This document shows positions 1-64,000 of a DNA stretch of 64,000 nt, in pieces. A program made the translations under genes and the position numbers. Below the pieces are notes generated by a model. It was not told where the DNA came from and did no database searches. It saw only the letters and a list, made by a program, of their open reading frames with translations. This DNA comes from Hyphomicrobiales bacterium (GTDB taxonomy: Bacteria; Pseudomonadota; Alphaproteobacteria; Rhizobiales; Methyloligellaceae). The stretch spans positions 62,001 through 126,000 of the forward strand of contig JAJFHP010000023.1 of assembly GCA_021775555.1 (NCBI GenBank), written 5' to 3'. Numbering within the stretch: position 1 is the first letter of the stretch; every line of letters starts with the position of its first letter.

Positions 1-825
1 GATGGTAAAGGAGATGAAAAAGCCTTGACCATCACGGTCCAGGTCTGCCGTGGCGGCAACGACGCGTGCATCTGCGTAGCCATTCTTCAGATAGTATTGC
101 CGTAACAGTTCGCGATCGAGATTCAGCCGGTCCGGGTCGTATATATTCGTCGGGTTCAGGAAACTGAGAAGACCGGTCTCGGAGGTCGTCACAATCTCCC
201 TCAATTGAGAATCAGAAAAAGAGTCGTTGCCCACGAAACTGATACTGCGAACGGTCGTCTTGGGCCCCTCATGGATCTCGAATACAAGATCAATACGGTT
301 TTGTTCCTGATTGATAATCTTGGGCTCGACACGGGCCGCAAAACGTCCCCCACGGCGGTAAACGGTCAATATGCGCTGGACATCTGCCTGTACGCGGGCC
401 CGGGTGAACACCGCACGGGATTTCAACTGGACTTCAGCTTCGAGCGTTTTGCTCTTGATCTCTGCATTGCCCTCAAATGCGACCTGACGGACGATCGGGT
501 TTTCAACAACCTTGACGATAACGGTGTTGCCCTTACGGCCGATTCTGACATCGGAAAATAATCCCGTTGCAAACAGGGATTTGAGTGAATCATCAACCTT
601 GAGCGGGTCGTAGCGGCTGCCGGGTGAAAACTGGAGATAAGAGCGGACTGTTTCAGGTTCGACACGGCGATTGCCTTGTACCTGAATAGAGCGAATCACC
701 GGGGCGGACTGTGCCCACGCCACAGACCCTCCCGCCGAGATGCCGAGCAACGCCGTAACCGGCGCAGCGACAGACAGCAGCAGGAGTGTAATCAGCCCCC
801 TCACTCCAAGATTCCCAACGCGCAT
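1..825 (-). CDS. bamA: Outer membrane protein assembly factor BamA (3' part outside window)
   Basis: Encodes the N-terminal 275 residues of BamA, the outer-membrane beta-barrel that inserts other barrels. A signal peptide (LITLLLLSVAAPVTALLG, cleavage likely after VAWAQ) is followed by POTRA-type repeats: the first begins at IRSIQVQGNRRVEPETV, with later repeats around VRQVAFEGNAEIKS and VRSISFVGNDSFSD. The frame stays open to base 1, so the remaining POTRA domains and the barrel lie outside the window. The ATG at 825-823 is the natural start before the signal peptide. It follows rseP on the same strand after about 155 nt, as in most proteobacteria, where both belong to envelope biogenesis. 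Confidence 0.93.
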   Translation of the reverse strand, partial: MRVGNLGVRGLITLLLLSVAAPVTALLGISAGGSVAWAQSAPVIRSIQVQGNRRVEPETVRSYLQFSPGSRYDPLKVDDSLKSLFATGLFSDVRIGRKGNTVIVKVVENPIVRQVAFEGNAEIKSKTLEAEVQLKSRAVFTRARVQADVQRILTVYRRGGRFAARVEPKIINQEQNRIDLVFEIHEGPKTTVRSISFVGNDSFSDSQLREIVTTSETGLLSFLNPTNIYDPDRLNLDRELLRQYYLKNGYADARVVAATADLDRDGQGFFISFTI

Positions 826-980
826 TTTTATTATATTTTCCCTGGCTACGCTAAACCCCATATACGCACTACGAAACGCGGACCAGAAGGACATCCCTTT
901 GTGGCCGTTTTTTGTTCATTTTTCCTGCCAAGACAAGTGGTTGCCCATTTTTCTGGCGTGCCATTTTGGTACTGGTGAAC

Positions 981-2126
981 TTACAGTGACTTCAAGTGAA
1001 TCAGGTCATTCCATGTGGCAAAAATCATTAGCATAAGTACCAGCGCCAAGCCAATTCTAAAGCCAATTTCTAGGGTGCGTTCACTCAGTGGCCTGCCCCG
1101 CACCGCTTCAATGGCATAGAACAATAAATGGCCTCCATCCAACATCGGAATGGGGAAGAGGTTAATGAGGCCGATGCTGACCGATAGAATTGCGGTAAGA
1201 TTCATTAAAGCTAGGAATCCTGCAGAGGCAACCTGCCCGGAAATCTGGGCGATTCGAATAGGTCCGCCAAGCTGATCCGCCTTTTCCCGGCCTGTTACCA
1301 CTTCATAGAGATAGTGGAGCGTGCGGGTGATGACGAAATAGGTTTCCTTGGTGCCCATCCAGACCGAAGTAAGCGGATCGTGTTTCTTCAGGACCCAATC
1401 GTCTGGTGATGCGCTGCGCCGGATGCCCAGCAAACCCCGGCGAATCACATTGCCGAAAACATCGGTGGTTTCCTGTTTGCGCGGTGTGGCCTTCAGGGCA
1501 ATTTCTGCGCCAGAGCGGTTGACAATAATATTCAACAATTGATCCGCACTGGTGCTCACGATCCTCTGCATTGCCCCAAAACTTTCAATAAGTTCATCAT
1601 CAATGCTGATCACGCGGTCGCCCGCTTTGAAACCCGCCACCTCTGCCGCACTGCCCACGGATACCGCATCGACAATCGGCAATGTCTGACGCTGGCCAAT
1701 GAAGGTGAACATGAAGGCAAAAATGACGATCGCGAGCAGGAAATTGGCAATCGGGCCCGCCACCGTGACGGCGGCGCGTTGAGCCAGGGGCTTGTCGTGG
1801 TAACTGCCAGAGCGCTCCTCTTTGGTCATGTCCTTCATCGCGTCCTGGTCTGGAACACTGGCTGCGTTTTCGTCACCCAGGAATTGCACATATCCGCCAA
1901 GGGGTATCCACGACAGGCGCCACCGCGTCCCCTTTTTGTCGTTAAATCCATAAATTTCCCGGCCAAATCCAAGCGAGAAGACCTTAACCGTGACATTGCA
2001 CCAGCGCGCCACGATGTAATGACCAAGCTCGTGAAAAAACACCACGACCGTCAGGACGAACAGGAACGGCAGGAGATAGGAAAAGAAGGATTCTCCAAAA
2101 CCGGCCATTTTCGTGATCATTTCCAT
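981..2126 (-). CDS. rseP: RIP metalloprotease RseP (site-2 protease)
   Basis: Membrane-embedded zinc protease of the S2P family, which in relatives cleaves anti-sigma factors and leftover signal peptides. The 381-residue protein has the zinc motif HELGH at residues 32-36 in the first membrane helix, a central PDZ domain (roughly 125-215), and the second metal-ligand region (FPIPMLDGGHL) in a C-terminal membrane segment. Length is lower than E. coli RseP (two PDZ domains) because only one PDZ domain is evident, which is common in alphaproteobacteria. It lies between dxr and bamA. Confidence 0.93.
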   Translation of the reverse strand: MEMITKMAGFGESFFSYLLPFLFVLTVVVFFHELGHYIVARWCNVTVKVFSLGFGREIYGFNDKKGTRWRLSWIPLGGYVQFLGDENAASVPDQDAMKDMTKEERSGSYHDKPLAQRAAVTVAGPIANFLLAIVIFAFMFTFIGQRQTLPIVDAVSVGSAAEVAGFKAGDRVISIDDELIESFGAMQRIVSTSADQLLNIIVNRSGAEIALKATPRKQETTDVFGNVIRRGLLGIRRSASPDDWVLKKHDPLTSVWMGTKETYFVITRTLHYLYEVVTGREKADQLGGPIRIAQISGQVASAGFLALMNLTAILSVSIGLINLFPIPMLDGGHLLFYAIEAVRGRPLSERTLEIGFRIGLALVLMLMIFATWNDLIHLKSL

Positions 2127-2191
2127 AAATTTATATCTCCTGTTCGTAATCGGGGTCTGTTGCCGCTCATTTGGACTGGATCAGTTCAGGA

Positions 2192-3400
2192 CTAGATCAT
2201 GTCCTGTAGCAATGTGCGTGCCAATGTCCGGCTTAGCGCGTCCAGGGCCAATACATCTTCTAGTGATTTTGGCTTGGAAAGCCCATCCCGGGCCACCGCT
2301 TCCATGGTTTCCGCTACAAGAGCGTTTATTGAGGGAAGTCCTATCCTGCGTTTAAGAAACGCGTCAACAGCGATTTCATTGGCAGCATTCAAAACCGTCG
2401 TTGAACCATTGTCAGCTTTCAGGGCCTGAACGGCCATGAGTGGAGCCGGAAAACGGTCATAATCTGGGGCTTCGAAGTCGAGTGATCCTATTTTTGCCAA
2501 ATCGAGACGCTCTGTGGGTGCCCACATGCGTTCCGGCCATGCGAGCGAGTATGCGATTGGTGTGCGCATGTCAGGTGAGCTTAACTGCGCGAGAACAGAG
2601 CCATCAGAATATTCAACAAGGCAGTGGACGATGGATTGTGGATGAATGACGATATTGAGCTGTTCTGGTTCAACAGGAAACAGGTAATAGGCCTCGATGA
2701 GTTCCAGCCCCTTGTTCATGAGGGTGGCCGAATCAATTGTCAGCTTGTCGCCCATCGACCAGGTCGGATGATTTAAAGCATCATCACGTGTGGCGATTTT
2801 CATTTGTTCCTGCGTCCATGTGCGAAACGGCCCACCCGAAGCTGTCAGGGTTATCTTTTCAATGGCATCGCTGGCATTGGGATCGATAGCTTGAAATCCG
2901 GCGGAATGTTCTGAATCGACTGGCAGAAGCCGGGTGCCGGACTTTGCCACCTCTTCCATGAAAATATCACCTGCTGAAACCAGGCATTCCTTATTGGCCA
3001 GTGCCACGGACTTGCCCTGTCTCACGGCCTCCAATGTAGGCCGTAAACCGGCAGAGCCGACAATAGCAGCCATAGTCCAGTCAGTGGGCCGGGTGACAGC
3101 TTCAATAAGAGCATCCTGGCCGGCCGCGGCCTCTACTGATGTTCCTGAAAGTGATGATTTCAGGTCTTCCAGACCTGCCGGGTCAGCCAGCACCGCGAGA
3201 TCCGCATCATGTGCTACCGCCTGCTGTGCCAGCAATTCCGCGTTAGAGTTGCCCGTCAGAGCAACCACGTCAAAATGTGACGGGTCGCGGCCAATCAGGT
3301 CTAGCGTAGAGCAACCAACAGAACCGGTCGAACCAAGAATGCTCACTCGGCGTGGCGCCTGAGATACTGGCGATTTGGCGTATGCAGTTGCTGTTATCAA
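2192..3400 (-). CDS. dxr: 1-deoxy-D-xylulose 5-phosphate reductoisomerase
   Basis: Catalyses the NADPH-dependent rearrangement and reduction of DXP to MEP, the committed step of non-mevalonate isoprenoid synthesis. The 402-residue protein has the N-terminal nucleotide-binding motif GSTGSVG near residue 23, the NKE segment (ALANKECLV) and the active-site VDSEHSA stretch. The start codon appears to be TTG (3400-3398), with an AGGA ribosome-binding site nine bases upstream; no ATG occurs nearby in frame. It sits between cdsA and rseP; uppS two genes upstream uses isoprenoid precursors from this pathway. Confidence 0.94.
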   Translation of the reverse strand: MITATAYAKSPVSQAPRRVSILGSTGSVGCSTLDLIGRDPSHFDVVALTGNSNAELLAQQAVAHDADLAVLADPAGLEDLKSSLSGTSVEAAAGQDALIEAVTRPTDWTMAAIVGSAGLRPTLEAVRQGKSVALANKECLVSAGDIFMEEVAKSGTRLLPVDSEHSAGFQAIDPNASDAIEKITLTASGGPFRTWTQEQMKIATRDDALNHPTWSMGDKLTIDSATLMNKGLELIEAYYLFPVEPEQLNIVIHPQSIVHCLVEYSDGSVLAQLSSPDMRTPIAYSLAWPERMWAPTERLDLAKIGSLDFEAPDYDRFPAPLMAVQALKADNGSTTVLNAANEIAVDAFLKRRIGLPSINALVAETMEAVARDGLSKPKSLEDVLALDALSRTLARTLLQDMI

Positions 3401-3453
3401 TAGAAAAAATCCTGTTGCGCTCCGTCAGGCACCAACGATGCCCGCATCAGATT

Positions 3454-4311
3454 TTATGGCCAAATTAAAAGCGCTTTGCCGCTAACGAGAAAATCCCGGA
3501 AGCCTGCGATAACGCTGGCTCCCAATACCGCACCAATCAGACCATCGACGCGGTCAAACAGTCCTCCGTGACCTGGGAGCAACTGCCCGGCATCCTTGAC
3601 GTGAAAATACCGCTTAATTGCCGACTCCGCCAAATCGCCCAATTGGCTGCATATCGCCAGTGCGGCGCCGGTAATTGCCAAAATTACTGTCGAAGTGTTG
3701 CCAAGCCATAGCGCAAAACCAATGCTGAGCATAGTGGGAACAATGAGCCCGCCAGCGAATCCGGACCATGTTTTGCCCGGTGATATGCGTGGTGCGAGTT
3801 TTGGACCACCGAGGGTGCGGCCTGTGAAATAGGCGGCGGTGTCAGCGGACCAAACAACAAGGAACAAGAAAAAGATAGCAGCTGTTCCATGTATATTATC
3901 GGAGCGAAATAACACGAGCAAGAGACACGGAAGGCCAAGATAGAGCACGCCGAATGCAGACCATGCCCTGGCCAGTAAACTTGGCGCTGCAAGGGCTGCA
4001 CCGCATGCACCAGCCCCGAGAATGAAAAATGCTGTCCACCCTGCACCCAAGGCAGTCAGCACGCAGGCAGCAGCTGCCGATACGGCATGGATAAAAAATC
4101 CGGCATCCAGTGTTGCCTGGCGTGTGGTTCGTGCCCATTCCCAGGCGAGGATGACGGTACCGGCCGCAACCATGACGGTAAATGGCCGCATGCCCGAATA
4201 TGTAAGGAGGCCGGCAACAGTGGCCAGCACGAGGGCGGAGCCCGTGCGTAGGGCTAATTCTTTGTTGGGGGCAGCTTTGGGGTTTTGGACCGGGCGGGAT
4301 TTGCCGGTCAC
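3454..4311 (-). CDS. cdsA: Phosphatidate cytidylyltransferase
   Basis: Makes CDP-diacylglycerol from phosphatidate and CTP, the branch point of phospholipid synthesis. A polytopic membrane protein of about 285 residues ending with the CdsA signature region (SPGKTWSGFAGG, then GDLAESAIKR and LPGHGGLFDRVDG). The open frame reaches back to 4449, but the GTG at 4311-4309 overlaps the uppS stop as GTGA, gives the family's usual length, and removes a non-conserved N-terminus; I therefore prefer it. Translational coupling to uppS is likely. Confidence 0.9.
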   Translation of the reverse strand: MTGKSRPVQNPKAAPNKELALRTGSALVLATVAGLLTYSGMRPFTVMVAAGTVILAWEWARTTRQATLDAGFFIHAVSAAAACVLTALGAGWTAFFILGAGACGAALAAPSLLARAWSAFGVLYLGLPCLLLVLFRSDNIHGTAAIFFLFLVVWSADTAAYFTGRTLGGPKLAPRISPGKTWSGFAGGLIVPTMLSIGFALWLGNTSTVILAITGAALAICSQLGDLAESAIKRYFHVKDAGQLLPGHGGLFDRVDGLIGAVLGASVIAGFRDFLVSGKALLIWP

Positions 4312-5066
4312 GCGCTGGACCTCTTGCGCAAGCCGCCAAACCTGCGCTCCCGGTGACGGAAGGTTGCTATGGCGTCTTCCAGCGTAGCCCTGGTGAAATC
4401 CGGCCAAAAGGTATCGAGGAACACAAGCTCCGTATATGCGCATTGCCAAAGCAGGAAGTTGGACAGGCGTACTTCGCCGCTGGTACGGATCAGCAGATCG
4501 GGATCGGGCAGATCCGAAGTGTCAAGATAATTGCTCATGGTCTCAGGAGTGATGTTTTCAGGAGAGAGTTTTCCTTGATCGACCAATTCTGCCATCTGCC
4601 GGGCAGCGCGGGCAATTTCGTCACGCGAGCCATAATTGAACGCCACAGTCAGTTGCAACCCGTCATTGCTGGATGTCAGGGCAACCGCATCCTCGATAAG
4701 CCGGATGATATCCCCTTCTATGCCGCCACGTGCGCCAATCACCCTGATTTTTACGCCATGCTTATGCAGGTCGGCCAGATCGGTGCGAATAAAACGCCGC
4801 AACAACATCATCAGATCGCGGATTTCTGACTGCGGGCGAGACCAGTTTTCCGAGGAAAAACTGAACAGAGTTAGATAATGAATTTCCATCTCGATGGCAG
4901 CACGCACAACCGCCCGGACACTCTCGACACCGTGCTTGTGACCTTCTGAACGCGACAGGCCGCGCTCGGCTGCCCAACGGCCATTGCCATCCATAATGAT
5001 CGCCACATGTTCGGGCACAACGTCATCATTTGCTGTCTGACTGCCTTCATGTTCAGAATTGGTCAC
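4308..5066 (-). CDS. uppS: Isoprenyl transferase (undecaprenyl diphosphate synthase)
   Basis: cis-Prenyltransferase that builds the C55 lipid carrier for peptidoglycan from FPP and IPP. The motif IIMDGNGRWA supplies the catalytic aspartate, which falls at residue 26 when the GTG at 5066-5064 is used, the position it has in E. coli. Other conserved blocks are FSFSSENWSRP and the C-terminal DLLIRTSGE. The frame is open to an ATG at 5165, but that start would overlap frr by 47 nt and add a non-conserved leader, so the GTG start (252 residues) is preferred. The stop overlaps the cdsA start. Confidence 0.88.
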   Translation of the reverse strand: MTNSEHEGSQTANDDVVPEHVAIIMDGNGRWAAERGLSRSEGHKHGVESVRAVVRAAIEMEIHYLTLFSFSSENWSRPQSEIRDLMMLLRRFIRTDLADLHKHGVKIRVIGARGGIEGDIIRLIEDAVALTSSNDGLQLTVAFNYGSRDEIARAARQMAELVDQGKLSPENITPETMSNYLDTSDLPDPDLLIRTSGEVRLSNFLLWQCAYTELVFLDTFWPDFTRATLEDAIATFRHRERRFGGLRKRSSA

Positions 5067-5118
5067 TTTAACTGATGTTCCATTTTTTATCGTCTCACAA
5101 CAATAGTGCCGATTGTAG

Positions 5119-5676
5119 TCAGATCGTCGTGATCTCTGTCTCCTTGATGGAAAGTGTCTCGTCAATTTGCTTTATAATTGCGTCTGTAAGTTCTTGAACC
5201 TCGACGCCATGGGTGTGTTGCTCGTCCTGTCCGATCTCACTCTCTTTTTCCTGGCGTTTGAGCTGTTCCATGCCATCGCGCCGGACGTTGCGAACGGCAA
5301 TTCGTGCCTGTTCGGCATATTTAGCGGCAAGTTTGGCAATTTCCAGACGCCGCTCTTCATTTAACTCGGGAATGGGAATACGTAAAACCTGGCCTTCGCC
5401 GATTGGATTGAGCCCAAGGTCGGCCTCCCGGATGGCCCTGTCCACGGCATCAATCTGGGATTTGTCCCACACCTGTACAGATATCATGCGCGGTTCAGGG
5501 ACAGTGACCGTAGCCAGCTGATTGAGGGGCATGGGGGTTCCATAGGCATCCACGCTTATCGGGTCCAGAAGGCTTGCATTGGCTCTACCTGTTCTCAGGC
5601 CGCCGAATTCCTGTTTCAGTACATTTAGAGCGCCCTGCATGCGCCTTTCCAAATCCTTGAGATCGAACTTAGACAT
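5119..5676 (-). CDS. frr: Ribosome recycling factor
   Basis: Splits the post-termination ribosome together with EF-G. The 185 residues equal the E. coli length, and the hallmark [17 protein letters not shown] near residue 24 and [13 protein letters not shown] in the C-terminal helix are present. In most alphaproteobacteria pyrH precedes frr; here frr is preceded by a 229-nt non-coding stretch and then tsf. Confidence 0.95.
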
Positions 5677-5905
5677 TGTCGCACTCCTGTGTGTACCCTC
5701 ACGCTCCGCTCAATATCTGGCGGACACATATCATTGGTGAACCCGTTTGGCCTGCAGCCCTGCGCGGCGTGCATAGAGGCCGGGCGCACAACGCCCTTCG
5801 CAAACGTAACCAATGATCCAATTATGGGTATTACGCCCTCGCGGGCAAGTGCGATTGCTATTTAGCATGCAAAGGATAGGAAAAAGTGCGGATAAATCCG
5901 GGGGA
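5677..5905. other. Intergenic region where pyrH is normally found
   Basis: 229 nt between tsf and frr. No frame on the minus strand resembles UMP kinase or its C-terminus. Two short hairpins are visible on the minus strand: a GCCC/GGGC stem closed by a GCGA tetraloop (about 5841-5852) and a GGGCG/CGCCC stem (about 5789-5803). Neither is followed by a T-tract. A promoter for frr is expected here, but I cannot identify one with confidence. Confidence 0.5.
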
Positions 5906-6832
5906 CTAGTCGCCTGAAACTGCTGCTGCAACTTCAGCTGCGAAATCATCCTCTTCCTTCTCAACGCCTTCACCCAGCGCAAGGCGTACAAAATCAGTGA
6001 CTTTTACGGGCGCGCCGATATCAGCCTCGGCTGCCTTCAGCGCATCTTCCACTTTGGATTCGCCATCGATTACATAGACCTGGGACATCAAAGCGACTTC
6101 TTCATAGTATTTCCGCAGCCGCCCCTCGACCATTTTATCAATGATGTTGTCAGGCTTTCCTGATTCTCTGGCCTGTTCCGCAAGGACTGCACGTTCGCGC
6201 TCAATGACAGCAGGATCGATATCATCCTGCGTGACGGCGAGAGGTTTCGCCGCTGCCACATGCATGGCCAACTTGCGGCCAAGCTCTTGCAGTTTGTCTT
6301 TGTCACCAGTGGACTCCAATGCCACCAGAACGCCGATTTTCCCCAGGTTGGGCGCAGCTGCATTGTGCATGTAGCTGCCAATGGCTCCCTCAGAAACAGA
6401 AACATTCCGGCTTCGGCGGAGCAGCATGTTCTCGCCGATTGATCCAACCATTTTTTTCAAATGATCAGAGACACTCAGATCGCCTGTGCCATAGGGCATA
6501 GCGGAAAGCGCTTCAATATCGTCTGCTTTCAAGGCAAGCGCAGAAATTGACGAGACCATTTCCTGGAACTGCTCATTGCGAGCAACGAAATCAGTCTCGG
6601 AGTTCACCTCCACAACGGCGCCCGTCTTGTCTTCGCTCGCCAGTCCGATCAGACCTTCAGCCGCAACCCTGCCCTCTTTTTTCGCCGCGGAAGCAAGACC
6701 CTTGGTTCTAAGCCAGTCGATTGCAGTTTCCATATCTCCGCCATTTTCAGCTAAAGCGGTCTTGCAATCCATCATGCCTGCGCCGGTCTTCTCGCGCAGT
6801 TCTTTTACCATCGCTGCTGTAATGGTCGTCAT
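5906..6832 (-). CDS. tsf: Elongation factor Ts
   Basis: Guanine-nucleotide exchange factor for EF-Tu. The 308-residue protein begins with the UBA-like domain ([19 protein letters not shown], residues 9-27), followed by the conserved TDFVARN motif near residue 80 and the coiled-coil and C-terminal modules. It follows rpsB by about 46 nt, the standard rpsB-tsf operon. Confidence 0.96.
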
Positions 6833-6878
6833 GTCGTTTCCCTACTAAGCATCTTGTGGGGCAGAAGCGGTAAATGCG

Positions 6879-8048
6879 TCAGCCGCTTTTCTTTGCCAGT
6901 TCCTTGGCCTGCGTGATCCAGTCATCGCGTTCAATGCGGCCCTTGAAGTTCAAAGCTTCATCGATTTCCGCGATATCGGTCTTCTTGAGGCCGGCAATTT
7001 GCCTGTAATGATAAATGCCAAACTCGTTGAGTGTTTTTTCCAACACTGGACCTACACCAGAGAGTTCCTTCAGATCATCCGGGTCCCCGTCAGGTTTTTT
7101 GAGCCGTTCAAACCCATCGGCTTTTTTGGCCGGCGCATCCGTTTTAGCGTCAGACTTTTTCTCGTCTGATTTATCCTTTGAGTCTTTCTCGGGGGCAGGT
7201 TTTTTATCCTCGGTCTTCTTGTCTTCAGCCTTTTTCACAGAAGCCTTGTCGTCTTTGGCTTCTTTCGCTTTACCGGGCGTCTTCTTGCCAGTCTTGGCAA
7301 GGGCGCCTTCTGCAGCGGGAGACTCAGAATCACCGATGTCGATACCTGCAGAGCCTTGCGCCCTTTCGATACCGTCGATTGCGGCGCGGGCTATCAGGTC
7401 GCAAAACAGAGTAACTGCACGGCCGGCGTCATCATTGCCGGGGATGGGAAAATCAATTTGATCCGGGTCGCAATTGGTATCTACCACAGCAATGACAGGA
7501 ATTTTCAGTTTGCGTGCTTCAGCAATCGCAATTGATTCCTTGTTGGTATCGATCACGAACAGCACGTTGGGCAGACCGCCGATGTCCTTAATGCCTCCCA
7601 GTGCACGTTCGATTTTATTGCGTTCACGTGTCAGCTGCAGGAGTTCTTTCTTGGTGAGACCCTGGGCTTCACCGCCATCAAGAATATCTTCAAGCTGACG
7701 AAGCCGCTTGATGGATTTTGAGATGGTTTGCCAGTTGGTCAGTGTGCCACCAAGCCACCTGTGATTGATGAAATATTGCGCACATTGGCGCGCGCTCTCT
7801 GCCACAACGTCCGATGCCTGGCGCTTGGTGCCGACAAATAGCAGTCTGCCACCTTTGGCAACCGTATCAGATACTGTAACAAGCGCCTGATGCAGCAGTG
7901 GAACTGTTTGAGCCAGATCTATGATGTGGATGTTATTGCGCGTGCCAAAGATGTAAGGACCCATCTTCGGGTTCCAGCGATGTTTCTGATGTCCGAAATG
8001 TACGCCTGCCTCAAGCAGCTGACGCATAGTAAATGTAGGCAGTGCCAT
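6879..8048 (-). CDS. rpsB: 30S ribosomal protein S2 with C-terminal helix-hairpin-helix-like extension
   Basis: Small-subunit ribosomal protein. The first roughly 230 residues are a normal S2 ([15 protein letters not shown] at the N-terminus, LFVGTKRQA, then the [12 protein letters not shown] block). Beyond this is a linker of about 90 residues rich in Lys, Asp, Glu and Ala, and a folded-looking 70-residue end (residues 320-389) carrying [15 protein letters not shown], typical of helix-hairpin-helix-like modules found as tails on some alphaproteobacterial ribosomal proteins. Start: the ATG at 8048 has AAGGAG eight bases upstream; the frame stays open to 8117 without conserved sequence. Length is about 389 residues against about 240-260 for most S2 proteins. 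Confidence 0.93.
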
Positions 8049-8125
8049 GACTGCGCTCCTTTTTTCCGGTTCGACCGCCGCGGATGAAGTTGACGCCCCC
8101 AGATAACTGTGGCGCACCGGAAAGT

Positions 8126-8148
8126 GGCAGGTCCCTATCAGGCCTGCC
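8126..8148 (-). other. Stem-loop in the dnaE-rpsB intergenic region
   Basis: GGCAGG at 8126-8131 pairs with CCTGCC at 8143-8148 around an 11-nt loop. It lies between the dnaE stop and the rpsB start, in the presumed rpsB leader. There is no following T-run, so it is not an obvious terminator. An autoregulatory S2 leader is possible but not recognisable from sequence alone. Confidence 0.3.
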
Positions 8149-8191
8149 GCTTGGCATCCGCGTGTGAGATGGGCGCCTTATAGTCGTGAAC

Positions 8192-11100
8192 TCAGGACTT
8201 GGCAAGAGAGAGTGCTGCCCCTCTTTTTCGCCCCGTGCCTGCACGTGACTTGTCGGGCAGGATGGTTTCGATGGATGAGACGCCCTCTATGACACTGAGA
8301 GCCCCGCGGCCGTGTGCGGAGATATCATAGCCTCCGGGCATCTTGACCTCGACCTCACGGCCCAAATCGGGCAGACGCAGGACCAGTCTGACTTCCCCCT
8401 CCCCGCTGTTCGGCATACGCGAGCGCACTTCATCTAGGGAAGATGGATCGTCTATGACCACGCGCAAACCAGCCTGCGAGCGTCCGGCAACCGCATCCAA
8501 TGGCGCAACCGATGTTATGCGGGCACGAAGCGCCTCCGTTCCAGCCTCGGCTTCTATATCCACCAGGACAGCTGTTCCCGGTGTCAGGACATCGCTGTGC
8601 ACAGCGAGCAGTTCGGCGAAAATAATGGCTTCATACTGGCCGGTCTGATCCGAAAGGCCGATAAAAGCATACCGGTTACCGCGCGCCGATGTGCGTTCCT
8701 GGCGTGAGGATACCGTTGCAGCCAGCCGCGCGGTATTTGAACCTTTGGTGGCACGGGCTGAGAATTCAGCCCAGCTGAGAATGCCTTCCTGTTTCAGCAC
8801 GGCCTCATATTCGTCTAATGGGTGACCGGAGACAAAAAAGCCAATTGCCTCTTGTTCCCGGTTGAGGCGATCCATGGGCAACCATGGCTCCGCATCACGC
8901 AAGATAAGTTCACGCGAGCTTTCGGAACCAAACAGGTCATTCTGATTGGCATTCTCGGGCACGGCGGCTGCGCGTAAAATCCTGTCGCAATTGGCGAATA
9001 ATTTTGCCCGGTTCCGTTCGAAAATATCCAACGCGCCGGCTGCAATCAATGCTTCCATCCCACGCTTATTGATGGTCTTCACATCAAGCCGGTGTGCAAA
9101 GTCCGCGAGAGATTGGTAGGGGCCGTTTTCTTCACGTTCCTCAACAATACGCTCAGCTGCCGAACGGCCCATATTTTTTAAAGCCGCAAGCGCATAGAGG
9201 ATAGAATTTGCACCGGCACTGAATTCCGCGCGTGATGAATTTACGCAAGGTGGCTCAATGGCGATATCTGCGTGGCGTGCATCCTGAACGAAAATACTCA
9301 GCTTGTCCGTATTGCCCAAGTCGAGTGTCATCGAAGCGGCGAGAAACTCAACAGGGTGGTTTGTCTTGAGATAGGCTGTTTGGTAGGCCAGCAGCGCATA
9401 TGCGGCAGCATGAGACTTGTTAAAGCCGTAGCCTGCAAATTTGGCCACTAGTTCAAAGATATACTCTGCCCTGCCCTTGTCGACCTTGTTGGCGACGGCT
9501 CCATCGACGAAGCGGGCCCGCTGCTCGTCCATTTCCTTCTTGATTTTCTTGCCCATGGCTCGGCGCAGAAGGTCAGCTTCGCCAAGTGAATAACCGGACA
9601 GTTCCTGCGCAATCTGCATTACCTGTTCCTGGTAGATGATGACACCATAAGTCTCTTCCAGGATGGGTTTGATGAGCGTGTGAAGATAGTCTGGCTCTTC
9701 TGTCCCGTGCTTCCGGTTTATGAAAGACTGGATATTGGCCATCGGCCCGGGGCGGTACAGCGCCACCATGGCGATGATATCTTCAAACCGGTCGGGTTTG
9801 AGTTTGCGCAAAGCGTCCCGCATTCCTGTGCTCTCCAGCTGGAACACACCGACTGTTTCCGCATCGCCCAGCAGTTTGAAAGTTTTCTCATCATCAAGCG
9901 GAAGCCGGACGGGATCAATATTCACACCCCGCTGTTCAATAAACGCCTTGGACTTTTCGATTACTGTGAGGGTCTTGAGGCCCAGAAAGTCAAACTTGAC
10001 GAGGCCGGCGGCCTCAACCCATTTCATATTAAATTGTGTGGCAGGGATGTTGGAGCGCGGGTCCTGATACAGTGGCACCAGTTCTCTTAATGGCCTGTCG
10101 CCGATGACCATGCCAGCAGCATGGGTAGAGGCGTGGCGATAAAGACCTTCCAGGCGTTGGCCGATATCAAGCAGGCGATTGACGATAGGGTCGTTATCCC
10201 TTTCTTCGCGCAATTTTGGTTCGCCAGCCATAGCCTCAGCCAGCGTCACCGGGTTGGCGGGGTCTGCTGGCACCATTTTGCAAAGTCTGTCCACATGGCC
10301 ATAAGGCATTTGCAACACACGTCCAACATCGCGCAGCACCGCACGCGCCTGCAGCTTTCCAAAGGTGATGATCTGCGCTACCCGGTCTTCGCCATATTTG
10401 TGCTGGACGTAGGAAATTACTTCATCACGGCGATCCTGGCAGAAATCGATGTCAAAGTCCGGCATGGACACGCGTTCGGGATTGAGGAAGCGCTCAAACA
10501 GCAACCCGAAGCGTATGGGATCAAGGTCAGTGATGGTGAGTGCCCAGGCAACTACAGAACCTGCGCCTGAACCGCGCCCCGGACCCACTGGGATATGGGC
10601 ATTCTTCGCCCATTTGATGAAATCCGCAACGATCAGGAAATAGCCGGCATATGTCATGCCAGTGATGATCTTGAACTCCAGTTCCAGGCGCTCCCAGTAG
10701 GCCAGTTCTTCATAGCCCTCAGCTGGTCCTTCCTCGCTTAACCTGAGGCGCAATCCCTCCTCGGCCTGGGCTTTCAATTCCTGGGCTTCGAGTTCCAGGG
10801 ATCCTTTTGTTTTTTCAACGTCATCACGCGTCCATTGCGGAAGGATGGGGTCGCGGGTGAGCGGTCGATAGGCGCATCGCTGCGCGACTTCGAGTGTGTT
10901 TTTGAGGGCTTCGGGCACATCAGAGAAAAGCTCGTGCATTTCATCGGCGGCCTTAAAATAATGTTGAGGGCTTAACCTGCGGCGTTCGTCGACGCTGATA
11001 TAAGTACCCTCTGCAATGCAAACCAGCGCATCATGGGCCTCGAAATAATCCTGCGATGCGAAGTATGGCTGGTTGGTGGCGACGAGCGGTATTTCCAGCT

Positions 11101-11734
11101 GGTAGGCGAGAGATAACAAGCCCGGCTCGACTGCCTGTTCCTCTTCCAGGGAATGGCGTTGCAATTCCATATAGAGACGGTCACCAAACGTGGTGGCAAG
11201 TTTTTCGAGCCTCAGCCCGGCCAGTTCCCTGTTTCCAGCCCCCAAGGCCTTGTCGATCGGCCCTTCTGGTCCGCCTGTGAGTGCAATCAGTCCCGCATTC
11301 GCATCTATGAGGTCATCCAGACAAATATGGGGCTCAGCCGTGCCGGCATGGTCAAGGAAAGCCTTGCTGGAGAGATGCAACAAATTGGCGTATCCGGTTT
11401 CATTCTTGGCCAGCAGCACCAGATAGCCACTTGATGCATCTGAGAGTTCAGGGCCATCTCCCTGCCCTTTGCCTCGGCCGTTACTTTGAGAAATGTCGGC
11501 AAAATCAACGCGTAGAGTACAACCGATTATGGGTTGCACACCGACTTTCGCCAGCGTTTCAGAAAATTCAAGAGCGCCAAAAAGGTTGTTTCGGTCTGCC
11601 AGTGCCAAGGCCGGCATTTCACACTTACTCGCCAGATCGGCAAGCTTGGAAACCGTTAGCGCGCCTTCCAGGAGTGAATAGGCGGAATGAACCCGCAAAT
11701 GGACGAATGCTCGTGCGGCCTCCTTCGCTGACAT
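8192..11734 (-). CDS. dnaE: DNA polymerase III subunit alpha
   Basis: Catalytic subunit of the replicative polymerase, 1180 residues (E. coli 1160). The N-terminal PHP domain starts at FVHLRVHSAYSLLEGAL; the polymerase palm contains the acidic motif PDFDIDFCQDRR; the C-terminal part holds a helix-hairpin-helix region, an OB-fold (ARLAATVSSRQERTSARG) and a C-terminal tail. It follows the lolC-lolD pair on the same strand after about 80 nt and precedes rpsB. Confidence 0.96.
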   Translation of the reverse strand: MSAKEAARAFVHLRVHSAYSLLEGALTVSKLADLASKCEMPALALADRNNLFGALEFSETLAKVGVQPIIGCTLRVDFADISQSNGRGKGQGDGPELSDASSGYLVLLAKNETGYANLLHLSSKAFLDHAGTAEPHICLDDLIDANAGLIALTGGPEGPIDKALGAGNRELAGLRLEKLATTFGDRLYMELQRHSLEEEQAVEPGLLSLAYQLEIPLVATNQPYFASQDYFEAHDALVCIAEGTYISVDERRRLSPQHYFKAADEMHELFSDVPEALKNTLEVAQRCAYRPLTRDPILPQWTRDDVEKTKGSLELEAQELKAQAEEGLRLRLSEEGPAEGYEELAYWERLELEFKIITGMTYAGYFLIVADFIKWAKNAHIPVGPGRGSGAGSVVAWALTITDLDPIRFGLLFERFLNPERVSMPDFDIDFCQDRRDEVISYVQHKYGEDRVAQIITFGKLQARAVLRDVGRVLQMPYGHVDRLCKMVPADPANPVTLAEAMAGEPKLREERDNDPIVNRLLDIGQRLEGLYRHASTHAAGMVIGDRPLRELVPLYQDPRSNIPATQFNMKWVEAAGLVKFDFLGLKTLTVIEKSKAFIEQRGVNIDPVRLPLDDEKTFKLLGDAETVGVFQLESTGMRDALRKLKPDRFEDIIAMVALYRPGPMANIQSFINRKHGTEEPDYLHTLIKPILEETYGVIIYQEQVMQIAQELSGYSLGEADLLRRAMGKKIKKEMDEQRARFVDGAVANKVDKGRAEYIFELVAKFAGYGFNKSHAAAYALLAYQTAYLKTNHPVEFLAASMTLDLGNTDKLSIFVQDARHADIAIEPPCVNSSRAEFSAGANSILYALAALKNMGRSAAERIVEEREENGPYQSLADFAHRLDVKTINKRGMEALIAAGALDIFERNRAKLFANCDRILRAAAVPENANQNDLFGSESSRELILRDAEPWLPMDRLNREQEAIGFFVSGHPLDEYEAVLKQEGILSWAEFSARATKGSNTARLAATVSSRQERTSARGNRYAFIGLSDQTGQYEAIIFAELLAVHSDVLTPGTAVLVDIEAEAGTEALRARITSVAPLDAVAGRSQAGLRVVIDDPSSLDEVRSRMPNSGEGEVRLVLRLPDLGREVEVKMPGGYDISAHGRGALSVIEGVSSIETILPDKSRAGTGRKRGAALSLAKS

Positions 11735-11815
11735 CGCTATTCCCTTGCCTCGACGTATGACGATTGAAGAATGCCAGATTCGCGCAGCCAGACAAGGTGG
11801 CAGCGGGCGCCTGTC

Positions 11816-12523
11816 CTAGATGTCAACAGGTGCGGCTTCTGCGAGCTTGCCCTGGTCCAGTTTCCAGATGCGCGTCATGCGCCGGGCAAGTTCCAGATTG
11901 TGCGTCGCGATAATGGCCGTGAGGCCGGTATCACGCACGAGTTTGAGGAGTTGCTGAAACACACTCTCTGCTGTCTCAGGGTCAAGATTGCCCGTGGGTT
12001 CATCGGCCAACAGCACTTTTGGTCTGTTGACCACTGCGCGGGCTATGGCAACGCGTTGCTGTTCTCCCCCGGACAGCTGTCCGGGCCGGTGTTCGAGCCT
12101 GTCAGACAAGCCAAGTTCGGTGAGAAGCTCCCGGGCTCTTTTTACTGCCACAGAGTTGGATTTGCCCAGAATGAGTTGCGGCAAAACAACATTTTCAAGT
12201 GCGCTGAATTCAGGCAGCAAATGGTGGAACTGGTAGACAAAGCCGAGCTTGGCCCGACGCATAAGCGTTCGCTCGCTGTCTGAAAGGGGAATGCAATCCT
12301 CGCCGTCCAGATAAACACTTCCTCCATTGGGGCGCTCGAGCAGTCCAAGAATATGCAGCAATGACGATTTGCCCGCACCTGATGGTCCAAGCAAGGCTAT
12401 GGTCTCGCCCCCGAAAACCTCACCGTTGGCTGATTTCAGGATTTCAATATCCCGCTCGCCCTGATGGAAAGTCAGGTCAAGGTCGCGAAGCCTCAATACT
12501 GGTATCCGGGTGCCGCTATCCAC
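11816..12523 (-). CDS. lolD: Lipoprotein-releasing ABC transporter, ATP-binding protein LolD
   Basis: ATPase that powers release of lipoproteins from the inner membrane to LolA. The 235-residue ABC domain has Walker [10 protein letters not shown] (46-54), the signature [14 protein letters not shown], and Walker [13 protein letters not shown]. It is directly downstream (4 nt) of the membrane subunit gene. Confidence 0.93.
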
Positions 12524-12527
12524 TGAC

Positions 12528-13796
12528 TTACTCGTATCTCAGGGCTTCGACAGGGTCGATACGGCTCGCGCGCCAGGACGGGTAAAGCGTGGCAATAATA
12601 GACAAACCCAATGCCATGAGAACCACGGTTGTCACTTCGTTTGCGTCGATTTCTGCCGGCAGTTGAGACAGGTAATACAACTCAGGAGAGAAAAGGTTGG
12701 TGCTGGTCAGGAAAGACACAAACTGGCGAATGGATTCGATGTTGAGACACACAACAATACCAAGAATTAGCCCGGCCAATGTCCCGACCACTCCAATGCT
12801 CGCACCGGTTATAAAAAATACTCGCATGATGGTGCCGCGCGTGGCGCCCATTGTTCGCAGAATGGCGATGTCCGTGCCTTTGTCCTTTACCAGCATAATG
12901 AGCCCGGAAATGATATTCAGGGCAGCGACCAGCACGATCAAGGTCAGGATCAGGAACATCACGTTTCGTTCCACCTGAAGCGCACTGAAAAAACTCGCAT
13001 TCCGCTGGCGCCAGTCCGTTACGTAAATGGAAGGTCCGCCGGCCTGTAGGATTGCAGGGCGTAATTCCCCTACTTTGTCCGGGTGATCAACCACCACTTC
13101 CAGTACCGACACGGTTTTCTGCCGGTTAAAATAGCGCTGCGCTTCCTTTAGCGGCATGAAGATGATTGTGTTGTCATATTCCGACATGCCCATCTCGAAA
13201 ATTGCACTCAGATTATAGCGTTTTACCCTTGGCGCAGTGCCAAATGGCGTTGTCGCGCCACGAGGGGATACCAGAGTTACCTTGTCCCCGACTTTAACCC
13301 GCAACTGGTTCGCCAACCGGGTTCCCATGGCAATACCCTTGCCGTCGTCAAACTGGTCAAAAGTGCCGGCACGCACATTTTCTGAAACAGCCGTGAGTGA
13401 TTTCAGGCTTTTCTCTGAAAGCCCGCGGATCAGCGCCCCGTTGGCCAGTGAGGTTGTTGAAACCATGGCCTGACCCTCGATCAGGGGGATGACCCGCTTG
13501 ATCCCCTGGACTTTACGCAATCTCCCGGCAACGTCTTCGAAGTCTGTAAAACGGCCCGTCATGGAATGAATTACGACATGGCCGTTGAGACCGAGAATCT
13601 TGTCGAACAACTCGTTGCGAAAGCCGTTCATGACGGACAGCACGATTATCAGGGTCGCCACACCGAGCATGATGCCGATGAAAGAAAAGCCAGCGATAAC
13701 GGAAATGAACCCCTCCTTGCGGCGCGCGCGCAGATAGCGCAGCGCAAGCATCCATTCGAATGCTGCAAACGGTTTTGTGTGCGTTGTTTCGCTCAT
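12528..13796 (-). CDS. lolC: Lipoprotein-releasing ABC transporter permease LolC/LolE family
   Basis: Membrane subunit of the Lol exporter: an N-terminal membrane helix (VIAGFSFIGIMLGVATLIIVLSV split over about residues 34-54), a large periplasmic MacB-like domain, and a C-terminal FtsX domain with three helices, 422 residues in all. Only one such gene is adjacent to lolD, so the complex may be a homodimer (LolF-like) unless a partner is encoded elsewhere. It is co-directional with proS upstream. Confidence 0.9.
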   Translation of the reverse strand: MSETTHTKPFAAFEWMLALRYLRARRKEGFISVIAGFSFIGIMLGVATLIIVLSVMNGFRNELFDKILGLNGHVVIHSMTGRFTDFEDVAGRLRKVQGIKRVIPLIEGQAMVSTTSLANGALIRGLSEKSLKSLTAVSENVRAGTFDQFDDGKGIAMGTRLANQLRVKVGDKVTLVSPRGATTPFGTAPRVKRYNLSAIFEMGMSEYDNTIIFMPLKEAQRYFNRQKTVSVLEVVVDHPDKVGELRPAILQAGGPSIYVTDWRQRNASFFSALQVERNVMFLILTLIVLVAALNIISGLIMLVKDKGTDIAILRTMGATRGTIMRVFFITGASIGVVGTLAGLILGIVVCLNIESIRQFVSFLTSTNLFSPELYYLSQLPAEIDANEVTTVVLMALGLSIIATLYPSWRASRIDPVEALRYE

Positions 13797-13824
13797 TTTC
13801 CTGTCCAGGTCAGTCCGTTGGAGG

Positions 13825-15150
13825 CTAGACCGTATCCACTATACGTTTGAAAGCCGCTTCCGGTGTCAATGATTGGCGCTCACCCGTTGCGCGACGCTTG
13901 ATTTCTATTTCACCCTGCTTCAGCCCTCTCGGACCGACGATGATCTGCCAGGGCAACCCGAGCAGGTCCATAGTCGCGAACTTGGCTCCGGCCCGCTCGT
14001 CCGTATCGTCATAGAGCACATCGATACCGGCATTCTCGAGTTTTCCGTAAAGGTCTTCGCAGGCGGCATCGGTCTCCTCGTCTCCGGCCTTCAGGTTTAT
14101 CAGGGCGACCCTGTAAGGGGCGACTGAGTCTGGCCATATAATGCCATCTTCATCGTGGCTTGCCTCGATAATTGCCGCCGCAAGGCGGGAAACACCGATG
14201 CCATATGAGCCACATTGAACCGCGACCAGCTTGCCGTCAGGTCCCTGGACCTTGCAATTCATCGGTTCAGAATATTTCGTTCCGAAGTAGAAAATATGTC
14301 CAACTTCTATGCCGCGTGCTGACATGCGACTTTCGCTTGCCACTTCCGCTTCAAAACGCTTGGGATCGTGTTTCTCTTCCGTGGCGGCATATTTGTCTGT
14401 CCAGTCCTCGATAATGGATGTGAGATCTGCGCTGTAATCGATGTCCTCGCCAGGAGCCGAGCGTTCAATCAGGTCGCGGTCGCAAAAGACCTGACTTTCT
14501 CCGGTTTCAGCAAGCACAATAAATTCGTGACTGAGATCACCCCCGATTGGGCCAGTGTCCGCTGCCATGGGGATTGATTTAAGTCCAAGACGCTCGAATG
14601 TGCGCAAATAGGCGACGAACATCTTGTTGTAGGATTCGCGTGCGCCCTGTTCTGTCAGATCGAATGAATAGGCATCCTTCATCAGGAATTCACGTCCGCG
14701 CATGATCCCGAAGCGGGGTCTGATCTCGTCGCGGAACTTCCACTGAATGTGATAGAGGTTGCGCGGAAGGTCCCGGTAGGATTTCACCGAGTCCCGGAAT
14801 ATTTCTGTAATCAGTTCCTCATTGGTGGGGCCATAGAGCATTTCGCGTTCATGGCGGTCAGTGATGCGCAGCATCTCCTTGCCATAATCTTCGTAACGTC
14901 CGCTTTCGCGCCAAATGTCAGCCGACTGGATGGTCGGCATCAGCATTTCAATGGCTCCGGAACGGTCCTGTTCTTCGCGGACAATCTGTTCGATCTTGCG
15001 CAGGACACGGTGTCCCAGTGGCAGCCAGGAATAAATCCCAGCGCTCGACTGGCGGATCATGCCGGTGCGCAACATCAACCGGTGCGAGACGATCTCCGCT
15101 TCATTGGGATCGTCACGCAGTGTGGGAAGAAAATACTGGCTCAGCCTCAT
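13825..15150 (-). CDS. proS: Prolyl-tRNA synthetase (short alphaproteobacterial form)
   Basis: Class II aminoacyl-tRNA synthetase. The 441-residue length, against about 570 in E. coli, reflects lack of the cis-editing insertion domain between motifs 2 and 3, usual for alphaproteobacteria. Visible are motif 1 ([21 protein letters not shown]), motif 2 ([25 protein letters not shown] in two parts) and motif 3 ([16 protein letters not shown]), then the anticodon-binding domain from about residue 340. Confidence 0.95.
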
Positions 15151-15231
15151 AGGCGCTGCCTGCTGTTAGGGCGATGCCAAACCTTACCGCTTGTGAGCGT
15201 TCGAATTGGCGATTGATTGCGCGCTAATAGC

Positions 15232-15687
15232 TTACTTTGAGGAGGGGTGGCAATCCCGCTGCCACCTTCTCCCATTAAGCGAGAGATCATTGGTAGCGGG
15301 ATCGAAGAGAAAACGGCCCGCATTCATATCGATTTCCTTGCCAGCGATATGCTTGGTTCCAAGTTTCACATCGAGATCGACTTCAACCGGAAATGAGTGC
15401 TGGAAACCTTTGGACTGCTCTGCCGGGATGATTGGATGACCCCAGGGATCGATCCCAGGTAGATATTCGACACTTGCACTTGGCGGCAGAGACACACAAT
15501 CAGGGCGAACTATTAGCCCACTCTGATGATGATGATCGTTCGACCAGCGGGGTCCGGAGCTCTTGGGTCCGTCAGTCGTGTAAGCGCCGCTGCTGGCAGG
15601 AACTGGTGTAAAAGCGATTGCAACCGCTAAAGCCGTGGCAAGGCCATACATGAGAAGTTGCTCAATCGTATAAGTTTCATGCCTCAT
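15232..15687 (-). CDS. Small exported protein of unknown function
   Basis: 151 residues. A hydrophobic segment (LLMYGLATALAVAIAFTPVPA, about residues 11-31 in part) looks like a signal peptide or anchor, followed by a Ser/Gly/Pro-rich stretch containing NDHHHQSG and a soluble domain with WGHPIIPAEQSKGF and FLFDPATNDLSLNGRRW. Not assignable to a family I recognise. Codon use resembles the neighbours, and it fits cleanly between proS and a 450-nt gap, so it is probably real. Confidence 0.6.
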   Translation of the reverse strand: MRHETYTIEQLLMYGLATALAVAIAFTPVPASSGAYTTDGPKSSGPRWSNDHHHQSGLIVRPDCVSLPPSASVEYLPGIDPWGHPIIPAEQSKGFQHSFPVEVDLDVKLGTKHIAGKEIDMNAGRFLFDPATNDLSLNGRRWQRDCHPSSK

Positions 15688-15855
15688 GCATATCAGTATA
15701 ACCCGGTGACGCTTAATACCCTCCTAACGGTTCAAAACACGTATCTAAAATATATGTTCAAAGACGCAAGCCTTTGCCGAATCTGATAAAAAATATTTTT
15801 CATTCAGGCTCCCTCAGGGGTCATCAAAAAGGAAATGACAAGGCCGGGTCATTCC

Positions 15856-16111
15856 GATACTGTAAATAAAAAAACAGATGTTCGTTCTGGACCGGAACAC
15901 GTCAAAGCCTCGTAAAGGGGCAAAGTATTTGGTCCAAGTCTTGGGAGGAAGATAGCTCCTAGCGCTGCTGGTCGTATCTGATTTTGCCAGCGCTGCCTGC
16001 CCTGAAGCGCCTCTTGCCAGTCTTGCGTATATGCAAGGTGTTAGCGTTTTCAGGCAGAAGATGGAGCCGAACGACTGGGAAGCAAGGTTTCGGCCTTGCT
16101 TCTTTTTTTTT
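15856..16111 (+). ncRNA. Candidate small RNA ending at the orphan terminator
   Basis: Hypothetical transcript defined only by its 3' end. Plus-strand hairpins: GGAG/CTCC (15944-15959), AGCGCTG/CAGCGCT (15961-15994), CTTGC/GCAAG (16022-16037), and a longer-range CTGCCTG/CAGGCAG pairing (15993-15999 with 16051-16057) that competes with the second. The 5' end is a guess; a weak ATGACA...GATACT pair upstream has only 15-nt spacing. It does not match signatures I know for 6S, tmRNA, SRP or RNase P RNA. Confidence 0.3.
16079..16111 (+). terminator. Rho-independent terminator, plus strand
   Basis: A perfect 9-bp stem (GAAGCAAGG at 16079-16087, CCTTGCTTC at 16094-16102) with a TTTCGG loop is followed by nine T residues. 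On the minus strand no T-run follows the stem, so it works in plus orientation only, yet no plus-strand gene lies upstream. Confidence 0.8.
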
Positions 16112-16141
16112 GGAAATTTTTGGATATTCCCCATAACCCGA

Positions 16142-16429
16142 TCAGGGTTTCAAACGTGCCGCGTCTTCGAACCGTGGCAGGAAGGGGATATTGTCGAGTG
16201 TCACCACGCCACTTTCAACGAGCCAATAACCCAGAGCAAAAATGATAGCCGACACAATGGTCGTTGCGATGAGTTTGGGGATAAGCCTCGGTGTGACTGG
16301 TGCGCTTTCGACTGTTCCTGGTGAGACATTCCCTGCTTCCAGCTGCGTTTTTACCCCGAAGGGGAGTATCGCAAAAAGGACAATCCACCAGCAGATGAAG
16401 TAGATGGCGATGGCGAAAACGATGTTCAT
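16142..16429 (-). CDS. DUF1467 family membrane protein
   Basis: A 95-residue protein with two membrane helices (about residues 3-23 and 54-74) and the family's WWIVLFAILPFGVKTQ segment near the N-terminus. Function unknown. It is encoded directly downstream of mce, the arrangement seen in related Hyphomicrobiales. Confidence 0.85.
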   Translation of the reverse strand: MNIVFAIAIYFICWWIVLFAILPFGVKTQLEAGNVSPGTVESAPVTPRLIPKLIATTIVSAIIFALGYWLVESGVVTLDNIPFLPRFEDAARLKP

Positions 16430-16448
16430 GTATTTTTGCCGTCAGACC

Positions 16449-16853
16449 TCAAGCCTGCTCCAATTCGACCAAGGTGCCGTTGAAATCCTTTGGATGAAGG
16501 AACAGTACGGGTTTGCCATGGGCGCCCTCTTTAGGCTTACCATCACCCAGAACCCTCAATCCGGCCTTTACGAGGCGATCGCGGGCGGCAGAGATATCAT
16601 CGACTTCGTAGCAAATATGATGGATGCCGCCAGACATATTCCGTTCCAGGAAACCCGCAATTGGGGAACCTTCACCTAAAGGTTCAAGCAGTTCGATCTT
16701 TGTATTTGGCAGCTCAATGAAAATAGTTGTGACCCCGTGATTGGGTTGTGCCACAGCATCGGACACCGTTGCACCCAGCGTGTTGCGGTAAATCGCGGCT
16801 GCTGCCTCTAGGTCGGGTACGGCGATGGCCACGTGATTGAGGCGTCCGATCAT
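16449..16853 (-). CDS. mce: Methylmalonyl-CoA epimerase
   Basis: Interconverts (R)- and (S)-methylmalonyl-CoA in propionyl-CoA metabolism. A single glyoxalase/VOC-fold protein of 134 residues: RLNHVAIAVPDLEAA at the N-terminus gives the first metal histidine (residue 7), GGIHHICYEVDDI the second, and the terminal LVELEQA the glutamate. It lies between rnj and DUF1467. Confidence 0.92.
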   Translation of the reverse strand: MIGRLNHVAIAVPDLEAAAAIYRNTLGATVSDAVAQPNHGVTTIFIELPNTKIELLEPLGEGSPIAGFLERNMSGGIHHICYEVDDISAARDRLVKAGLRVLGDGKPKEGAHGKPVLFLHPKDFNGTLVELEQA

Positions 16854-16911
16854 AGGGATAATGCCCTCCTGTAGAATAGCATTGTCGGGCGGGTTCGCCC
16901 TGGCTGAGGCT

Positions 16912-18594
16912 CTATATCACCGTAACCATAACACTGCAGGGCGGCTTTTTGCCCCAATGGGATCGCATTTCAGCTCGTACGGCTCTGCGGATAGCTTCGG
17001 CCACCAAGGCGCTGTCGCGGCGCCGCGGTTTGGGTATGCCGTCCAGCGCACCTCGAGCAGCACTTATAATCACCTCGGGAAACGGGACGCCGGTTTGCGT
17101 CGTTGCAGGGATGCCGATGGCGGTCACTTGCGGATCAGCAATGACATCACCCTTGGTGGTCAGAACAACGGACAGGGCGATCGCACCGCCAAAGGCCAGC
17201 CGGCGACGTTCTTCAACAGCCCCCTCTCCTTCAGAAATATAAAGCTTGCCATCCATGTATACCCGGCCCGATGGCGCATCATCGATGACTTCCGGTTTGC
17301 CCGGGCACAATCGAATGAGCGAGCCATTACGACCTGAGACCACCCGTTTAACACCCTGGGATTTGGCAAAAGCCGCATGGGATTCCAGGTGGCGTGGCTC
17401 ACCATGCATCGGGATAACTGTACGCGGGGTTGTCCATTTGTAGAGTTGTTCCATTTCTCCCTGGCGGGGGTGCCCGGATACGTGGATCAACGCGTCCTGG
17501 TCGGTAATGACTTGGATTTCCCTGTCGGCAAGATTGTTTTGCACCTTACCCACAGCCTTCTCGTTGCCAGGTATCGTTCGGCTGGAGAAGAGTACCATGT
17601 CACCACGAGCAAAGCTCACTCGCGGATGAGAGTTCGCTGCAATGCGTGCAAGTGCTGCCCGGCCCTCCCCCTGGCTTCCGGTGCATAATGCCAGCACTTT
17701 TTCGCGCGGCAGGTGTCCATAATCATCTTCAGTAAGAAGGTCATAGCTAGATGGCAGATGCCCTGTTTCCTCTGCCACCTGCACCATCCGCTTCATGGCA
17801 CGCCCGACAATGACGATATGCCGGTCTGCTGCCATCGCCGCCTCCATTGTAGAGCGCAAACGTGCGACGTTTGAGGCGAAGGTCGTCACAGCCACCCTGT
17901 GGGGTGCATTGGCGATGATGTCTTTAAGAGTGTTCGCGACATCGGCCTCAGAGGGTGAGAGGCCTTCACGCATGGCGTTGGTGGAATCGCATATAAGCGC
18001 ATCGAGGCCGTCCTTGCCGATCTGCTTGATACGCTCTGTATCAGTGATGGCGCCGACAATCGGCGTAGGGTCAAGTTTCCAATCACTTGTATGAAAAGCC
18101 GTTCCGGCCTCGGTCCGGATCAGTAAAGCATTGGTTTCAGGGATGGAGTGGGCCATGTCCACAAGCTCCACATGGAAAGGTCCGATATCGAGCTTGGAGC
18201 ATGACGGTACTTCCTCGATGGGTATGTCGCCTTCCATACCTTCCTGTATCAGCTTTGCGCGCAAAAGAGCTGCCGTGAAGGGTGTTGCGTATAGCGGTGC
18301 CTTCAATCTCGGCCAAAGATGCATAATCGCCCCGTAATGATCCTCGTGTGCATGGGTAATCACGATGCCGGCGAGATTGTCACGCTCTTCTTCAATGAAG
18401 CGGATATCGGGGAGAATAAGATCTATACCAGGCTCCCCGGGCCCGGCAAATGTCACGCCCAGATCAACCATTAGCCATGAGCGTTTATGTGGCGGACCAA
18501 CCCCGTAAAGATAGAGATTCATCCCGATCTCGCCTATTCCACCTAGTGGGAGAAAAACGAGTTCACTCTGCGACTTACCTTGTTTTTTTGACAT
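16912..18594 (-). CDS. rnj: Ribonuclease J
   Basis: Metallo-beta-lactamase/beta-CASP ribonuclease with 5'-to-3' exo- and endonuclease activity, used in rRNA and mRNA maturation. The 560-residue protein carries the zinc motif THAHEDHYG (H81, H83, D85, H86), further metal ligands (VDMAHSIPE, FHTSDWK), and the beta-CASP HGEPRHLESHAAFA region. It is downstream of birA and upstream of mce. Confidence 0.94.
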   Translation of the reverse strand: MSKKQGKSQSELVFLPLGGIGEIGMNLYLYGVGPPHKRSWLMVDLGVTFAGPGEPGIDLILPDIRFIEEERDNLAGIVITHAHEDHYGAIMHLWPRLKAPLYATPFTAALLRAKLIQEGMEGDIPIEEVPSCSKLDIGPFHVELVDMAHSIPETNALLIRTEAGTAFHTSDWKLDPTPIVGAITDTERIKQIGKDGLDALICDSTNAMREGLSPSEADVANTLKDIIANAPHRVAVTTFASNVARLRSTMEAAMAADRHIVIVGRAMKRMVQVAEETGHLPSSYDLLTEDDYGHLPREKVLALCTGSQGEGRAALARIAANSHPRVSFARGDMVLFSSRTIPGNEKAVGKVQNNLADREIQVITDQDALIHVSGHPRQGEMEQLYKWTTPRTVIPMHGEPRHLESHAAFAKSQGVKRVVSGRNGSLIRLCPGKPEVIDDAPSGRVYMDGKLYISEGEGAVEERRRLAFGGAIALSVVLTTKGDVIADPQVTAIGIPATTQTGVPFPEVIISAARGALDGIPKPRRRDSALVAEAIRRAVRAEMRSHWGKKPPCSVMVTVI

Positions 18595-18628
18595 TCACTA
18601 TTGGGTTTTCAGAAATCATGTTTTCTCG

Positions 18629-19390
18629 TTATAGCGGGAATATATCGCCCGTGGTTATACGCCTTTCGCTGCCGTCTCCCAAAGAGAGAATCAGTGCGCC
18701 ATGGCCGTCAATACCTTGATAGGTTCCATGCAGCTGTTCCTCCATCAATTTTACTGACACAGGCGCATTAACAGGTAGGGAACGTTCCATCCAGGCTGTC
18801 CTGATCACATCGAAGCCCTCACCATTATTCCACACGCCGTACCAGCGGCCGAACGATTTTGCGAGCCGCTCCAACGCATATGCCGGTGTAGTGTTTATCC
18901 CATGCAGAGCCAAGTCTGTGGCGGGATAATCGGTGCCTTGCGGATGCGCAATCAAATTAAGACCTATCCCGATAACAACGGCACTCTCACCACAATCTTG
19001 GCTCTTGCTTTCCAGCAGAATACCCCCGGCTTTTTTGGTATCGCAGAGCAAATCATTGGGCCATTTCAGGGCAAATGTCTTCGCTTCACCTTCTGCAGCT
19101 AACCCCAGGATCGCGTCATGAAGGGCGATGCCAGCAACGAATCCCAGCTGTGTCGCTGTCATTACCGAGCACTCTGGCCTCAACAAGATACTGGCGAACA
19201 GGTTGCCTTCCTGTGACTCCCATCGTCGATCCAGCCTGCCACGTCCTTCGCCCTGAGATAAGGCCCATACCCACAATCCATGAGATTCCCCATTTCCTGC
19301 CTGGCGTAGTGCCTCGGAATTAGTTGAATCCACATGGTCAAAAAAGGCCAATCTGTAGCCATGCGGTAGCGAAATATCTGATCTGGGCAT
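18629..19390 (-). CDS. birA: Biotin--[acetyl-CoA-carboxylase] ligase
   Basis: Attaches biotin to the carboxylase carrier protein. The 253-residue form lacks the N-terminal DNA-binding domain of E. coli BirA, so it should be an enzyme only. Recognisable are VDSTNSEALRQA, the biotinyl-AMP loop GRGRLDRRWES, and KWPNDLLCDTKKAGGILLE. The frame is open back to 19540, but that would overlap nuoN; the ATG at 19390-19388, four bases after the nuoN stop, leads directly into the conserved domain and is preferred. Confidence 0.9.
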   Translation of the reverse strand: MPRSDISLPHGYRLAFFDHVDSTNSEALRQAGNGESHGLWVWALSQGEGRGRLDRRWESQEGNLFASILLRPECSVMTATQLGFVAGIALHDAILGLAAEGEAKTFALKWPNDLLCDTKKAGGILLESKSQDCGESAVVIGIGLNLIAHPQGTDYPATDLALHGINTTPAYALERLAKSFGRWYGVWNNGEGFDVIRTAWMERSLPVNAPVSVKLMEEQLHGTYQGIDGHGALILSLGDGSERRITTGDIFPL

Positions 19391-19394
19391 AGCC

Positions 19395-20840
19395 TCAGAA
19401 AAGGGATTTGGCAGCCACATTTGCCGCGGCGACCAGAGGGGCTGGATAGGTAAAGAAAAAGACCACCAGTAATCCGGAGATAGCAAGCACACCCTTAAGG
19501 GCTCCTGGCATAGGCTCAAATTTTTCCGCTGGTTCATCAAAATACATGATCTTGATGATGCGCAAATAATAATAAGCTCCTACCACGCTTGATAAAACTC
19601 CAATGACGGCAAGTGCGTACAAGCCGGTATTGATGGCTGCAAGAAAGACGTAGAACTTGGCGAAAAATCCCGCGAGTGGCGGAATCCCGGCCAGTGAAAA
19701 CATCAGCATGGCCAGAAGGAAGGCCATGATCGGACTGTTGTGGGACAATCCCGCCAGCTCATCTATTTCCTCCACCATGCCATCGCTGCGTCGCATGGAG
19801 AGGATGCAGGCGAAAACACCGACATTCATAACGAGATAGATAGTGAGATAGACGATGACAGCCTGCACGCCGGCCTGATCGCCAGAGGCAAGTCCAACGA
19901 GTGCGAAACCCATATGGCCGATGGAGCTGTAGGCCATCAGCCGTTTGATATCATTCTGTCCAATAGCTGCGAAGGCACCCAGTACCATTGAACCAATCGA
20001 AATAAACACGACGATTTGCTGCCACTGATGGGTGATATCGGGGAAGGCAACATGCACAGCCCTCAGGAACATGGCCATGGCTGCAATTTTAGGTGCGGTG
20101 GCAAAAAATGCCGTGACCGGCGTTGGCGCGCCTTCATATACATCAGGTGTCCACATGTGGAACGGCACTGCTGAAATTTTGAATGCAAGTCCTGCCATTA
20201 AAAATACCAGCCCGAAGATCAGGCCAAGATTATGCACGCTTGGGCTCGCGGCTGCTGCGATACCGGAAAATCCTGTCGTGCCTGTAAAGCCATAAATTAG
20301 CGAGCAGCCATAAAGCAGCATTCCCGAAGACAGGGCGCCAAGTACAAAATATTTGAGGCCTGCCTCGCTGGAGCGCACAGAGTCTGTGCGGAACGCGGCG
20401 ATGACGTAAAGAGCCAGACTCTGGAGCTCAAGTCCTAGATAGAGCGCGATGAGATCATTTGCGGAGATCATCATCAGCATGCCTGCCGTGGCAAGTACGA
20501 TGAGTATGGGATATTCAAATTTTTGCAGCCTGGCGTGTCGCATGAATTCAAACGACATGAAAATAGCGATGGCAGATCCCAGCAGAGTCAGAACTTTCAT
20601 GAATTGTGCGAACCGGTCCATGATGAAAGCGCCATCAAATGCGACCTTTCCGGTTGCCGGCATGACGACGACCAGTGCTGCTGCGAATAACAGCAGCGCA
20701 ATCGACAGCCAGCAAATAAGATCGGCAGCCCGGTTGCCCCTGAAGGCGCCAAGCATCAGCATGATCATCGCGCCAACGACCAGACAAATTTCTGGTAGCG
20801 CGAGCAGGTAGTTCACGATGGGGGAAACCGGTTCGTTCAT
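19395..20840 (-). CDS. nuoN: NADH-quinone oxidoreductase subunit N
   Basis: Antiporter-like membrane subunit of complex I, last of the nuo operon. 481 residues, about 14 membrane helices; the conserved proton-antiporter core is visible ([21 protein letters not shown], then [14 protein letters not shown]). Nine bases separate it from nuoM. Confidence 0.96.
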
Positions 20841-20849
20841 GTCAGTCCC

Positions 20850-22367
20850 CTAATGCACAAGTGCCAGTTTGGCCTGTTCGGCCGTTGCAATAGCGGCCTC
20901 GTAATTCTTGATGAGGTGATCTACCGAAACCGACATGACGTCGAGCAACGGTGCGGGATAGATACCAAAAAGGATGGTGAGAACCACCAGAGGCATCAAT
21001 ACCACGATCTCCCGCGTATTCAGATCCGTGATGGCCTTCAATTCCGGTTTTTCGAGCTGACCAAAGACCACACGTCGATAGAGCCACAGCGCGTAAGCGG
21101 CGGATAGGATAACGCCCGAGGTGGCGAAAAAGGCCACCCAGGTGTTCACGCGAAATGCGCCTACCAATGTGAGGAACTCACCAACGAATCCGCTGGTGCC
21201 GGGCAATCCGACATTGGCCATGGTGAACACCATGAAACAGAATGCATATAGCGGCATCCTGTTGACCAGTCCTCCATAGGCGTCAATCTGGCGCGTATGC
21301 ATCCGGTCGTAAATTACACCGACACAGAGGAAAAGCGCGGCCGAGACGATGCCATGACTGAGCATCTGGAAGATGCCGCCCTCAAGTCCCTGCGTTGTGA
21401 GGGTGAATAGCCCCATGGTGACGAAACCCATATGCGCCACGGAGGAGTAAGCGATCAGTTTCTTCACGTCTTCCTGCGCCAGCGCCACAAGAGAGGTATA
21501 TGTAATGGCGATAATGGACATGAGGAAAATGAGCGGCGCGAACTGTTCTGATGCCAGCGGGAACATCGGGATGGAGAAGCGCAGGAAGCCGTAGCCGCCC
21601 ATTTTCAGCAGGACCGCGGCCAGAACAACTGAGCCCGCGGTTGGCGCTTCCACATGGGCGTCAGGAAGCCAAGTGTGGAACGGCCACATGGGCATCTTGA
21701 CCGCGAATGACGCAAGGAATGCAAACCACAGCCAAGTCTGCATTCCAGGAGGGAATTGGTAAGCAAGCAATGCGGGGATATCGGTGGTGCCGGCCTCCCA
21801 GTACATGGCCATGATTGCAAGCAGCATGAGCACCGAACCCAGTAGCGTGTAAAGGAAGAATTTGAAGCTGGCATAAACGCGCCTCTGGCCACCCCATACG
21901 CCGATAATGAGGAACATCGGGATCAACCCGCCCTCGAAAAACAGGTAGAACACCACAAGGTCCATGGCGCAGAAGACACCGACCATCAGCGTCTCCAGCA
22001 CCAGGAACGCGATCATATAGGCCTTTACTCTGGACTGGATGGCGTTCCAGCTTGCGAGAACACAGAGCGGCATCAGGAATGTGGTAAGAATAACGAACAG
22101 CATGGAGATGCCGTCAACACCAAGCCGGTAACTGATCGAGGCTCCTAGCCAGTCACGCTTTTCTTCAAATTGGAAGACATGGGTTGTCGAATCAAATTCA
22201 ATCCAGATCACCAGAGATAGCAGGAATGTAATTATCGTGGTCCACAGGGCCACATAGCGGGCATTGCGGATGGCAATTTCGTCTTCGCCCCGGATCGCCA
22301 GAATGAACAAGGCGCCTAGCATGGGGAGGAAAATAATTGCCGAAAGGATGGGCCAGCCTGTTGTCAT
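20850..22367 (-). CDS. nuoM: NADH-quinone oxidoreductase subunit M
   Basis: Antiporter-like proton-pumping subunit, 505 residues. Contains [21 protein letters not shown] and the lysine-bearing [14 protein letters not shown]. Its ATG overlaps the nuoL stop (ATGA), indicating coupled translation. Confidence 0.96.
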
Positions 22368-24301
22368 GAGGCAGCCCCCCCGGCGAACATGAAGTAGGTA
22401 ATGAGCAGAGCCACGCCGATGAGCATGGCAAAGGCATAGTGGTACACATAACCGCTCTGGAGCCGGATCATGCCCCTGGTAACATCGATGACCCGGGCAG
22501 CAACCCCATCAGGTCCTATGCCGTCGATGATCGCACCATCGCCCTTCTTCCATAAAACACGGCCAATGCGATGCGCTGGCTTGGTGAACAGGGCATCATA
22601 GAGTTCATCGAAATACCACTTGTTTAGAAGGAACAGGTAGAGGGGACGAAAGGCATCGGCCAAATTTTCCGGTGCTTTTGGAATGACCAGGTAAAACATC
22701 CATGCGAGCACGAAGCCTGACGCCATCATGACGAAGGGCGCAGCGACCACCGCCGCGGGCACATGATGCATGGCTTCAAGGATATGATTTGAGGGTAAAG
22801 TGAAGAGCGCGCTGCGCCAGAAATCGCTATACCCCTCGCCGATGAACATTCCTTTGAACAGGAAGCCCGCGCCAAGTGACCCAATCGCAAGGATGACGAG
22901 CGGTACCATCATCACCAGCGGCGATTCATGGGCCTTGTTCAATGTCTCGGCGCTCGCCCGGCTTGTGCCGTGGAAGGTCATGAACATGAGCCGCCAGGAA
23001 TAAAAAGACGTCAGCAGAGCCGCCATGACAGTAAGTATGAAGGCGTAAAGTCCCACACCGGAGTGGGCAGCAAAAGCAGATTCGATGATGGCGTCCTTGG
23101 AAAAATATCCGGCGGTTAGCGGGAAGCCGGTCAGCGCCAGGGTTCCGATCAGCATCACAATCCAGGTATAGGGCAGCATTTTGCACAAGCCGCCCATGTT
23201 CCGCATATCCTGCTCGTCATCCATCGCGTGGATGACGGAGCCGGAACCAAGGAACAGCAGGGCTTTGAAAAACGCATGGGTAAACAGGTGGAAAATACCC
23301 ACCCCGTAGGCACCAACACCCAGGGCCACGAACATGTACCCAAGCTGCGAACAGGTGGAATAGGCCACAACGCGCTTGATATCGTTCTGCACCAGGCCAA
23401 CGGTGGCTGCGAAGAACGCCGTAGTGGCGCCGACAAAGGTCACAACACCGAGTGCTGTTGGTGAAAATTCAAACAATGGCGAGAGACGCGCCACCATGAA
23501 GACGCCCGCTGTCACCATGGTCGCGGCATGGATCAGGGCTGAGACGGGCGTCGGGCCTTCCATGGCGTCCGGCAACCAAGTGTGCAGCAGGAACTGCGCC
23601 GACTTGCCCATGGCACCCATGAACAGCAGAAGGCAGATCGTGGTGAGGACATCGAGATCCCAACTCAGGAATGTGAAAGTTTTTCCAACCTGGTCGGGTG
23701 CGGCTGCGAACACCGTGTCGAACTGGATTGCGCCGAAAATATAAAATATGGCGAAGATGCCGAGCGCAAAACCAAAATCACCGACCCGGTTGACCAAAAA
23801 TGCCTTGATAGCAGCGGCGTTGGCTTCGGGCTTGTGATACCAGAATCCGATCAGCAGGTAGGACATCAGGCCCACACCTTCCCAGCCAAAAAACATTTGC
23901 AGGAAATTATCCGATGTCACCAGCATCAGCATGGCGAATGTGAACAGTGACAGATAGGCAAAGAAACGCGGCCGGTGAGGATCGTGCGACATGTAGCCGA
24001 TTGAATAGACATGCACGAGGCTGGAAATGGTGTTGACGACAACCAGCATGACCACAGTCAGAGTGTCTATGCGCAGTGCCCAGGACACTTGTAAATCACC
24101 AGAAGAGACCCATTGCAGGAGTTCCACGCGCGTGTCCTGACCCGCGATACCAACCTGGAAAAAAGCAATCCAGGAAAGGACTGCCGACAGCAGCAGGAAC
24201 GTGCTGGTCACGACCGCACTGGTGCGCGCACCGAGCCAGCGGCCAAAAAAGCCTGCTATCAGCGCGCCGGCAAGGGGCAGAAAGACGATTGTTGGATACA
24301 T
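22364..24301 (-). CDS. nuoL: NADH-quinone oxidoreductase subunit L
   Basis: Largest antiporter-like subunit, 645 residues, with the long lateral C-terminal helix expected of the family. Motifs: [21 protein letters not shown] and [15 protein letters not shown]. It is six bases downstream of nuoK. Confidence 0.96.
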
Positions 24302-24307
24302 GCCGCC

Positions 24308-24619
24308 CTACCCCTTCATCATGTTGATATCTTCAACCGCGATAGAGCCGCGGTTGCGGTAATAAACCACGATAATGGCAAGTCCGATGGCTGCCTCGGC
24401 AGCGGCAACGGTGAGAATGAGGAGCGCAAACACCTGGCCTACCAGATCGCCCAGATGTATGGAAAAGGCGACGAAATTGATGTTCACGGCCAGCAGCATG
24501 AGTTCGATGGACATCAGGATGACGATGACATTCTTCCTGTTCAGGAAAATGCCGAAAATGCCCAGCGTAAACAGGATAGCGGCAAGGGTTAGGTAGTGTG
24601 GCAGTCCGACGCTCATCAT
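24308..24619 (-). CDS. nuoK: NADH-quinone oxidoreductase subunit K
   Basis: Three-helix membrane subunit of 103 residues. Conserved glutamates lie in [17 protein letters not shown] and in [13 protein letters not shown]. It is ten bases from nuoJ. Confidence 0.95.
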
Positions 24620-24628
24620 CTTGACCCC

Positions 24629-25243
24629 CTACAACCCCTGTCCCGGTTCAACATGGCGGATCTCTATTGATTCATCGCGCTTGCGGCCAACTTGAGTAGG
24701 TATGGATTGGCGTTTGACGCCTTCCTTGTGGTGAAGCGTGAGTACTATCGCGCCGATCATGGCTATCAGCAGAATGACGCCGGCAGTCTCGAAGAAATAG
24801 ACATATTTGGTGTAAAGGATCAGCCCGAGCGCCTCTGTATTCGACACCTTGTCCATGGGTGGTGCGGGCGTCGTAATATGAGCTGCGATTTCGGGCGTGA
24901 TAATCCATGACCCGAACACGAGGATAAGTTCAACCAACAGGATGAGTCCGATCAGAGCCCCGATGGGCAGGTAGGCCAGAAAGCCTGCGCGAAGTTCGGC
25001 AAAATCCACATCGAGCATCATGACCACGAACAGGAACAACACCGCCACCGCGCCGACGTAAACAACCACGAGAATGAGAGCAAGGAATTCAGCTCCCAGC
25101 AGGATGAAAAGCCCAGCCGCATTGACGAACGTCAATATCAGGAACAGTACCGCGTGCACGGGATTGCGCGCGGAAATCACCATAAACGCGGCAGCCACAC
25201 AGGTGGTGGCAAACAGGTAAAAAAAGGCATCGGCGATCAGCAT
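24629..25243 (-). CDS. nuoJ: NADH-quinone oxidoreductase subunit J
   Basis: Membrane subunit of 204 residues with five predicted helices. The conserved AEFLALILVVVYVGAVAVLFLF helix (two overlapping parts) and VSARNPVHAVL match the family. The hydrophilic C-terminus after about residue 170 is a common alphaproteobacterial extension. Confidence 0.95.
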   Translation of the reverse strand: MLIADAFFYLFATTCVAAAFMVISARNPVHAVLFLILTFVNAAGLFILLGAEFLALILVVVYVGAVAVLFLFVVMMLDVDFAELRAGFLAYLPIGALIGLILLVELILVFGSWIITPEIAAHITTPAPPMDKVSNTEALGLILYTKYVYFFETAGVILLIAMIGAIVLTLHHKEGVKRQSIPTQVGRKRDESIEIRHVEPGQGL

Positions 25244-25276
25244 CTTTTCATCCGTTACATGCGCTTCAACTGGCTT

Positions 25277-25768
25277 CTATCGATACGGGGCATCGAGCGT
25301 CAGATTCTTGGCGATTTCCCGTTCCCAACGGTCGCCATTCTCAAGCAACCGGTTCTTGTCGTAATAAAGCTCCTCGCGTGTCTCCACCGCATATTCAAAA
25401 TTCGGACCTTCGACGATGGCATCCACCGGACATGCCTCCTGGCAGAATCCGCAATAGATGCATTTGACCATATCAATGTCATAGCGGGTCGTGCGGCGCG
25501 TACCGTCATTGCGCCTCGGTCCCGCCTCGATAGTGATGGCTTGCGCAGGGCAAATGGCCTCGCACAGTTTGCAGGCAATACAGCGCTCCTCGCCATTGGG
25601 ATAGCGTCTGAGCGCATGTTCACCGCGAAACCGAGGACTAAGTGGTCCCTTCTCGAATGGATAATTCAGGGTCGCCTTGGGTTTGAAAAAATATTTCATC
25701 CCGAGCCAGAAGGCGGAAATAAACTCGAGCAAGAGCAGAGATTTTGCGGTTTGAATAATCCGTCGCAT
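25277..25768 (-). CDS. nuoI: NADH-quinone oxidoreductase subunit I
   Basis: Peripheral-arm subunit carrying clusters N6a and N6b. Two complete 4Fe-4S motifs are seen: [16 protein letters not shown] and [16 protein letters not shown]. 163 residues, with an amphipathic N-terminal helix that lies on the membrane. Confidence 0.96.
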
Positions 25769-25786
25769 GTTATTCGCTCCTCCCGT

Positions 25787-26809
25787 TCATGGTGCCAGAT
25801 CGAAAAAATGAAGAACCGACGCCACGGCAACAATCATGAACAGTGACAGTGGCAGAAAGACTTTCCAGCCCAGCCGCATCAATTGGTCATAGCGGTAGCG
25901 GGGCACGATGGATTTGACCATGGCGAACATGAAGAAAACCATGCAGAGCTTCAGGACAAACCAGAAAACACCCGGCAGCCAGTTGAATGGCGCCATGTCG
26001 AAGGGTGGTAGCCATCCTCCTAAAAACAGGATCGTAGTGAGCGCGCACATCAGGACGATGGCGACATACTCCCCGAGCATGAACAGCAGGTATGGCGTTG
26101 AAGAATATTCAACCATAAACCCGGCCACGAGTTCCGATTCAGCTTCGGGCAAATCGAAGGGAGGCCGGTTGGTCTCTGCCAATGCGGAAATAAAGAAGAT
26201 GATGAAAAGGGGGAACAAGGGCAGCCAGAACCAGTTGAACATGCCGTATTCGCCCTTCTGAGCCAACACGATGTCCGTGAGGTTCAATGAGCCGACGCAC
26301 AGCAATACGGTGACGATGACAAAACCGATTGAAACTTCATAGGACACCATTTGCGCCGCAGACCGGAGCGCCCCGAGGAAGGCGTATTTCGAGTTCGATG
26401 CCCAGCCGCCCATGATGACGCCATAAACTTCCAGCGACGAGATAGCGAAGACATAAAGTATGCCAACATTCAGATTGGCTACGGCCCATCCTTCATTGAC
26501 TGGAATAACTGCCCACGCTGACAAAGCCAGCACCGAGGACACCAGGGGCGCCAAGAGGAAAACACCCTTATTCGCCCCGGCCGGGATCACCGGTTCCTTG
26601 AATACAAATTTCAGCATGTCAGCAAAAGATTGCAGCAGACCGAATGGTCCCACCACATTTGGTCCGCGACGCAGTTGTACAGCTGCCCAGATTTTCCTGT
26701 CTGCCAGCAGCAGGAAGGCAATCGATACAAGCAAAATCACGAGCACTGCCAGGCTGTGCACGAGAATGACCAGAAGTGGCCAGAGATATGTCCAGAAAAA
26801 CTCAGCCAT
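25787..26809 (-). CDS. nuoH: NADH-quinone oxidoreductase subunit H
   Basis: Membrane subunit forming the quinone entry site next to NuoB and NuoD. 340 residues, eight helices; diagnostic are [19 protein letters not shown] and [20 protein letters not shown]. Its start overlaps the end of nuoG by eight bases. Confidence 0.96.
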
Positions 26810-28904
26810 CTGTTCCGGTCGCCTTCGACGTATCTCCAGACTTCATTGCGCTCAATTCGCACATGGTGGCGGAGGCCCGCGCAACATGATTGGAAAGATA
26901 AAAATCAGGAACCGCGCGTCCGAATGACTGAGTGCCTATTCGCGCCGTGCCCGAGCCAAGTTTTTTCAAATCAAAGGTGTCATCTGCTGTGATCGCATCG
27001 ATTATTGCCAGATGGCTGTGTTTGGCGAACATGGCCGAGCGGAGTTGTTCCAGCGAATCATATTCCAGGGGCTTGCCCAGCCGTGCTGAAAGCGCCCGGA
27101 TGATGGCCCAGTCTTCACGCGCCTCTCCGGGCGGGAAAACGGCCCTTTCGGTCATTTGCGGACGGCCTTCCGTGTTGACGTAAATGGCGCTCTTTTCCGT
27201 GTAGGCGGAGCCAGGCAGGATGACATCAGCACGGTGAGCGCCGGCATCGCCATGGGTGCCCTGGTAGACAATAAATGTATCTTCAAGGCGCGCCATATCG
27301 AGTTCATCGGCGCCCAGTAGAAAAACCATATCAAGCTTGCCAGCCTTGGCGGCTTTTAGAATTCCTGCGGTATTGAGGCCGTTCTTCGCGGGCAGAAATC
27401 CAAGATCCAAGCCTGCCACCCGGGAGGCGGCATGATGCAGAACATTGAAACCGTTCCACGTGGCATTGACGACGCCGGTAAGTGCGGCGAGCTTGGCGGC
27501 AAGCGCCATGACAGCGGAACCATCGCCGCGTGAAAGTGCGCCAGAACCGACAATAATCATGGGTTGCTTGGCGGCTTTCAGAACCTTGGCAAAGCCATGC
27601 TTGCCTTGAATAAGTGATTTCAGTGATTCCGGGCTGGCGCCAATATAGTCATGATCGTAAGTGAGATCCGTTTCCTGCCCGACAAGCCCCACCTTCAATT
27701 GACCCGTGCGCCAGCGCCTGCGGATTCGTGCGTTCAATGTGGCGGCCTCGGTTCGCGGATCGCAGCCGATGAGCAGGATCGCATCAGTTTCATCAAGCGC
27801 AGAAATACCGGAATTGAACAAATAGCTGCCGCGCCCCTTGGCCGGGCTCATGGCGGCTTTATCCTGACGGCAATCGATATTGGGAGAGCCAAGGCTTGCC
27901 ATCAGATCCTTGAGCGCAAACATTTCTTCCGCGCCGGCCAGGTCACCGGCAATGGCGGCAAGTTTTTTGCCTTTGCCTCGTTTGATGTTTTTTGCAATTG
28001 CTGCGAATGCCTCATCCCATGTCGCCGGGCGGAGTTTCCCGCGAACTCGGATATAGGGTTGATCAAGACGTTGTGTTCTCAGCCCGTCCCAGACAAATCG
28101 CGTCTTGTCTGAAATCCATTCCTCATTCACATCATCATGGTTGCGTGGGAGGAACCGCATAATTTCACGGCCGCGTGAATCAATGCGGATATTTGCGCCG
28201 ATGGCATCCATCACATCAATGGATTCGGTCTTGCGCAGCTCCCAGGGACGCGCGGAAAAAGCGTAGGGTTTCGATGTGAGCGCGCCCACGGGGCACAGAT
28301 CAATCACATTGCCGGATAATTCCGAGGTCATCCCCTGCTCGAGATATGTTGTGATTTCAACATCTTCACCGCGACCGGTCATCCCAAGCTCGGATACGCC
28401 AGCGACTTCGGTCATGAACCGCACACAGCGCGTGCAGTGAATACAGCGGGTCATGATGGTTTTGATGAGCGGGCCGATATTCTTGTCTTCGACAGCGCGT
28501 TTGTTTTCCTTGAAGCGGCTGCCATCGACACCAAAAGCCATGGCCTGGTCCTGCAAGTCACATTCCCCGCCCTGATCGCAAATCGGACAGTCGAGCGGGT
28601 GATTGATGAGCAGAAACTCCATCACGCCTTCCCGGGCTTTTTTGACCGTTTCGGATTTTGTATGGATTTCCGGCGGCTCTCCGTTCGGTCCCGGGCGCAA
28701 ATCATTGACGCCAAGCGCACAGGACGCGATTGGCTTGGGCATGCCGGCGACTTCTACCAGGCACATGCGGCAATTACCGGCGATGGACAGGCGTTCGTGG
28801 TAACAGAAGCGTGGAATTTCCACGCCGACCTGCTCGCACGCCTGTATGAGCGTGATGCCGTCCGCAACCTCGATCTCGGTGCCGTCAATAATCAGCTTTG
28901 GCAT
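26802..28904 (-). CDS. nuoG: NADH-quinone oxidoreductase subunit G
   Basis: 75-kDa-type peripheral subunit holding three iron-sulfur clusters. Ligands are visible: C34, C45, C48, C62 for N1b; H102, C106, C109, C115 for N5; then [11 protein letters not shown] and the following Cys for N4. The C-terminal half is a molybdopterin-oxidoreductase-like domain without cofactor. 700 residues, normal for alphaproteobacteria; it lacks the extra N7 cysteines of E. coli NuoG. Confidence 0.95.
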
Positions 28905-28927
28905 GTCCGGACCTCTGTTCCCCTCAC

Positions 28928-30238
28928 CTACTCTGCCGCAACCGGTTCGCGCACTGCGCCATCCGGCTTCGAGTTGGCGCTATACTGGTCGATACGCTCT
29001 TCAATGACATGCCGGAAATGGCTGATAAGCCCCTGCACCGGCCATGCAGCTGCATCTCCAAGCGCACAGATGGTGTGGCCCTCGACCTGGTATGTCACTT
29101 CTAAGAGCATATCGATTTCACGCTTTTCAGCTTCCCCGCGCGCCATGCGGTCAAGGACTCGGTACATCCAGCCCGTACCCTCGCGGCATGGCGTGCACTG
29201 ACCGCAGCTTTCATGCTTGTAGAAGTACGACAGCCGGGCAATGGCGCGAATGATGTCCGTACTCTTGTCCATGACGATAACGGCGGCCGTTCCGAGACCT
29301 GATCTGAGTGCCGATAATGAATCAAAATCCATATGCAAATTCTGGCACATGTCAGTCGGCAAACACCGTACCGATGACCCGCCAGGTATAACGGCGAGAA
29401 TATTATCCCAGCCGCCGCGCACCCCACCCGCATGGCGATCCAGCAATTCCCTTAATGGGATTCCCATTTCCTCTTCTACATTGCAGGGACGGTTCACGTG
29501 GCCTGATATGCAGAACAGTTTCGTCCCGACATTGTTGGGACGGCCAAGGCCTGAAAACCAGCCAGCGCCGCGCCGCAGGATATCCGGCACGACGGCAATG
29601 CTTTCGACATTGTTCACGGTCGTGGGAGCCCCGTAGAGGCCTGCATTGGCCGGGAATGGGGGTTTCAGCCGTGGTTGGCCCTTCTTGCCCTCCAGGCTCT
29701 CCAGAAGCGCTGTCTCTTCGCCGCAAATATACGCGCCTGCTCCATGATGGAGGTAGAGATCAAAATCCCAACCATTCTGGTTGTTCTTGCCGATAAGCTT
29801 GGCGGCATAAGCCTCATCAATGGCTGCTTGAAGCGTCTCGCGTTCGCGTATGAATTCACCGCGAATATAAATATATCCAGTGTTCGACCCCATGGCGAAA
29901 CCTGCAATCAGGCAGCCTTCGATCAGCAGTTGCGGGTCGTGGCGCATGATCTCCCGGTCCTTGCAGGTGCCGGGTTCAGACTCGTCTGCATTGACGACCA
30001 GATAATGGGGGCGACCATCCGATACCTTGGGCATGAAGGACCATTTCAGACCGGTGGGGAAACCAGCACCACCCCGGCCGCGCAATCCGGATGATTTGAC
30101 TTCTTCGATAACCCAGTCGCGTCCATTGGCGAGGAATTTTTTCGTACCGTCCCACGCACCGCGTTTTTGCGCAGCTTTCAAGCCCGGGCTTTCAAACCCG
30201 TACAGGTTGCGGAAAATGCGATCTTCGTCTTTGAGCAT
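28928..30238 (-). CDS. nuoF: NADH-quinone oxidoreductase subunit F
   Basis: NADH- and FMN-binding subunit, 436 residues. Contains the glycine-rich [16 protein letters not shown], the FMN region ([15 protein letters not shown]), and the N3 cluster motif [12 protein letters not shown] with the distal Cys in [13 protein letters not shown]. Its ATG shares one base with the nuoE stop (TAATG). Confidence 0.96.
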
Positions 30239-30897
30239 TATTTCCCGCCTCTCTTGGGCGTGGCTTTTGAGCTTGTTGAACGTTTAGACTTGGAAGACGT
30301 GGAACCATTAAGCAATGTCGTCGGCCCGCCCTCGGGACAAGAAAATTGCCGTCCATTTTGTGGCCCGGGCTTCACTTCTTTTCCTTGACGCAAGTCATTG
30401 AGTAGTTTTTCAAAGCTCTGAGCCGTCAGGTCCTCGTAATAATCCTTGTTGATCTGCACCATGGGTGCATTGGTGCAAGAGCCGAGACATTCGACCTCAA
30501 GCCATGACAACATGCCATCCTCAGTAACCTGATTCTGCTCACCAATCACCTGTCTGCAGACCTCTTTCAGATCGTCTGCACCTCGCAGCCAGCAAGGTGT
30601 CGTGCCGCACAGTTGAACGAAGTATTTCCCCACAGGCGAGAGGTTGAACATGGTGTAAAAAGTGGCGACCTCGAGCACGCGGATGACGGCCATATCCAGT
30701 ATTTCGGCAACGGCCCGTATCGCTGGTTCGGGCAGCCAACCGTCATGTTGTTCCTGTGCCCGCCACAACAACGGAATGACCGCGGAAGCCTGTTTTCCTT
30801 TTGGATATTTCTTGATCTGGTCTTTAGCCCACTTGGCGTTTGCCGCTGTGAATTTGAAGCTCTCGGGCTGGACAGGGTCAACTCGGCGCACACTCAT
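30238..30897 (-). CDS. nuoE: NADH-quinone oxidoreductase subunit E
   Basis: 24-kDa-type subunit with 2Fe-2S cluster N1a. Ligands C97, C102, C137 and C141 (CGTTPC and CLGSC) are all present. At 219 residues it is longer than the E. coli protein (166) because of a Ser/Lys/Thr-rich C-terminal tail ending [10 protein letters not shown]. The start overlaps the nuoD stop (ATGA). Confidence 0.95.
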
Positions 30898-32078
30898 CTG
30901 TCCACCTCCCCGAAAACGATGTCGAGTGACCCCATGATGGCCGAAACATCAGCCAGCATGTGCCCCCTGCAGAGAAAATCCATGGCCTGTAGGTGGGCGA
31001 AACCCGGGGCGCGGATTTTGCAGCGATATGGCTTGTTGGTGCCATCGGAAACGAGATATACGCCGAACTCACCCTTGGGAGCTTCAACGGCTGCATACAC
31101 TTCGCCCTCGGGCACATGATAACCCTCTGTGTAGAGCTTGAAATGATGGATCAGCGCTTCCATGGAACGCTTCATTTCACTGCGTTTCGGAGGGACAATT
31201 TTCTGGTTAATTGCCGAGATGGGCCCGCCTTGATCACGCAATTTATGGCAACATTGCTGCATCAGACTGACCGATTGGCGCATCTCTTCCATGCGGATAA
31301 GATAGCGGTCGTAGCAGTCGCCATTCTTGCCAACGGGAATATCGAAGTTTAACTCATTGTAGCATTCATAAGGTTGGGATTTGCGCAGGTCCCAGGCGGC
31401 ACCCGATCCGCGCACCATGACGCCGGAAAATCCCCAGGCAAATGCATCTTCAAGTGAAACGATTGCGATATCCACATTACGCTGTTTGAATATGCGGTTA
31501 TTCGTAAGCAGTCCCTCGATATCATCCAGGACCTGCAGGAAGGGATCGCAGAAGGCTTCTATATCGTCGATGAGTTCGGGTGGTAAATCCTGATGAATTC
31601 CTCCAGGGCGCACATAGGCAGCATGTAACCTGGAGCCTGATGCGCGCTCATAGAAAATCATGAGCTTTTCACGCTCTTCAAAACCCCAAAGGGGCGGCGT
31701 TAGCGCACCGACATCCATTGCCTGGGTGGTGACGTTCAAAAGGTGCGACAGAATCCGGCCGATTTCGGAAAAAAGCACGCGAATGAGCTGTCCGCGCCTG
31801 GGCACTTCAATGCCGAGAAGTTTTTCCACTGCCAGGGCAAAGGCATGCTCCTGGTTCATCGGGGCGACATAGTCGAGCCTGTCAAAATAAGGCACGGCCT
31901 GCAGATAGGTTTTATGCTCAATGAGCTTTTCGGTACCGCGATGTAGCAGGCCGATATGCGGATCAACGCGTTCGACCACCTCGCCATCAAGTTCAAGAAC
32001 CAGGCGCAACACACCATGGGCGGCTGGGTGTTGCGGCCCGAAATTTATGGTGAAGTTGCGAATTTCTGTTTCGGCCAT
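30894..32078 (-). CDS. nuoD: NADH-quinone oxidoreductase subunit D
   Basis: 49-kDa-type subunit lining the quinone site, related to hydrogenase large subunits. 394 residues from the ATG at 32078; the family N-terminus ([20 protein letters not shown]) starts at once, whereas the longer frame to 32144 overlaps the preceding thioesterase gene. Other conserved blocks: [13 protein letters not shown] and the C-terminal DIVFGEVDR. Confidence 0.95.
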
Positions 32079-32089
32079 CTTCTTGATCT

Positions 32090-32515
32090 CTACGCGCACG
32101 CTCTGGCGCGTTTGCCCTCGACGCGCGCGTTGAACCGGTCCCATTTGACGATGAAGCGTTCGTGACGTCCTTTACCAATCAGGTCCACGCCGTCATGGGC
32201 GCACACCCGGAATTTTGCTCTTGGTCCCCGTAATTCCGTTATTTCCGCATCTACCGTTACGGTCATGCCTGGAGGAGTGGCCGCCTGATGGGATACGTCA
32301 ACATGGGTGCCCAGTGATCCTTCATCATTTTCCATATGTGATTCAAGAAGTTGAATGCAGGCCCATTCAAGCAGTCCAACCATGTATCCAGTCGCAAGTA
32401 TATCCGGCATATGCTGGAATTGCGGCGCTTCCGGATAGAGATGGGGTACGGTTTTATTGGCAGGCACCACATATTCAAAGCGGTGCTTCAGACCAGTTTT
32501 GAGCGTGTCCTTCAC
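32090..32515 (-). CDS. FlK-like hotdog thioesterase inside the nuo operon
   Basis: A 141-residue single hotdog-fold protein resembling fluoroacetyl-CoA thioesterase FlK and related acyl-CoA thioesterases: [19 protein letters not shown] followed by [18 protein letters not shown], then the RFIVKW end strand. Thr42, Glu50 and His76 occupy the positions I recall for the FlK catalytic triad. The ATG overlaps the nuoC stop (ATGA) and nuoD starts 11 nt after its stop, so it is co-translated with complex I genes. It is not a known complex I subunit; the substrate is unknown. Acyl-CoA hydrolysis or detoxification is inference. Confidence 0.85.
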
Positions 32516-33141
32516 GAGGAGCCTTCCCCGTTTTCAGCTTCGCCTGCCTTTTCATCGCCCGGAAGCACATATTCGCTCCCCTCCCAGGGACTCATGGCAT
32601 CAAATGAGCGGAATTCCTGTGCGAGTTTGACCGGTTCATAAATCACCCTCTTCTGCTCATCATCGTAACGAACCTCTACAAAACCTGTCAGCGGAAAATC
32701 CTTGCGCAGCGGATGACCTTTAAAACCGTAGTCGGTGAGGATGCGCCGCAAATCGGGATGATCGGAAAACAGAATTCCATATAGATCAAAGGCTTCTCGT
32801 TCGAACCAGTTGGCGGCAGGAAATATATCAACCACACTGGGGACAGGGCTTGTTTCATCCGTGCTGGTTTTAACGCGAATACGCAAATTCTGACGCGGGC
32901 TGAGGAGGTGATAGACGACCTCAAAGCGTTTTTTGCGTTCAGGATAATCCGCGCCGGCGATATCTATAAAGCAGTCAAACAGGCAACGGGCATCACCCTT
33001 GAGGAGTTTGAGCACCTCGGGCACCTGTTCGCGGACCACACCTAGCGTCAATTCTCCGTGGGTGACATTCCAACCGGTCACGGCAGTATCACCGAGCGTT
33101 TCGGCCAGGTAGTCACCCAGGTCTTTCAGAGCCGCATCCAT
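32512..33141 (-). CDS. nuoC: NADH-quinone oxidoreductase subunit C
   Basis: 30-kDa-type peripheral subunit, 209 residues, separate from NuoD (fused in E. coli). The family signature [14 protein letters not shown] and the [29 protein letters not shown] region (in parts) are present. The stop overlaps the next gene's start. Confidence 0.95.
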
Positions 33142-33174
33142 TTTGTCCCCGTACGCTTGCCCGCGTGTCAGCCC

Positions 33175-33741
33175 CTAGCGCTCGATTGTTCCGGTTCTGC
33201 GAATTTTCTTCTGCAGAAGCAATATCCCGTAAAGCAATGCCTCGGCTGTCGGCGGACATCCCGGCACATAGATGTCAACAGGAAGAATGCGATCGCAGCC
33301 CCGCACCACGGAATAGGAATAGTGATAATAGCCGCCCCCATTGGCGCAACTGCCCATGGAAATTACATATCGCGGTTCTGGCATCTGGTCGTAGACCTTG
33401 CGTATCGCTGGTGCCATTTTGTTGGTCAGGGTTCCTGCAACAATAATCACGTCGGACTGACGCGGACTGGCCCTCGGAGCAAAGCCGAAGCGCTCCACAT
33501 CATAGCGCGGCATGGATGCCTGCATCATTTCCACAGCGCAGCATGCGAGGCCGAACGTCATCCACATAAGCGAGCCCGTGCGCGCCCAATTGATGATTTC
33601 ATCAGTCGAAGTGACGATAAAGCCCTTGTCGGCCAGCTCGTTGGAAATATCCGAAAAATAGGGAGACAGTTCTGGCGACGCTCCAGGAAGCGCTACGCCC
33701 TCGCGGCGATGATCGAAAACCGGTGACGGGATTAATCCCAT
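33175..33741 (-). CDS. nuoB: NADH-quinone oxidoreductase subunit B
   Basis: Carries cluster N2, the last iron-sulfur centre before quinone. From the ATG at 33741 the protein has 188 residues, with ligands C67, C68, C132 and C162 ([22 protein letters not shown]). The upstream ATG at 33762 is also in frame, but GGGAG lies about eight bases before 33741, which also gives a conventional N-terminus. Either start lies close to or overlapping the nuoA end. Confidence 0.95.
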
Positions 33742-34097
33742 TCGAGAGCTCCCTTCCGCCATTCATAGATAAAGCCGATGGTTAGGATCCCCAGGAATAT
33801 CATCACTGCCCAGAACCCGAATGCACCGACCTCTTTGAATGCGACTGCCCACGGGAACAGGAAGGCCACTTCCAGATCGAAAATGATAAACAGCAGAGCG
33901 ACAAGGTAGAATCGTATATCGAACTTCATGCGCGCGTCGTCGAACGCTTTGAAACCGCATTCATAGGCAGAGACTTTTTCCGGGTCCGGATTGGAAACTG
34001 CAACTATGAATGGGGCGGCCAGGAGAACAAGTCCGATGACCAGAGCAACACCGATAAAGATGACAACCGGCAGGTAGTCTAGGAACAGTTCGTTCAT
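33732..34097 (-). CDS. nuoA: NADH-quinone oxidoreductase subunit A
   Basis: First gene of the nuo operon, a three-helix membrane subunit of 121 residues. [20 protein letters not shown] is the family signature. The frame opens at 34136, but the ATG at 34097 leads directly into the conserved first helix and is preferred. The nuoB reading frame begins within its last codons. Confidence 0.94.
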
Positions 34098-34391
34098 GTT
34101 TTCACCGCTTATTGCGATTGACCCGTTTGCCCACAATTTTCACAATCGAATAGGTCAATCTCACGCCATCCTGTGAGGTCACCGGCCCCTCTTGTCCGGT
34201 GTCTTCACACGCAGTACCGATTCATTGATTCCTACTGTAATGGAAAGTGCGCCCGCATCAATGATTGGAATGGATTTTATTGTCTTTCCGGATGCTTTAA
34301 AGCACCCCAAATGGCAAGGCAAGGGCGAAGCCGGGCAAGTGTTTTCGCCATAGGGGATTGCACTACTAATTGCTGCTTATTTCGAAGAAAG
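34098..34391. other. nuo operon upstream region
   Basis: 294 nt between tRNA-Asp and nuoA. The nuo promoter should be here, but no convincing -35/-10 pair was found. A CACCGG/CCGGTG stem (34180-34185 and 34196-34201, 10-nt loop) is the only clear symmetry. No coding frame is supported. Confidence 0.4.
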
Positions 34392-34468
34392 TGGCGGGAG
34401 TGACGGGACTCGAACCCGCGGCCTCTGGCGTGACAGGCCAGCGCTCTAACCAACTGAGCTACACCCCC
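34392..34468 (-). tRNA. tRNA-Asp(GTC)
   Basis: 77-nt cloverleaf on the minus strand. Acceptor GGGGGTG pairs with CACTCCC, the anticodon stem CTGGC/GCCAG encloses loop CTGTCAC with anticodon GTC, the T-arm contains GGTTCGAGTCC, and CCA is encoded. Confidence 0.96.
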
Positions 34469-34549
34469 ATATCGGGACAGCATAAACCGCATCCCAACGA
34501 GCGGACCGGTGTAGGACAGTGCGCAACTCCGGTCAAGTCAATCAAGCTA

Positions 34550-34625
34550 TGGTGGGCGGTGACAGGTTCGAACTGCCGACCTCCTGGGTGTAAACCAGGC
34601 GCTCTTCCAGCTGAGCTAACCGCCC
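34550..34625 (-). tRNA. tRNA-Val(TAC)
   Basis: 76-nt cloverleaf on the minus strand: acceptor GGGCGGT/ACCGCCC, anticodon stem CCTGG/CCAGG enclosing TTTACAC (anticodon TAC), T-loop GTTCGAACC, encoded CCA. It lies just after the hup terminator. Confidence 0.96.
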
Positions 34626-34675
34626 TTCACGCCAACGCCTTAGGACGCTCTTCCCCGTAACGCAAGCGTGGAATC

Positions 34676-34704
34676 AAAAAACCCCGCCAGAATTTTTGGC
34701 GGGG
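34676..34704 (-). terminator. Rho-independent terminator of hup
   Basis: On the minus strand a 7-bp CCCCGCC/GGCGGGG stem (34698-34704 and 34682-34688) with a 9-nt loop is followed by six T residues. It lies 28 nt past the hup stop and before tRNA-Val. Confidence 0.88.
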
Positions 34705-34732
34705 CTTTCAGTTTCTGCATAGAAAATTATTG

Positions 34733-35008
34733 CTAGCCGTTCACGGCATCCTTCAATGCCTTGCCGGCTTTGAATTTAGGTATCTTGGATGCCTTGATCT
34801 GGATGGGCTCGCCTGTCCGGGGATTGCGTCCGGTAGATGCCTTGCGGTGGGCTACTTGGAAGTTGCCAAAACCGACGATTCGAACGGTATCTTCAGACTG
34901 CAATGCAGATGCGATGACATCAAAGGTGGCATCTACGGCGTCCGAAGCAGACTCTTTCGTAATCTTCGCATTCTGCGCGACAAGTGAGACCAGCTCTGTC
35001 TTATTCAC
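34733..35008 (-). CDS. hupB: HU family DNA-binding protein
   Basis: Nucleoid-associated histone-like protein of 91 residues with the DNA-binding beta-arm sequence GRNPRTGEPIQIKASKIPKFKAG (residues about 56-78, in parts). The start is GTG at 35008-35006 with AAAGGA eight bases upstream. Monocistronic: it is downstream of lon but has its own leader, carrying a 10-bp inverted repeat, and its own terminator. Confidence 0.94.
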   Translation of the reverse strand: MNKTELVSLVAQNAKITKESASDAVDATFDVIASALQSEDTVRIVGFGNFQVAHRKASTGRNPRTGEPIQIKASKIPKFKAGKALKDAVNG

Positions 35009-35037
35009 GGGCTTGTCCTTTCAATTGATGTTCCAGA

Positions 35038-35097
35038 CGAGTCGTTACTCGCACATGTTAACGCATTCCAAGTTTGACCCGAATCGCTAACGACTCG
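35038..35097. repeat. 10-bp inverted repeat in the hup leader
   Basis: CGAGTCGTTA at 35038-35047 is the exact reverse complement of TAACGACTCG at 35088-35097, with 40 bp between. It sits 30-90 bp upstream of the hup GTG, where a promoter or 5' UTR is expected. It could form a long-loop hairpin in mRNA or be paired operator half-sites. Confidence 0.6.
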
Positions 35098-35189
35098 ATA
35101 CATAATACCGGAAAAAAGCCCAGAAAACTGGCAAAAATACGGTTTTTTACAAAAGTCGCATGGAGGTTTTTTACAGGTGCCGCCTGATC

Positions 35190-37622
35190 CTAATGCGCGG
35201 TCAATCCAGTACCAGCATCATCCTTGCCAGAGACTGCAGCTGCTTCAGCAGCTGCCTTTTCATCCCATTCGATGGGTTCGGGTATGCTCACGAGAGCAAT
35301 CTTGAGAACCTCGTCCAGCTGAGAAACCGGAATGATTTCAAGGGTATTTTTCACCTCATCGGGAATTTCCACGAGTTCCTTGGCATTTTCCTCGGGGATA
35401 ATCACCTTTTTGACACCGCCGCGCAGGGCAGCAAGGAGCTTCTCCTTGAGGCCGCCAATGGGCAGCACCCGGCCACGCAAGGTTATCTCGCCGGTCATGG
35501 CGACATCCTTGCGCACGGCGATCCCGGTCATTACCGAAATTATGGCAGTAGCCATGCCGACTCCGGCTGAAGGACCATCTTTTGGCGTGGCACCCTCTGG
35601 AACGTGGACGTGGATATCGCGTTTTTCAAATAATGGCGGCTCTATTCCGAATGCAATAGACCGCGACTTCACATAGGCGTTGGCGGCTTGAATGGATTCT
35701 TTCATGACGTCGCGCAGATTACCGGTAACCGTCATTTTCCCTTTCCCGGGCATCATGACGCCTTCGATAGTGAGGAGCTCACCGCCGTTCTCCGTCCATG
35801 CGAGACCCGTGACCACTCCCACGAGATCCTCGCCTTCCGTCATGCCATAACGGTATTTCGGGATGGACAGGAAATCTTCCAGATTGTTCTTCTTGATTTT
35901 GATGACCTTCTTGTCCGACGTGAGCAACTCCTTGACCGATTTACGGGCAATCTTGGCGAGTTCACGCTCCAGGTTACGTACGCCCGCTTCGCGGGTATAA
36001 CGCTGGATGACCTCCTCAAGAGCTTCATCGTCGAGGATCCATTCATCCTCTGTCAGCCCGTGGGATTTCAGTATTTCCGGGATGAGATGACGCCGTGCGA
36101 TCTGGACCTTCTCATTTTCCGTGTAACCGGCGATGCGGATGATTTCCATCCTGTCCATGAGCGCGTGCGGAATGTTCAACGTGTTGGCCGTCGTGACAAA
36201 CAATACGTTGGAGAGATCATAGTCGACCTCCAGATAATGATCGTTGAAGGTGTGATTTTGCTCCGGGTCCAGAACTTCAAGCAGCGCTGAGGCCGGGTCA
36301 CCGCGAAAATCAGCGCCCATTTTGTCAATCTCGTCGAGCAGAAATAGAGGATTGGTCTTTTTTGCCTTCTTCATGGACTGTATGACCTTACCCGGCATTG
36401 AGCCGATATAGGTCCGCCTGTGGCCGCGTATTTCCGCTTCATCACGCACGCCACCCAATGACATGCGGACAAATTCACGTCCCGTAGAGCGTGCAATTGA
36501 TTTTCCGAGCGACGTCTTGCCAACACCGGGGGGCCCAACAAGGCATAAAATTGGCCCTTTGAGTTTGTTTGTACGCGTTTGTACAGCAAGATATTCGACG
36601 ATCCGCTCCTTGACCTTCTCGAGCCCGTAATGATCCTCGTCGAGGATCTTTTGAGCTTCGTCCAAATCCTTCTTGATCTTGCCTTTGACGCCCCACGGAA
36701 TGTTGAGCAGCCAATCAAGATAATTGCGCACCACGGTGGCTTCGGCCGACATGGGGCTCATCTGCTTGAGTTTCTTGAACTCGGCGGTGGCTTTTTCCTT
36801 GGCTTCCTTGGAGAGGCGCGTTGATTCGATCTTCTCTTCCAGTTCAGAAAGATCGTCGCGGCCATCTTCAGCATCGCCGAGTTCCTTCTGAATCGCCTTC
36901 ATTTGCTCATTCAGATAGTACTCGCGCTGTGTTTTCTCCATTTGCCGCTTCACGCGGGAGCGGATTTTTTTCTCCACCTGGAGGACGGAAATCTCACTCT
37001 CCATAAGCGTGTAAACACGCTCAAGACGTCCCGTAACCAAGATGGTTTCAAGAATTTCCTGCTTGTCGGCAATTTTGATTGCAAGATGCGAAGCAATCGT
37101 ATCAGCCAGCTTTGAATAGTCCTCGATCTGCGTAACGGTACCGAGTACCTCAGGCGATATTTTCTTGTTCAGCCGGACATAGCTTTCGAATTGACCGACA
37201 GAGGAACGCGCAAGTGCCTCGATTTCATCAGCTGAACCCAGATTTTCCTCAACAGGTTCGGTGACGGCTTCGAAATAGTCTTCATTCTCCACATAGCTGG
37301 AGATTTCAACGCGCTCCGTGCCCTCAACCAGGACCTTCACGGTTCCATCCGGCAGCTTCAGCAACTGTAAAACAGAGGCAAGCGTGCCCATTTTGTAGAT
37401 GTCTTCGGTCGATGGTTCATCGTCACCGGCATTTTTTTGAGCGACCAGGAGAATCTGTTTTTCGTTCTCAGTGACCTCTTCCAGCGCATTAATAGATTTC
37501 TCACGGCCGACAAAAAGCGGCACGATCATGTGCGGGAAAACGACAATATCCCTCAATGGCAGCACCGGAAAGGAGTCGCCTTTGCTGGATTTTTTAAGCG
37601 TTTTTTCTTGCTCGTCGCTCAT
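35190..37622 (-). CDS. lon: Endopeptidase La (Lon protease)
   Basis: ATP-dependent serine protease of protein quality control. 810 residues from the ATG at 37622 (AGGA nine bases upstream); the longer frame to 37748 adds non-conserved sequence. Order: N-terminal substrate domain ([22 protein letters not shown] in parts), AAA+ domain with Walker [14 protein letters not shown] and Walker [12 protein letters not shown], and the protease domain with catalytic Ser in [12 protein letters not shown] and Lys in [14 protein letters not shown]. Confidence 0.95.
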
Positions 37623-37924
37623 TGTTTTTGTCCTAGCTAACGTGTTGTGTCGCCGCCCACTCACAACATCATGACGGTTCATATTCTGCCTTCCGGTATC
37701 CCTTGAGGAATCGGAAGCATTCGAAACAGAACACTCTATAGCGCACAATGAGCGTAATTTATGGACTCATTGACGCAATCCACACTTGCCACATATAGGT
37801 GGACGCCACCTGCATCTGATGTCAAGCAACCGCGCCACTAGCGTTAAAACCAATATGCGCTTTGATGATGTGTAAGATTCGGCGGCTTAAGCAAGAAGAG
37901 ATGTAGGAAGCCACACCCTGCCGG
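37623..37924. other. clpX-lon intergenic region
   Basis: 302 nt, no supported gene. On the minus strand TTGACA and CTATAT occur about 120-150 bp before lon but about 21 bp apart, too far for a normal promoter. No terminator hairpin was found after clpX. Confidence 0.4.
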
Positions 37925-39193
37925 TCAAGCGCTGGACTCTATTTCTTCCGTACGCTCGGAATAGATGCGCAATGGCCGCGCACTTCCCTCGACAACCTCC
38001 GGGCTGATCACGATTTCCTCAATGCCCTTGAAACCCGGCAGATCGAACATGGTTTCCAGCAATATGCCTTCCATGATGGATCGCAGTCCTCGTGCTCCGG
38101 TTTTGCGTTCGATGGCTCTGCGGGCGATACCGGAGAGAGCCTCTTCGGAGAAAGTGAGCTGCACGTCTTCCATCTCGAACAGACGCTGATATTGCTTGAC
38201 CAGCGCATTCTTTGGCTCGGTCAAGATTTTGATCAGGGTGTCTTCATCGAGGTCTTCAAGCGTGGCCAGCACTGGCACGCGGCCAATAAATTCAGGAATA
38301 AGCCCAAATTTGAGCAGATCTTCCGGCTCAACGCTTTTGAGCAGTTCGCCCATTTTGCGCTCATCGTCGGACTCAACTTGAGCGCCAAAACCGATTGATG
38401 TGGACTTGCCGCGTTTGGAGATGATTTTCTCCAGGCCTGAGAATGCGCCGCCACAAATGAAAAGGATGTTCGTCGTGTCCACTTGCAGGAATTCCTGCTG
38501 GGGATGCTTGCGCCCACCCTGCGGAGGCACGGATGCAACTGTGCCCTCCATGATCTTGAGCAGAGCCTGCTGAACGCCCTCGCCTGACACGTCCCGTGTG
38601 ATGGAGGGGTTGTCAGATTTTCTGGAAATTTTATCGACCTCGTCGATATAGACGATGCCGCGCTGGGCGCGTTCGACATTGTAATCAGCGGACTGAAGAA
38701 GCTTCAATATGATGTTTTCAACATCCTCACCAACATATCCTGCTTCGGTGAGCGTCGTGGCATCGGCCATTGTGAAGGGTACGTCCAGGATGCGCGCCAG
38801 AGTTTGCGCCAGAAGCGTCTTGCCGCAACCGGTTGGTCCGATCAGCAGGATATTGGACTTGGCCAGTTCCACGTCGGAGTTCTTCCCGGTGTGGTTGAGG
38901 CGCTTATAGTGGTTATGGACTGCAACCGACAGCACACGTTTGGCGTGGGGTTGTCCGATCACATAATCGTCGAGGACATCACAAATTTCCTGTGGTGTAG
39001 GAACACCGTCACTCGATTTGACGAGCGAGCTCTTGTTCTCTTCACGGATAATGTCCATGCACAACTCAACGCATTCATCGCAGATGAACACGGTTGGCCC
39101 GGCGATCAGTTTCCGGACTTCATGCTGACTCTTCCCACAGAAGGAACAATACAGTGTGTTCTTGGTATCGTTGTTACCGCTCGATTTGCTCAT
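37925..39193 (-). CDS. clpX: ATP-dependent Clp protease ATP-binding subunit ClpX
   Basis: AAA+ unfoldase that feeds substrates to ClpP. 422 residues from the ATG at 39193; the frame beyond, to 39271, is not conserved. Zinc-binding domain with C16, C19, C38, C41, Walker [13 protein letters not shown], Walker [10 protein letters not shown], and the pore and IGF-loop regions in the usual order. clpP is encoded 385 nt upstream on the same strand. Confidence 0.96.
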
Positions 39194-39578
39194 TCTACTC
39201 ACCCAGGTTCCGGTTGGATGCCCAGTTAAAGCTAGGGTCTGTTTACTTCCTAACCGCTCCAAAAACAGCATCAGCTAGTGATGTGCATTGTTCGGTTATA
39301 AAGGTAAAAGCCCCCATCCACGAACTGAACATGCTATTCGCGCATTGTTCAAGAATTGATTAATCCGCCAAACCAAACCTCCAGATAGTTATCATATTCG
39401 TGCACCAATTGTGTGTTCGCGCCAGGCGACCAGCACTCCTGCATTGCATTGTGGTTCGTTTTGATACGCTGGCAGGTTACTTTTCAGCACACTTTCTCGA
39501 TATGGCAGATATGCACTATTTCTCGAAAACCAATGTAGCAAGACTCAGGCCAAACCGGCAGGTGTCCTGCGCACGCTC
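39194..39578. other. clpP-clpX intergenic region
   Basis: 385 nt, no supported coding frame on either strand and no T-tailed terminator hairpin. A CTTGAA...CATGTT pair (14-nt spacing, minus strand, roughly 39325-39350) loosely resembles a heat-shock promoter but matches the -10 box poorly. Confidence 0.35.
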
Positions 39579-40241
39579 TTAGGACTCACTCTTTTTGTTG
39601 GGCTTATCGTCCGTTTCATCGTCATCGGTAGCCGTGCGTTCCTTGATCACATCATCGACAATGCCAAATTCCTTGGCCTCATCCGCGGTCATGAAATAAT
39701 CGCGGTCCAGGGTTTGTTCAATTTTTTCATAATCCTGACCAGTGTGATGGACATAGATCTCATTAAGACGCCGCTTGGTCTTAATTATGTCTTCCGCATG
39801 GCGCTCGATATCACTGGCCTGCCCCTGAAATCCGCCTGAAGGCTGGTGGAGCATGATCCGGGCGTTGGGAAGGGCAAAGCGCATGTCCTTTGCTCCGGCT
39901 GCCAGAAGGAGCGATCCCATTGAGGCGGCCTGCCCGGTGCATAATGTCGAAACTGGGGGGCGGATAAACTGGATTGTGTCATACATCGCCATGCCGGAGG
40001 TGACCACGCCCCCAGGCGAGTTTATGTACATGGCGATTTCCTTCTTGGGATTTTCAGATTCCAGAAACAGCAATTGTGCTGTGACCAGAGCGGCCATCTG
40101 GTCTTCGATTACACCGGTGATAAAGATGATCCGCTCTTTGAGCAGCCGGGAAAAAATATCATATGCCCGCTCACCCCGGTTGGTCTGCTCGACCACCATG
40201 GGCACGAGCGTGTTCATGTAAGTGTCAATCGGGTCTCGCAT
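39579..40241 (-). CDS. clpP: ATP-dependent Clp protease proteolytic subunit
   Basis: Serine peptidase forming the Clp proteolytic chamber. From the ATG at 40241 (AAGGAG seven bases upstream) it has 220 residues, with catalytic S107 (GQAASMGS), H132 (MLHQPSGG) and D181. The family N-terminus [20 protein letters not shown] confirms the start; the frame open to 40397 is not used. The last 18 residues form a charged Asp/Lys/Ser tail. Confidence 0.95.
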
Positions 40242-40445
40242 ACGCTGCTCCTTGTTCGCTTGCCGCTTATCTACCGGCCCAATCGGGCCAGACATGGGCA
40301 AAACCGGCATCACTGTTAGCCGATTCGGTATAGAGGTGGATAATGTTGCCTGATAAAAATAACGCTGATTGACGCCACGCCAGTACATGCGCAGCATTTC
40401 ACGAGCGGATGTTGATCACTCATCACACGCCAGAAGTGGCAAAAT

Positions 40446-41798
40446 TTAAGCGTCTTCGTTCTCTTCAGAGTCCTTGAACAGCTCTTCTGCAGTTACCTTC
40501 TTGTCAGTCACATTCGCCAGTTCGAGAATATAGTCGACGACCTTGTTCTCGAATATGGGTACGCGCAATTCGGCCAGAGCTTCAGGGTTCTTCTGGTAAT
40601 ATTCATAGACTTCGCGCTCCTGGCCGGGGAACTGCTGAACCCGCTCCATCAAGGCCTGGTTCACTTCGTCGTCGGTAATCTTGATGGTGTTCTTCTCGCC
40701 GATTTCAGACAGCAACAGCCCGAGACGCACCCGCCGTTCGGCCAGGGTTTGGTATTCTTCACGGGCTTTTTCTTCTGTGGTGTCCTCATCCTCAAAAGTG
40801 TGGCCGACTTTTTCGAGTTCCGAATTGACTTGCTGCCATACCGAATCGAATTCCCGTTCCACCAGTGATGCCGGCAATTCAAATTTATGAGCTTTGTCCA
40901 GGGCATCAAGCAGAGTACGTTTGAGATGAGCCCGTGAGGCCGACCCAAAATCTTCCTTAAGCTTGGCTTCAACGGCATCGCGCAGGCCCGCGAGCGTCTC
41001 TAAGCCGAGTTTCTTGGCAAATTCATCATCCAGTTCGGCCAGCTCAGGGGCAGCCACCTCTTTCACGGTGATATCAAATTTTGCTTCTTTCCCCGCAAGC
41101 TCCTTGGCTAGGTACTCTTTGGGAAATTTGCAGTCGATGGTCTTCTTATCGCCAGCCTTCAGGCCTACAAGGCCCTCTTCAAAACCAGGGATGAACTGGG
41201 ATTTGCCCAAAATCACCGGTGTGTCTTCACCCTTGCCGCCGCCAAAGGCCTCACCATCAACCTTGCCCAGGAAATCGATCGTGACACGGTCCGCTTCTTC
41301 TGCCTTGCCGTCTTTCTTGGTGTAAGAGACAGCATCTTCATGCACGCGCTGCATGCTCTCATCGATTTCCTTGTCGGTAACTTCAACCGTCGGCTTTTCA
41401 AGTTTCAGCTTTGACAAATCAGTGATTTCAAACTGTGGAATCACTTCATAAGAAATCGTGTAGGCAAGATCGGCGTTGCCCGCGAAGACCTTTTCCATCA
41501 CATCCTTGTCTTCACCTACAGAGATGTCTGGCTCCAGCGCCGGGCGTTCCTTGCTATCCGAGATGGCTTTTTGAGAGCTCTCGGAAATGGTTTGCTCAAG
41601 CACTTCGGCCATTACAGAGCGACCATAAATCTTGCGCAGATGCTCAACTGGAACCTTGCCGGGGCGGAACCCTTTCAGGTTCACCTGGGTTTTGAGTTCG
41701 TCTAGCCGTGCTGAAAACTTCTCGTTGAGTTCGCTCGCGCCGACAATGACCTTTAGCTCGCGCTTCAAGCCTTCAGATGAGGTTTCGGTGATTTCCAT
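40446..41798 (-). CDS. tig: Trigger factor
   Basis: Ribosome-associated chaperone and peptidyl-prolyl isomerase. 450 residues: ribosome-binding domain with GFRPGKVP at 43-50, FKBP-type PPIase domain (VTIDFLGKVDGEAFGGG, about 165-245), and helical C-terminal chaperone domain. It is upstream of clpP and clpX, the common tig-clpP-clpX-lon order. Confidence 0.95.
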   Translation of the reverse strand: MEITETSSEGLKRELKVIVGASELNEKFSARLDELKTQVNLKGFRPGKVPVEHLRKIYGRSVMAEVLEQTISESSQKAISDSKERPALEPDISVGEDKDVMEKVFAGNADLAYTISYEVIPQFEITDLSKLKLEKPTVEVTDKEIDESMQRVHEDAVSYTKKDGKAEEADRVTIDFLGKVDGEAFGGGKGEDTPVILGKSQFIPGFEEGLVGLKAGDKKTIDCKFPKEYLAKELAGKEAKFDITVKEVAAPELAELDDEFAKKLGLETLAGLRDAVEAKLKEDFGSASRAHLKRTLLDALDKAHKFELPASLVEREFDSVWQQVNSELEKVGHTFEDEDTTEEKAREEYQTLAERRVRLGLLLSEIGEKNTIKITDDEVNQALMERVQQFPGQEREVYEYYQKNPEALAELRVPIFENKVVDYILELANVTDKKVTAEELFKDSEENEDA

Positions 41799-41870
41799 GA
41801 CTGTCTTGCTTTTAAACCTGATGTGAAATTCGGGATGCTGTTATCGTCGTTGTCCGGCCCTATGACGTTC

Positions 41871-41955
41871 TGGTGCGGGCGGAGGGACTTGAACCCCCAC
41901 GGCCTAAGCCACCAGATCCTAAATCTGGCGTGTCTACCAATTCCACCACGCCCGC
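41871..41955 (-). tRNA. tRNA-Leu(TAG)
   Basis: 85-nt class II tRNA with a long variable arm, minus strand. Acceptor GCGGGCG/CGCCCGC, anticodon stem CCAGA/TCTGG around TTTAGGA (anticodon TAG), T-loop GGTTCAAGTCC, encoded CCA. It lies 72 nt upstream of tig. Confidence 0.96.
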
Positions 41956-42091
41956 CGCCGGACGCGCTTCCTATATCACAGAGGATTCATCGGCGGCTAG
42001 CCTCTTGAGCCCGTAATTGTACACAATGCAATGCGGCACTGTGGCGAATGCCTGTGATTTGATAATTAGGTCATAAGGTGGCTGTCTTGTT

Positions 42092-43519
42092 ATGATTCAT
42101 CCGGAACGAGAGTATATGCATTTAAACAACCAAACACGGCGGCAATTTCTTGCTGGAGTAGGCGCGGCTGGATCGCTGCTTTTTGCGTCCGGTCTTTCAA
42201 CTGCTGAGGCTGCAAAGCCCAGCGGACCAATTTTGCTTGAAGCCATGCCCGGCAAGGCAAACTTGCTGGATACGGTCAAAAACCAAACCTCCATCTGGGG
42301 GTATGATGGCATGGTGCCCGGTCGGCTCATCCGGGCCAGGCAGGGAGGTGAGGTCTGGGTGCGCATCAAAAACTCCCTACCACAGCCGACAACCATCCAC
42401 TGGCATGGCATTCGAATTGACAATGCAATGGACGGGGTAGCAGGCCTGACGCAGGAACCTGTGCCGCCCGGCGAGACGTTCGATTATCGCTTCAAAGTGC
42501 CCGATGCGGGCACATACTGGTATCATCCGCACAATCTCTCATGGGAACAGGTTGCGCGAGGTCTTTACGGCGCCTTGATCGTGGAGGAACCTGATGCTCC
42601 CGATGTCGACCAGGACATTATCGCAATCATAGATGATTGGCGGCTGGGTGAGGATGGAGCCATCGATGAGAAGAGCTTCGGGTCAATCCGGGAAAAAGCC
42701 CATGCGGGCCGTTTGGGCAATATTCTATCTGTCAATGGCAAGCCCATGGGTCAATTCCAGGTCCGCTCTGGTGAACGCATTCGTCTTAGACTTATAAACA
42801 CTTGCAACGCCCGCATTCTCAAATTGCGATTTGAAGAGTTGACCCCCAAGGTAATTGCGCTGGATGGCCAACCGGTACCGTCATATGAACTCGACCATGG
42901 CCTGGTAACAATCGCGCCGGCCCAGCGTGTTGATCTCCTGATTGATATGACCGGAGCTCCAGGCATCACCCAGGCGATTACCGAGGTTTCACAGAGCAGG
43001 CTCGTGGCAGCAACGCTGAATTATAGCCAACAGCCTGCCCTCCAAGCACGGACTTCGCCACTCGAGTTACCAGGTAATGGACTGAAAAACCCCGCAATAA
43101 CTTCAGCTCGCAAGGTTGATTTGATAATGAGCGGCGGGGCCATGGGCCAGGCTGACAAAATGACATACAAGGGGAAAAGCTACGATTTGCGACAACTGGT
43201 TCACGAGCATGGGCAGGTATGGGCATTTAACGGCAATGCCGGCATGCCCGAAACGCCGCTTTTTTCAGCCAGGACTGGAGAAAGCATTGCCGTACGCATG
43301 GTCAATGAAACACGCTGGCCCCATGCCATGCATTTTCATGGCCACCATTTCAAAGAGGCCCGGCAAGGAGCACCATGGCGCGATACGTTGCTCATGAATG
43401 CGAGCGAGACGCGAACAGTTTATCTGCATGCCGATAATCCGGGTAAATGGATGATCCATTGCCACATGCTTGAACACCAGGCCGGGGGCATGGGGACCTG
43501 GTTCGAGGTGAATGCCTGA
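42092..43519 (+). CDS. Tat-exported multicopper oxidase
   Basis: Laccase-like copper oxidase, probably periplasmic. The N-terminus has a twin-arginine signal (TRRQFLAG, residues 15-22) ending in AEAA near 41. All copper motifs are intact: HWHG (H103, H105), WYHPH (H145, H147), HAMHFHGHHF, and HCHMLEHQAGGM, in which C457, H462 and M467 are expected type-1 ligands. 475 residues if the ATG at 42092 is used; the ATG at 42116 also gives a good Tat signal. No copper-responsive operator or partner gene is adjacent, so copper tolerance is only one possible role. Confidence 0.88.
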   Translation: MIHPEREYMHLNNQTRRQFLAGVGAAGSLLFASGLSTAEAAKPSGPILLEAMPGKANLLDTVKNQTSIWGYDGMVPGRLIRARQGGEVWVRIKNSLPQPTTIHWHGIRIDNAMDGVAGLTQEPVPPGETFDYRFKVPDAGTYWYHPHNLSWEQVARGLYGALIVEEPDAPDVDQDIIAIIDDWRLGEDGAIDEKSFGSIREKAHAGRLGNILSVNGKPMGQFQVRSGERIRLRLINTCNARILKLRFEELTPKVIALDGQPVPSYELDHGLVTIAPAQRVDLLIDMTGAPGITQAITEVSQSRLVAATLNYSQQPALQARTSPLELPGNGLKNPAITSARKVDLIMSGGAMGQADKMTYKGKSYDLRQLVHEHGQVWAFNGNAGMPETPLFSARTGESIAVRMVNETRWPHAMHFHGHHFKEARQGAPWRDTLLMNASETRTVYLHADNPGKWMIHCHMLEHQAGGMGTWFEVNA

Positions 43520-43615
43520 ATAGCGCCTCTTGCGGTTGCGAAAGCTCCGCGCCATTTGTAGGTTCGGCGATGTCTCAGAAGGTTTGGAATTGAAACTCTA
43601 AAAGGCGGGTCACCC

Positions 43616-44653
43616 TTGAAAATAAAAGAAAACGTTGTCGAAGCGATCGGCAATACACCACTCATAAAATTACAGGGGCCCTCCACAGCCACCGGTTGTA
43701 CAATTCTGGGCAAGGCAGAATTCCTCAACCCCGGTCAGTCTGTCAAGGACCGCGCTGCGCGGCAGATGATCATGGAGGCTGAATCGCGTGGGGATCTAAA
43801 GCCCGGCGGGTTGATAGTGGAAGGCACTGCAGGCAATACGGGCATTGGAATTGCCCTTGTTGCAAATGCGCGTGGGTATCGGACGTGGATTGTTATTCCC
43901 GAAACCCAGAGCCAGGAGAAAAAGGATACCTTGCGTCTTGCAGGAGCAACACTAATCGAAGTTCCCGCCCTGCCCTTCAAAAACCCAAACAACTATCAGC
44001 ATATTGCACGCAGGTTGGCGGAGAAACTTTCTGACAGCGAATCCCATGGCGTTCTGTTCGCCGACCAGTGGAACAATATGGATAACCGCAAGGCGCACTA
44101 CACGACAACGGGACCGGAAATCTGGGAGCAGACCGGCGGCAAGATTGACGGGTTCATTTGTGCCATTGGCACTGGCGGCACCATTGCCGGCATCTCAACT
44201 TATTTGCGCGAGCAAAAAAAGGACATTGTTATCGGTTGTGCTGACCCGCGTGGTGCCGCGATGCATTCCTTCTTTTCAACCGGTGAAGCAAAAGCGTCAG
44301 AAGGCGGCTCGATTTCAGAAGGAATCGGCCTTGGCCGCTCCACCTGCATTGTCGAGGATATCAAGGTCGAACATCCCTATATCATCCCTGATGAAGAGGC
44401 GGTTCCTGTCGTCTTCGATCTGGCTGAAAAAGAAGGCTTGCTGCTTGGCGGCTCCAGCGGCATCAATGTTGCCGGCGCCATCCGTATGGCAAAAGAAATG
44501 GGGCCGGGTCACACCATCGTGACTGTTCTTTGCGATCACGGCAGCCGGTATCATAGCAAGCTGTTCAATCCGGCATTTCTTAAAGAAAAGGGCTTGCCAG
44601 TGCCGTCATGGCTGGACAGGGACATGCCCAAAATTCCTGATGTTACCGAGTAG
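43616..44653 (+). CDS. cysK: Cysteine synthase A family protein
   Basis: PLP-dependent enzyme expected to form cysteine from O-acetylserine and sulfide. 345 residues: substrate loop GNTPLIKLQ, PLP lysine K44 in GQSVKDRAA, phosphate-binding GTGGTIAGIS and a C-terminal CDHGSRYHSKLFN. Slightly longer than E. coli CysK. The start is TTG at 43616, with GGCGGG just upstream; no in-frame ATG precedes the conserved region. Followed by alaX-like and sseA genes, giving a sulfur amino-acid block. Confidence 0.88.
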   Translation: MKIKENVVEAIGNTPLIKLQGPSTATGCTILGKAEFLNPGQSVKDRAARQMIMEAESRGDLKPGGLIVEGTAGNTGIGIALVANARGYRTWIVIPETQSQEKKDTLRLAGATLIEVPALPFKNPNNYQHIARRLAEKLSDSESHGVLFADQWNNMDNRKAHYTTTGPEIWEQTGGKIDGFICAIGTGGTIAGISTYLREQKKDIVIGCADPRGAAMHSFFSTGEAKASEGGSISEGIGLGRSTCIVEDIKVEHPYIIPDEEAVPVVFDLAEKEGLLLGGSSGINVAGAIRMAKEMGPGHTIVTVLCDHGSRYHSKLFNPAFLKEKGLPVPSWLDRDMPKIPDVTE

Positions 44654-44680
44654 TACAGTATCATTGGCAGACCCGCGGAC

Positions 44681-45400
44681 ATGAGCGAAATACAAGAATT
44701 GTTCAGACAAGACAGCTACCTGAAAAGCTGTGAAGCAAAGGTCATTGGCACCGTTCCTGAACGTGACGGGATCATTCTTGACCGTACTGTCTTTTATCCC
44801 ATGGGCGGTGGTCAGCCAGGCGATATCGGTTTGCTAAAAAGCGCCAATGGCGAGCAGAGCGAAATCGGCGCCACTTTTTATACCGATGATGGATGTGCCA
44901 TCATGCATATCCTATCCGTTGGTGCCCAGGTTCCGGAAATCGGTGAGACAGTAGAATGCACTATCGATTGGGATGACCGGTATGCGCATATGCGGGTCCA
45001 TACAGCACTTCATTTGCTGTGCGCCACCCTTCCTTATCCAGTTACAGGCGGCTCTATCAGTAAAGGCCAGGGACGTTTGGATTTCGATATTCCCGATGCA
45101 GGACTCGACAAGGATGCCTTGTCTGATGAGCTCAACAAACTGATTTCCCGGGAGTTGCCCGTATCCATCAGCTGGATTACTGACGATGAACTGCGAGCAC
45201 AGCCTGAGCTGGTGCGCACAATGTCTGTGACCCCCCCCTTGAGTGCGGGAAAAGTGCGAATGATTGCCGTTGGCGATGTCGACCTGCAGCCTTGTGGAGG
45301 AACGCATGTCGCCAACACCCGTGAGATTGGTAAAGTTCAAGTGACGAAGATTGAGAAAAAAGGCGCTCAGAACAGACGCGTGCGTATTGTACTGTCCTGA
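44681..45400 (+). CDS. Alanyl-tRNA editing protein (AlaX family)
   Basis: Free-standing trans-editing enzyme that deacylates mischarged tRNA-Ala (Ser-tRNA-Ala in known members). 239 residues with GGGQPGDIG, the zinc site HTALHLL (HxxxH) and CGGTHVANTREIG (CxxxH), ending in a short domain. Encoded 27 nt after cysK and 31 nt before sseA. Confidence 0.9.
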   Translation: MSEIQELFRQDSYLKSCEAKVIGTVPERDGIILDRTVFYPMGGGQPGDIGLLKSANGEQSEIGATFYTDDGCAIMHILSVGAQVPEIGETVECTIDWDDRYAHMRVHTALHLLCATLPYPVTGGSISKGQGRLDFDIPDAGLDKDALSDELNKLISRELPVSISWITDDELRAQPELVRTMSVTPPLSAGKVRMIAVGDVDLQPCGGTHVANTREIGKVQVTKIEKKGAQNRRVRIVLS

Positions 45401-45431
45401 ATGCAGGCAGGATTTGGAGGGTAACGATCCT

Positions 45432-46283
45432 ATGGCGGATTTTTCAGACAAATGGCTAGTGGAAACGGAATGGCTTGAGAAGCATCTGGATGCGCCTGAT
45501 GTCGTCGTTCTCGATGGCAACTGGTACCTGCCGAACGATCCCCGTGAGCCATATGAAGAGTATCTGCAGGCGCGCATTCCCGGGGCTGTATTCTTCGACA
45601 TCGATGAGATTTCTGACAAGAGTTCTACCCTGCCGCATATGCTGCCGAGCCCTGAACAGTTCTCATCACAAATGAGGAAAATGGGCATTGGTGACGGGAT
45701 GCGGGTGATCGTCTATGACGCTCACGGGATGTTTTCAGCGGGTCGTGTGTGGTGGACTTTTCGGGCCATGGGCAATGAAGACGTTGCAGTTCTGAATGGC
45801 GGTCTAGCCAAATGGATAGCGGAAGGCCGGCCACAGGAAGACGGCACACCTGTGAAGCGTGGTGCGCGGCACTATACCTCGCGGCGTAATGCGGATCTGA
45901 TCCGTGACCGCGATGAAATTCTGAGAATGTCAGGGGATAGTTCAGAACAGATCGTTGATGCGCGCGCCGCCGACCGTTTTCGTGGAGAGGCGCCAGAACC
46001 GCGCGAGGGCTTGCGCTCAGGTCATATCCCCGGATCACTCAACCTGCCCTACCCGGAACTGTTGAATGCCGATGGCACCTTCAGGCCGGCGGAAGAGTTG
46101 AAGAAAATATTCGAGCAGGCAGGAGTTGACCTGAAACAGCCTGTGGCGAACACTTGCGGTTCAGGTGTCACCGCGAGCATAGTGGCGCTGGCGCTGGCTA
46201 TCCTCGGCCACCGGCATGTTTCCGTCTATGACGGATCATGGAGTGAATGGGGCGCGGACGAAAATCTGCCCATCACCCCTTAA
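45432..46283 (+). CDS. sseA: 3-mercaptopyruvate sulfurtransferase
   Basis: Two tandem rhodanese domains, 283 residues. The active-site Cys242 lies in NTCGSGVTAS; the CGSGVTA loop points to mercaptopyruvate rather than thiosulfate as sulfur donor. The ATG at 45432 has GGAGG about 11 bases upstream and begins with the family's WLVETEWLEKHLD; the frame open to 45351 overlaps the preceding gene. It converges with aapP. Confidence 0.92.
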   Translation: MADFSDKWLVETEWLEKHLDAPDVVVLDGNWYLPNDPREPYEEYLQARIPGAVFFDIDEISDKSSTLPHMLPSPEQFSSQMRKMGIGDGMRVIVYDAHGMFSAGRVWWTFRAMGNEDVAVLNGGLAKWIAEGRPQEDGTPVKRGARHYTSRRNADLIRDRDEILRMSGDSSEQIVDARAADRFRGEAPEPREGLRSGHIPGSLNLPYPELLNADGTFRPAEELKKIFEQAGVDLKQPVANTCGSGVTASIVALALAILGHRHVSVYDGSWSEWGADENLPITP

Positions 46284-46291
46284 ATGCACCC

Positions 46292-47095
46292 TTAAATCAG
46301 GATCTGGCTCAGGAACAGCTGTGTGCGTTCGTGCTGCGGATTTGAGAAGAACGGTTCCGGCTCATTTTCCTCGATGATCTGACCCTCATCCATGAAAATG
46401 ACGCGGTTGGCAACTTCACGGGCAAAACCCATTTCATGGGTCACCACCAGCATGGTCATGCCCTCATGGGCCAGGTTGACCATCACGTCGAGCACTTCCT
46501 TGATCATTTCCGGGTCGAGTGCTGAAGTCGGCTCATCGAACAGCATGATTTTGGGGTTCATGCACAATGAACGGGCAATGGCCACGCGTTGTTGCTGGCC
46601 ACCTGAAAGCTGCCCTGGGTATTTAAGGGCCTGTTCGGGAATTTGAACGCGCTCCAGGTATTTCATAGCCGTCTCTTCGGCCTCATCCTTGGGCATGTTG
46701 CGAACCCAGATGGGACCCAGCGTGCAATTCTCAAGAATGGTCAGATGGGGGAACAGATTGAAATGCTGGAACACCATGCCGACTTCGCGGCGGATTTCGT
46801 CAATCTTCTTCAGATCGCCGGTCAGCTCGATGCCATCGACGACGATGTCGCCCTTCTGATGCTCTTCCAACCGGTTGATGCAACGGATCAAGGTGGACTT
46901 TCCTGAACCGGATGGACCGCAAATGACGATCCTCTCACGCTTGTTCACTGTGAGATTGATATCCTTCAGCACATGAAAATTGCCGTACCACTTGTGCATG
47001 CCGTTGATGTCGATGGCCACTTCATCGCTGACGGTCAGCTTGCCGCCGTTAGCGGACTTGCTAGGTGATTTCTTACTTTTAGGTGCTTTACCCAT
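46292..47095 (-). CDS. aapP: Amino acid ABC transporter ATP-binding protein (AapP-like)
   Basis: ATPase of the polar amino-acid uptake family. 267 residues from the ATG at 47095 (GGGGGAG RBS); the N-terminal 35 residues are Lys/Ser-rich, then comes the ABC domain with Walker [14 protein letters not shown], signature [15 protein letters not shown] and Walker [16 protein letters not shown]. In rhizobia aapP is the last gene of aapJQMP; here it follows aapJ directly, without permease genes between. Confidence 0.9.
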
Positions 47096-47173
47096 TTTAC
47101 TCCCCCATAATTTGATCTGAGTATGGCGCGCTACGCACCTAACACTCAAGCATTGATCGAAAAATATTTTTGT

Positions 47174-48250
47174 CTAGCGCACTGGCGGTGCGTACTGGAT
47201 GCCACCCATATTCCAAAGTTTGTTGACCCCACGGGTAATTTTAAGCGGTGAGTCCTTCCCCACATTCCGATCGAAAATTTCTCCATAGTTGCCAATAGAG
47301 GCTATCAACCTGACTGCCCAGTCATTGTCGAGCCCCAGCTTACGGCCCAAATCCCCGTTGAGACCAAGCAGGCGACGGATAAGCGGGTTCACCGAGCCGC
47401 GCTTCTCTTCCACATTATCTCGCGTTATGCCCAATTCCTCGGCGCCAATCAGGGCGAATACAGTCCATTTAACCAGGTTGAACCACTGGTCATCACCTTG
47501 ACGCACGACAGGACCGAGGGGTTCTTTTGAAATGATTTCCGGCAGCACCAAATGGGCATCCGGCTTGGTGAGTTTCAGCCTGAAGGCGTAAAGCTGCGAT
47601 GCATCGGAGGTAAAGGCGTCACACTCCCCGTTTTCATATGCCTGAACAGTTTCCTCGGTTTTGGCGAAAGTAATGAGCTTGAAGGCCATATTCTTGGTGT
47701 TGAAATAATCACCCACATTCATTTCCGTGGTCGTGCCGGACTGGGTGCAAATAATAGAGCCTGAAAGTTCGAGAACACTATTGATGCCAAGTTTCTTGCG
47801 CACCATGAACCCTTGCCCGTCATAATAGGTTACACCCGCAAAGTTTAGGCCGAGCGCAGTATCGCGCGTCATGGTCCAGGTGGTGTTGCGAGACAGTACA
47901 TCCACTTCCCCTGATTGCAGTGCGGTGAAGCGCTCCTTTGCGGTCAGGGGGATAAATTTGACCTTGTTGGCATCTTTAAATATTGCCGCGGCAAGGCCAC
48001 GGCAGATATCGACGTCCATTCCCCGCCAATTTCCACTTTCGTCGCTGCTGGAAAAACCTGGCAATCCATGATTGACGCCGCATTCAAGGAAGCCTTTTGC
48101 CTTTACATCATCCAGCGTTGCAGCTGATGCAGATGTAACCGTCAAAATCTGAGAATAGAAAGAGAGAATGACGACAAGTTGCAGAAATCTTGGAATACTC
48201 AACGACACTGATAATACCTGTGGGGCTTGCTCGTCATATTTAAATTTCAA
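47174..48250 (-). CDS. aapJ: General L-amino acid-binding periplasmic protein (AapJ-like)
   Basis: Solute-binding protein for broad-range amino-acid uptake. 358 residues with a signal peptide ending ASAATLDDVKAKG and close family motifs: ECGVNHGLPGFSS, PLTAKERFTALQSGEVDVL, PLGPVVRQGDDQWFNLVKW and NMGGIQYAPPVR at the C-terminus. The first 15 residues are unusually hydrophilic, so a GTG about 14 codons in may be the true start. It is divergent from metC and 78 nt upstream of aapP. Confidence 0.9.
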   Translation of the reverse strand: MKFKYDEQAPQVLSVSLSIPRFLQLVVILSFYSQILTVTSASAATLDDVKAKGFLECGVNHGLPGFSSSDESGNWRGMDVDICRGLAAAIFKDANKVKFIPLTAKERFTALQSGEVDVLSRNTTWTMTRDTALGLNFAGVTYYDGQGFMVRKKLGINSVLELSGSIICTQSGTTTEMNVGDYFNTKNMAFKLITFAKTEETVQAYENGECDAFTSDASQLYAFRLKLTKPDAHLVLPEIISKEPLGPVVRQGDDQWFNLVKWTVFALIGAEELGITRDNVEEKRGSVNPLIRRLLGLNGDLGRKLGLDNDWAVRLIASIGNYGEIFDRNVGKDSPLKITRGVNKLWNMGGIQYAPPVR

Positions 48251-48426
48251 AGCCGTATCAATTTAATCGGATATTGCATCCGCTGATCAGGCCAGCCAAG
48301 TAATTGGATTTGCACCAAGAGAAACTTTCCTGCTATCTCAGGCCTTTCTTAGGCGCGGGTCAAGAGCATGGCCCTGGTTATGTTGCACTAATAAACCCCA
48401 TTTGCCTTCCCGAAAGAGCGAAGTTC

Positions 48427-49620
48427 ATGTCCCAGTCGTCCAAAGCTGGAAAAAAATCCGGCAAAAAAAATATCAAAACACGGCTCATGCACATGGGAAG
48501 CGACCCGGATAATTATCATGGGTTCGTCAATACGCCGCTCTTTCGAGGATCAACAATTCTGTATCCGACGCTTGATGCTTTTTTATCCCGGTCCCAAAAG
48601 TACACTTATGGGCGCAGGGGTACGCCTACATTTTCTGCGCTTGAATCCGCAATTACAGAGCTGGAAGGCGGGCATCACACGGCGCTGACCTCTTCAGGCC
48701 TTTCGGCTTGCTCGGTAAGCTTACTGGCGATTGTGAAATCAGGCGGACATGTCCTGATCACGGACAGCGTATACCAGCCGGTGCGGTCCTTCAGTGAGAG
48801 GATTCTGAAACGTCTTGGCGTGGAGGTTACCTATTACGACCCTCATATTGGCTCCGGAATATCTGACCTTATTCAGGATAACACCCAGCTCATATATACT
48901 GAGTCTCCAGGTTCGCAGACATTCGAGGTTCAGGATTTGCCGGCCATCTGCGAGGTCGCGAAAACCCGTGATGTTCCTGTGCTGACTGATAATACGTGGG
49001 CTTCGCCGCTCTACTACAATCCGTTGAAACTTGGCGCCGATGTGGTGATTCATGCGGGTACAAAATATTTCAGCGGCCATTCAGATGCGAATTTGGGGTC
49101 TATCACGACAACAGAAGCCTACAGCAAGGTTATCCGGCAAACCCATGGGGATCTTGGGCAGTGTCCAGGGCCTGAAGATGTGACCTTGTGCCTGAGAGGC
49201 ATTCGAACATTGTCGGTAAGGCTTGAGCGCCATCAGGAATCTGCACTTGAGATGGCGAACTGGCTCGCAGAACGCCCGGAAGTTTCAAGCGTCATTCATC
49301 CTGCACGCGAGGACCATCCCGATCACGAATTGTGGAAACGCGACTTCACCGGTTCATCAGGTTTGTTTTCGATCCTGTTGAAGGTCACTTCGGATAAGGC
49401 ACTTGGAGCCATGCTCGATGATCTTGAATTGTTTGGGATGGGTGCATCATGGGGTGGATATGAGAGTCTGGTCATCCCGTTTGACGTGACAGCATATCGC
49501 ACGGCAACCACCTGGAAAGCAGAAGGACGCGCCCTGCGCTTTCATATCGGGCTGGAGGACACGGACGACCTGAAGGATGACCTGGACAAGGGGTTCGCCC
49601 GTCTGGCGTCAGCTGGCTGA
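48427..49620 (+). CDS. metC: Cystathionine beta-lyase
   Basis: PLP enzyme of the Cys/Met metabolism family that cleaves cystathionine to homocysteine. 397 residues from the ATG at 48427; family N-terminus TRLMHMGSDPDNYHGFVNTP, PLP lysine K213 (HAGTKYFSGHSD), and C-terminal RFHIGLEDTDDLKDDL. The frame open to 48304 is non-conserved. It is divergent from aapJ. A gamma-synthase or lyase activity cannot be excluded from sequence alone. Confidence 0.9.
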   Translation: MSQSSKAGKKSGKKNIKTRLMHMGSDPDNYHGFVNTPLFRGSTILYPTLDAFLSRSQKYTYGRRGTPTFSALESAITELEGGHHTALTSSGLSACSVSLLAIVKSGGHVLITDSVYQPVRSFSERILKRLGVEVTYYDPHIGSGISDLIQDNTQLIYTESPGSQTFEVQDLPAICEVAKTRDVPVLTDNTWASPLYYNPLKLGADVVIHAGTKYFSGHSDANLGSITTTEAYSKVIRQTHGDLGQCPGPEDVTLCLRGIRTLSVRLERHQESALEMANWLAERPEVSSVIHPAREDHPDHELWKRDFTGSSGLFSILLKVTSDKALGAMLDDLELFGMGASWGGYESLVIPFDVTAYRTATTWKAEGRALRFHIGLEDTDDLKDDLDKGFARLASAG

Positions 49621-49625
49621 CGGCA

Positions 49626-50687
49626 TCAGCGCAGGTGATAGAAAACTACGAGGCTGGCGAGATAGGCGGCCAGAACGATGATCGAATCGATTCCCATGCC
49701 GAACAGGCGGCGCTTTTGCCGGACCAGCAGGCCACTGACATAGATGCCTGTCACGAAAATCCCGGAGATCAGGGCGAACAGTCCAAGGCTGTCGATTTCA
49801 TCCAGTAGCACGCCCTGCCGGTAGAACATGTCCGCTGGCAACAGCAGCGCGATCATCATCAGATTGCTGCCGAAGATATTCGAGATCGCCATGGTGAAGG
49901 AGCCAAGTCGAACGGCGGCGATGGTGGTCGACAGCTCCGGCAGCGACGTCGACGCCGCCAGCAGCGTAACGCCGATGAAGCTGGTGCCCAGTTGCGACTG
50001 GACCGCGATCACCTCTGCGAGCGAGACGAGCACGATACCGGCAAACAGGATCACTCCCGTCATGTACAGGCTCAGCCGGACCAGATGCGGAACGGGCACG
50101 GTATCGAGTTCACTTGCCGGCCGTTTGCCGAGCGGCGCCCGGGCCTGCTCGGGAATTTCCAGGGGCCTCCAGGGCGAATTGGCGTCATATGACCGCAGCA
50201 GCACGATCACGCCAATATAGGTGATCGCGAGCAGTGTCGACCCAAGGCCGATCCGGCCGAAAAGCTCCAGTTCTCCAAGCGCTGCCACACCGAGAAGAAG
50301 CGCAAGCAGAAGCATCAGTAGCGTCCCCTCTAGCGCATGGGTCGGGCGCCTTGGAAAGGTGGTCAGCGCGACGGCCGGCACGGCCGCGTCCGCGATCGCC
50401 AGAATCGCGGTCTGCATGGTAATGCCGCCAAACAGATTGTTGAGGACAAGCTGCGGCACATTCTCGAGCGCAGCGGTGATCGTTGTGACAACTTCGGGGA
50501 GCGAGGTCGCCAGCGCGAGAAACACGAGCCCCATGAAGGCCTTGCCGATCCGCATGCGATCCGAAATCGCGTCCGCATAACGGGATAGACGTGTGCCCGC
50601 GAGCCAGATCGCGGATGCCGCCACCGCAAACAGCAGCAAATTCGCCAGCAGGGGCAGATCGGTGAACAGCGAGTCGACCATAACCAT
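49626..50687 (-). CDS. Sodium/calcium exchanger family protein
   Basis: Cation/Ca exchanger of 353 residues with about ten membrane helices. Two inverted alpha-repeats carry the ion-binding signature: LVFLALATSLPEVVTTITA (about residues 53-71) and VTLLAASTSLPELSTTIAAV in the second half, each followed by NxxFGG or NIFGSN. The gene is visibly richer in GC than metC beside it (60-base samples by hand: 67% and 60% against 47%). It lies between metC, convergent, and the 3' end of tRNA-Arg, which suggests transfer. Confidence 0.87.
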   Translation of the reverse strand: MVMVDSLFTDLPLLANLLLFAVAASAIWLAGTRLSRYADAISDRMRIGKAFMGLVFLALATSLPEVVTTITAALENVPQLVLNNLFGGITMQTAILAIADAAVPAVALTTFPRRPTHALEGTLLMLLLALLLGVAALGELELFGRIGLGSTLLAITYIGVIVLLRSYDANSPWRPLEIPEQARAPLGKRPASELDTVPVPHLVRLSLYMTGVILFAGIVLVSLAEVIAVQSQLGTSFIGVTLLAASTSLPELSTTIAAVRLGSFTMAISNIFGSNLMMIALLLPADMFYRQGVLLDEIDSLGLFALISGIFVTGIYVSGLLVRQKRRLFGMGIDSIIVLAAYLASLVVFYHLR

Positions 50688-50748
50688 ATTGGTAGCAGGA
50701 ATCAGGCTGGCCCGTTAGCAACCTTGCTCGGGCTTGCTCCTATGGTCA

Positions 50749-50825
50749 TGGCGATCCCGGCAGGACTCGAACCTGCAACCTGCGGATTAGAAGTCCGCCG
50801 CTCTATCCAGTTGAGCTACGGGACC
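50749..50825 (-). tRNA. tRNA-Arg(TCT)
   Basis: 77-nt cloverleaf on the minus strand: acceptor GGTCCCG/CGGGATC, anticodon stem GCGGA/TCCGC with loop CTTCTAA (anticodon TCT), T-loop GGTTCGAGTCC, encoded CCA. The exchanger gene lies at its 3' side. Confidence 0.96.
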
Positions 50826-50842
50826 GGATAAAATTTCACGAG

Positions 50843-51148
50843 CTAATGCGTCCAGGATCCGATGCGACCGTACCGGAAATTGTCCGAATAGGACTTCGGA
50901 TTATTCCTGCGGGTCTTGGGTTCGCGCAGAACAAAGGCAATGCCGTTGCGCCGTGCGTAGGCAATCGCATCGTCCTTTGTTTCGAAAGACATGCGAATTT
51001 GTGATTTCATATCGCGGGAGCTGGTCCACCCCATAAGAGGTTCCACTTCCCTGCGGACTTCAGGCTGAAATTCCAGAATCCACTTCCTGGTCCGTGCGGT
51101 GCCTGACTGCATTGCTGTTTTTGCCGGCCGATAGATGCGCGCAACCAT
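50843..51148 (-). CDS. NADH dehydrogenase accessory subunit, NDUFS4 family (ETC complex I subunit)
   Basis: A 101-residue homologue of the mitochondrial 18-kDa complex I subunit NDUFS4, a supernumerary subunit present in alphaproteobacterial complex I. Motifs: ARIYRPAKTAMQSG, WILEFQPE, GWTSSRDMKSQIRMSF, and the end NPKSYSDNFRYGRIGSWTH. It is encoded between two tRNAs, about 17 kb from nuoA. Confidence 0.92.
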   Translation of the reverse strand: MVARIYRPAKTAMQSGTARTRKWILEFQPEVRREVEPLMGWTSSRDMKSQIRMSFETKDDAIAYARRNGIAFVLREPKTRRNNPKSYSDNFRYGRIGSWTH

Positions 51149-51195
51149 TTTCTTTCCCGCTGTTGCGGCGCCCGTGCGCCCGTTGATATTGCGAA

Positions 51196-51272
51196 TGGTC
51201 GGGGCAGCAAGATTCGAACTTGCGACCCCCTGCTCCCAAAGCAGGTGCGCTACCAGGCTGCGCTATGCCCCG
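51196..51272 (-). tRNA. tRNA-Pro(TGG)
   Basis: 77-nt cloverleaf on the minus strand: acceptor CGGGGCA/TGCCCCG, anticodon stem CCTGC/GCAGG with loop TTTGGGA (anticodon TGG), T-loop AGTTCGAATCT, encoded CCA. Confidence 0.96.
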
Positions 51273-51388
51273 ACACATTCCGCGATGTTGCCACTGCTGC
51301 ACGCAGGCAGGATAGCAGCTCAAGTGTCACGTTGATTTTGCATTACACGTTTCGAGTGCCTGCGGCAAGAAGCCAGCATTGAAAATGC

Positions 51389-51889
51389 TCAGTTTCCGGC
51401 AGATTTAAAAATCCGATGGCGCACAATATCACCAGGCTTTAATTTTAACCTGGCTGCAGTGCCACCAATGAGCTCCAGCACGGCAATTACCCTGTTTCCC
51501 GATTCAATAATGCGTTCAGACAAGGGTTCTGTGGAGGCCTCTATCCGATGAACTTTACCGCTTGCGAGGATAAAAACCATGTCGAGCGAGATGTAGGTGT
51601 TGCGCATCCACATGGAGACATATTGGTCCTCATCATAGATGAACAACATGCCGTGGCGTGGGTCCATCGAGCGGCGAAACATCAAACCCCGCGATTGCTG
51701 ATCGCGCGTAGCAGCAATCTCAACATTGAGCTCATGTTTACCGGACGAAGTCACCAGCACAAGAGGTTCGCGCTTCAGTGTGTCCTGCGCTCGGCTGCTT
51801 TCCGCAGTGCCCACCACGGCCATGAACACGAACAAACCAATTGCAAGGCCTGCCAGGGCGGGTCGGTGAAACTTGATGAGGTTTATCAC
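51389..51889 (-). CDS. DUF192 family exported protein
   Basis: About 166 residues with an N-terminal hydrophobic segment (LAGLAIGLFVFMAVVG) likely to be a signal peptide, followed by a DUF192 domain: MFRRSMDPRHGMLFIYDED, VSMWMRNTYISLDMVFI and GTAARLKLKPGDIVRH. Function unknown. The frame is open to 52066, inside the cold-shock gene; I chose the GTG at 51889 because it follows the csp stop and immediately precedes the signal peptide. The start remains uncertain. Confidence 0.8.
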   Translation of the reverse strand: MINLIKFHRPALAGLAIGLFVFMAVVGTAESSRAQDTLKREPLVLVTSSGKHELNVEIAATRDQQSRGLMFRRSMDPRHGMLFIYDEDQYVSMWMRNTYISLDMVFILASGKVHRIEASTEPLSERIIESGNRVIAVLELIGGTAARLKLKPGDIVRHRIFKSAGN

Positions 51890-51914
51890 GGTGCTTGCGA
51901 CCGCATGGGTGAGG

Positions 51915-52502
51915 CTAGTTGTCGCCTTCAGGCAAAGTCGTGGCCATGTCCGGCTTGAGTTCCGCGGCCATGAGGCCTTTGGGACCATTGCCGTAACGGA
52001 CCAGAACCCGTTGTCCGGGACGCAGCTCCGCAAAGCCGAACCTGCGCAAGGTTTCCATATGTACAAAAATATCCTCGGTTCCGGGGCCGCGTGTCAAAAA
52101 TCCATAGCCGCGGATCTTATTAAACCATTTGACCTCGGCAGCTTCATAATCACTTTCAGGTGTGATCTGGACATGGGTGCGTTGCGGCAGTTGAGAGGGA
52201 TGAATAGCCGTGCTGTCATCCATTTCGAGGATGCGGAACGCCTGCAATCCTTTTGATTGGCGCAGCACCTGGCAAACAACCCTGGCGCCTTCATAGGCTG
52301 TTTGATGACCATCACGCCGCAAGACGGTCACATGGAGAAGTATGTCCGCCATTCCATTGTCAGGAATGATGAATCCATAGCCTTTCGCAGCGTCGAACCA
52401 TTTAATGGCGCCGGAAATTTCTATGACATCCGCAGAAGCATCTTCAACTGCTTCATCGAGTTGCGAGACATCTTCAATAAATGGCGAGCCTTTGCCCCCC
52501 AT
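51915..52502 (-). CDS. Cold-shock protein with two CSD domains
   Basis: 195 residues containing two cold-shock domains in tandem: [20 protein letters not shown] (about 28-47) and [20 protein letters not shown] (about 122-141). Both RNP1 motifs (KGYGFI, RGYGFL) are intact, so both may bind single-stranded nucleic acid. The linker and N-terminus are acidic. Double-CSD proteins upstream of a DUF192 gene are common in alphaproteobacteria. The mRNA leader is probably in the 487-nt gap upstream. Confidence 0.9.
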
Positions 52503-52989
52503 GCCGCAAACCCCCGCTGCACCTTACGATAGCGCTCAAGCCCGCTTGGATGTTTTTATCCGCCTGACGCCTACCCTCTTGGTTCAAAAATACCACTCAC
52601 GCGAAACGAGGCCAGTACTAAATTGCAGCTATTTTGTTCAACAGGTGAGTCGATTTAAATTCAATCTCGCACCCGGCGAAGAGAAGCATATGATATTACC
52701 GAAGAATTGGGTTTGTACGCACGAAGACACGATGCTGGGGATAAACATAATCAGTGCATATGTGTCTCGGCCCTGTTGCAAATTGGACACGGAAAGGTGG
52801 GACTTTTCCCCAGTTCATGCGCGAATCACCTGCGCAAATGGGGTCACATATGCTGGAATCACGATCCCGGAGGGGGATGAAACTCCATTGTGTACTCCCC
52901 AGACAGATGAACAACACAGCTGTTCAGAATATTTGAGTCGCATGAATGTGGTTATGGATTGAGCAAGGCAAGAGAGATGGAACGGTAAT
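52503..52989. other. Long gap between divergent csp and gloA genes
   Basis: 487 nt upstream of both genes. A plus-strand open frame (52405-52962) runs antisense into csp and shows no family features, and a 73-codon minus frame also looks random. A TTGAAC...TAGTAC pair (15-nt spacing, minus strand, about 52613-52645) is a weak promoter candidate for csp. The region probably contains promoters and a long csp leader. Confidence 0.4.
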
Positions 52990-53409
52990 ATGAAATATCT
53001 GCATACAATGGTTCGCGTGAGTGACGTGGAAAAATCACTGGAATTTTATTGCAACGCTCTGGGTCTGAAAGAATTGCGCCGGCGTGAAGATGAAGCTGGA
53101 CGTTATACGCTTATTTTTCTTGCGGGGCCTGGAGATGAGCAGGCGCAGGTAGAGCTAACTTATAACTGGGACCCGGAAGATTATGACGAGGGCCGCAATT
53201 TTGGCCACCTCGCCTATCAGGTCGATGACATTTATGCCCTCTGCGAGAAATTAATGGCGGCAGGCGTTACCATCAACCGGCCACCTCGCGATGGCCGGAT
53301 GGCCTTCGTGCGATCTCCCGACAATATTTCGATTGAATTGCTGCAGAAAGGCGATTCATTGCCTAAGAAAGAACCGTGGCTGTCCATGGAAAATAGTGGC
53401 CGTTGGTAG
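52990..53409 (+). CDS. gloA: Lactoylglutathione lyase (glyoxalase I)
   Basis: Converts the methylglyoxal-glutathione adduct to lactoylglutathione. A 139-residue VOC-fold protein with metal ligands H5, E55, H73 and E116 in the expected spacing and the FYCNALGLKELRRRED segment. The ATG has GGAACGG about seven bases upstream. Confidence 0.93.
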   Translation: MKYLHTMVRVSDVEKSLEFYCNALGLKELRRREDEAGRYTLIFLAGPGDEQAQVELTYNWDPEDYDEGRNFGHLAYQVDDIYALCEKLMAAGVTINRPPRDGRMAFVRSPDNISIELLQKGDSLPKKEPWLSMENSGRW

Positions 53410-53469
53410 GAGCGTTATATCAAGGGGGGTATCGGGAACGGGCCGGTCGTTTCTGTCACAGCGGCAATG

Positions 53470-53544
53470 TGGCACCCCCTAGGAGAATCGAACTCCTCTT
53501 TCCAGGTTGAAAACCTGGCGTCCTAACCGATAGACGAAGGGGGC
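53470..53544 (-). tRNA. tRNA-Glu(TTC)
   Basis: 75-nt cloverleaf on the minus strand: acceptor GCCCCCT/AGGGGGT (a terminal G-U pair), anticodon stem CCAGG/CCTGG with loop TTTTCAA (anticodon TTC), T-loop AGTTCGATTCT, encoded CCA. Confidence 0.95.
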
Positions 53545-53610
53545 GCAGACACCGGCTCATATAAATGGGATTGGCGAGCCTGACAAGACTGTGTAGTGAT
53601 CCAAATCCAG

Positions 53611-55440
53611 TCAGATGCGCGGGTTCGCCACATCCTCGATATGCAACTCGATTTTTTGTCGCCCTCCCCAGTCGCTTCTGCGCAAATGCCCAGCCACGTG
53701 GAGCGGCAGGCCCCTCGACTCGATCAGCAGTTTCCCAACATCTGTTTCCGCAGTGTTGAAGGCAATGGCATCCATGCGCGCACCGTCACTTGCAATGAGA
53801 GAGCAGCGCACGTGACGCTCGCCAACAATTTTCGCGAATTTGCACCGGTGTGCGGGAAAAGCAAATCTTGGTTGCGGATTGCCAGCACCGTACGGGCCCG
53901 CTTTATCCAGCTGGGCCATCAGGTCCATAGTCGCACTTGAGGCCATCAATGCCCCGTCAATTTTCAGATGTGCGTCAGTGCTCGCCTGCATAACACTTGC
54001 CAGCAGGGTTTCTTCGACATGATTGAAAAATGCGCCGGCATTCTCCTTGGCCAAGGTAAATCCGGCTGCCATGGCGTGCCCGCCGCCACGCAACAGCAAC
54101 CCAGCCCCCACAGCGCTTCGTATCGCAGCACCAATATCGACACCTTGAATGGAACGGGCAGAACCTGAGCCTTGTCCCTCCTTGTCCCATGAAATTGCAA
54201 GAGATGGAGTTGCGAATCGCTCCGTTAGCCGGGCGGCAACTAAACCGATCAATCCCTTGTGCCATTCATCACCCTGCGCAATTGCAAGTGCTGCGTCAGG
54301 TCGGGACTGAAAGGCGGCATCTACCTGGGAGAGCGCCTCTTCCTGTAGTGTGGACTGTAGCGCCCGCCGTTCTGAATTCAGGTGATCGAGAGTGGTGGCA
54401 ATTTCAATCGCCCGGGGCTCGTCACTGCATGTCAACAACTGCGTGGCCAGATCAGAGCGGCCGATGCGTCCCCCGGCATTCAGGCGCGGGCCCAGCACAT
54501 AACCCAGATGATATGGTGTAGGCGCTGATGTGAGCCTGGCTGTGTCCGCCAGCACGCGTAGACCCAGATTCTGGCGCTGACGCATAACTTCTAGCCCCCG
54601 GAATACGAACGCCCTATTGAGACCTGTTAACGGCACAACGTCGCAGATGGTAGCTAGTGCCACCAAGTCGAGCAATTGCATGAGGTCAGGTTCTGATATT
54701 TCGTTTGCGTAATACGCTTCGCGCCGCAAGAGCCTCGTCACTGCAACCAGAAACAAGTAGACAACTCCGGCCGCTGCGAGATGCCCTTGCCCGGAGATAT
54801 CATCCATTCGGTTTGGATTGACCACAGCGGAAGCCTCGGGCAATTGCTCCTCAGCCTGATGATGGTCAAGTACAATTATGTCAGCGCCCAGCACGCGTCC
54901 GCGGGCGAGTGGTTCATACGCCATCGTGCCGCAATCAACTGTGATTATGAGTTTGGCCCCATCTGAAACAAGCTGCTCGAAAGCTGTAATGCTAGGCCCG
55001 TATCCCTCAAGCGTCCGGTCGGGAATGTAGAATTGCGCATCTAGCCCATGGGCGAATAAAAACCTGCGGATGAGAGCAACGCTGGCCGCGCCGTCCACGT
55101 CATAGTCCCCGAAAATTGCAATGGGTTCTTTTTTGCGGATGGAACTGGCAAACCGTTCTGCTGCCACGTCCATGCCCTGCAATGTGGACGGGTCGGGCAT
55201 TAGGGCCTTGAGGGTCGGATTCAAATAGTCGGCAAGTGTCTCCTGGGCCATGCCCCGGGCTGTCAGGACTCGTGCCAGGATTTCTGGAAGTCCATGCTCC
55301 TGTGCCATGCTTATCGCCAGATTTTCGTGAGATGGCGCCAGGCGCTCAACCCACCGCAGGCGGCGTGCAGAGCTCTCCACCCGCAGAAAAGCCGTTTGCC
55401 GATCCTCTGTATCAATTATTGGAGATCCAAGGGCTGTCAC
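53611..55440 (-). CDS. recJ: Single-stranded-DNA-specific exonuclease RecJ
   Basis: 5'-to-3' single-strand exonuclease of recombination and mismatch repair. 609 residues: DHH phosphoesterase domain with GDYDVDGAASVALI, VDCGT and LDHHQAEE, then the DHHA1 domain ending in LLRGGGHAMAAGFTL, and a C-terminal OB-fold. It follows glpX on the same strand. Confidence 0.95.
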   Translation of the reverse strand: MTALGSPIIDTEDRQTAFLRVESSARRLRWVERLAPSHENLAISMAQEHGLPEILARVLTARGMAQETLADYLNPTLKALMPDPSTLQGMDVAAERFASSIRKKEPIAIFGDYDVDGAASVALIRRFLFAHGLDAQFYIPDRTLEGYGPSITAFEQLVSDGAKLIITVDCGTMAYEPLARGRVLGADIIVLDHHQAEEQLPEASAVVNPNRMDDISGQGHLAAAGVVYLFLVAVTRLLRREAYYANEISEPDLMQLLDLVALATICDVVPLTGLNRAFVFRGLEVMRQRQNLGLRVLADTARLTSAPTPYHLGYVLGPRLNAGGRIGRSDLATQLLTCSDEPRAIEIATTLDHLNSERRALQSTLQEEALSQVDAAFQSRPDAALAIAQGDEWHKGLIGLVAARLTERFATPSLAISWDKEGQGSGSARSIQGVDIGAAIRSAVGAGLLLRGGGHAMAAGFTLAKENAGAFFNHVEETLLASVMQASTDAHLKIDGALMASSATMDLMAQLDKAGPYGAGNPQPRFAFPAHRCKFAKIVGERHVRCSLIASDGARMDAIAFNTAETDVGKLLIESRGLPLHVAGHLRRSDWGGRQKIELHIEDVANPRI

Positions 55441-55484
55441 AAGGCCTCAATCCATAGTTCAAGATAGTCCTTACGAGATACCAC

Positions 55485-56462
55485 TTACCCGGATTGTCCG
55501 TGCATCGTTCTGATCCACCTAACGGTACGTGTCTTGGCGCGCATAATAACAGTTTCGGTTTCAATGCCGCTTGGCTTGAAACGCACGCCTTGCAGCATGG
55601 AACCGCTGGTGACGCCGGTAGCTGCAAATATCACATCACCGGAAGATAAATCCTCCATGGAATATTTGCGGTCGATATCCTCGATGCCGATTTCAGCAAC
55701 CCTTTTGCGATGATGGTCACTCAAGGCGTGCAGCCGGGCCTGTATTTGTCCACCGATGCACCGCAAGGCGGCGGCAGCCAGGACGCCCTCGGGTGCGCCA
55801 CCGATGCCCATATAAATATCGATACCCGTCTCCTCCGCGTTGGCCGTGTGTATGACACCAGCTATGTCACCATCGCCTATCAACCTGATCGCCGCACCTG
55901 TCGCTCGCACGCCCTCGATAAGCTTGGCGTGCCTGGGCCGATCCAGAATACAGGCAGTAATTTCCTCTACCGGAACCCCTTTGGCTTTAGCAAGGGCCTG
56001 CAGATTTTCTTCCGGTGTTGCATCGAGATCGACGATGCCCTGTTCAAAGCCCGGGCCAATCGCAATTTTATCCATGTAAATGTCGGGCGCGTACAGCAGG
56101 CTGCCATGTTCAGCAAATGCCACCACTGCCAGGGAGTTGGGTTCTGCCTTGGCGCAGATTGTCGTACCTTCAAGGGGATCGACTGCAATATCGACCTGAG
56201 GTCCCTCGCCCAGACCCACTTCTTCACCAACATAGAGCATAGGAGCTTCGTCGCGCTCACCCTCGCCAATGACAATGCGTCCCTTTATGGGAAGCCGGTT
56301 CAGTTCTGTGCGCATGGCATCAACGGCCGCCTGATCAGCAGCCTCTTCGTCACCGTGTCCGCGCAATTTGGCAGCCGCGACAGCCGCAGCTTCGGTAACC
56401 CGTGCAATTTCAAGTGTTAGCATCCGGCTCAAGCCGGAATCTTCATTGTTGCTTTTCGCCAT
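55485..56462 (-). CDS. glpX: Class II fructose-1,6-bisphosphatase
   Basis: Gluconeogenic phosphatase of the GlpX type. 325 residues with IVIGEGERDEAPMLYVGEEV, the metal-binding DIAVDPLEGTTICA and GGAPEGVLAAAALRCIGGQ. It is 15 nt downstream of hom, the conserved hom-glpX-recJ order. Confidence 0.95.
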   Translation of the reverse strand: MAKSNNEDSGLSRMLTLEIARVTEAAAVAAAKLRGHGDEEAADQAAVDAMRTELNRLPIKGRIVIGEGERDEAPMLYVGEEVGLGEGPQVDIAVDPLEGTTICAKAEPNSLAVVAFAEHGSLLYAPDIYMDKIAIGPGFEQGIVDLDATPEENLQALAKAKGVPVEEITACILDRPRHAKLIEGVRATGAAIRLIGDGDIAGVIHTANAEETGIDIYMGIGGAPEGVLAAAALRCIGGQIQARLHALSDHHRKRVAEIGIEDIDRKYSMEDLSSGDVIFAATGVTSGSMLQGVRFKPSGIETETVIMRAKTRTVRWIRTMHGQSG

Positions 56463-56477
56463 TGTTATTCCCGCAGA

Positions 56478-57803
56478 TTATAATTTAATAATACGTATCA
56501 TTTGTGGTGCTTCTTCTACATTACCTTCTTTTTCAATTGCCTGTAGCGCTTTGCGGACTGCTGCCTCGGTCGTCCTGTGCGTGATCATGTCCACGGGAAC
56601 GGGTCCGCCATCATGGGGAAGCGTGTCCAGGCCAGGCATGGTGGATTCCGGAAGCCGCTGCACGATGCTCTCAAGGGATATACCTACATCAGCCATGCTT
56701 GCTGCAATAGCGGCAAAAGCACCCGGCCGGTCGTATACTGAAAGGCGGATATAGTAACCTCCCTCATGGGCACGCATGGGTGCACGCTTGTACGGGACGA
56801 GGTCTTCTGTACGCCAGGCGAATGTGGGTGGAATAATTCCCTTAGCTATGTCGAGAATGTCGCTTACCACTGATGAAGCGGTTGGACTGGCGCCTGCACC
56901 TGCACCGATCAGTACAAGTTCACCAATAAAATCCCCGTCGAAAGTTATGCAATTCGTAACACCATCAACCCCCGCAATGGGGGTGTTCTTGGGCACCATT
57001 GTTGGGTGTACCCGCTGTTCGATGCCACTGTCAGTTTGAAGCCCAACACCAAGCAGCTTTATCCGGTAGCCCAGTTCGTCAGCCGCCTCGATATCAGCCA
57101 GGGTAATCTTCTCGATCCCCTCCACATAAATTGATTCAAGAGAGGTCTCCACTCCAAATGCCATTGTGGTCAGAAGCGCTAGCTTATGAGCGGTATCATA
57201 GCCTCCAATATCAAAAGTAGGATCAGCTTCGGCATAGCCAGCATCCTGTGCTTCCTGCAGAACCTCGTCAAAATTGCGGCCTTCTTTCTGCATCTGGGTC
57301 AGGATGTAATTACAGGTGCCGTTCATAATCCCGTACACGCGCGTAATATCGTTGGCGATCAGACTTTCCTGAATGGTCTTGATGGCAGGGATGGCGCCTG
57401 CTACCGCAGCTTCAAAATTAAGCGCCACGTCATTTTCATCCGCAAGACGTGCCAGCGCCATACCGTGATGCGCCAGCAGTGCCTTGTTGGCGGTGACCAC
57501 ATGTTTGCCCGCCTTTAGTGCCGCCTCTATTGAGTCTTTGGCGACCCCCTCCTCTCCGCCAATCAACTCAACATACACATCTATGTCATCTGATGTCGCC
57601 AATACCACAGGATCGTCAAACCATTTGTAAGTGGAAATATCGGCACTGCGTTTTTTATGCCGGTCGCGCGCCGATACAGCGCAGACTTCAAGCGAACGAC
57701 CTGCACGGGCCTTGAATTTGTCCCAGTGCTTGTCGATAAGCTGGAGGACACCTCCTCCGACCGTTCCGACGCCGGCGATGCCAAGTTTAAGAGCTTCTGC
57801 CAT
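56478..57803 (-). CDS. hom: Homoserine dehydrogenase
   Basis: Reduces aspartate semialdehyde to homoserine for Met and Thr synthesis. 441 residues: NAD(P)-binding GIAGVGTVGGGV at the N-terminus, catalytic region GIMNGTCNYILTQM and AEADPTFDIGGYDTAHKLALL (in parts), and a C-terminal ACT domain (about 355-430) for allosteric control. Nine bases downstream of the aminotransferase gene. Confidence 0.95.
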   Translation of the reverse strand: MAEALKLGIAGVGTVGGGVLQLIDKHWDKFKARAGRSLEVCAVSARDRHKKRSADISTYKWFDDPVVLATSDDIDVYVELIGGEEGVAKDSIEAALKAGKHVVTANKALLAHHGMALARLADENDVALNFEAAVAGAIPAIKTIQESLIANDITRVYGIMNGTCNYILTQMQKEGRNFDEVLQEAQDAGYAEADPTFDIGGYDTAHKLALLTTMAFGVETSLESIYVEGIEKITLADIEAADELGYRIKLLGVGLQTDSGIEQRVHPTMVPKNTPIAGVDGVTNCITFDGDFIGELVLIGAGAGASPTASSVVSDILDIAKGIIPPTFAWRTEDLVPYKRAPMRAHEGGYYIRLSVYDRPGAFAAIAASMADVGISLESIVQRLPESTMPGLDTLPHDGGPVPVDMITHRTTEAAVRKALQAIEKEGNVEEAPQMIRIIKL

Positions 57804-57812
57804 GATGAGAGT

Positions 57813-59042
57813 TCAGTGTGTCCGATTTTCAGAAGATGCAATTGGGATTACGTTATGCATCATCTCCACCGGTTCCGTGAGAAATTTTTTGATGCTGCGG
57901 GATGCCTGACGAATGCGCTGTTCATTTTCTACAAGGGCAATGCGTACGTAGCCTTCTCCATACTCGCCGAAGCCGATCCCGGGAGATACGGCAACATGTG
58001 CTTTTTCCAGTAGAAGTTTTGAAAATTCCAGAGATCCGATCTCGGTATATTTATCAGGTATTGGCACCCAGGCGAACATGGTCGCAGCAGGCGCCGGGAT
58101 TTGCCAGCCAGCCCGTTCAAGAGAATCTACCAAGCAGTCACGCCGCGCCTGATAAACGGCCCGGATCTCCTCCACGCAATCCTGCGGACCATTGAGAGCT
58201 GCCGCAGCCGCCACCTGTATTGGGGTGAAAGCCCCGTAATCAAGGTAAGATTTTACCCGCGCCAGCGCACCAATAAGCCTTTCATTCCCCACAGCAAAAC
58301 CCATACGCCAGCCTGGCATAGCATAGGTTTTGGAGAGCGAGCTGAACTCCACCGAGACATCAATGGCACCGGGCACTTGCAGAATCGAGGGTGGCGGTTT
58401 GCCGTCATAATAGATTTCCGCATAGGCCACATCACTCAGAAGTATGAGATCATGGCGTTTCGCGTAGGTCACAATCTCCGAATAGAAATCAAGATCAGCA
58501 ACAAGGGCTGTCGGATTGGCCGGAAAATTGAGCACCAGAGCAATGGGTTTGGGAATTGAGTGGCGTACAGCCTGGTCAACCCGGCGCAAAAATTCATCAT
58601 CCGTGCTGACGGGTATATGGCGGATAGTCCCACCGGAAATAATGAAGCCGAACTCGTGGATGGGATAAGTCGGATTTGGCACCAGCACAAGATCACCCGG
58701 TGCGGTAATGGCTTGAGCCATATTGGCAAAGCCTTCCTTTGAACCCAGCGTGGCGACAATTTGCGTGTCCGGGTCCAGTTTTACGCCGAAGCGATTCTTA
58801 TAATATTCAGCTTGGGCACGGCGCAGACCCGGGATGCCGCGCGATGCGGAGTAACGGTTGGTACGCGGCTTGGTGACCGTCTCAACCAACTTCTCGACAA
58901 TGTGAGACGGTGTCGGCATATCCGGATTGCCCATGCCGAAATCAATAATGTCGTCGCCGCGCGCACGCGCTTCCGCCTTGAGGCGATTCACTTCCTCGAA
59001 AACGTAAGGAGGAAGGCGTTTTATCCTGTGAAATTCCTGCAC
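57813..59042 (-). CDS. Class I/II pyridoxal-phosphate aminotransferase
   Basis: Fold-type I aminotransferase of 409 residues. PLP lysine K238 in SSLSKTYAMPGWRMGF, NPTALVADLDFY and DVAYAEIYYDG are conserved. Relatives are annotated as LL-diaminopimelate or AlaC-type alanine aminotransferases; the substrate cannot be decided from sequence. Close linkage to hom suggests a role in aspartate-family or methionine metabolism. Confidence 0.88.
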   Translation of the reverse strand: MQEFHRIKRLPPYVFEEVNRLKAEARARGDDIIDFGMGNPDMPTPSHIVEKLVETVTKPRTNRYSASRGIPGLRRAQAEYYKNRFGVKLDPDTQIVATLGSKEGFANMAQAITAPGDLVLVPNPTYPIHEFGFIISGGTIRHIPVSTDDEFLRRVDQAVRHSIPKPIALVLNFPANPTALVADLDFYSEIVTYAKRHDLILLSDVAYAEIYYDGKPPPSILQVPGAIDVSVEFSSLSKTYAMPGWRMGFAVGNERLIGALARVKSYLDYGAFTPIQVAAAAALNGPQDCVEEIRAVYQARRDCLVDSLERAGWQIPAPAATMFAWVPIPDKYTEIGSLEFSKLLLEKAHVAVSPGIGFGEYGEGYVRIALVENEQRIRQASRSIKKFLTEPVEMMHNVIPIASSENRTH

Positions 59043-59202
59043 AATTCAGGTCCATTTTCCAATGCTGACCGTACCCTGGTGTAGGGCCTGAGAAAGTTAC
59101 GTTGAGTAAAGACGGGAATCGCGAATTTCATCAAGCGAAACATCGCTTCAAGAGAGGTCAGAACAGTTCGAGCTGTGAGCAGGTGGAAATGTACGACTCT
59201 CG

Positions 59203-59433
59203 CTATTGTTGTTTTTCAATCTCGCGAATAGCGGACGTCTGGTGCTGTTTTTGTTCCGTCGACAGGTTGCGAATAACTTCATCCTGTTCTTCGCGGGAGA
59301 GAATTTTGTTCTTGATTTTCTTCACTGATGAGAGGCGCGGGTAAGGTATCGATTCCACCGCACATCCTGCAATCCCGGTACAGAAGCCGAGCAGAGAGAG
59401 ACAAATCATAAATCGTCGAAAAATATGCATCAT
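59203..59433 (-). CDS. Small lipoprotein of unknown function
   Basis: 76 residues with a type II signal peptide: positively charged start, hydrophobic core and lipobox GIAGC (Cys at residue 24). The mature part is charged, with SREEQDEVIRNLSTEQKQHQ likely to be helical. No recognisable family. It sits alone between the aminotransferase gene and the divergent phaC. Confidence 0.7.
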   Translation of the reverse strand: MMHIFRRFMICLSLLGFCTGIAGCAVESIPYPRLSSVKKIKNKILSREEQDEVIRNLSTEQKQHQTSAIREIEKQQ

Positions 59434-59630
59434 TGTTCGCCGTTTTCAACACAGGTCAGGAGATACGCAAACTGATGATACGAGTCACTCATGCCGTTAC
59501 GAGTTTGATAGCACAGACGTCCTATACTCAAAACCGCGTCGAAATCAATTTAACACGATCTCAGGCATGAATTGCAGTTCTGAGCTAAGCATGCCTAAAC
59601 TTAAAAATAGATGAAATATGGGGCTTCTGT

Positions 59631-61481
59631 ATGTCCGAAAAAAGCAACAATGACCACGATTCTGCCGGAAATGAGAAGTCAGACAGCTACAGGGTGAACG
59701 AACCCAGGGAGCTGGCAAAGAACCTGGCGCGTTTGCTTGAGGAAGGCAGTAAGGTCGTCTCCAGCCTGGCCAGCCGTAACAATGGGCAAACCGGCCCCTA
59801 CAGCACGGCGAGCGAAGCAGGTGAAGCGGCAAAGGTACTTGGAACGGTCGCACAGCAATGGGTCAACGAGCCAGCCAAACTGGTTAGCGCCCAAGGCAGG
59901 TTGCTCCAGGGTTACACTGACTTGTGGGGACATTCGATGCGCCGGTTTCTCGGTGAAGAAGTTGAGGCAGTCGCAGAGCCTGAACCGGGTGATGCACGTT
60001 TCAAGGATGCGGACTGGAATGAGAAGCAATTTTTTGATTTCTGGAAGCAGGCCTATTTATTGACGGCCAAATGGGCCGAAGAGATGGTCGATGACACCGA
60101 AGGATTGGATAAAAATACTAAGCGCCGTGCAGAATTTTATGTGAATCAGATTTCCAGCGCACTTTCCCCCTCCAACTTCGCCCTGACCAATCCCGAAGTG
60201 GTGCGCGAGACACTTGCCAGCAATGGGGAAAATCTGGTCAAGGGCATGGCGCACCTGGCTGATGATCTGAGCCAGTCGAAGGACCTGTTGCGTATCCGGC
60301 AAACTGATCTGGAGGCCTTCGAGGTGGGACGTAATCTTGCCATGACTCCGGGCAAGGTCATTTTTCAAAATGATATCCTGCAGCTTATCCAGTATGCGCC
60401 CTCAACCGATACTGTCCATGATGTGCCGTTGCTGATCGTCCCACCCTGGATCAACAAATTCTATATTCTCGACCTGGTGCCGGAGAAATCCTTCATTGCC
60501 TGGGCCGTGGAACAGGGTTTCACGGTGTTTGTCATCTCCTGGGTCAATCCGGACGGCAAGCTCGCGGACAAAAGTTTTGAAGATTATATGCATGAAGGAA
60601 TTCTTGAGGCAGTTGGCGCGGTCAAGGACGCGACGGGCCAGAAGAAAATCAATGCCCTTGGGTATTGCGTCGGTGGCACCCTGCTTAGTGCAACATTGGC
60701 ATACATGGCCGCCAAGGGCGACACCCGTATTGCCAGTGCAACTTTCCTTACTGCCCAGGTCGATTTTTCAAAAGCGGGCGATTTGCTTGTCTTTATTGAT
60801 GACACTCAGCTCAAGGCCCTTGAAGAGATGATGGCCGAACGCGGTTATCTTGAGGGAGCACGCATGGCAACTGTGTTCAACATGCTGCGCCCCCGGGATC
60901 TCATCTGGCCATACGTGGTCAACAACTACCTGCTCGGGAAAAACCCGTTTCCCTTTGACCTGCTCTACTGGAATTCTGATTCAACGCGGATGCCGGCGGC
61001 AAACCACGCATTCTACCTGCGTGAGTTTTATCATGAGAACAAACTCTCCAAGGGTGAGATGGAGCTTGGTGGCGAACGCTTGAAACTCAAAAAGATTGAC
61101 ATCCCGATTTATGAGCTGGCCACGCGGGAAGACCACATCGCGCCTGCAGAATCGGTGTTCAAAGGTGCTAAAATGTTTTCCGGACCAGTTCGCTTCGTGC
61201 TCGCGGGATCGGGTCATATTGCAGGTGTGGTCAATCCACCTGCAAAAAAGAAATACATGCACTGGACCGGCAAGAAGCCGTCTTCGAAAAAACACCCAGC
61301 ACCCACATTGGAAGACTGGCTGGGTAAGGCCAAGGAACATGAAGGCTCATGGTGGCCGGACTGGAGTGAATGGCTGAGCGAGCACTCGGGTGAAAAAATA
61401 CCCGCCCGCACTCCTGGCTCAGGAAAACTTCCTCCGATTGAAGATGCGCCCGGGTCATATGTACAAAAGCGCCATTCATGA
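59631..61481 (+). CDS. phaC: Class I polyhydroxyalkanoate synthase
   Basis: Polymerises hydroxyacyl-CoA into storage polyester. 616 residues: N-terminal PhaC domain, then an alpha/beta-hydrolase fold with the lipase-like box GYCVGGT (nucleophile C346), the catalytic Asp in ATREDHIAP and His in GSGHIAGVVNPP. Length and single-gene form fit class I. No phaA, phaB or phasin gene is adjacent; the upstream neighbour is the divergent lipoprotein gene and it converges with argC. Confidence 0.94.
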   Translation: MSEKSNNDHDSAGNEKSDSYRVNEPRELAKNLARLLEEGSKVVSSLASRNNGQTGPYSTASEAGEAAKVLGTVAQQWVNEPAKLVSAQGRLLQGYTDLWGHSMRRFLGEEVEAVAEPEPGDARFKDADWNEKQFFDFWKQAYLLTAKWAEEMVDDTEGLDKNTKRRAEFYVNQISSALSPSNFALTNPEVVRETLASNGENLVKGMAHLADDLSQSKDLLRIRQTDLEAFEVGRNLAMTPGKVIFQNDILQLIQYAPSTDTVHDVPLLIVPPWINKFYILDLVPEKSFIAWAVEQGFTVFVISWVNPDGKLADKSFEDYMHEGILEAVGAVKDATGQKKINALGYCVGGTLLSATLAYMAAKGDTRIASATFLTAQVDFSKAGDLLVFIDDTQLKALEEMMAERGYLEGARMATVFNMLRPRDLIWPYVVNNYLLGKNPFPFDLLYWNSDSTRMPAANHAFYLREFYHENKLSKGEMELGGERLKLKKIDIPIYELATREDHIAPAESVFKGAKMFSGPVRFVLAGSGHIAGVVNPPAKKKYMHWTGKKPSSKKHPAPTLEDWLGKAKEHEGSWWPDWSEWLSEHSGEKIPARTPGSGKLPPIEDAPGSYVQKRHS

Positions 61482-61501
61482 GGGATTAAACGGGTCGCGT
61501 C

Positions 61502-62452
61502 TTAGGTGAGCCCTGTCATCTCGGGCAAACCCATCATGATGTTCAGGTTCTGGACGCACTGGCCGGATGCCCCCTTGCCGAGATTGTCCAGCAATCCCAT
61601 GACAACTGCCTGATCGCCGCCCTGATTTGCAAAAACATAGAGTCTCAGTTCGTTTGTGCCATTCAGAGATTCTGGATCAAGCCTGTGGACACTCTCCTCC
61701 ACGCCCATCTGCGCGACCATGACACAGGCCTGCCCCTCATAGTGAGCCGCCAGTGTACCGTGGATATCGGCGGCGGATATGGGGCCGGGCAATGACCAGA
61801 GTGGTAATGGCACCTGAACGATCATTCCTTGTGCAAACCGCCCAACGCTGGGCACGAACACAGGGGCATGGGAAAGGCCACTCCAGCGAGTGATTTCAGG
61901 GACATGTTTGTGCGAAAGCGTATGTCCGTAAGTAAAAAAGGACGAACTGGAATTCTGGTCATGCGACTCATCTTCAAATTCGGCAATCATGCCTTTGCCG
62001 CCCCCGGAGTAACCTGAGACAGCATTGATTGTTGCCGGCCAGTCGGGCGCAATGATCCCGCCCTTTATAAGCGGATGGAGGATGGCGACCGAGGAAATGG
62101 CGTAGCATCCAGGATTGCTGACACGTTTTGCTTTTGCGATTAAATCGCGCTGACCTGCGTCAAATTCAGGGAAGCCATAGACCCAGCCTTCAGCCGTACG
62201 GTGCGCGGTCGAAGGGTCGATCACACGTGTTTCCGGATTGTCGATAAGAGCAACAGCCTCACGGGCGGCATCATCCGGCAGGCACAGGATCGCCAGGTCG
62301 GCAGCATTCAGAATGTCACGCTTTATTTCCGGATTTTTGCGATCACTCTCCGCCAGCTGCAGCAGCTCAATATCGTTTCGGCTCTCCAGCCGCGCCTTGA
62401 TCTGCAAGCCCGTGGTTCCAACTTCGCCATCTATGAACACTTTCGAGGTCAT
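61502..62452 (-). CDS. argC: N-acetyl-gamma-glutamyl-phosphate reductase
   Basis: Third step of arginine synthesis. The 316-residue short (type 2) form: FIDGEVGTTGLQI at the N-terminus, catalytic C116 in SNPGCYAIS, and the His-containing loop SHKHVPEI. It lies downstream of the rplM-rpsI operon but beyond its terminator, so it needs its own promoter. Confidence 0.94.
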   Translation of the reverse strand: MTSKVFIDGEVGTTGLQIKARLESRNDIELLQLAESDRKNPEIKRDILNAADLAILCLPDDAAREAVALIDNPETRVIDPSTAHRTAEGWVYGFPEFDAGQRDLIAKAKRVSNPGCYAISSVAILHPLIKGGIIAPDWPATINAVSGYSGGGKGMIAEFEDESHDQNSSSSFFTYGHTLSHKHVPEITRWSGLSHAPVFVPSVGRFAQGMIVQVPLPLWSLPGPISAADIHGTLAAHYEGQACVMVAQMGVEESVHRLDPESLNGTNELRLYVFANQGGDQAVVMGLLDNLGKGASGQCVQNLNIMMGLPEMTGLT

Positions 62453-62481
62453 TTTGAACCTATTGTAGTTCCTGATTGATC

Positions 62482-62517
62482 AAAAAAAATCGGGCGCCTC
62501 ACCCGGAGACGCCCGAT
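62482..62517 (-). terminator. Rho-independent terminator of rplM-rpsI
   Basis: On the minus strand an 8-bp ATCGGGCG/CGCCCGAT stem (62510-62517 with 62489-62496) is followed by a T-run (A-tract 62482-62489 on the plus strand). It lies 28 nt past the rpsI stop and before argC. Confidence 0.88.
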
Positions 62518-62545
62518 CATACATTCGAACCTATATCCGGAAAGG

Positions 62546-63043
62546 TTAGCGTTTTGAGAACTGGAAGCTTCGGCGGGCTTTGGCCTTGCCGTACTTCTTG
62601 CGTTCAACCACGCGCGAATCACGAGTCAGGAATCCGCCTTTCTTGAGGACGCCCCTGAGCTCTGGCTCATAATGGGTAAGCGCTTTCGAGATGCCGTGAC
62701 GCACGGCACCCGCCTGCCCCGAAAGTCCACCACCGCGAACGGTACAATTGATATCAAACTGATCCGCGCGCTCGGCCGCGTTGATCGGTTGATTCAGTAT
62801 CATCTGCAGCACGGGGCGTGCAAAATATTCTACATAGTCCTTGCCATTTACGACAATCTTACCCGCACCCGGCTTGACCCAAACGCGGGCGACCGCGTCC
62901 TTTCGCTTGCCGGTGGCGTAGGCGCGGCCCTGGGCATCAAGTTTTTGCTCGTATACGGGTGCTGTCTCAACGGGTGTGTCCTCGACACTCTGACCGGTCA
63001 GCTCGCCGAGGTCCTCAAGGGTTTTTACCTCTTCTTCAGCCAT
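62546..63043 (-). CDS. rpsI: 30S ribosomal protein S9
   Basis: 165 residues. The C-terminal S9 core has [36 protein letters not shown], and the basic tail ending [11 protein letters not shown] that reaches the P site. An acidic N-terminal extension of about 35 residues is usual in alphaproteobacteria. Five bases downstream of rplM. Confidence 0.96.
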
Positions 63044-63048
63044 GGCGA

Positions 63049-63513
63049 TTACGCGCTCCTCTGGTTCTTGGTGTTCAGTTTGGCGACATCGAGCGCCTGG
63101 GGGTCTTGGGCCTCATGTGGATGCTCAGCCCCGGTGTAAACACGCAAATTGCTGAACTGCTTGCGCCCCAAGGGACCGCTCGGAAGCATACGTTCGACAG
63201 CTTTCAGGAGTACGCGTTCAGGGTGTTTTCCCTCAAGAATCTGCCCAGCCTTCGTGCTCTTGATGCCGCCGGGATAACCCGTGTGGCGGTAATAGATCTT
63301 GTCGGCCTTTTTCTTGCCGGTGAGTGCCACTTTGTCCGCATTCACGACCACCACGTGATCGCCGCAATCGGTGTGGGGTGTGAAGATCGGCTTGTGTTTG
63401 CCGCGCAGCCGTGTGGCTATCAGCGACGCAAGACGACCGAGGACCAGATCGCTTGCATCGATCAAAATCCACTGCTTTTCGACTTCAGAAGCCTTTGCCG
63501 AATAGGTTTTCAT
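63049..63513 (-). CDS. rplM: 50S ribosomal protein L13
   Basis: 154 residues with [37 protein letters not shown] and the signature GMLPSGPLG-type stretch ([18 protein letters not shown]). First gene of the rplM-rpsI operon, with a candidate promoter about 95 bp upstream. Confidence 0.96.
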
Positions 63514-63605
63514 TGCTCAGTTCCTAATACAGTGTTGGTGGCGTAATGATCGTCTGTGGCCGCCAGAGGTGTCCCGCACTCTTCATTCGGGGGGTTGGAT
63601 GGCGC

Positions 63606-63634
63606 TTTTTATGTTGATCCCGAGCTTCAGTCAA
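63606..63634 (-). promoter_or_regulatory. Candidate rplM promoter
   Basis: Minus-strand TTGACT (63634-63629) and TAAAAA (63611-63606) are separated by 17 bp, about 95 bp upstream of the rplM start. The -35 box matches the consensus at five of six positions; the -10 box is weaker. Confidence 0.45.
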
Positions 63635-63660
63635 CACTTCATTCTTAAAAAACCACTTAA

Positions 63661-63694
63661 TTACAACCGTTTATAGGTGCGGTAATATGTTACC
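63661..63694 (+). promoter_or_regulatory. Candidate enoyl-CoA hydratase promoter with overlapping palindrome
   Basis: TTACAA (63661-63666) and TAATAT (63683-63688) with 16-bp spacing lie about 117 bp before the start codon. The -10 box is inside the palindrome GGTAA-TATG-TTACC (63681-63694), which could be a repressor site. Both calls rest on short matches. Confidence 0.35.
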
Positions 63695-63804
63695 TAATGC
63701 ATGTCTCTGTGTGCTGAGTAACCCTTTCAAGGCCGTGGACTCTGGCCATGCTTCAAGTATGGTAAGCCCCTGAATAGGCAAGCTATCCAAAGGTAAGAGT
63801 TACA

Positions 63805-64000
63805 ATGACGCTTACGACAATCAGTGCCGGGACGGAAAACAATGAGGGCGTTCTACTGCGCGAAGACCGTGGTCCCATAGCGCTTCTGACGCTTAATCGG
63901 CCGGAAATGCGCAACAGCCTGTCGGAAGAATTGCTGGAAGTACTCCAGACCCAGATTGACGATATTTCAGTTTCATCCGCCATCAAGGCCGCAGTGATCA
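63805..64000 (+). CDS. Enoyl-CoA hydratase/isomerase family protein (5' part)
   Basis: The first 65 codons of a crotonase-fold protein: LLREDRGPIALLTLNRPEMRNSLSEEL (in parts) is the family N-terminus. The frame runs off the window. The ATG at 63805 has AGGTAAGAG seven to fifteen bases upstream. It is divergent from rplM, the arrangement seen in related genomes. Confidence 0.85.
   Translation, partial: MTLTTISAGTENNEGVLLREDRGPIALLTLNRPEMRNSLSEELLEVLQTQIDDISVSSAIKAAVI

Follow-up and report, generated by a model that had tools for sequence, protein, structure and literature searches.

A gene for an FlK-type hotdog thioesterase sits between nuoC and nuoD in the complex I operon of a Hyphomicrobiales bacterium. 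The enzyme family is known, its place here is unexpected and conserved, and the supported tie to complex I is one of co-expression, not of structure. The window (the whole stretch of 64,000 nucleotides that was analysed) belongs to a 3.5 Mb genome in 76 contigs, and the gene, which encodes 141 aa from a GTG start, occupies positions 32090..32515 on the minus strand. The reading we favour, with moderate confidence, is that the product is a competent FlK-type thioesterase acting on a small activated CoA ester, expressed with the nuo operon and not a subunit of complex I. FlK is well known for fluorine discrimination, and the question addressed here is what its relatives do elsewhere; close relatives with invariant active sites in a complex I operon offer a concrete place to seek a native substrate.

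The protein matches the Pfam FlK family (PF22636) with an E-value of 8e-31 and 106.6 bits against a curated cut-off of 27, and the NCBIfam models gave no match. A phmmer search of the PDB recovered Streptomyces cattleya FlK (E 5e-47), with residues 1-135 colinear with residues 1-135 of that enzyme. An AlphaFold2 model built from 11 sequences (pLDDT 92.2, pTM 0.82) adopts the hotdog fold, and Foldseek searches with this model returned FlK crystal structures as the top matches (~52% identity, TM 0.83). The residues Thr42, Glu50, Gly69, His76, Asp108, and Arg120 are present and are invariant in all 48 nuo-linked copies described below; Thr42, Glu50, and His76, together with Gly69, are those we take to be catalytic. 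Position 33 is more variable across the same copies (Phe in 27, Leu in 18, Ile in two, and Met in one). Pfam score, full-length colinearity, catalytic residues, and fold all place the protein in the FlK family, and the preliminary description, which had recognised an FlK-like hotdog protein with a Thr42, Glu50, and His76 triad, was if anything too modest.

Estimates of dN/dS for nuo-linked copies range from 0.06 to 0.15 in eight pairs, a rough range since dS exceeds 1 in two of them; a ninth pair was saturated, and one pair of thioesterases from outside the order gave 0.18. Low dN/dS and recurrence at this position in other genomes indicate that the gene is more than a chance reading frame, and the invariant catalytic set combined with purifying selection argues for a working thioesterase.

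The operon runs on the minus strand in the order nuoA-B-C, the 141-aa gene, nuoD-E-F, and further genes. Pfam confirms both neighbours between which the gene had been placed, namely nuoC, encoding the 30 kDa subunit (32512..33141; PF00329), and nuoD, encoding the 49 kDa subunit (30894..32078; PF00346). The remaining nuo genes carry names that we presume from their sequences: open reading frames assigned as nuoB (33175..33762), whose product served as the NuoB query and matches in nuo loci, nuoE (30238..30897), which also matches in nuo loci, and nuoF (28928..30238), with matches in loci L032-L035 and L037-L039. All are on the minus strand. The GTG start of the thioesterase (32515-32513) overlaps the TGA stop of nuoC (32514-32512) in a GTGA motif at 32512..32515; the overlap had been described correctly, while the start codon of the gene had been given as ATG. 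The reported 11-nt spacing from the thioesterase stop to nuoD (32079..32089) holds with the nuoD ATG at 32078, which was chosen because alignments with the nearest NuoD copies begin there, whereas the listed nuoD reading frame has an alternative ATG at 32144, within the thioesterase gene.

Its place in the operon speaks for production alongside the respiratory chain, through coupling to the translation of nuoC. Gene position gives good support for such co-expression, as a predicted property of the operon. The preliminary description had treated the coupling as seen and the protein as made with complex I; the overlap geometry is indeed present, and coupling in fact is what we infer from it.

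Another CoA enzyme appears to be encoded in the nuo neighbourhood, downstream of nuoN, by a glyoxalase-fold gene at 16449-16853 on the minus strand of the window, probably a methylmalonyl-CoA epimerase by our assumption; it also lies downstream of two genes that we take to be biotin ligase-like and ribonuclease J-like. The source genome also encodes a second, shorter FlK-family paralogue of 132 aa (L157:3369-3767, contig C34), next to what is apparently a class IV aminotransferase gene.

The place of the thioesterase is conserved within Hyphomicrobiales. In a family sample of 30 genomes, source genome included, 26 carry a full-length copy, and all 26 copies lie between NuoC and NuoD. The order sample comprised 297 Hyphomicrobiales genomes (12 from the same family) under 52 family labels. 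Some match was found in 58 of them, while close full-length copies (E 7e-38 or better, at least 49% identity) occur in 30 and are missing from the other 267. Seven of the 52 family labels are represented among these 30 copies, which without exception lie at the nuoC-nuoD junction in the same orientation. Five loci with weaker matches in the order sample (two in G090 and one each in G119, G083, and G282; 38-43% identity) were inspected, and nuoA-F were not found at them. Additional nuo-linked records came from a Xanthobacteraceae MAG, Pseudolabrys sp., and Rhizobium sp. Q54. Loci L032-L035 and L037 were left out of counts, as they appear to match genomes already counted, which leaves 48 nuo-linked copies.

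Among these 48, the thioesterase overlaps the nuoC stop by 4 nt in 33, lies 0-21 nt away in eight, and is more than 30 nt away in seven, most of which have a small intervening ORF. The codon at the aligned first residue is ATG in 33 copies, GTG in 14, and TTG in one. A candidate NuoC-thioesterase fusion (L079) was rejected, as a stop codon and 21 nt separate the two genes in the sequence. The check on position and triad across Hyphomicrobiales nuo operons proposed in the preliminary description thus comes out positive, with 30 of 30 close copies in this position and the triad intact in 48 of 48; the insertion is not unique to the source genome, and every close homologue found in the order sample is linked to nuo, so neither of the outcomes that it had held against a functional tie was observed. 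Complex I operons are treated in passages of PMC4859585, and a thioesterase within a nuo operon was not seen among the literature matches listed.

A conserved position does not by itself distinguish a gene tied to respiration from a passenger. Among thioesterase-free loci, the nuoC-nuoD junction holds at least 250 nt in 8 of 45, compared with 0/42 at A-B, 0/45 at B-C, and 0/33 at D-E (8/45 versus 0/120 for the three other junctions; Fisher p 1.9e-5). These loci are a non-random set, mostly chosen for high NuoC similarity or from selected families, and junctions were compared within the same loci. With carriers included, spacers of this size occur at B-C in 3 of 91 (all three carriers), at A-B in 0 of 82, and at D-E in 0 of 54. 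The eight occupied thioesterase-free loci (L049, L050, L058, L162, L163, L169, L175, and L177) hold a GFA protein gene in three cases, a 23S rRNA intervening-sequence protein gene (PF05635) in four, and a gene for a small acidic protein in one, with identities established by Pfam for one of the three GFA and one of the four intervening-sequence loci and by similarity for the rest. In six distinct carriers under three family labels (L016, L075, L078, L079, L080, and L087), a GFA gene additionally separates the thioesterase from nuoD; the one at L016 was identified by Pfam (PF04828).

In the loci examined, inserts thus favour the nuoC-nuoD junction, which warns against reading function from operon membership: a slot that takes unrelated genes need not confer a function on its occupant. 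The thioesterase could accordingly be a passenger that merely uses operon expression at a junction tolerant of small inserts, with no tie to respiration. The junction counts, the other occupants of the slot, and the lack of the gene in half of the genus sample speak for such a passenger; on the other hand, every one of the 30 close order-sample copies sits at this junction, and the 4-nt overlap recurs in 33 of 48 nuo-linked copies. We regard this explanation as possible, though appreciably less probable than the favoured one.

The absences within the source genus bear on a different alternative. Four of its eight sampled genomes have no full-length close copy, and in them nuoC and nuoD are adjacent on a single contig; nuoB is also kept in these genomes, cut by the contig end in G027. 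In G024 (L193, the same place as L044) the nuoC-nuoD spacer contains an in-frame, 33-codon remnant of the thioesterase that retains the GTG start overlapping the nuoC stop and the last thioesterase codons, and reads on into the start of nuoD; its coupling geometry survives the deletion. Shuffled sequences reached the score of this remnant in 0/500 trials for three of five reference copies, and in 2/500 and 125/500 for the others, and it is a clear deletion scar. A 20-codon ORF in G025 is suggestive only, as a putative scar: shuffles reach its score in 0 and 1 of 500 trials for two references and in 13, 19, and 337 of 500 for the others, and the similarity lies within shuffles under a second scoring. 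G029 has a 13-codon ORF with no detectable thioesterase similarity (56-199 of 500 shuffles reach the score), and in G027 nuoC and nuoD overlap, leaving no space for a remnant. These sister genomes are in effect natural deletion mutants, and they mark the thioesterase as dispensable.

A subunit would be expected wherever the lineage keeps complex I, and absence of the thioesterase from genomes that retain nuo genes argues against one. An accessory subunit or assembly factor, for example one handling an acyl-carrier thioester, would nevertheless account for the conserved place with its coupling overlap, and for a rate of evolution near that of NuoC: across 595 pairs, median identities are 61% for the thioesterase and 66% for NuoC, although the pairwise identity of the thioesterase tracks that of NuoC only partly (r 0.49). 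Besides the losses, this explanation has against it the invariant active site, which is what an enzyme would show, and a phylogeny of concatenated NuoB, NuoC, and NuoD from 76 loci (one row with a short NuoD was left out), in which carriers are scattered among non-carriers over several family labels.

The history of the thioesterase itself is less regular. An IQ-TREE phylogeny of 58 rows groups nuo-linked thioesterases in clusters and not in one clade, with three changes of the nuo label against a mean of 18.3 for shuffled labels, and gives S. cattleya FlK no firm place. FastTree, by comparison, recovers the nuo-linked copies and two others as one group with support of 0.88 and puts FlK beside the lpd-linked copies. 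A single origin in the slot is not shown by the IQ-TREE result, given its three changes, nor is descent of S. cattleya FlK from the nuo group, given the unplaced FlK. Thioesterases under family labels f49, f21, and f23 are alike (74-80% identity), a hint of possible transfer between lineages. The gene was probably present early at nuoC-nuoD in Hyphomicrobiales and would have been retained there and repeatedly lost, and it may occasionally have moved between lineages.

Outside the order, 12 homologues were recovered at 48-58% identity: seven from a class sample of 289 genomes, one from a phylum sample of 299, two from betaproteobacterial records, and two from a small order. Within the 4.3 to 12.4 kb examined around each, nuoA-F were found near none of the 12, and further searches yielded no additional carriers. 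A plasmid search returned 18 records (best identity 48.6%), of which four were examined. Five of the 12 (G512, G392, G497, G841, and G842) lie near a presumed lpd gene. In G512 the two overlap by 4 nt, in G392 the thioesterase follows sucA-sucB-lpd, and in G497 lpd is about 2 kb away; in G497 and in G378 the thioesterase is followed by thiolase and CoA transferase genes. For the other seven, no lpd link was found in the 4.3-12.4 kb around each, the G378 contig ending 1.1 kb upstream. The names lpd, sucA, sucB, and CoA transferase, and likewise acnA and lipB below, are our assignments from sequence; Pfam, applied to both thiolases and to two lpd products, supports the oxidoreductase family for the latter.

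Two of the 12, in G351 and G575 (L142 and L143), lie a few genes from acnA, and in G772 (L150) an FlK-type thioesterase gene is ~0.9 kb from lipB, which is on the opposite strand. The acnA product is aconitase, the target of fluorocitrate.

None of the 12 close copies outside the order was found in a nuo setting; together with the losses, the invariant active site, and the NuoBCD tree, this makes an accessory or assembly function very improbable. The functional tie to complex I in the preliminary description survives as co-expression, by position, while a structural or assembly role is not supported; losses in the genus, unrelated genes in the permissive slot, and outside-order homologues elsewhere all weaken a tie to complex I itself. 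The five lpd-linked homologues also count in part against a mere passenger, since they favour oxidative-metabolism neighbours. For the favoured reading, lpd, sucA-sucB, and the thiolase and CoA transferase genes are central oxidative and CoA metabolism again.

On the favoured reading, the thioesterase would hydrolyse a small activated CoA ester of the 2-substituted acetyl type; left intact, such an ester would poison the TCA cycle or be a metabolic dead end for it. The complex I operon would govern expression of the gene, by way of its translational coupling to nuoC, and the enzyme would thus be made whenever the respiratory machinery is. Glycolyl-CoA is a guess at the natural substrate, suggested by chemistry. 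A broader and rather unlikely version holds that FlK was originally a housekeeping guard of alphaproteobacterial oxidative metabolism, built into operons for producing or consuming NADH (those of complex I in Hyphomicrobiales, lpd and 2-oxoglutarate dehydrogenase elsewhere) and removing a natural 2-substituted acetyl-CoA side product such as glycolyl-CoA. If this were true, S. cattleya would have recruited and specialised its fluoroacetate-resistance enzyme from an older guard role, a descent that the IQ-TREE result neither supports nor excludes.

Two metabolic associations were considered. A match to Fae (PF08714) occurs in 60 of the 297 order-sample genomes (59 over the cut-off) and in 18 of the 30 carriers (Fisher p 4e-7, kinship ignored). 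Despite this positive raw association, methylotrophy was rejected as a general explanation because 12 of 30 carriers have no Fae match. The source genome has none either. Crotonyl-CoA carboxylase/reductase (TIGR01751) exceeds the cut-off in 168 of the 297 genomes; carriers match in 30 of 30 by best E-value, and at least 28 of 30 are over it among the matches listed (raw p 1e-8, kinship ignored). A link to the ethylmalonyl-CoA pathway is consistent but uninformative, because the p-value ignores kinship and 34 of 42 non-carriers in the NuoBCD tree also match with a best E below 1e-110.

Fluoroacetyl-CoA, the substrate of S. cattleya FlK, or another haloacetyl-CoA offers a more specific alternative, in which the enzyme would confer resistance and guard the TCA cycle against environmental haloacetates. 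The ~52% identity to FlK and the full catalytic set speak for it, as does a Delftia acidovorans plasmid pUO1 homologue (WP_011137957.1) encoded next to a fluoroacetate dehalogenase gene and near crcB; this homologue is however only 43% identical. Among the listed ORFs of the window and the slot genes no dehalogenase was recognised by eye, and no feature recognised around the nuo genes suggests a link to fluorine. Position 36 of the nuo-linked copies is Met in 46, Leu in one, and Ile in one. Phe36, which we take to be the fluorine-selective gate of FlK and hence a mark of the fluoroacetyl-CoA-specific enzyme proper, is thus missing in 48 of 48, which would count against this substrate. We dropped Met36 as an argument, however: the homologue from the pUO1 fluoroacetate locus has Met36 too, so Phe36 may not be defining and its absence is no objection to fluoroacetyl-CoA. 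Overall, we consider a dedicated haloacetate-resistance role improbable.

Several known systems are available for comparison. The FlK-like hotdog fold is shared by Thermus thermophilus TTHA0967 (2cwz) and Thermotoga TM0581 (2q78), which are 32% and 20% identical and have PDB titles that say only hypothetical or thioesterase-like. S. cattleya FlK (PDB 3kv7, 3p2q, 3kx8) shares with the protein described here full-length colinear sequence, the hotdog fold (modelled here), T42, E50, G69, H76, and F33, but has Phe36 where this protein has Met36, and belongs to a fluorometabolite cluster and not to a nuo operon. According to passages of PMC5485738, FlK prefers fluoroacetyl-CoA 10^6-fold over acetyl-CoA and is thought to bar its entry into the TCA cycle; fluoroacetyl-CoA is also named in passages of PMC2654016, PMC6628094, PMC11139923, PMC3999930, and PMC11812338. 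The pUO1 homologue shares the family, T42, E50, G69, H76, F33, and M36, whereas its gene lies between those for a methyltransferase and the dehalogenase, an alpha/beta hydrolase whose structural matches are to fluoroacetate dehalogenases (E 7e-127). A cluster similar to the pUO1 one is described for Caballeronia sp. S22 in a passage of PMC11812338. A further comparison is with the five lpd-near homologues from Alphaproteobacteria outside the order (51-58% identity), whose genes lie next to or near that for dihydrolipoamide dehydrogenase, in G392 with sucA-sucB as well, and not in a complex I operon; the three that were aligned (G512, G392, and G497) share the full catalytic set.
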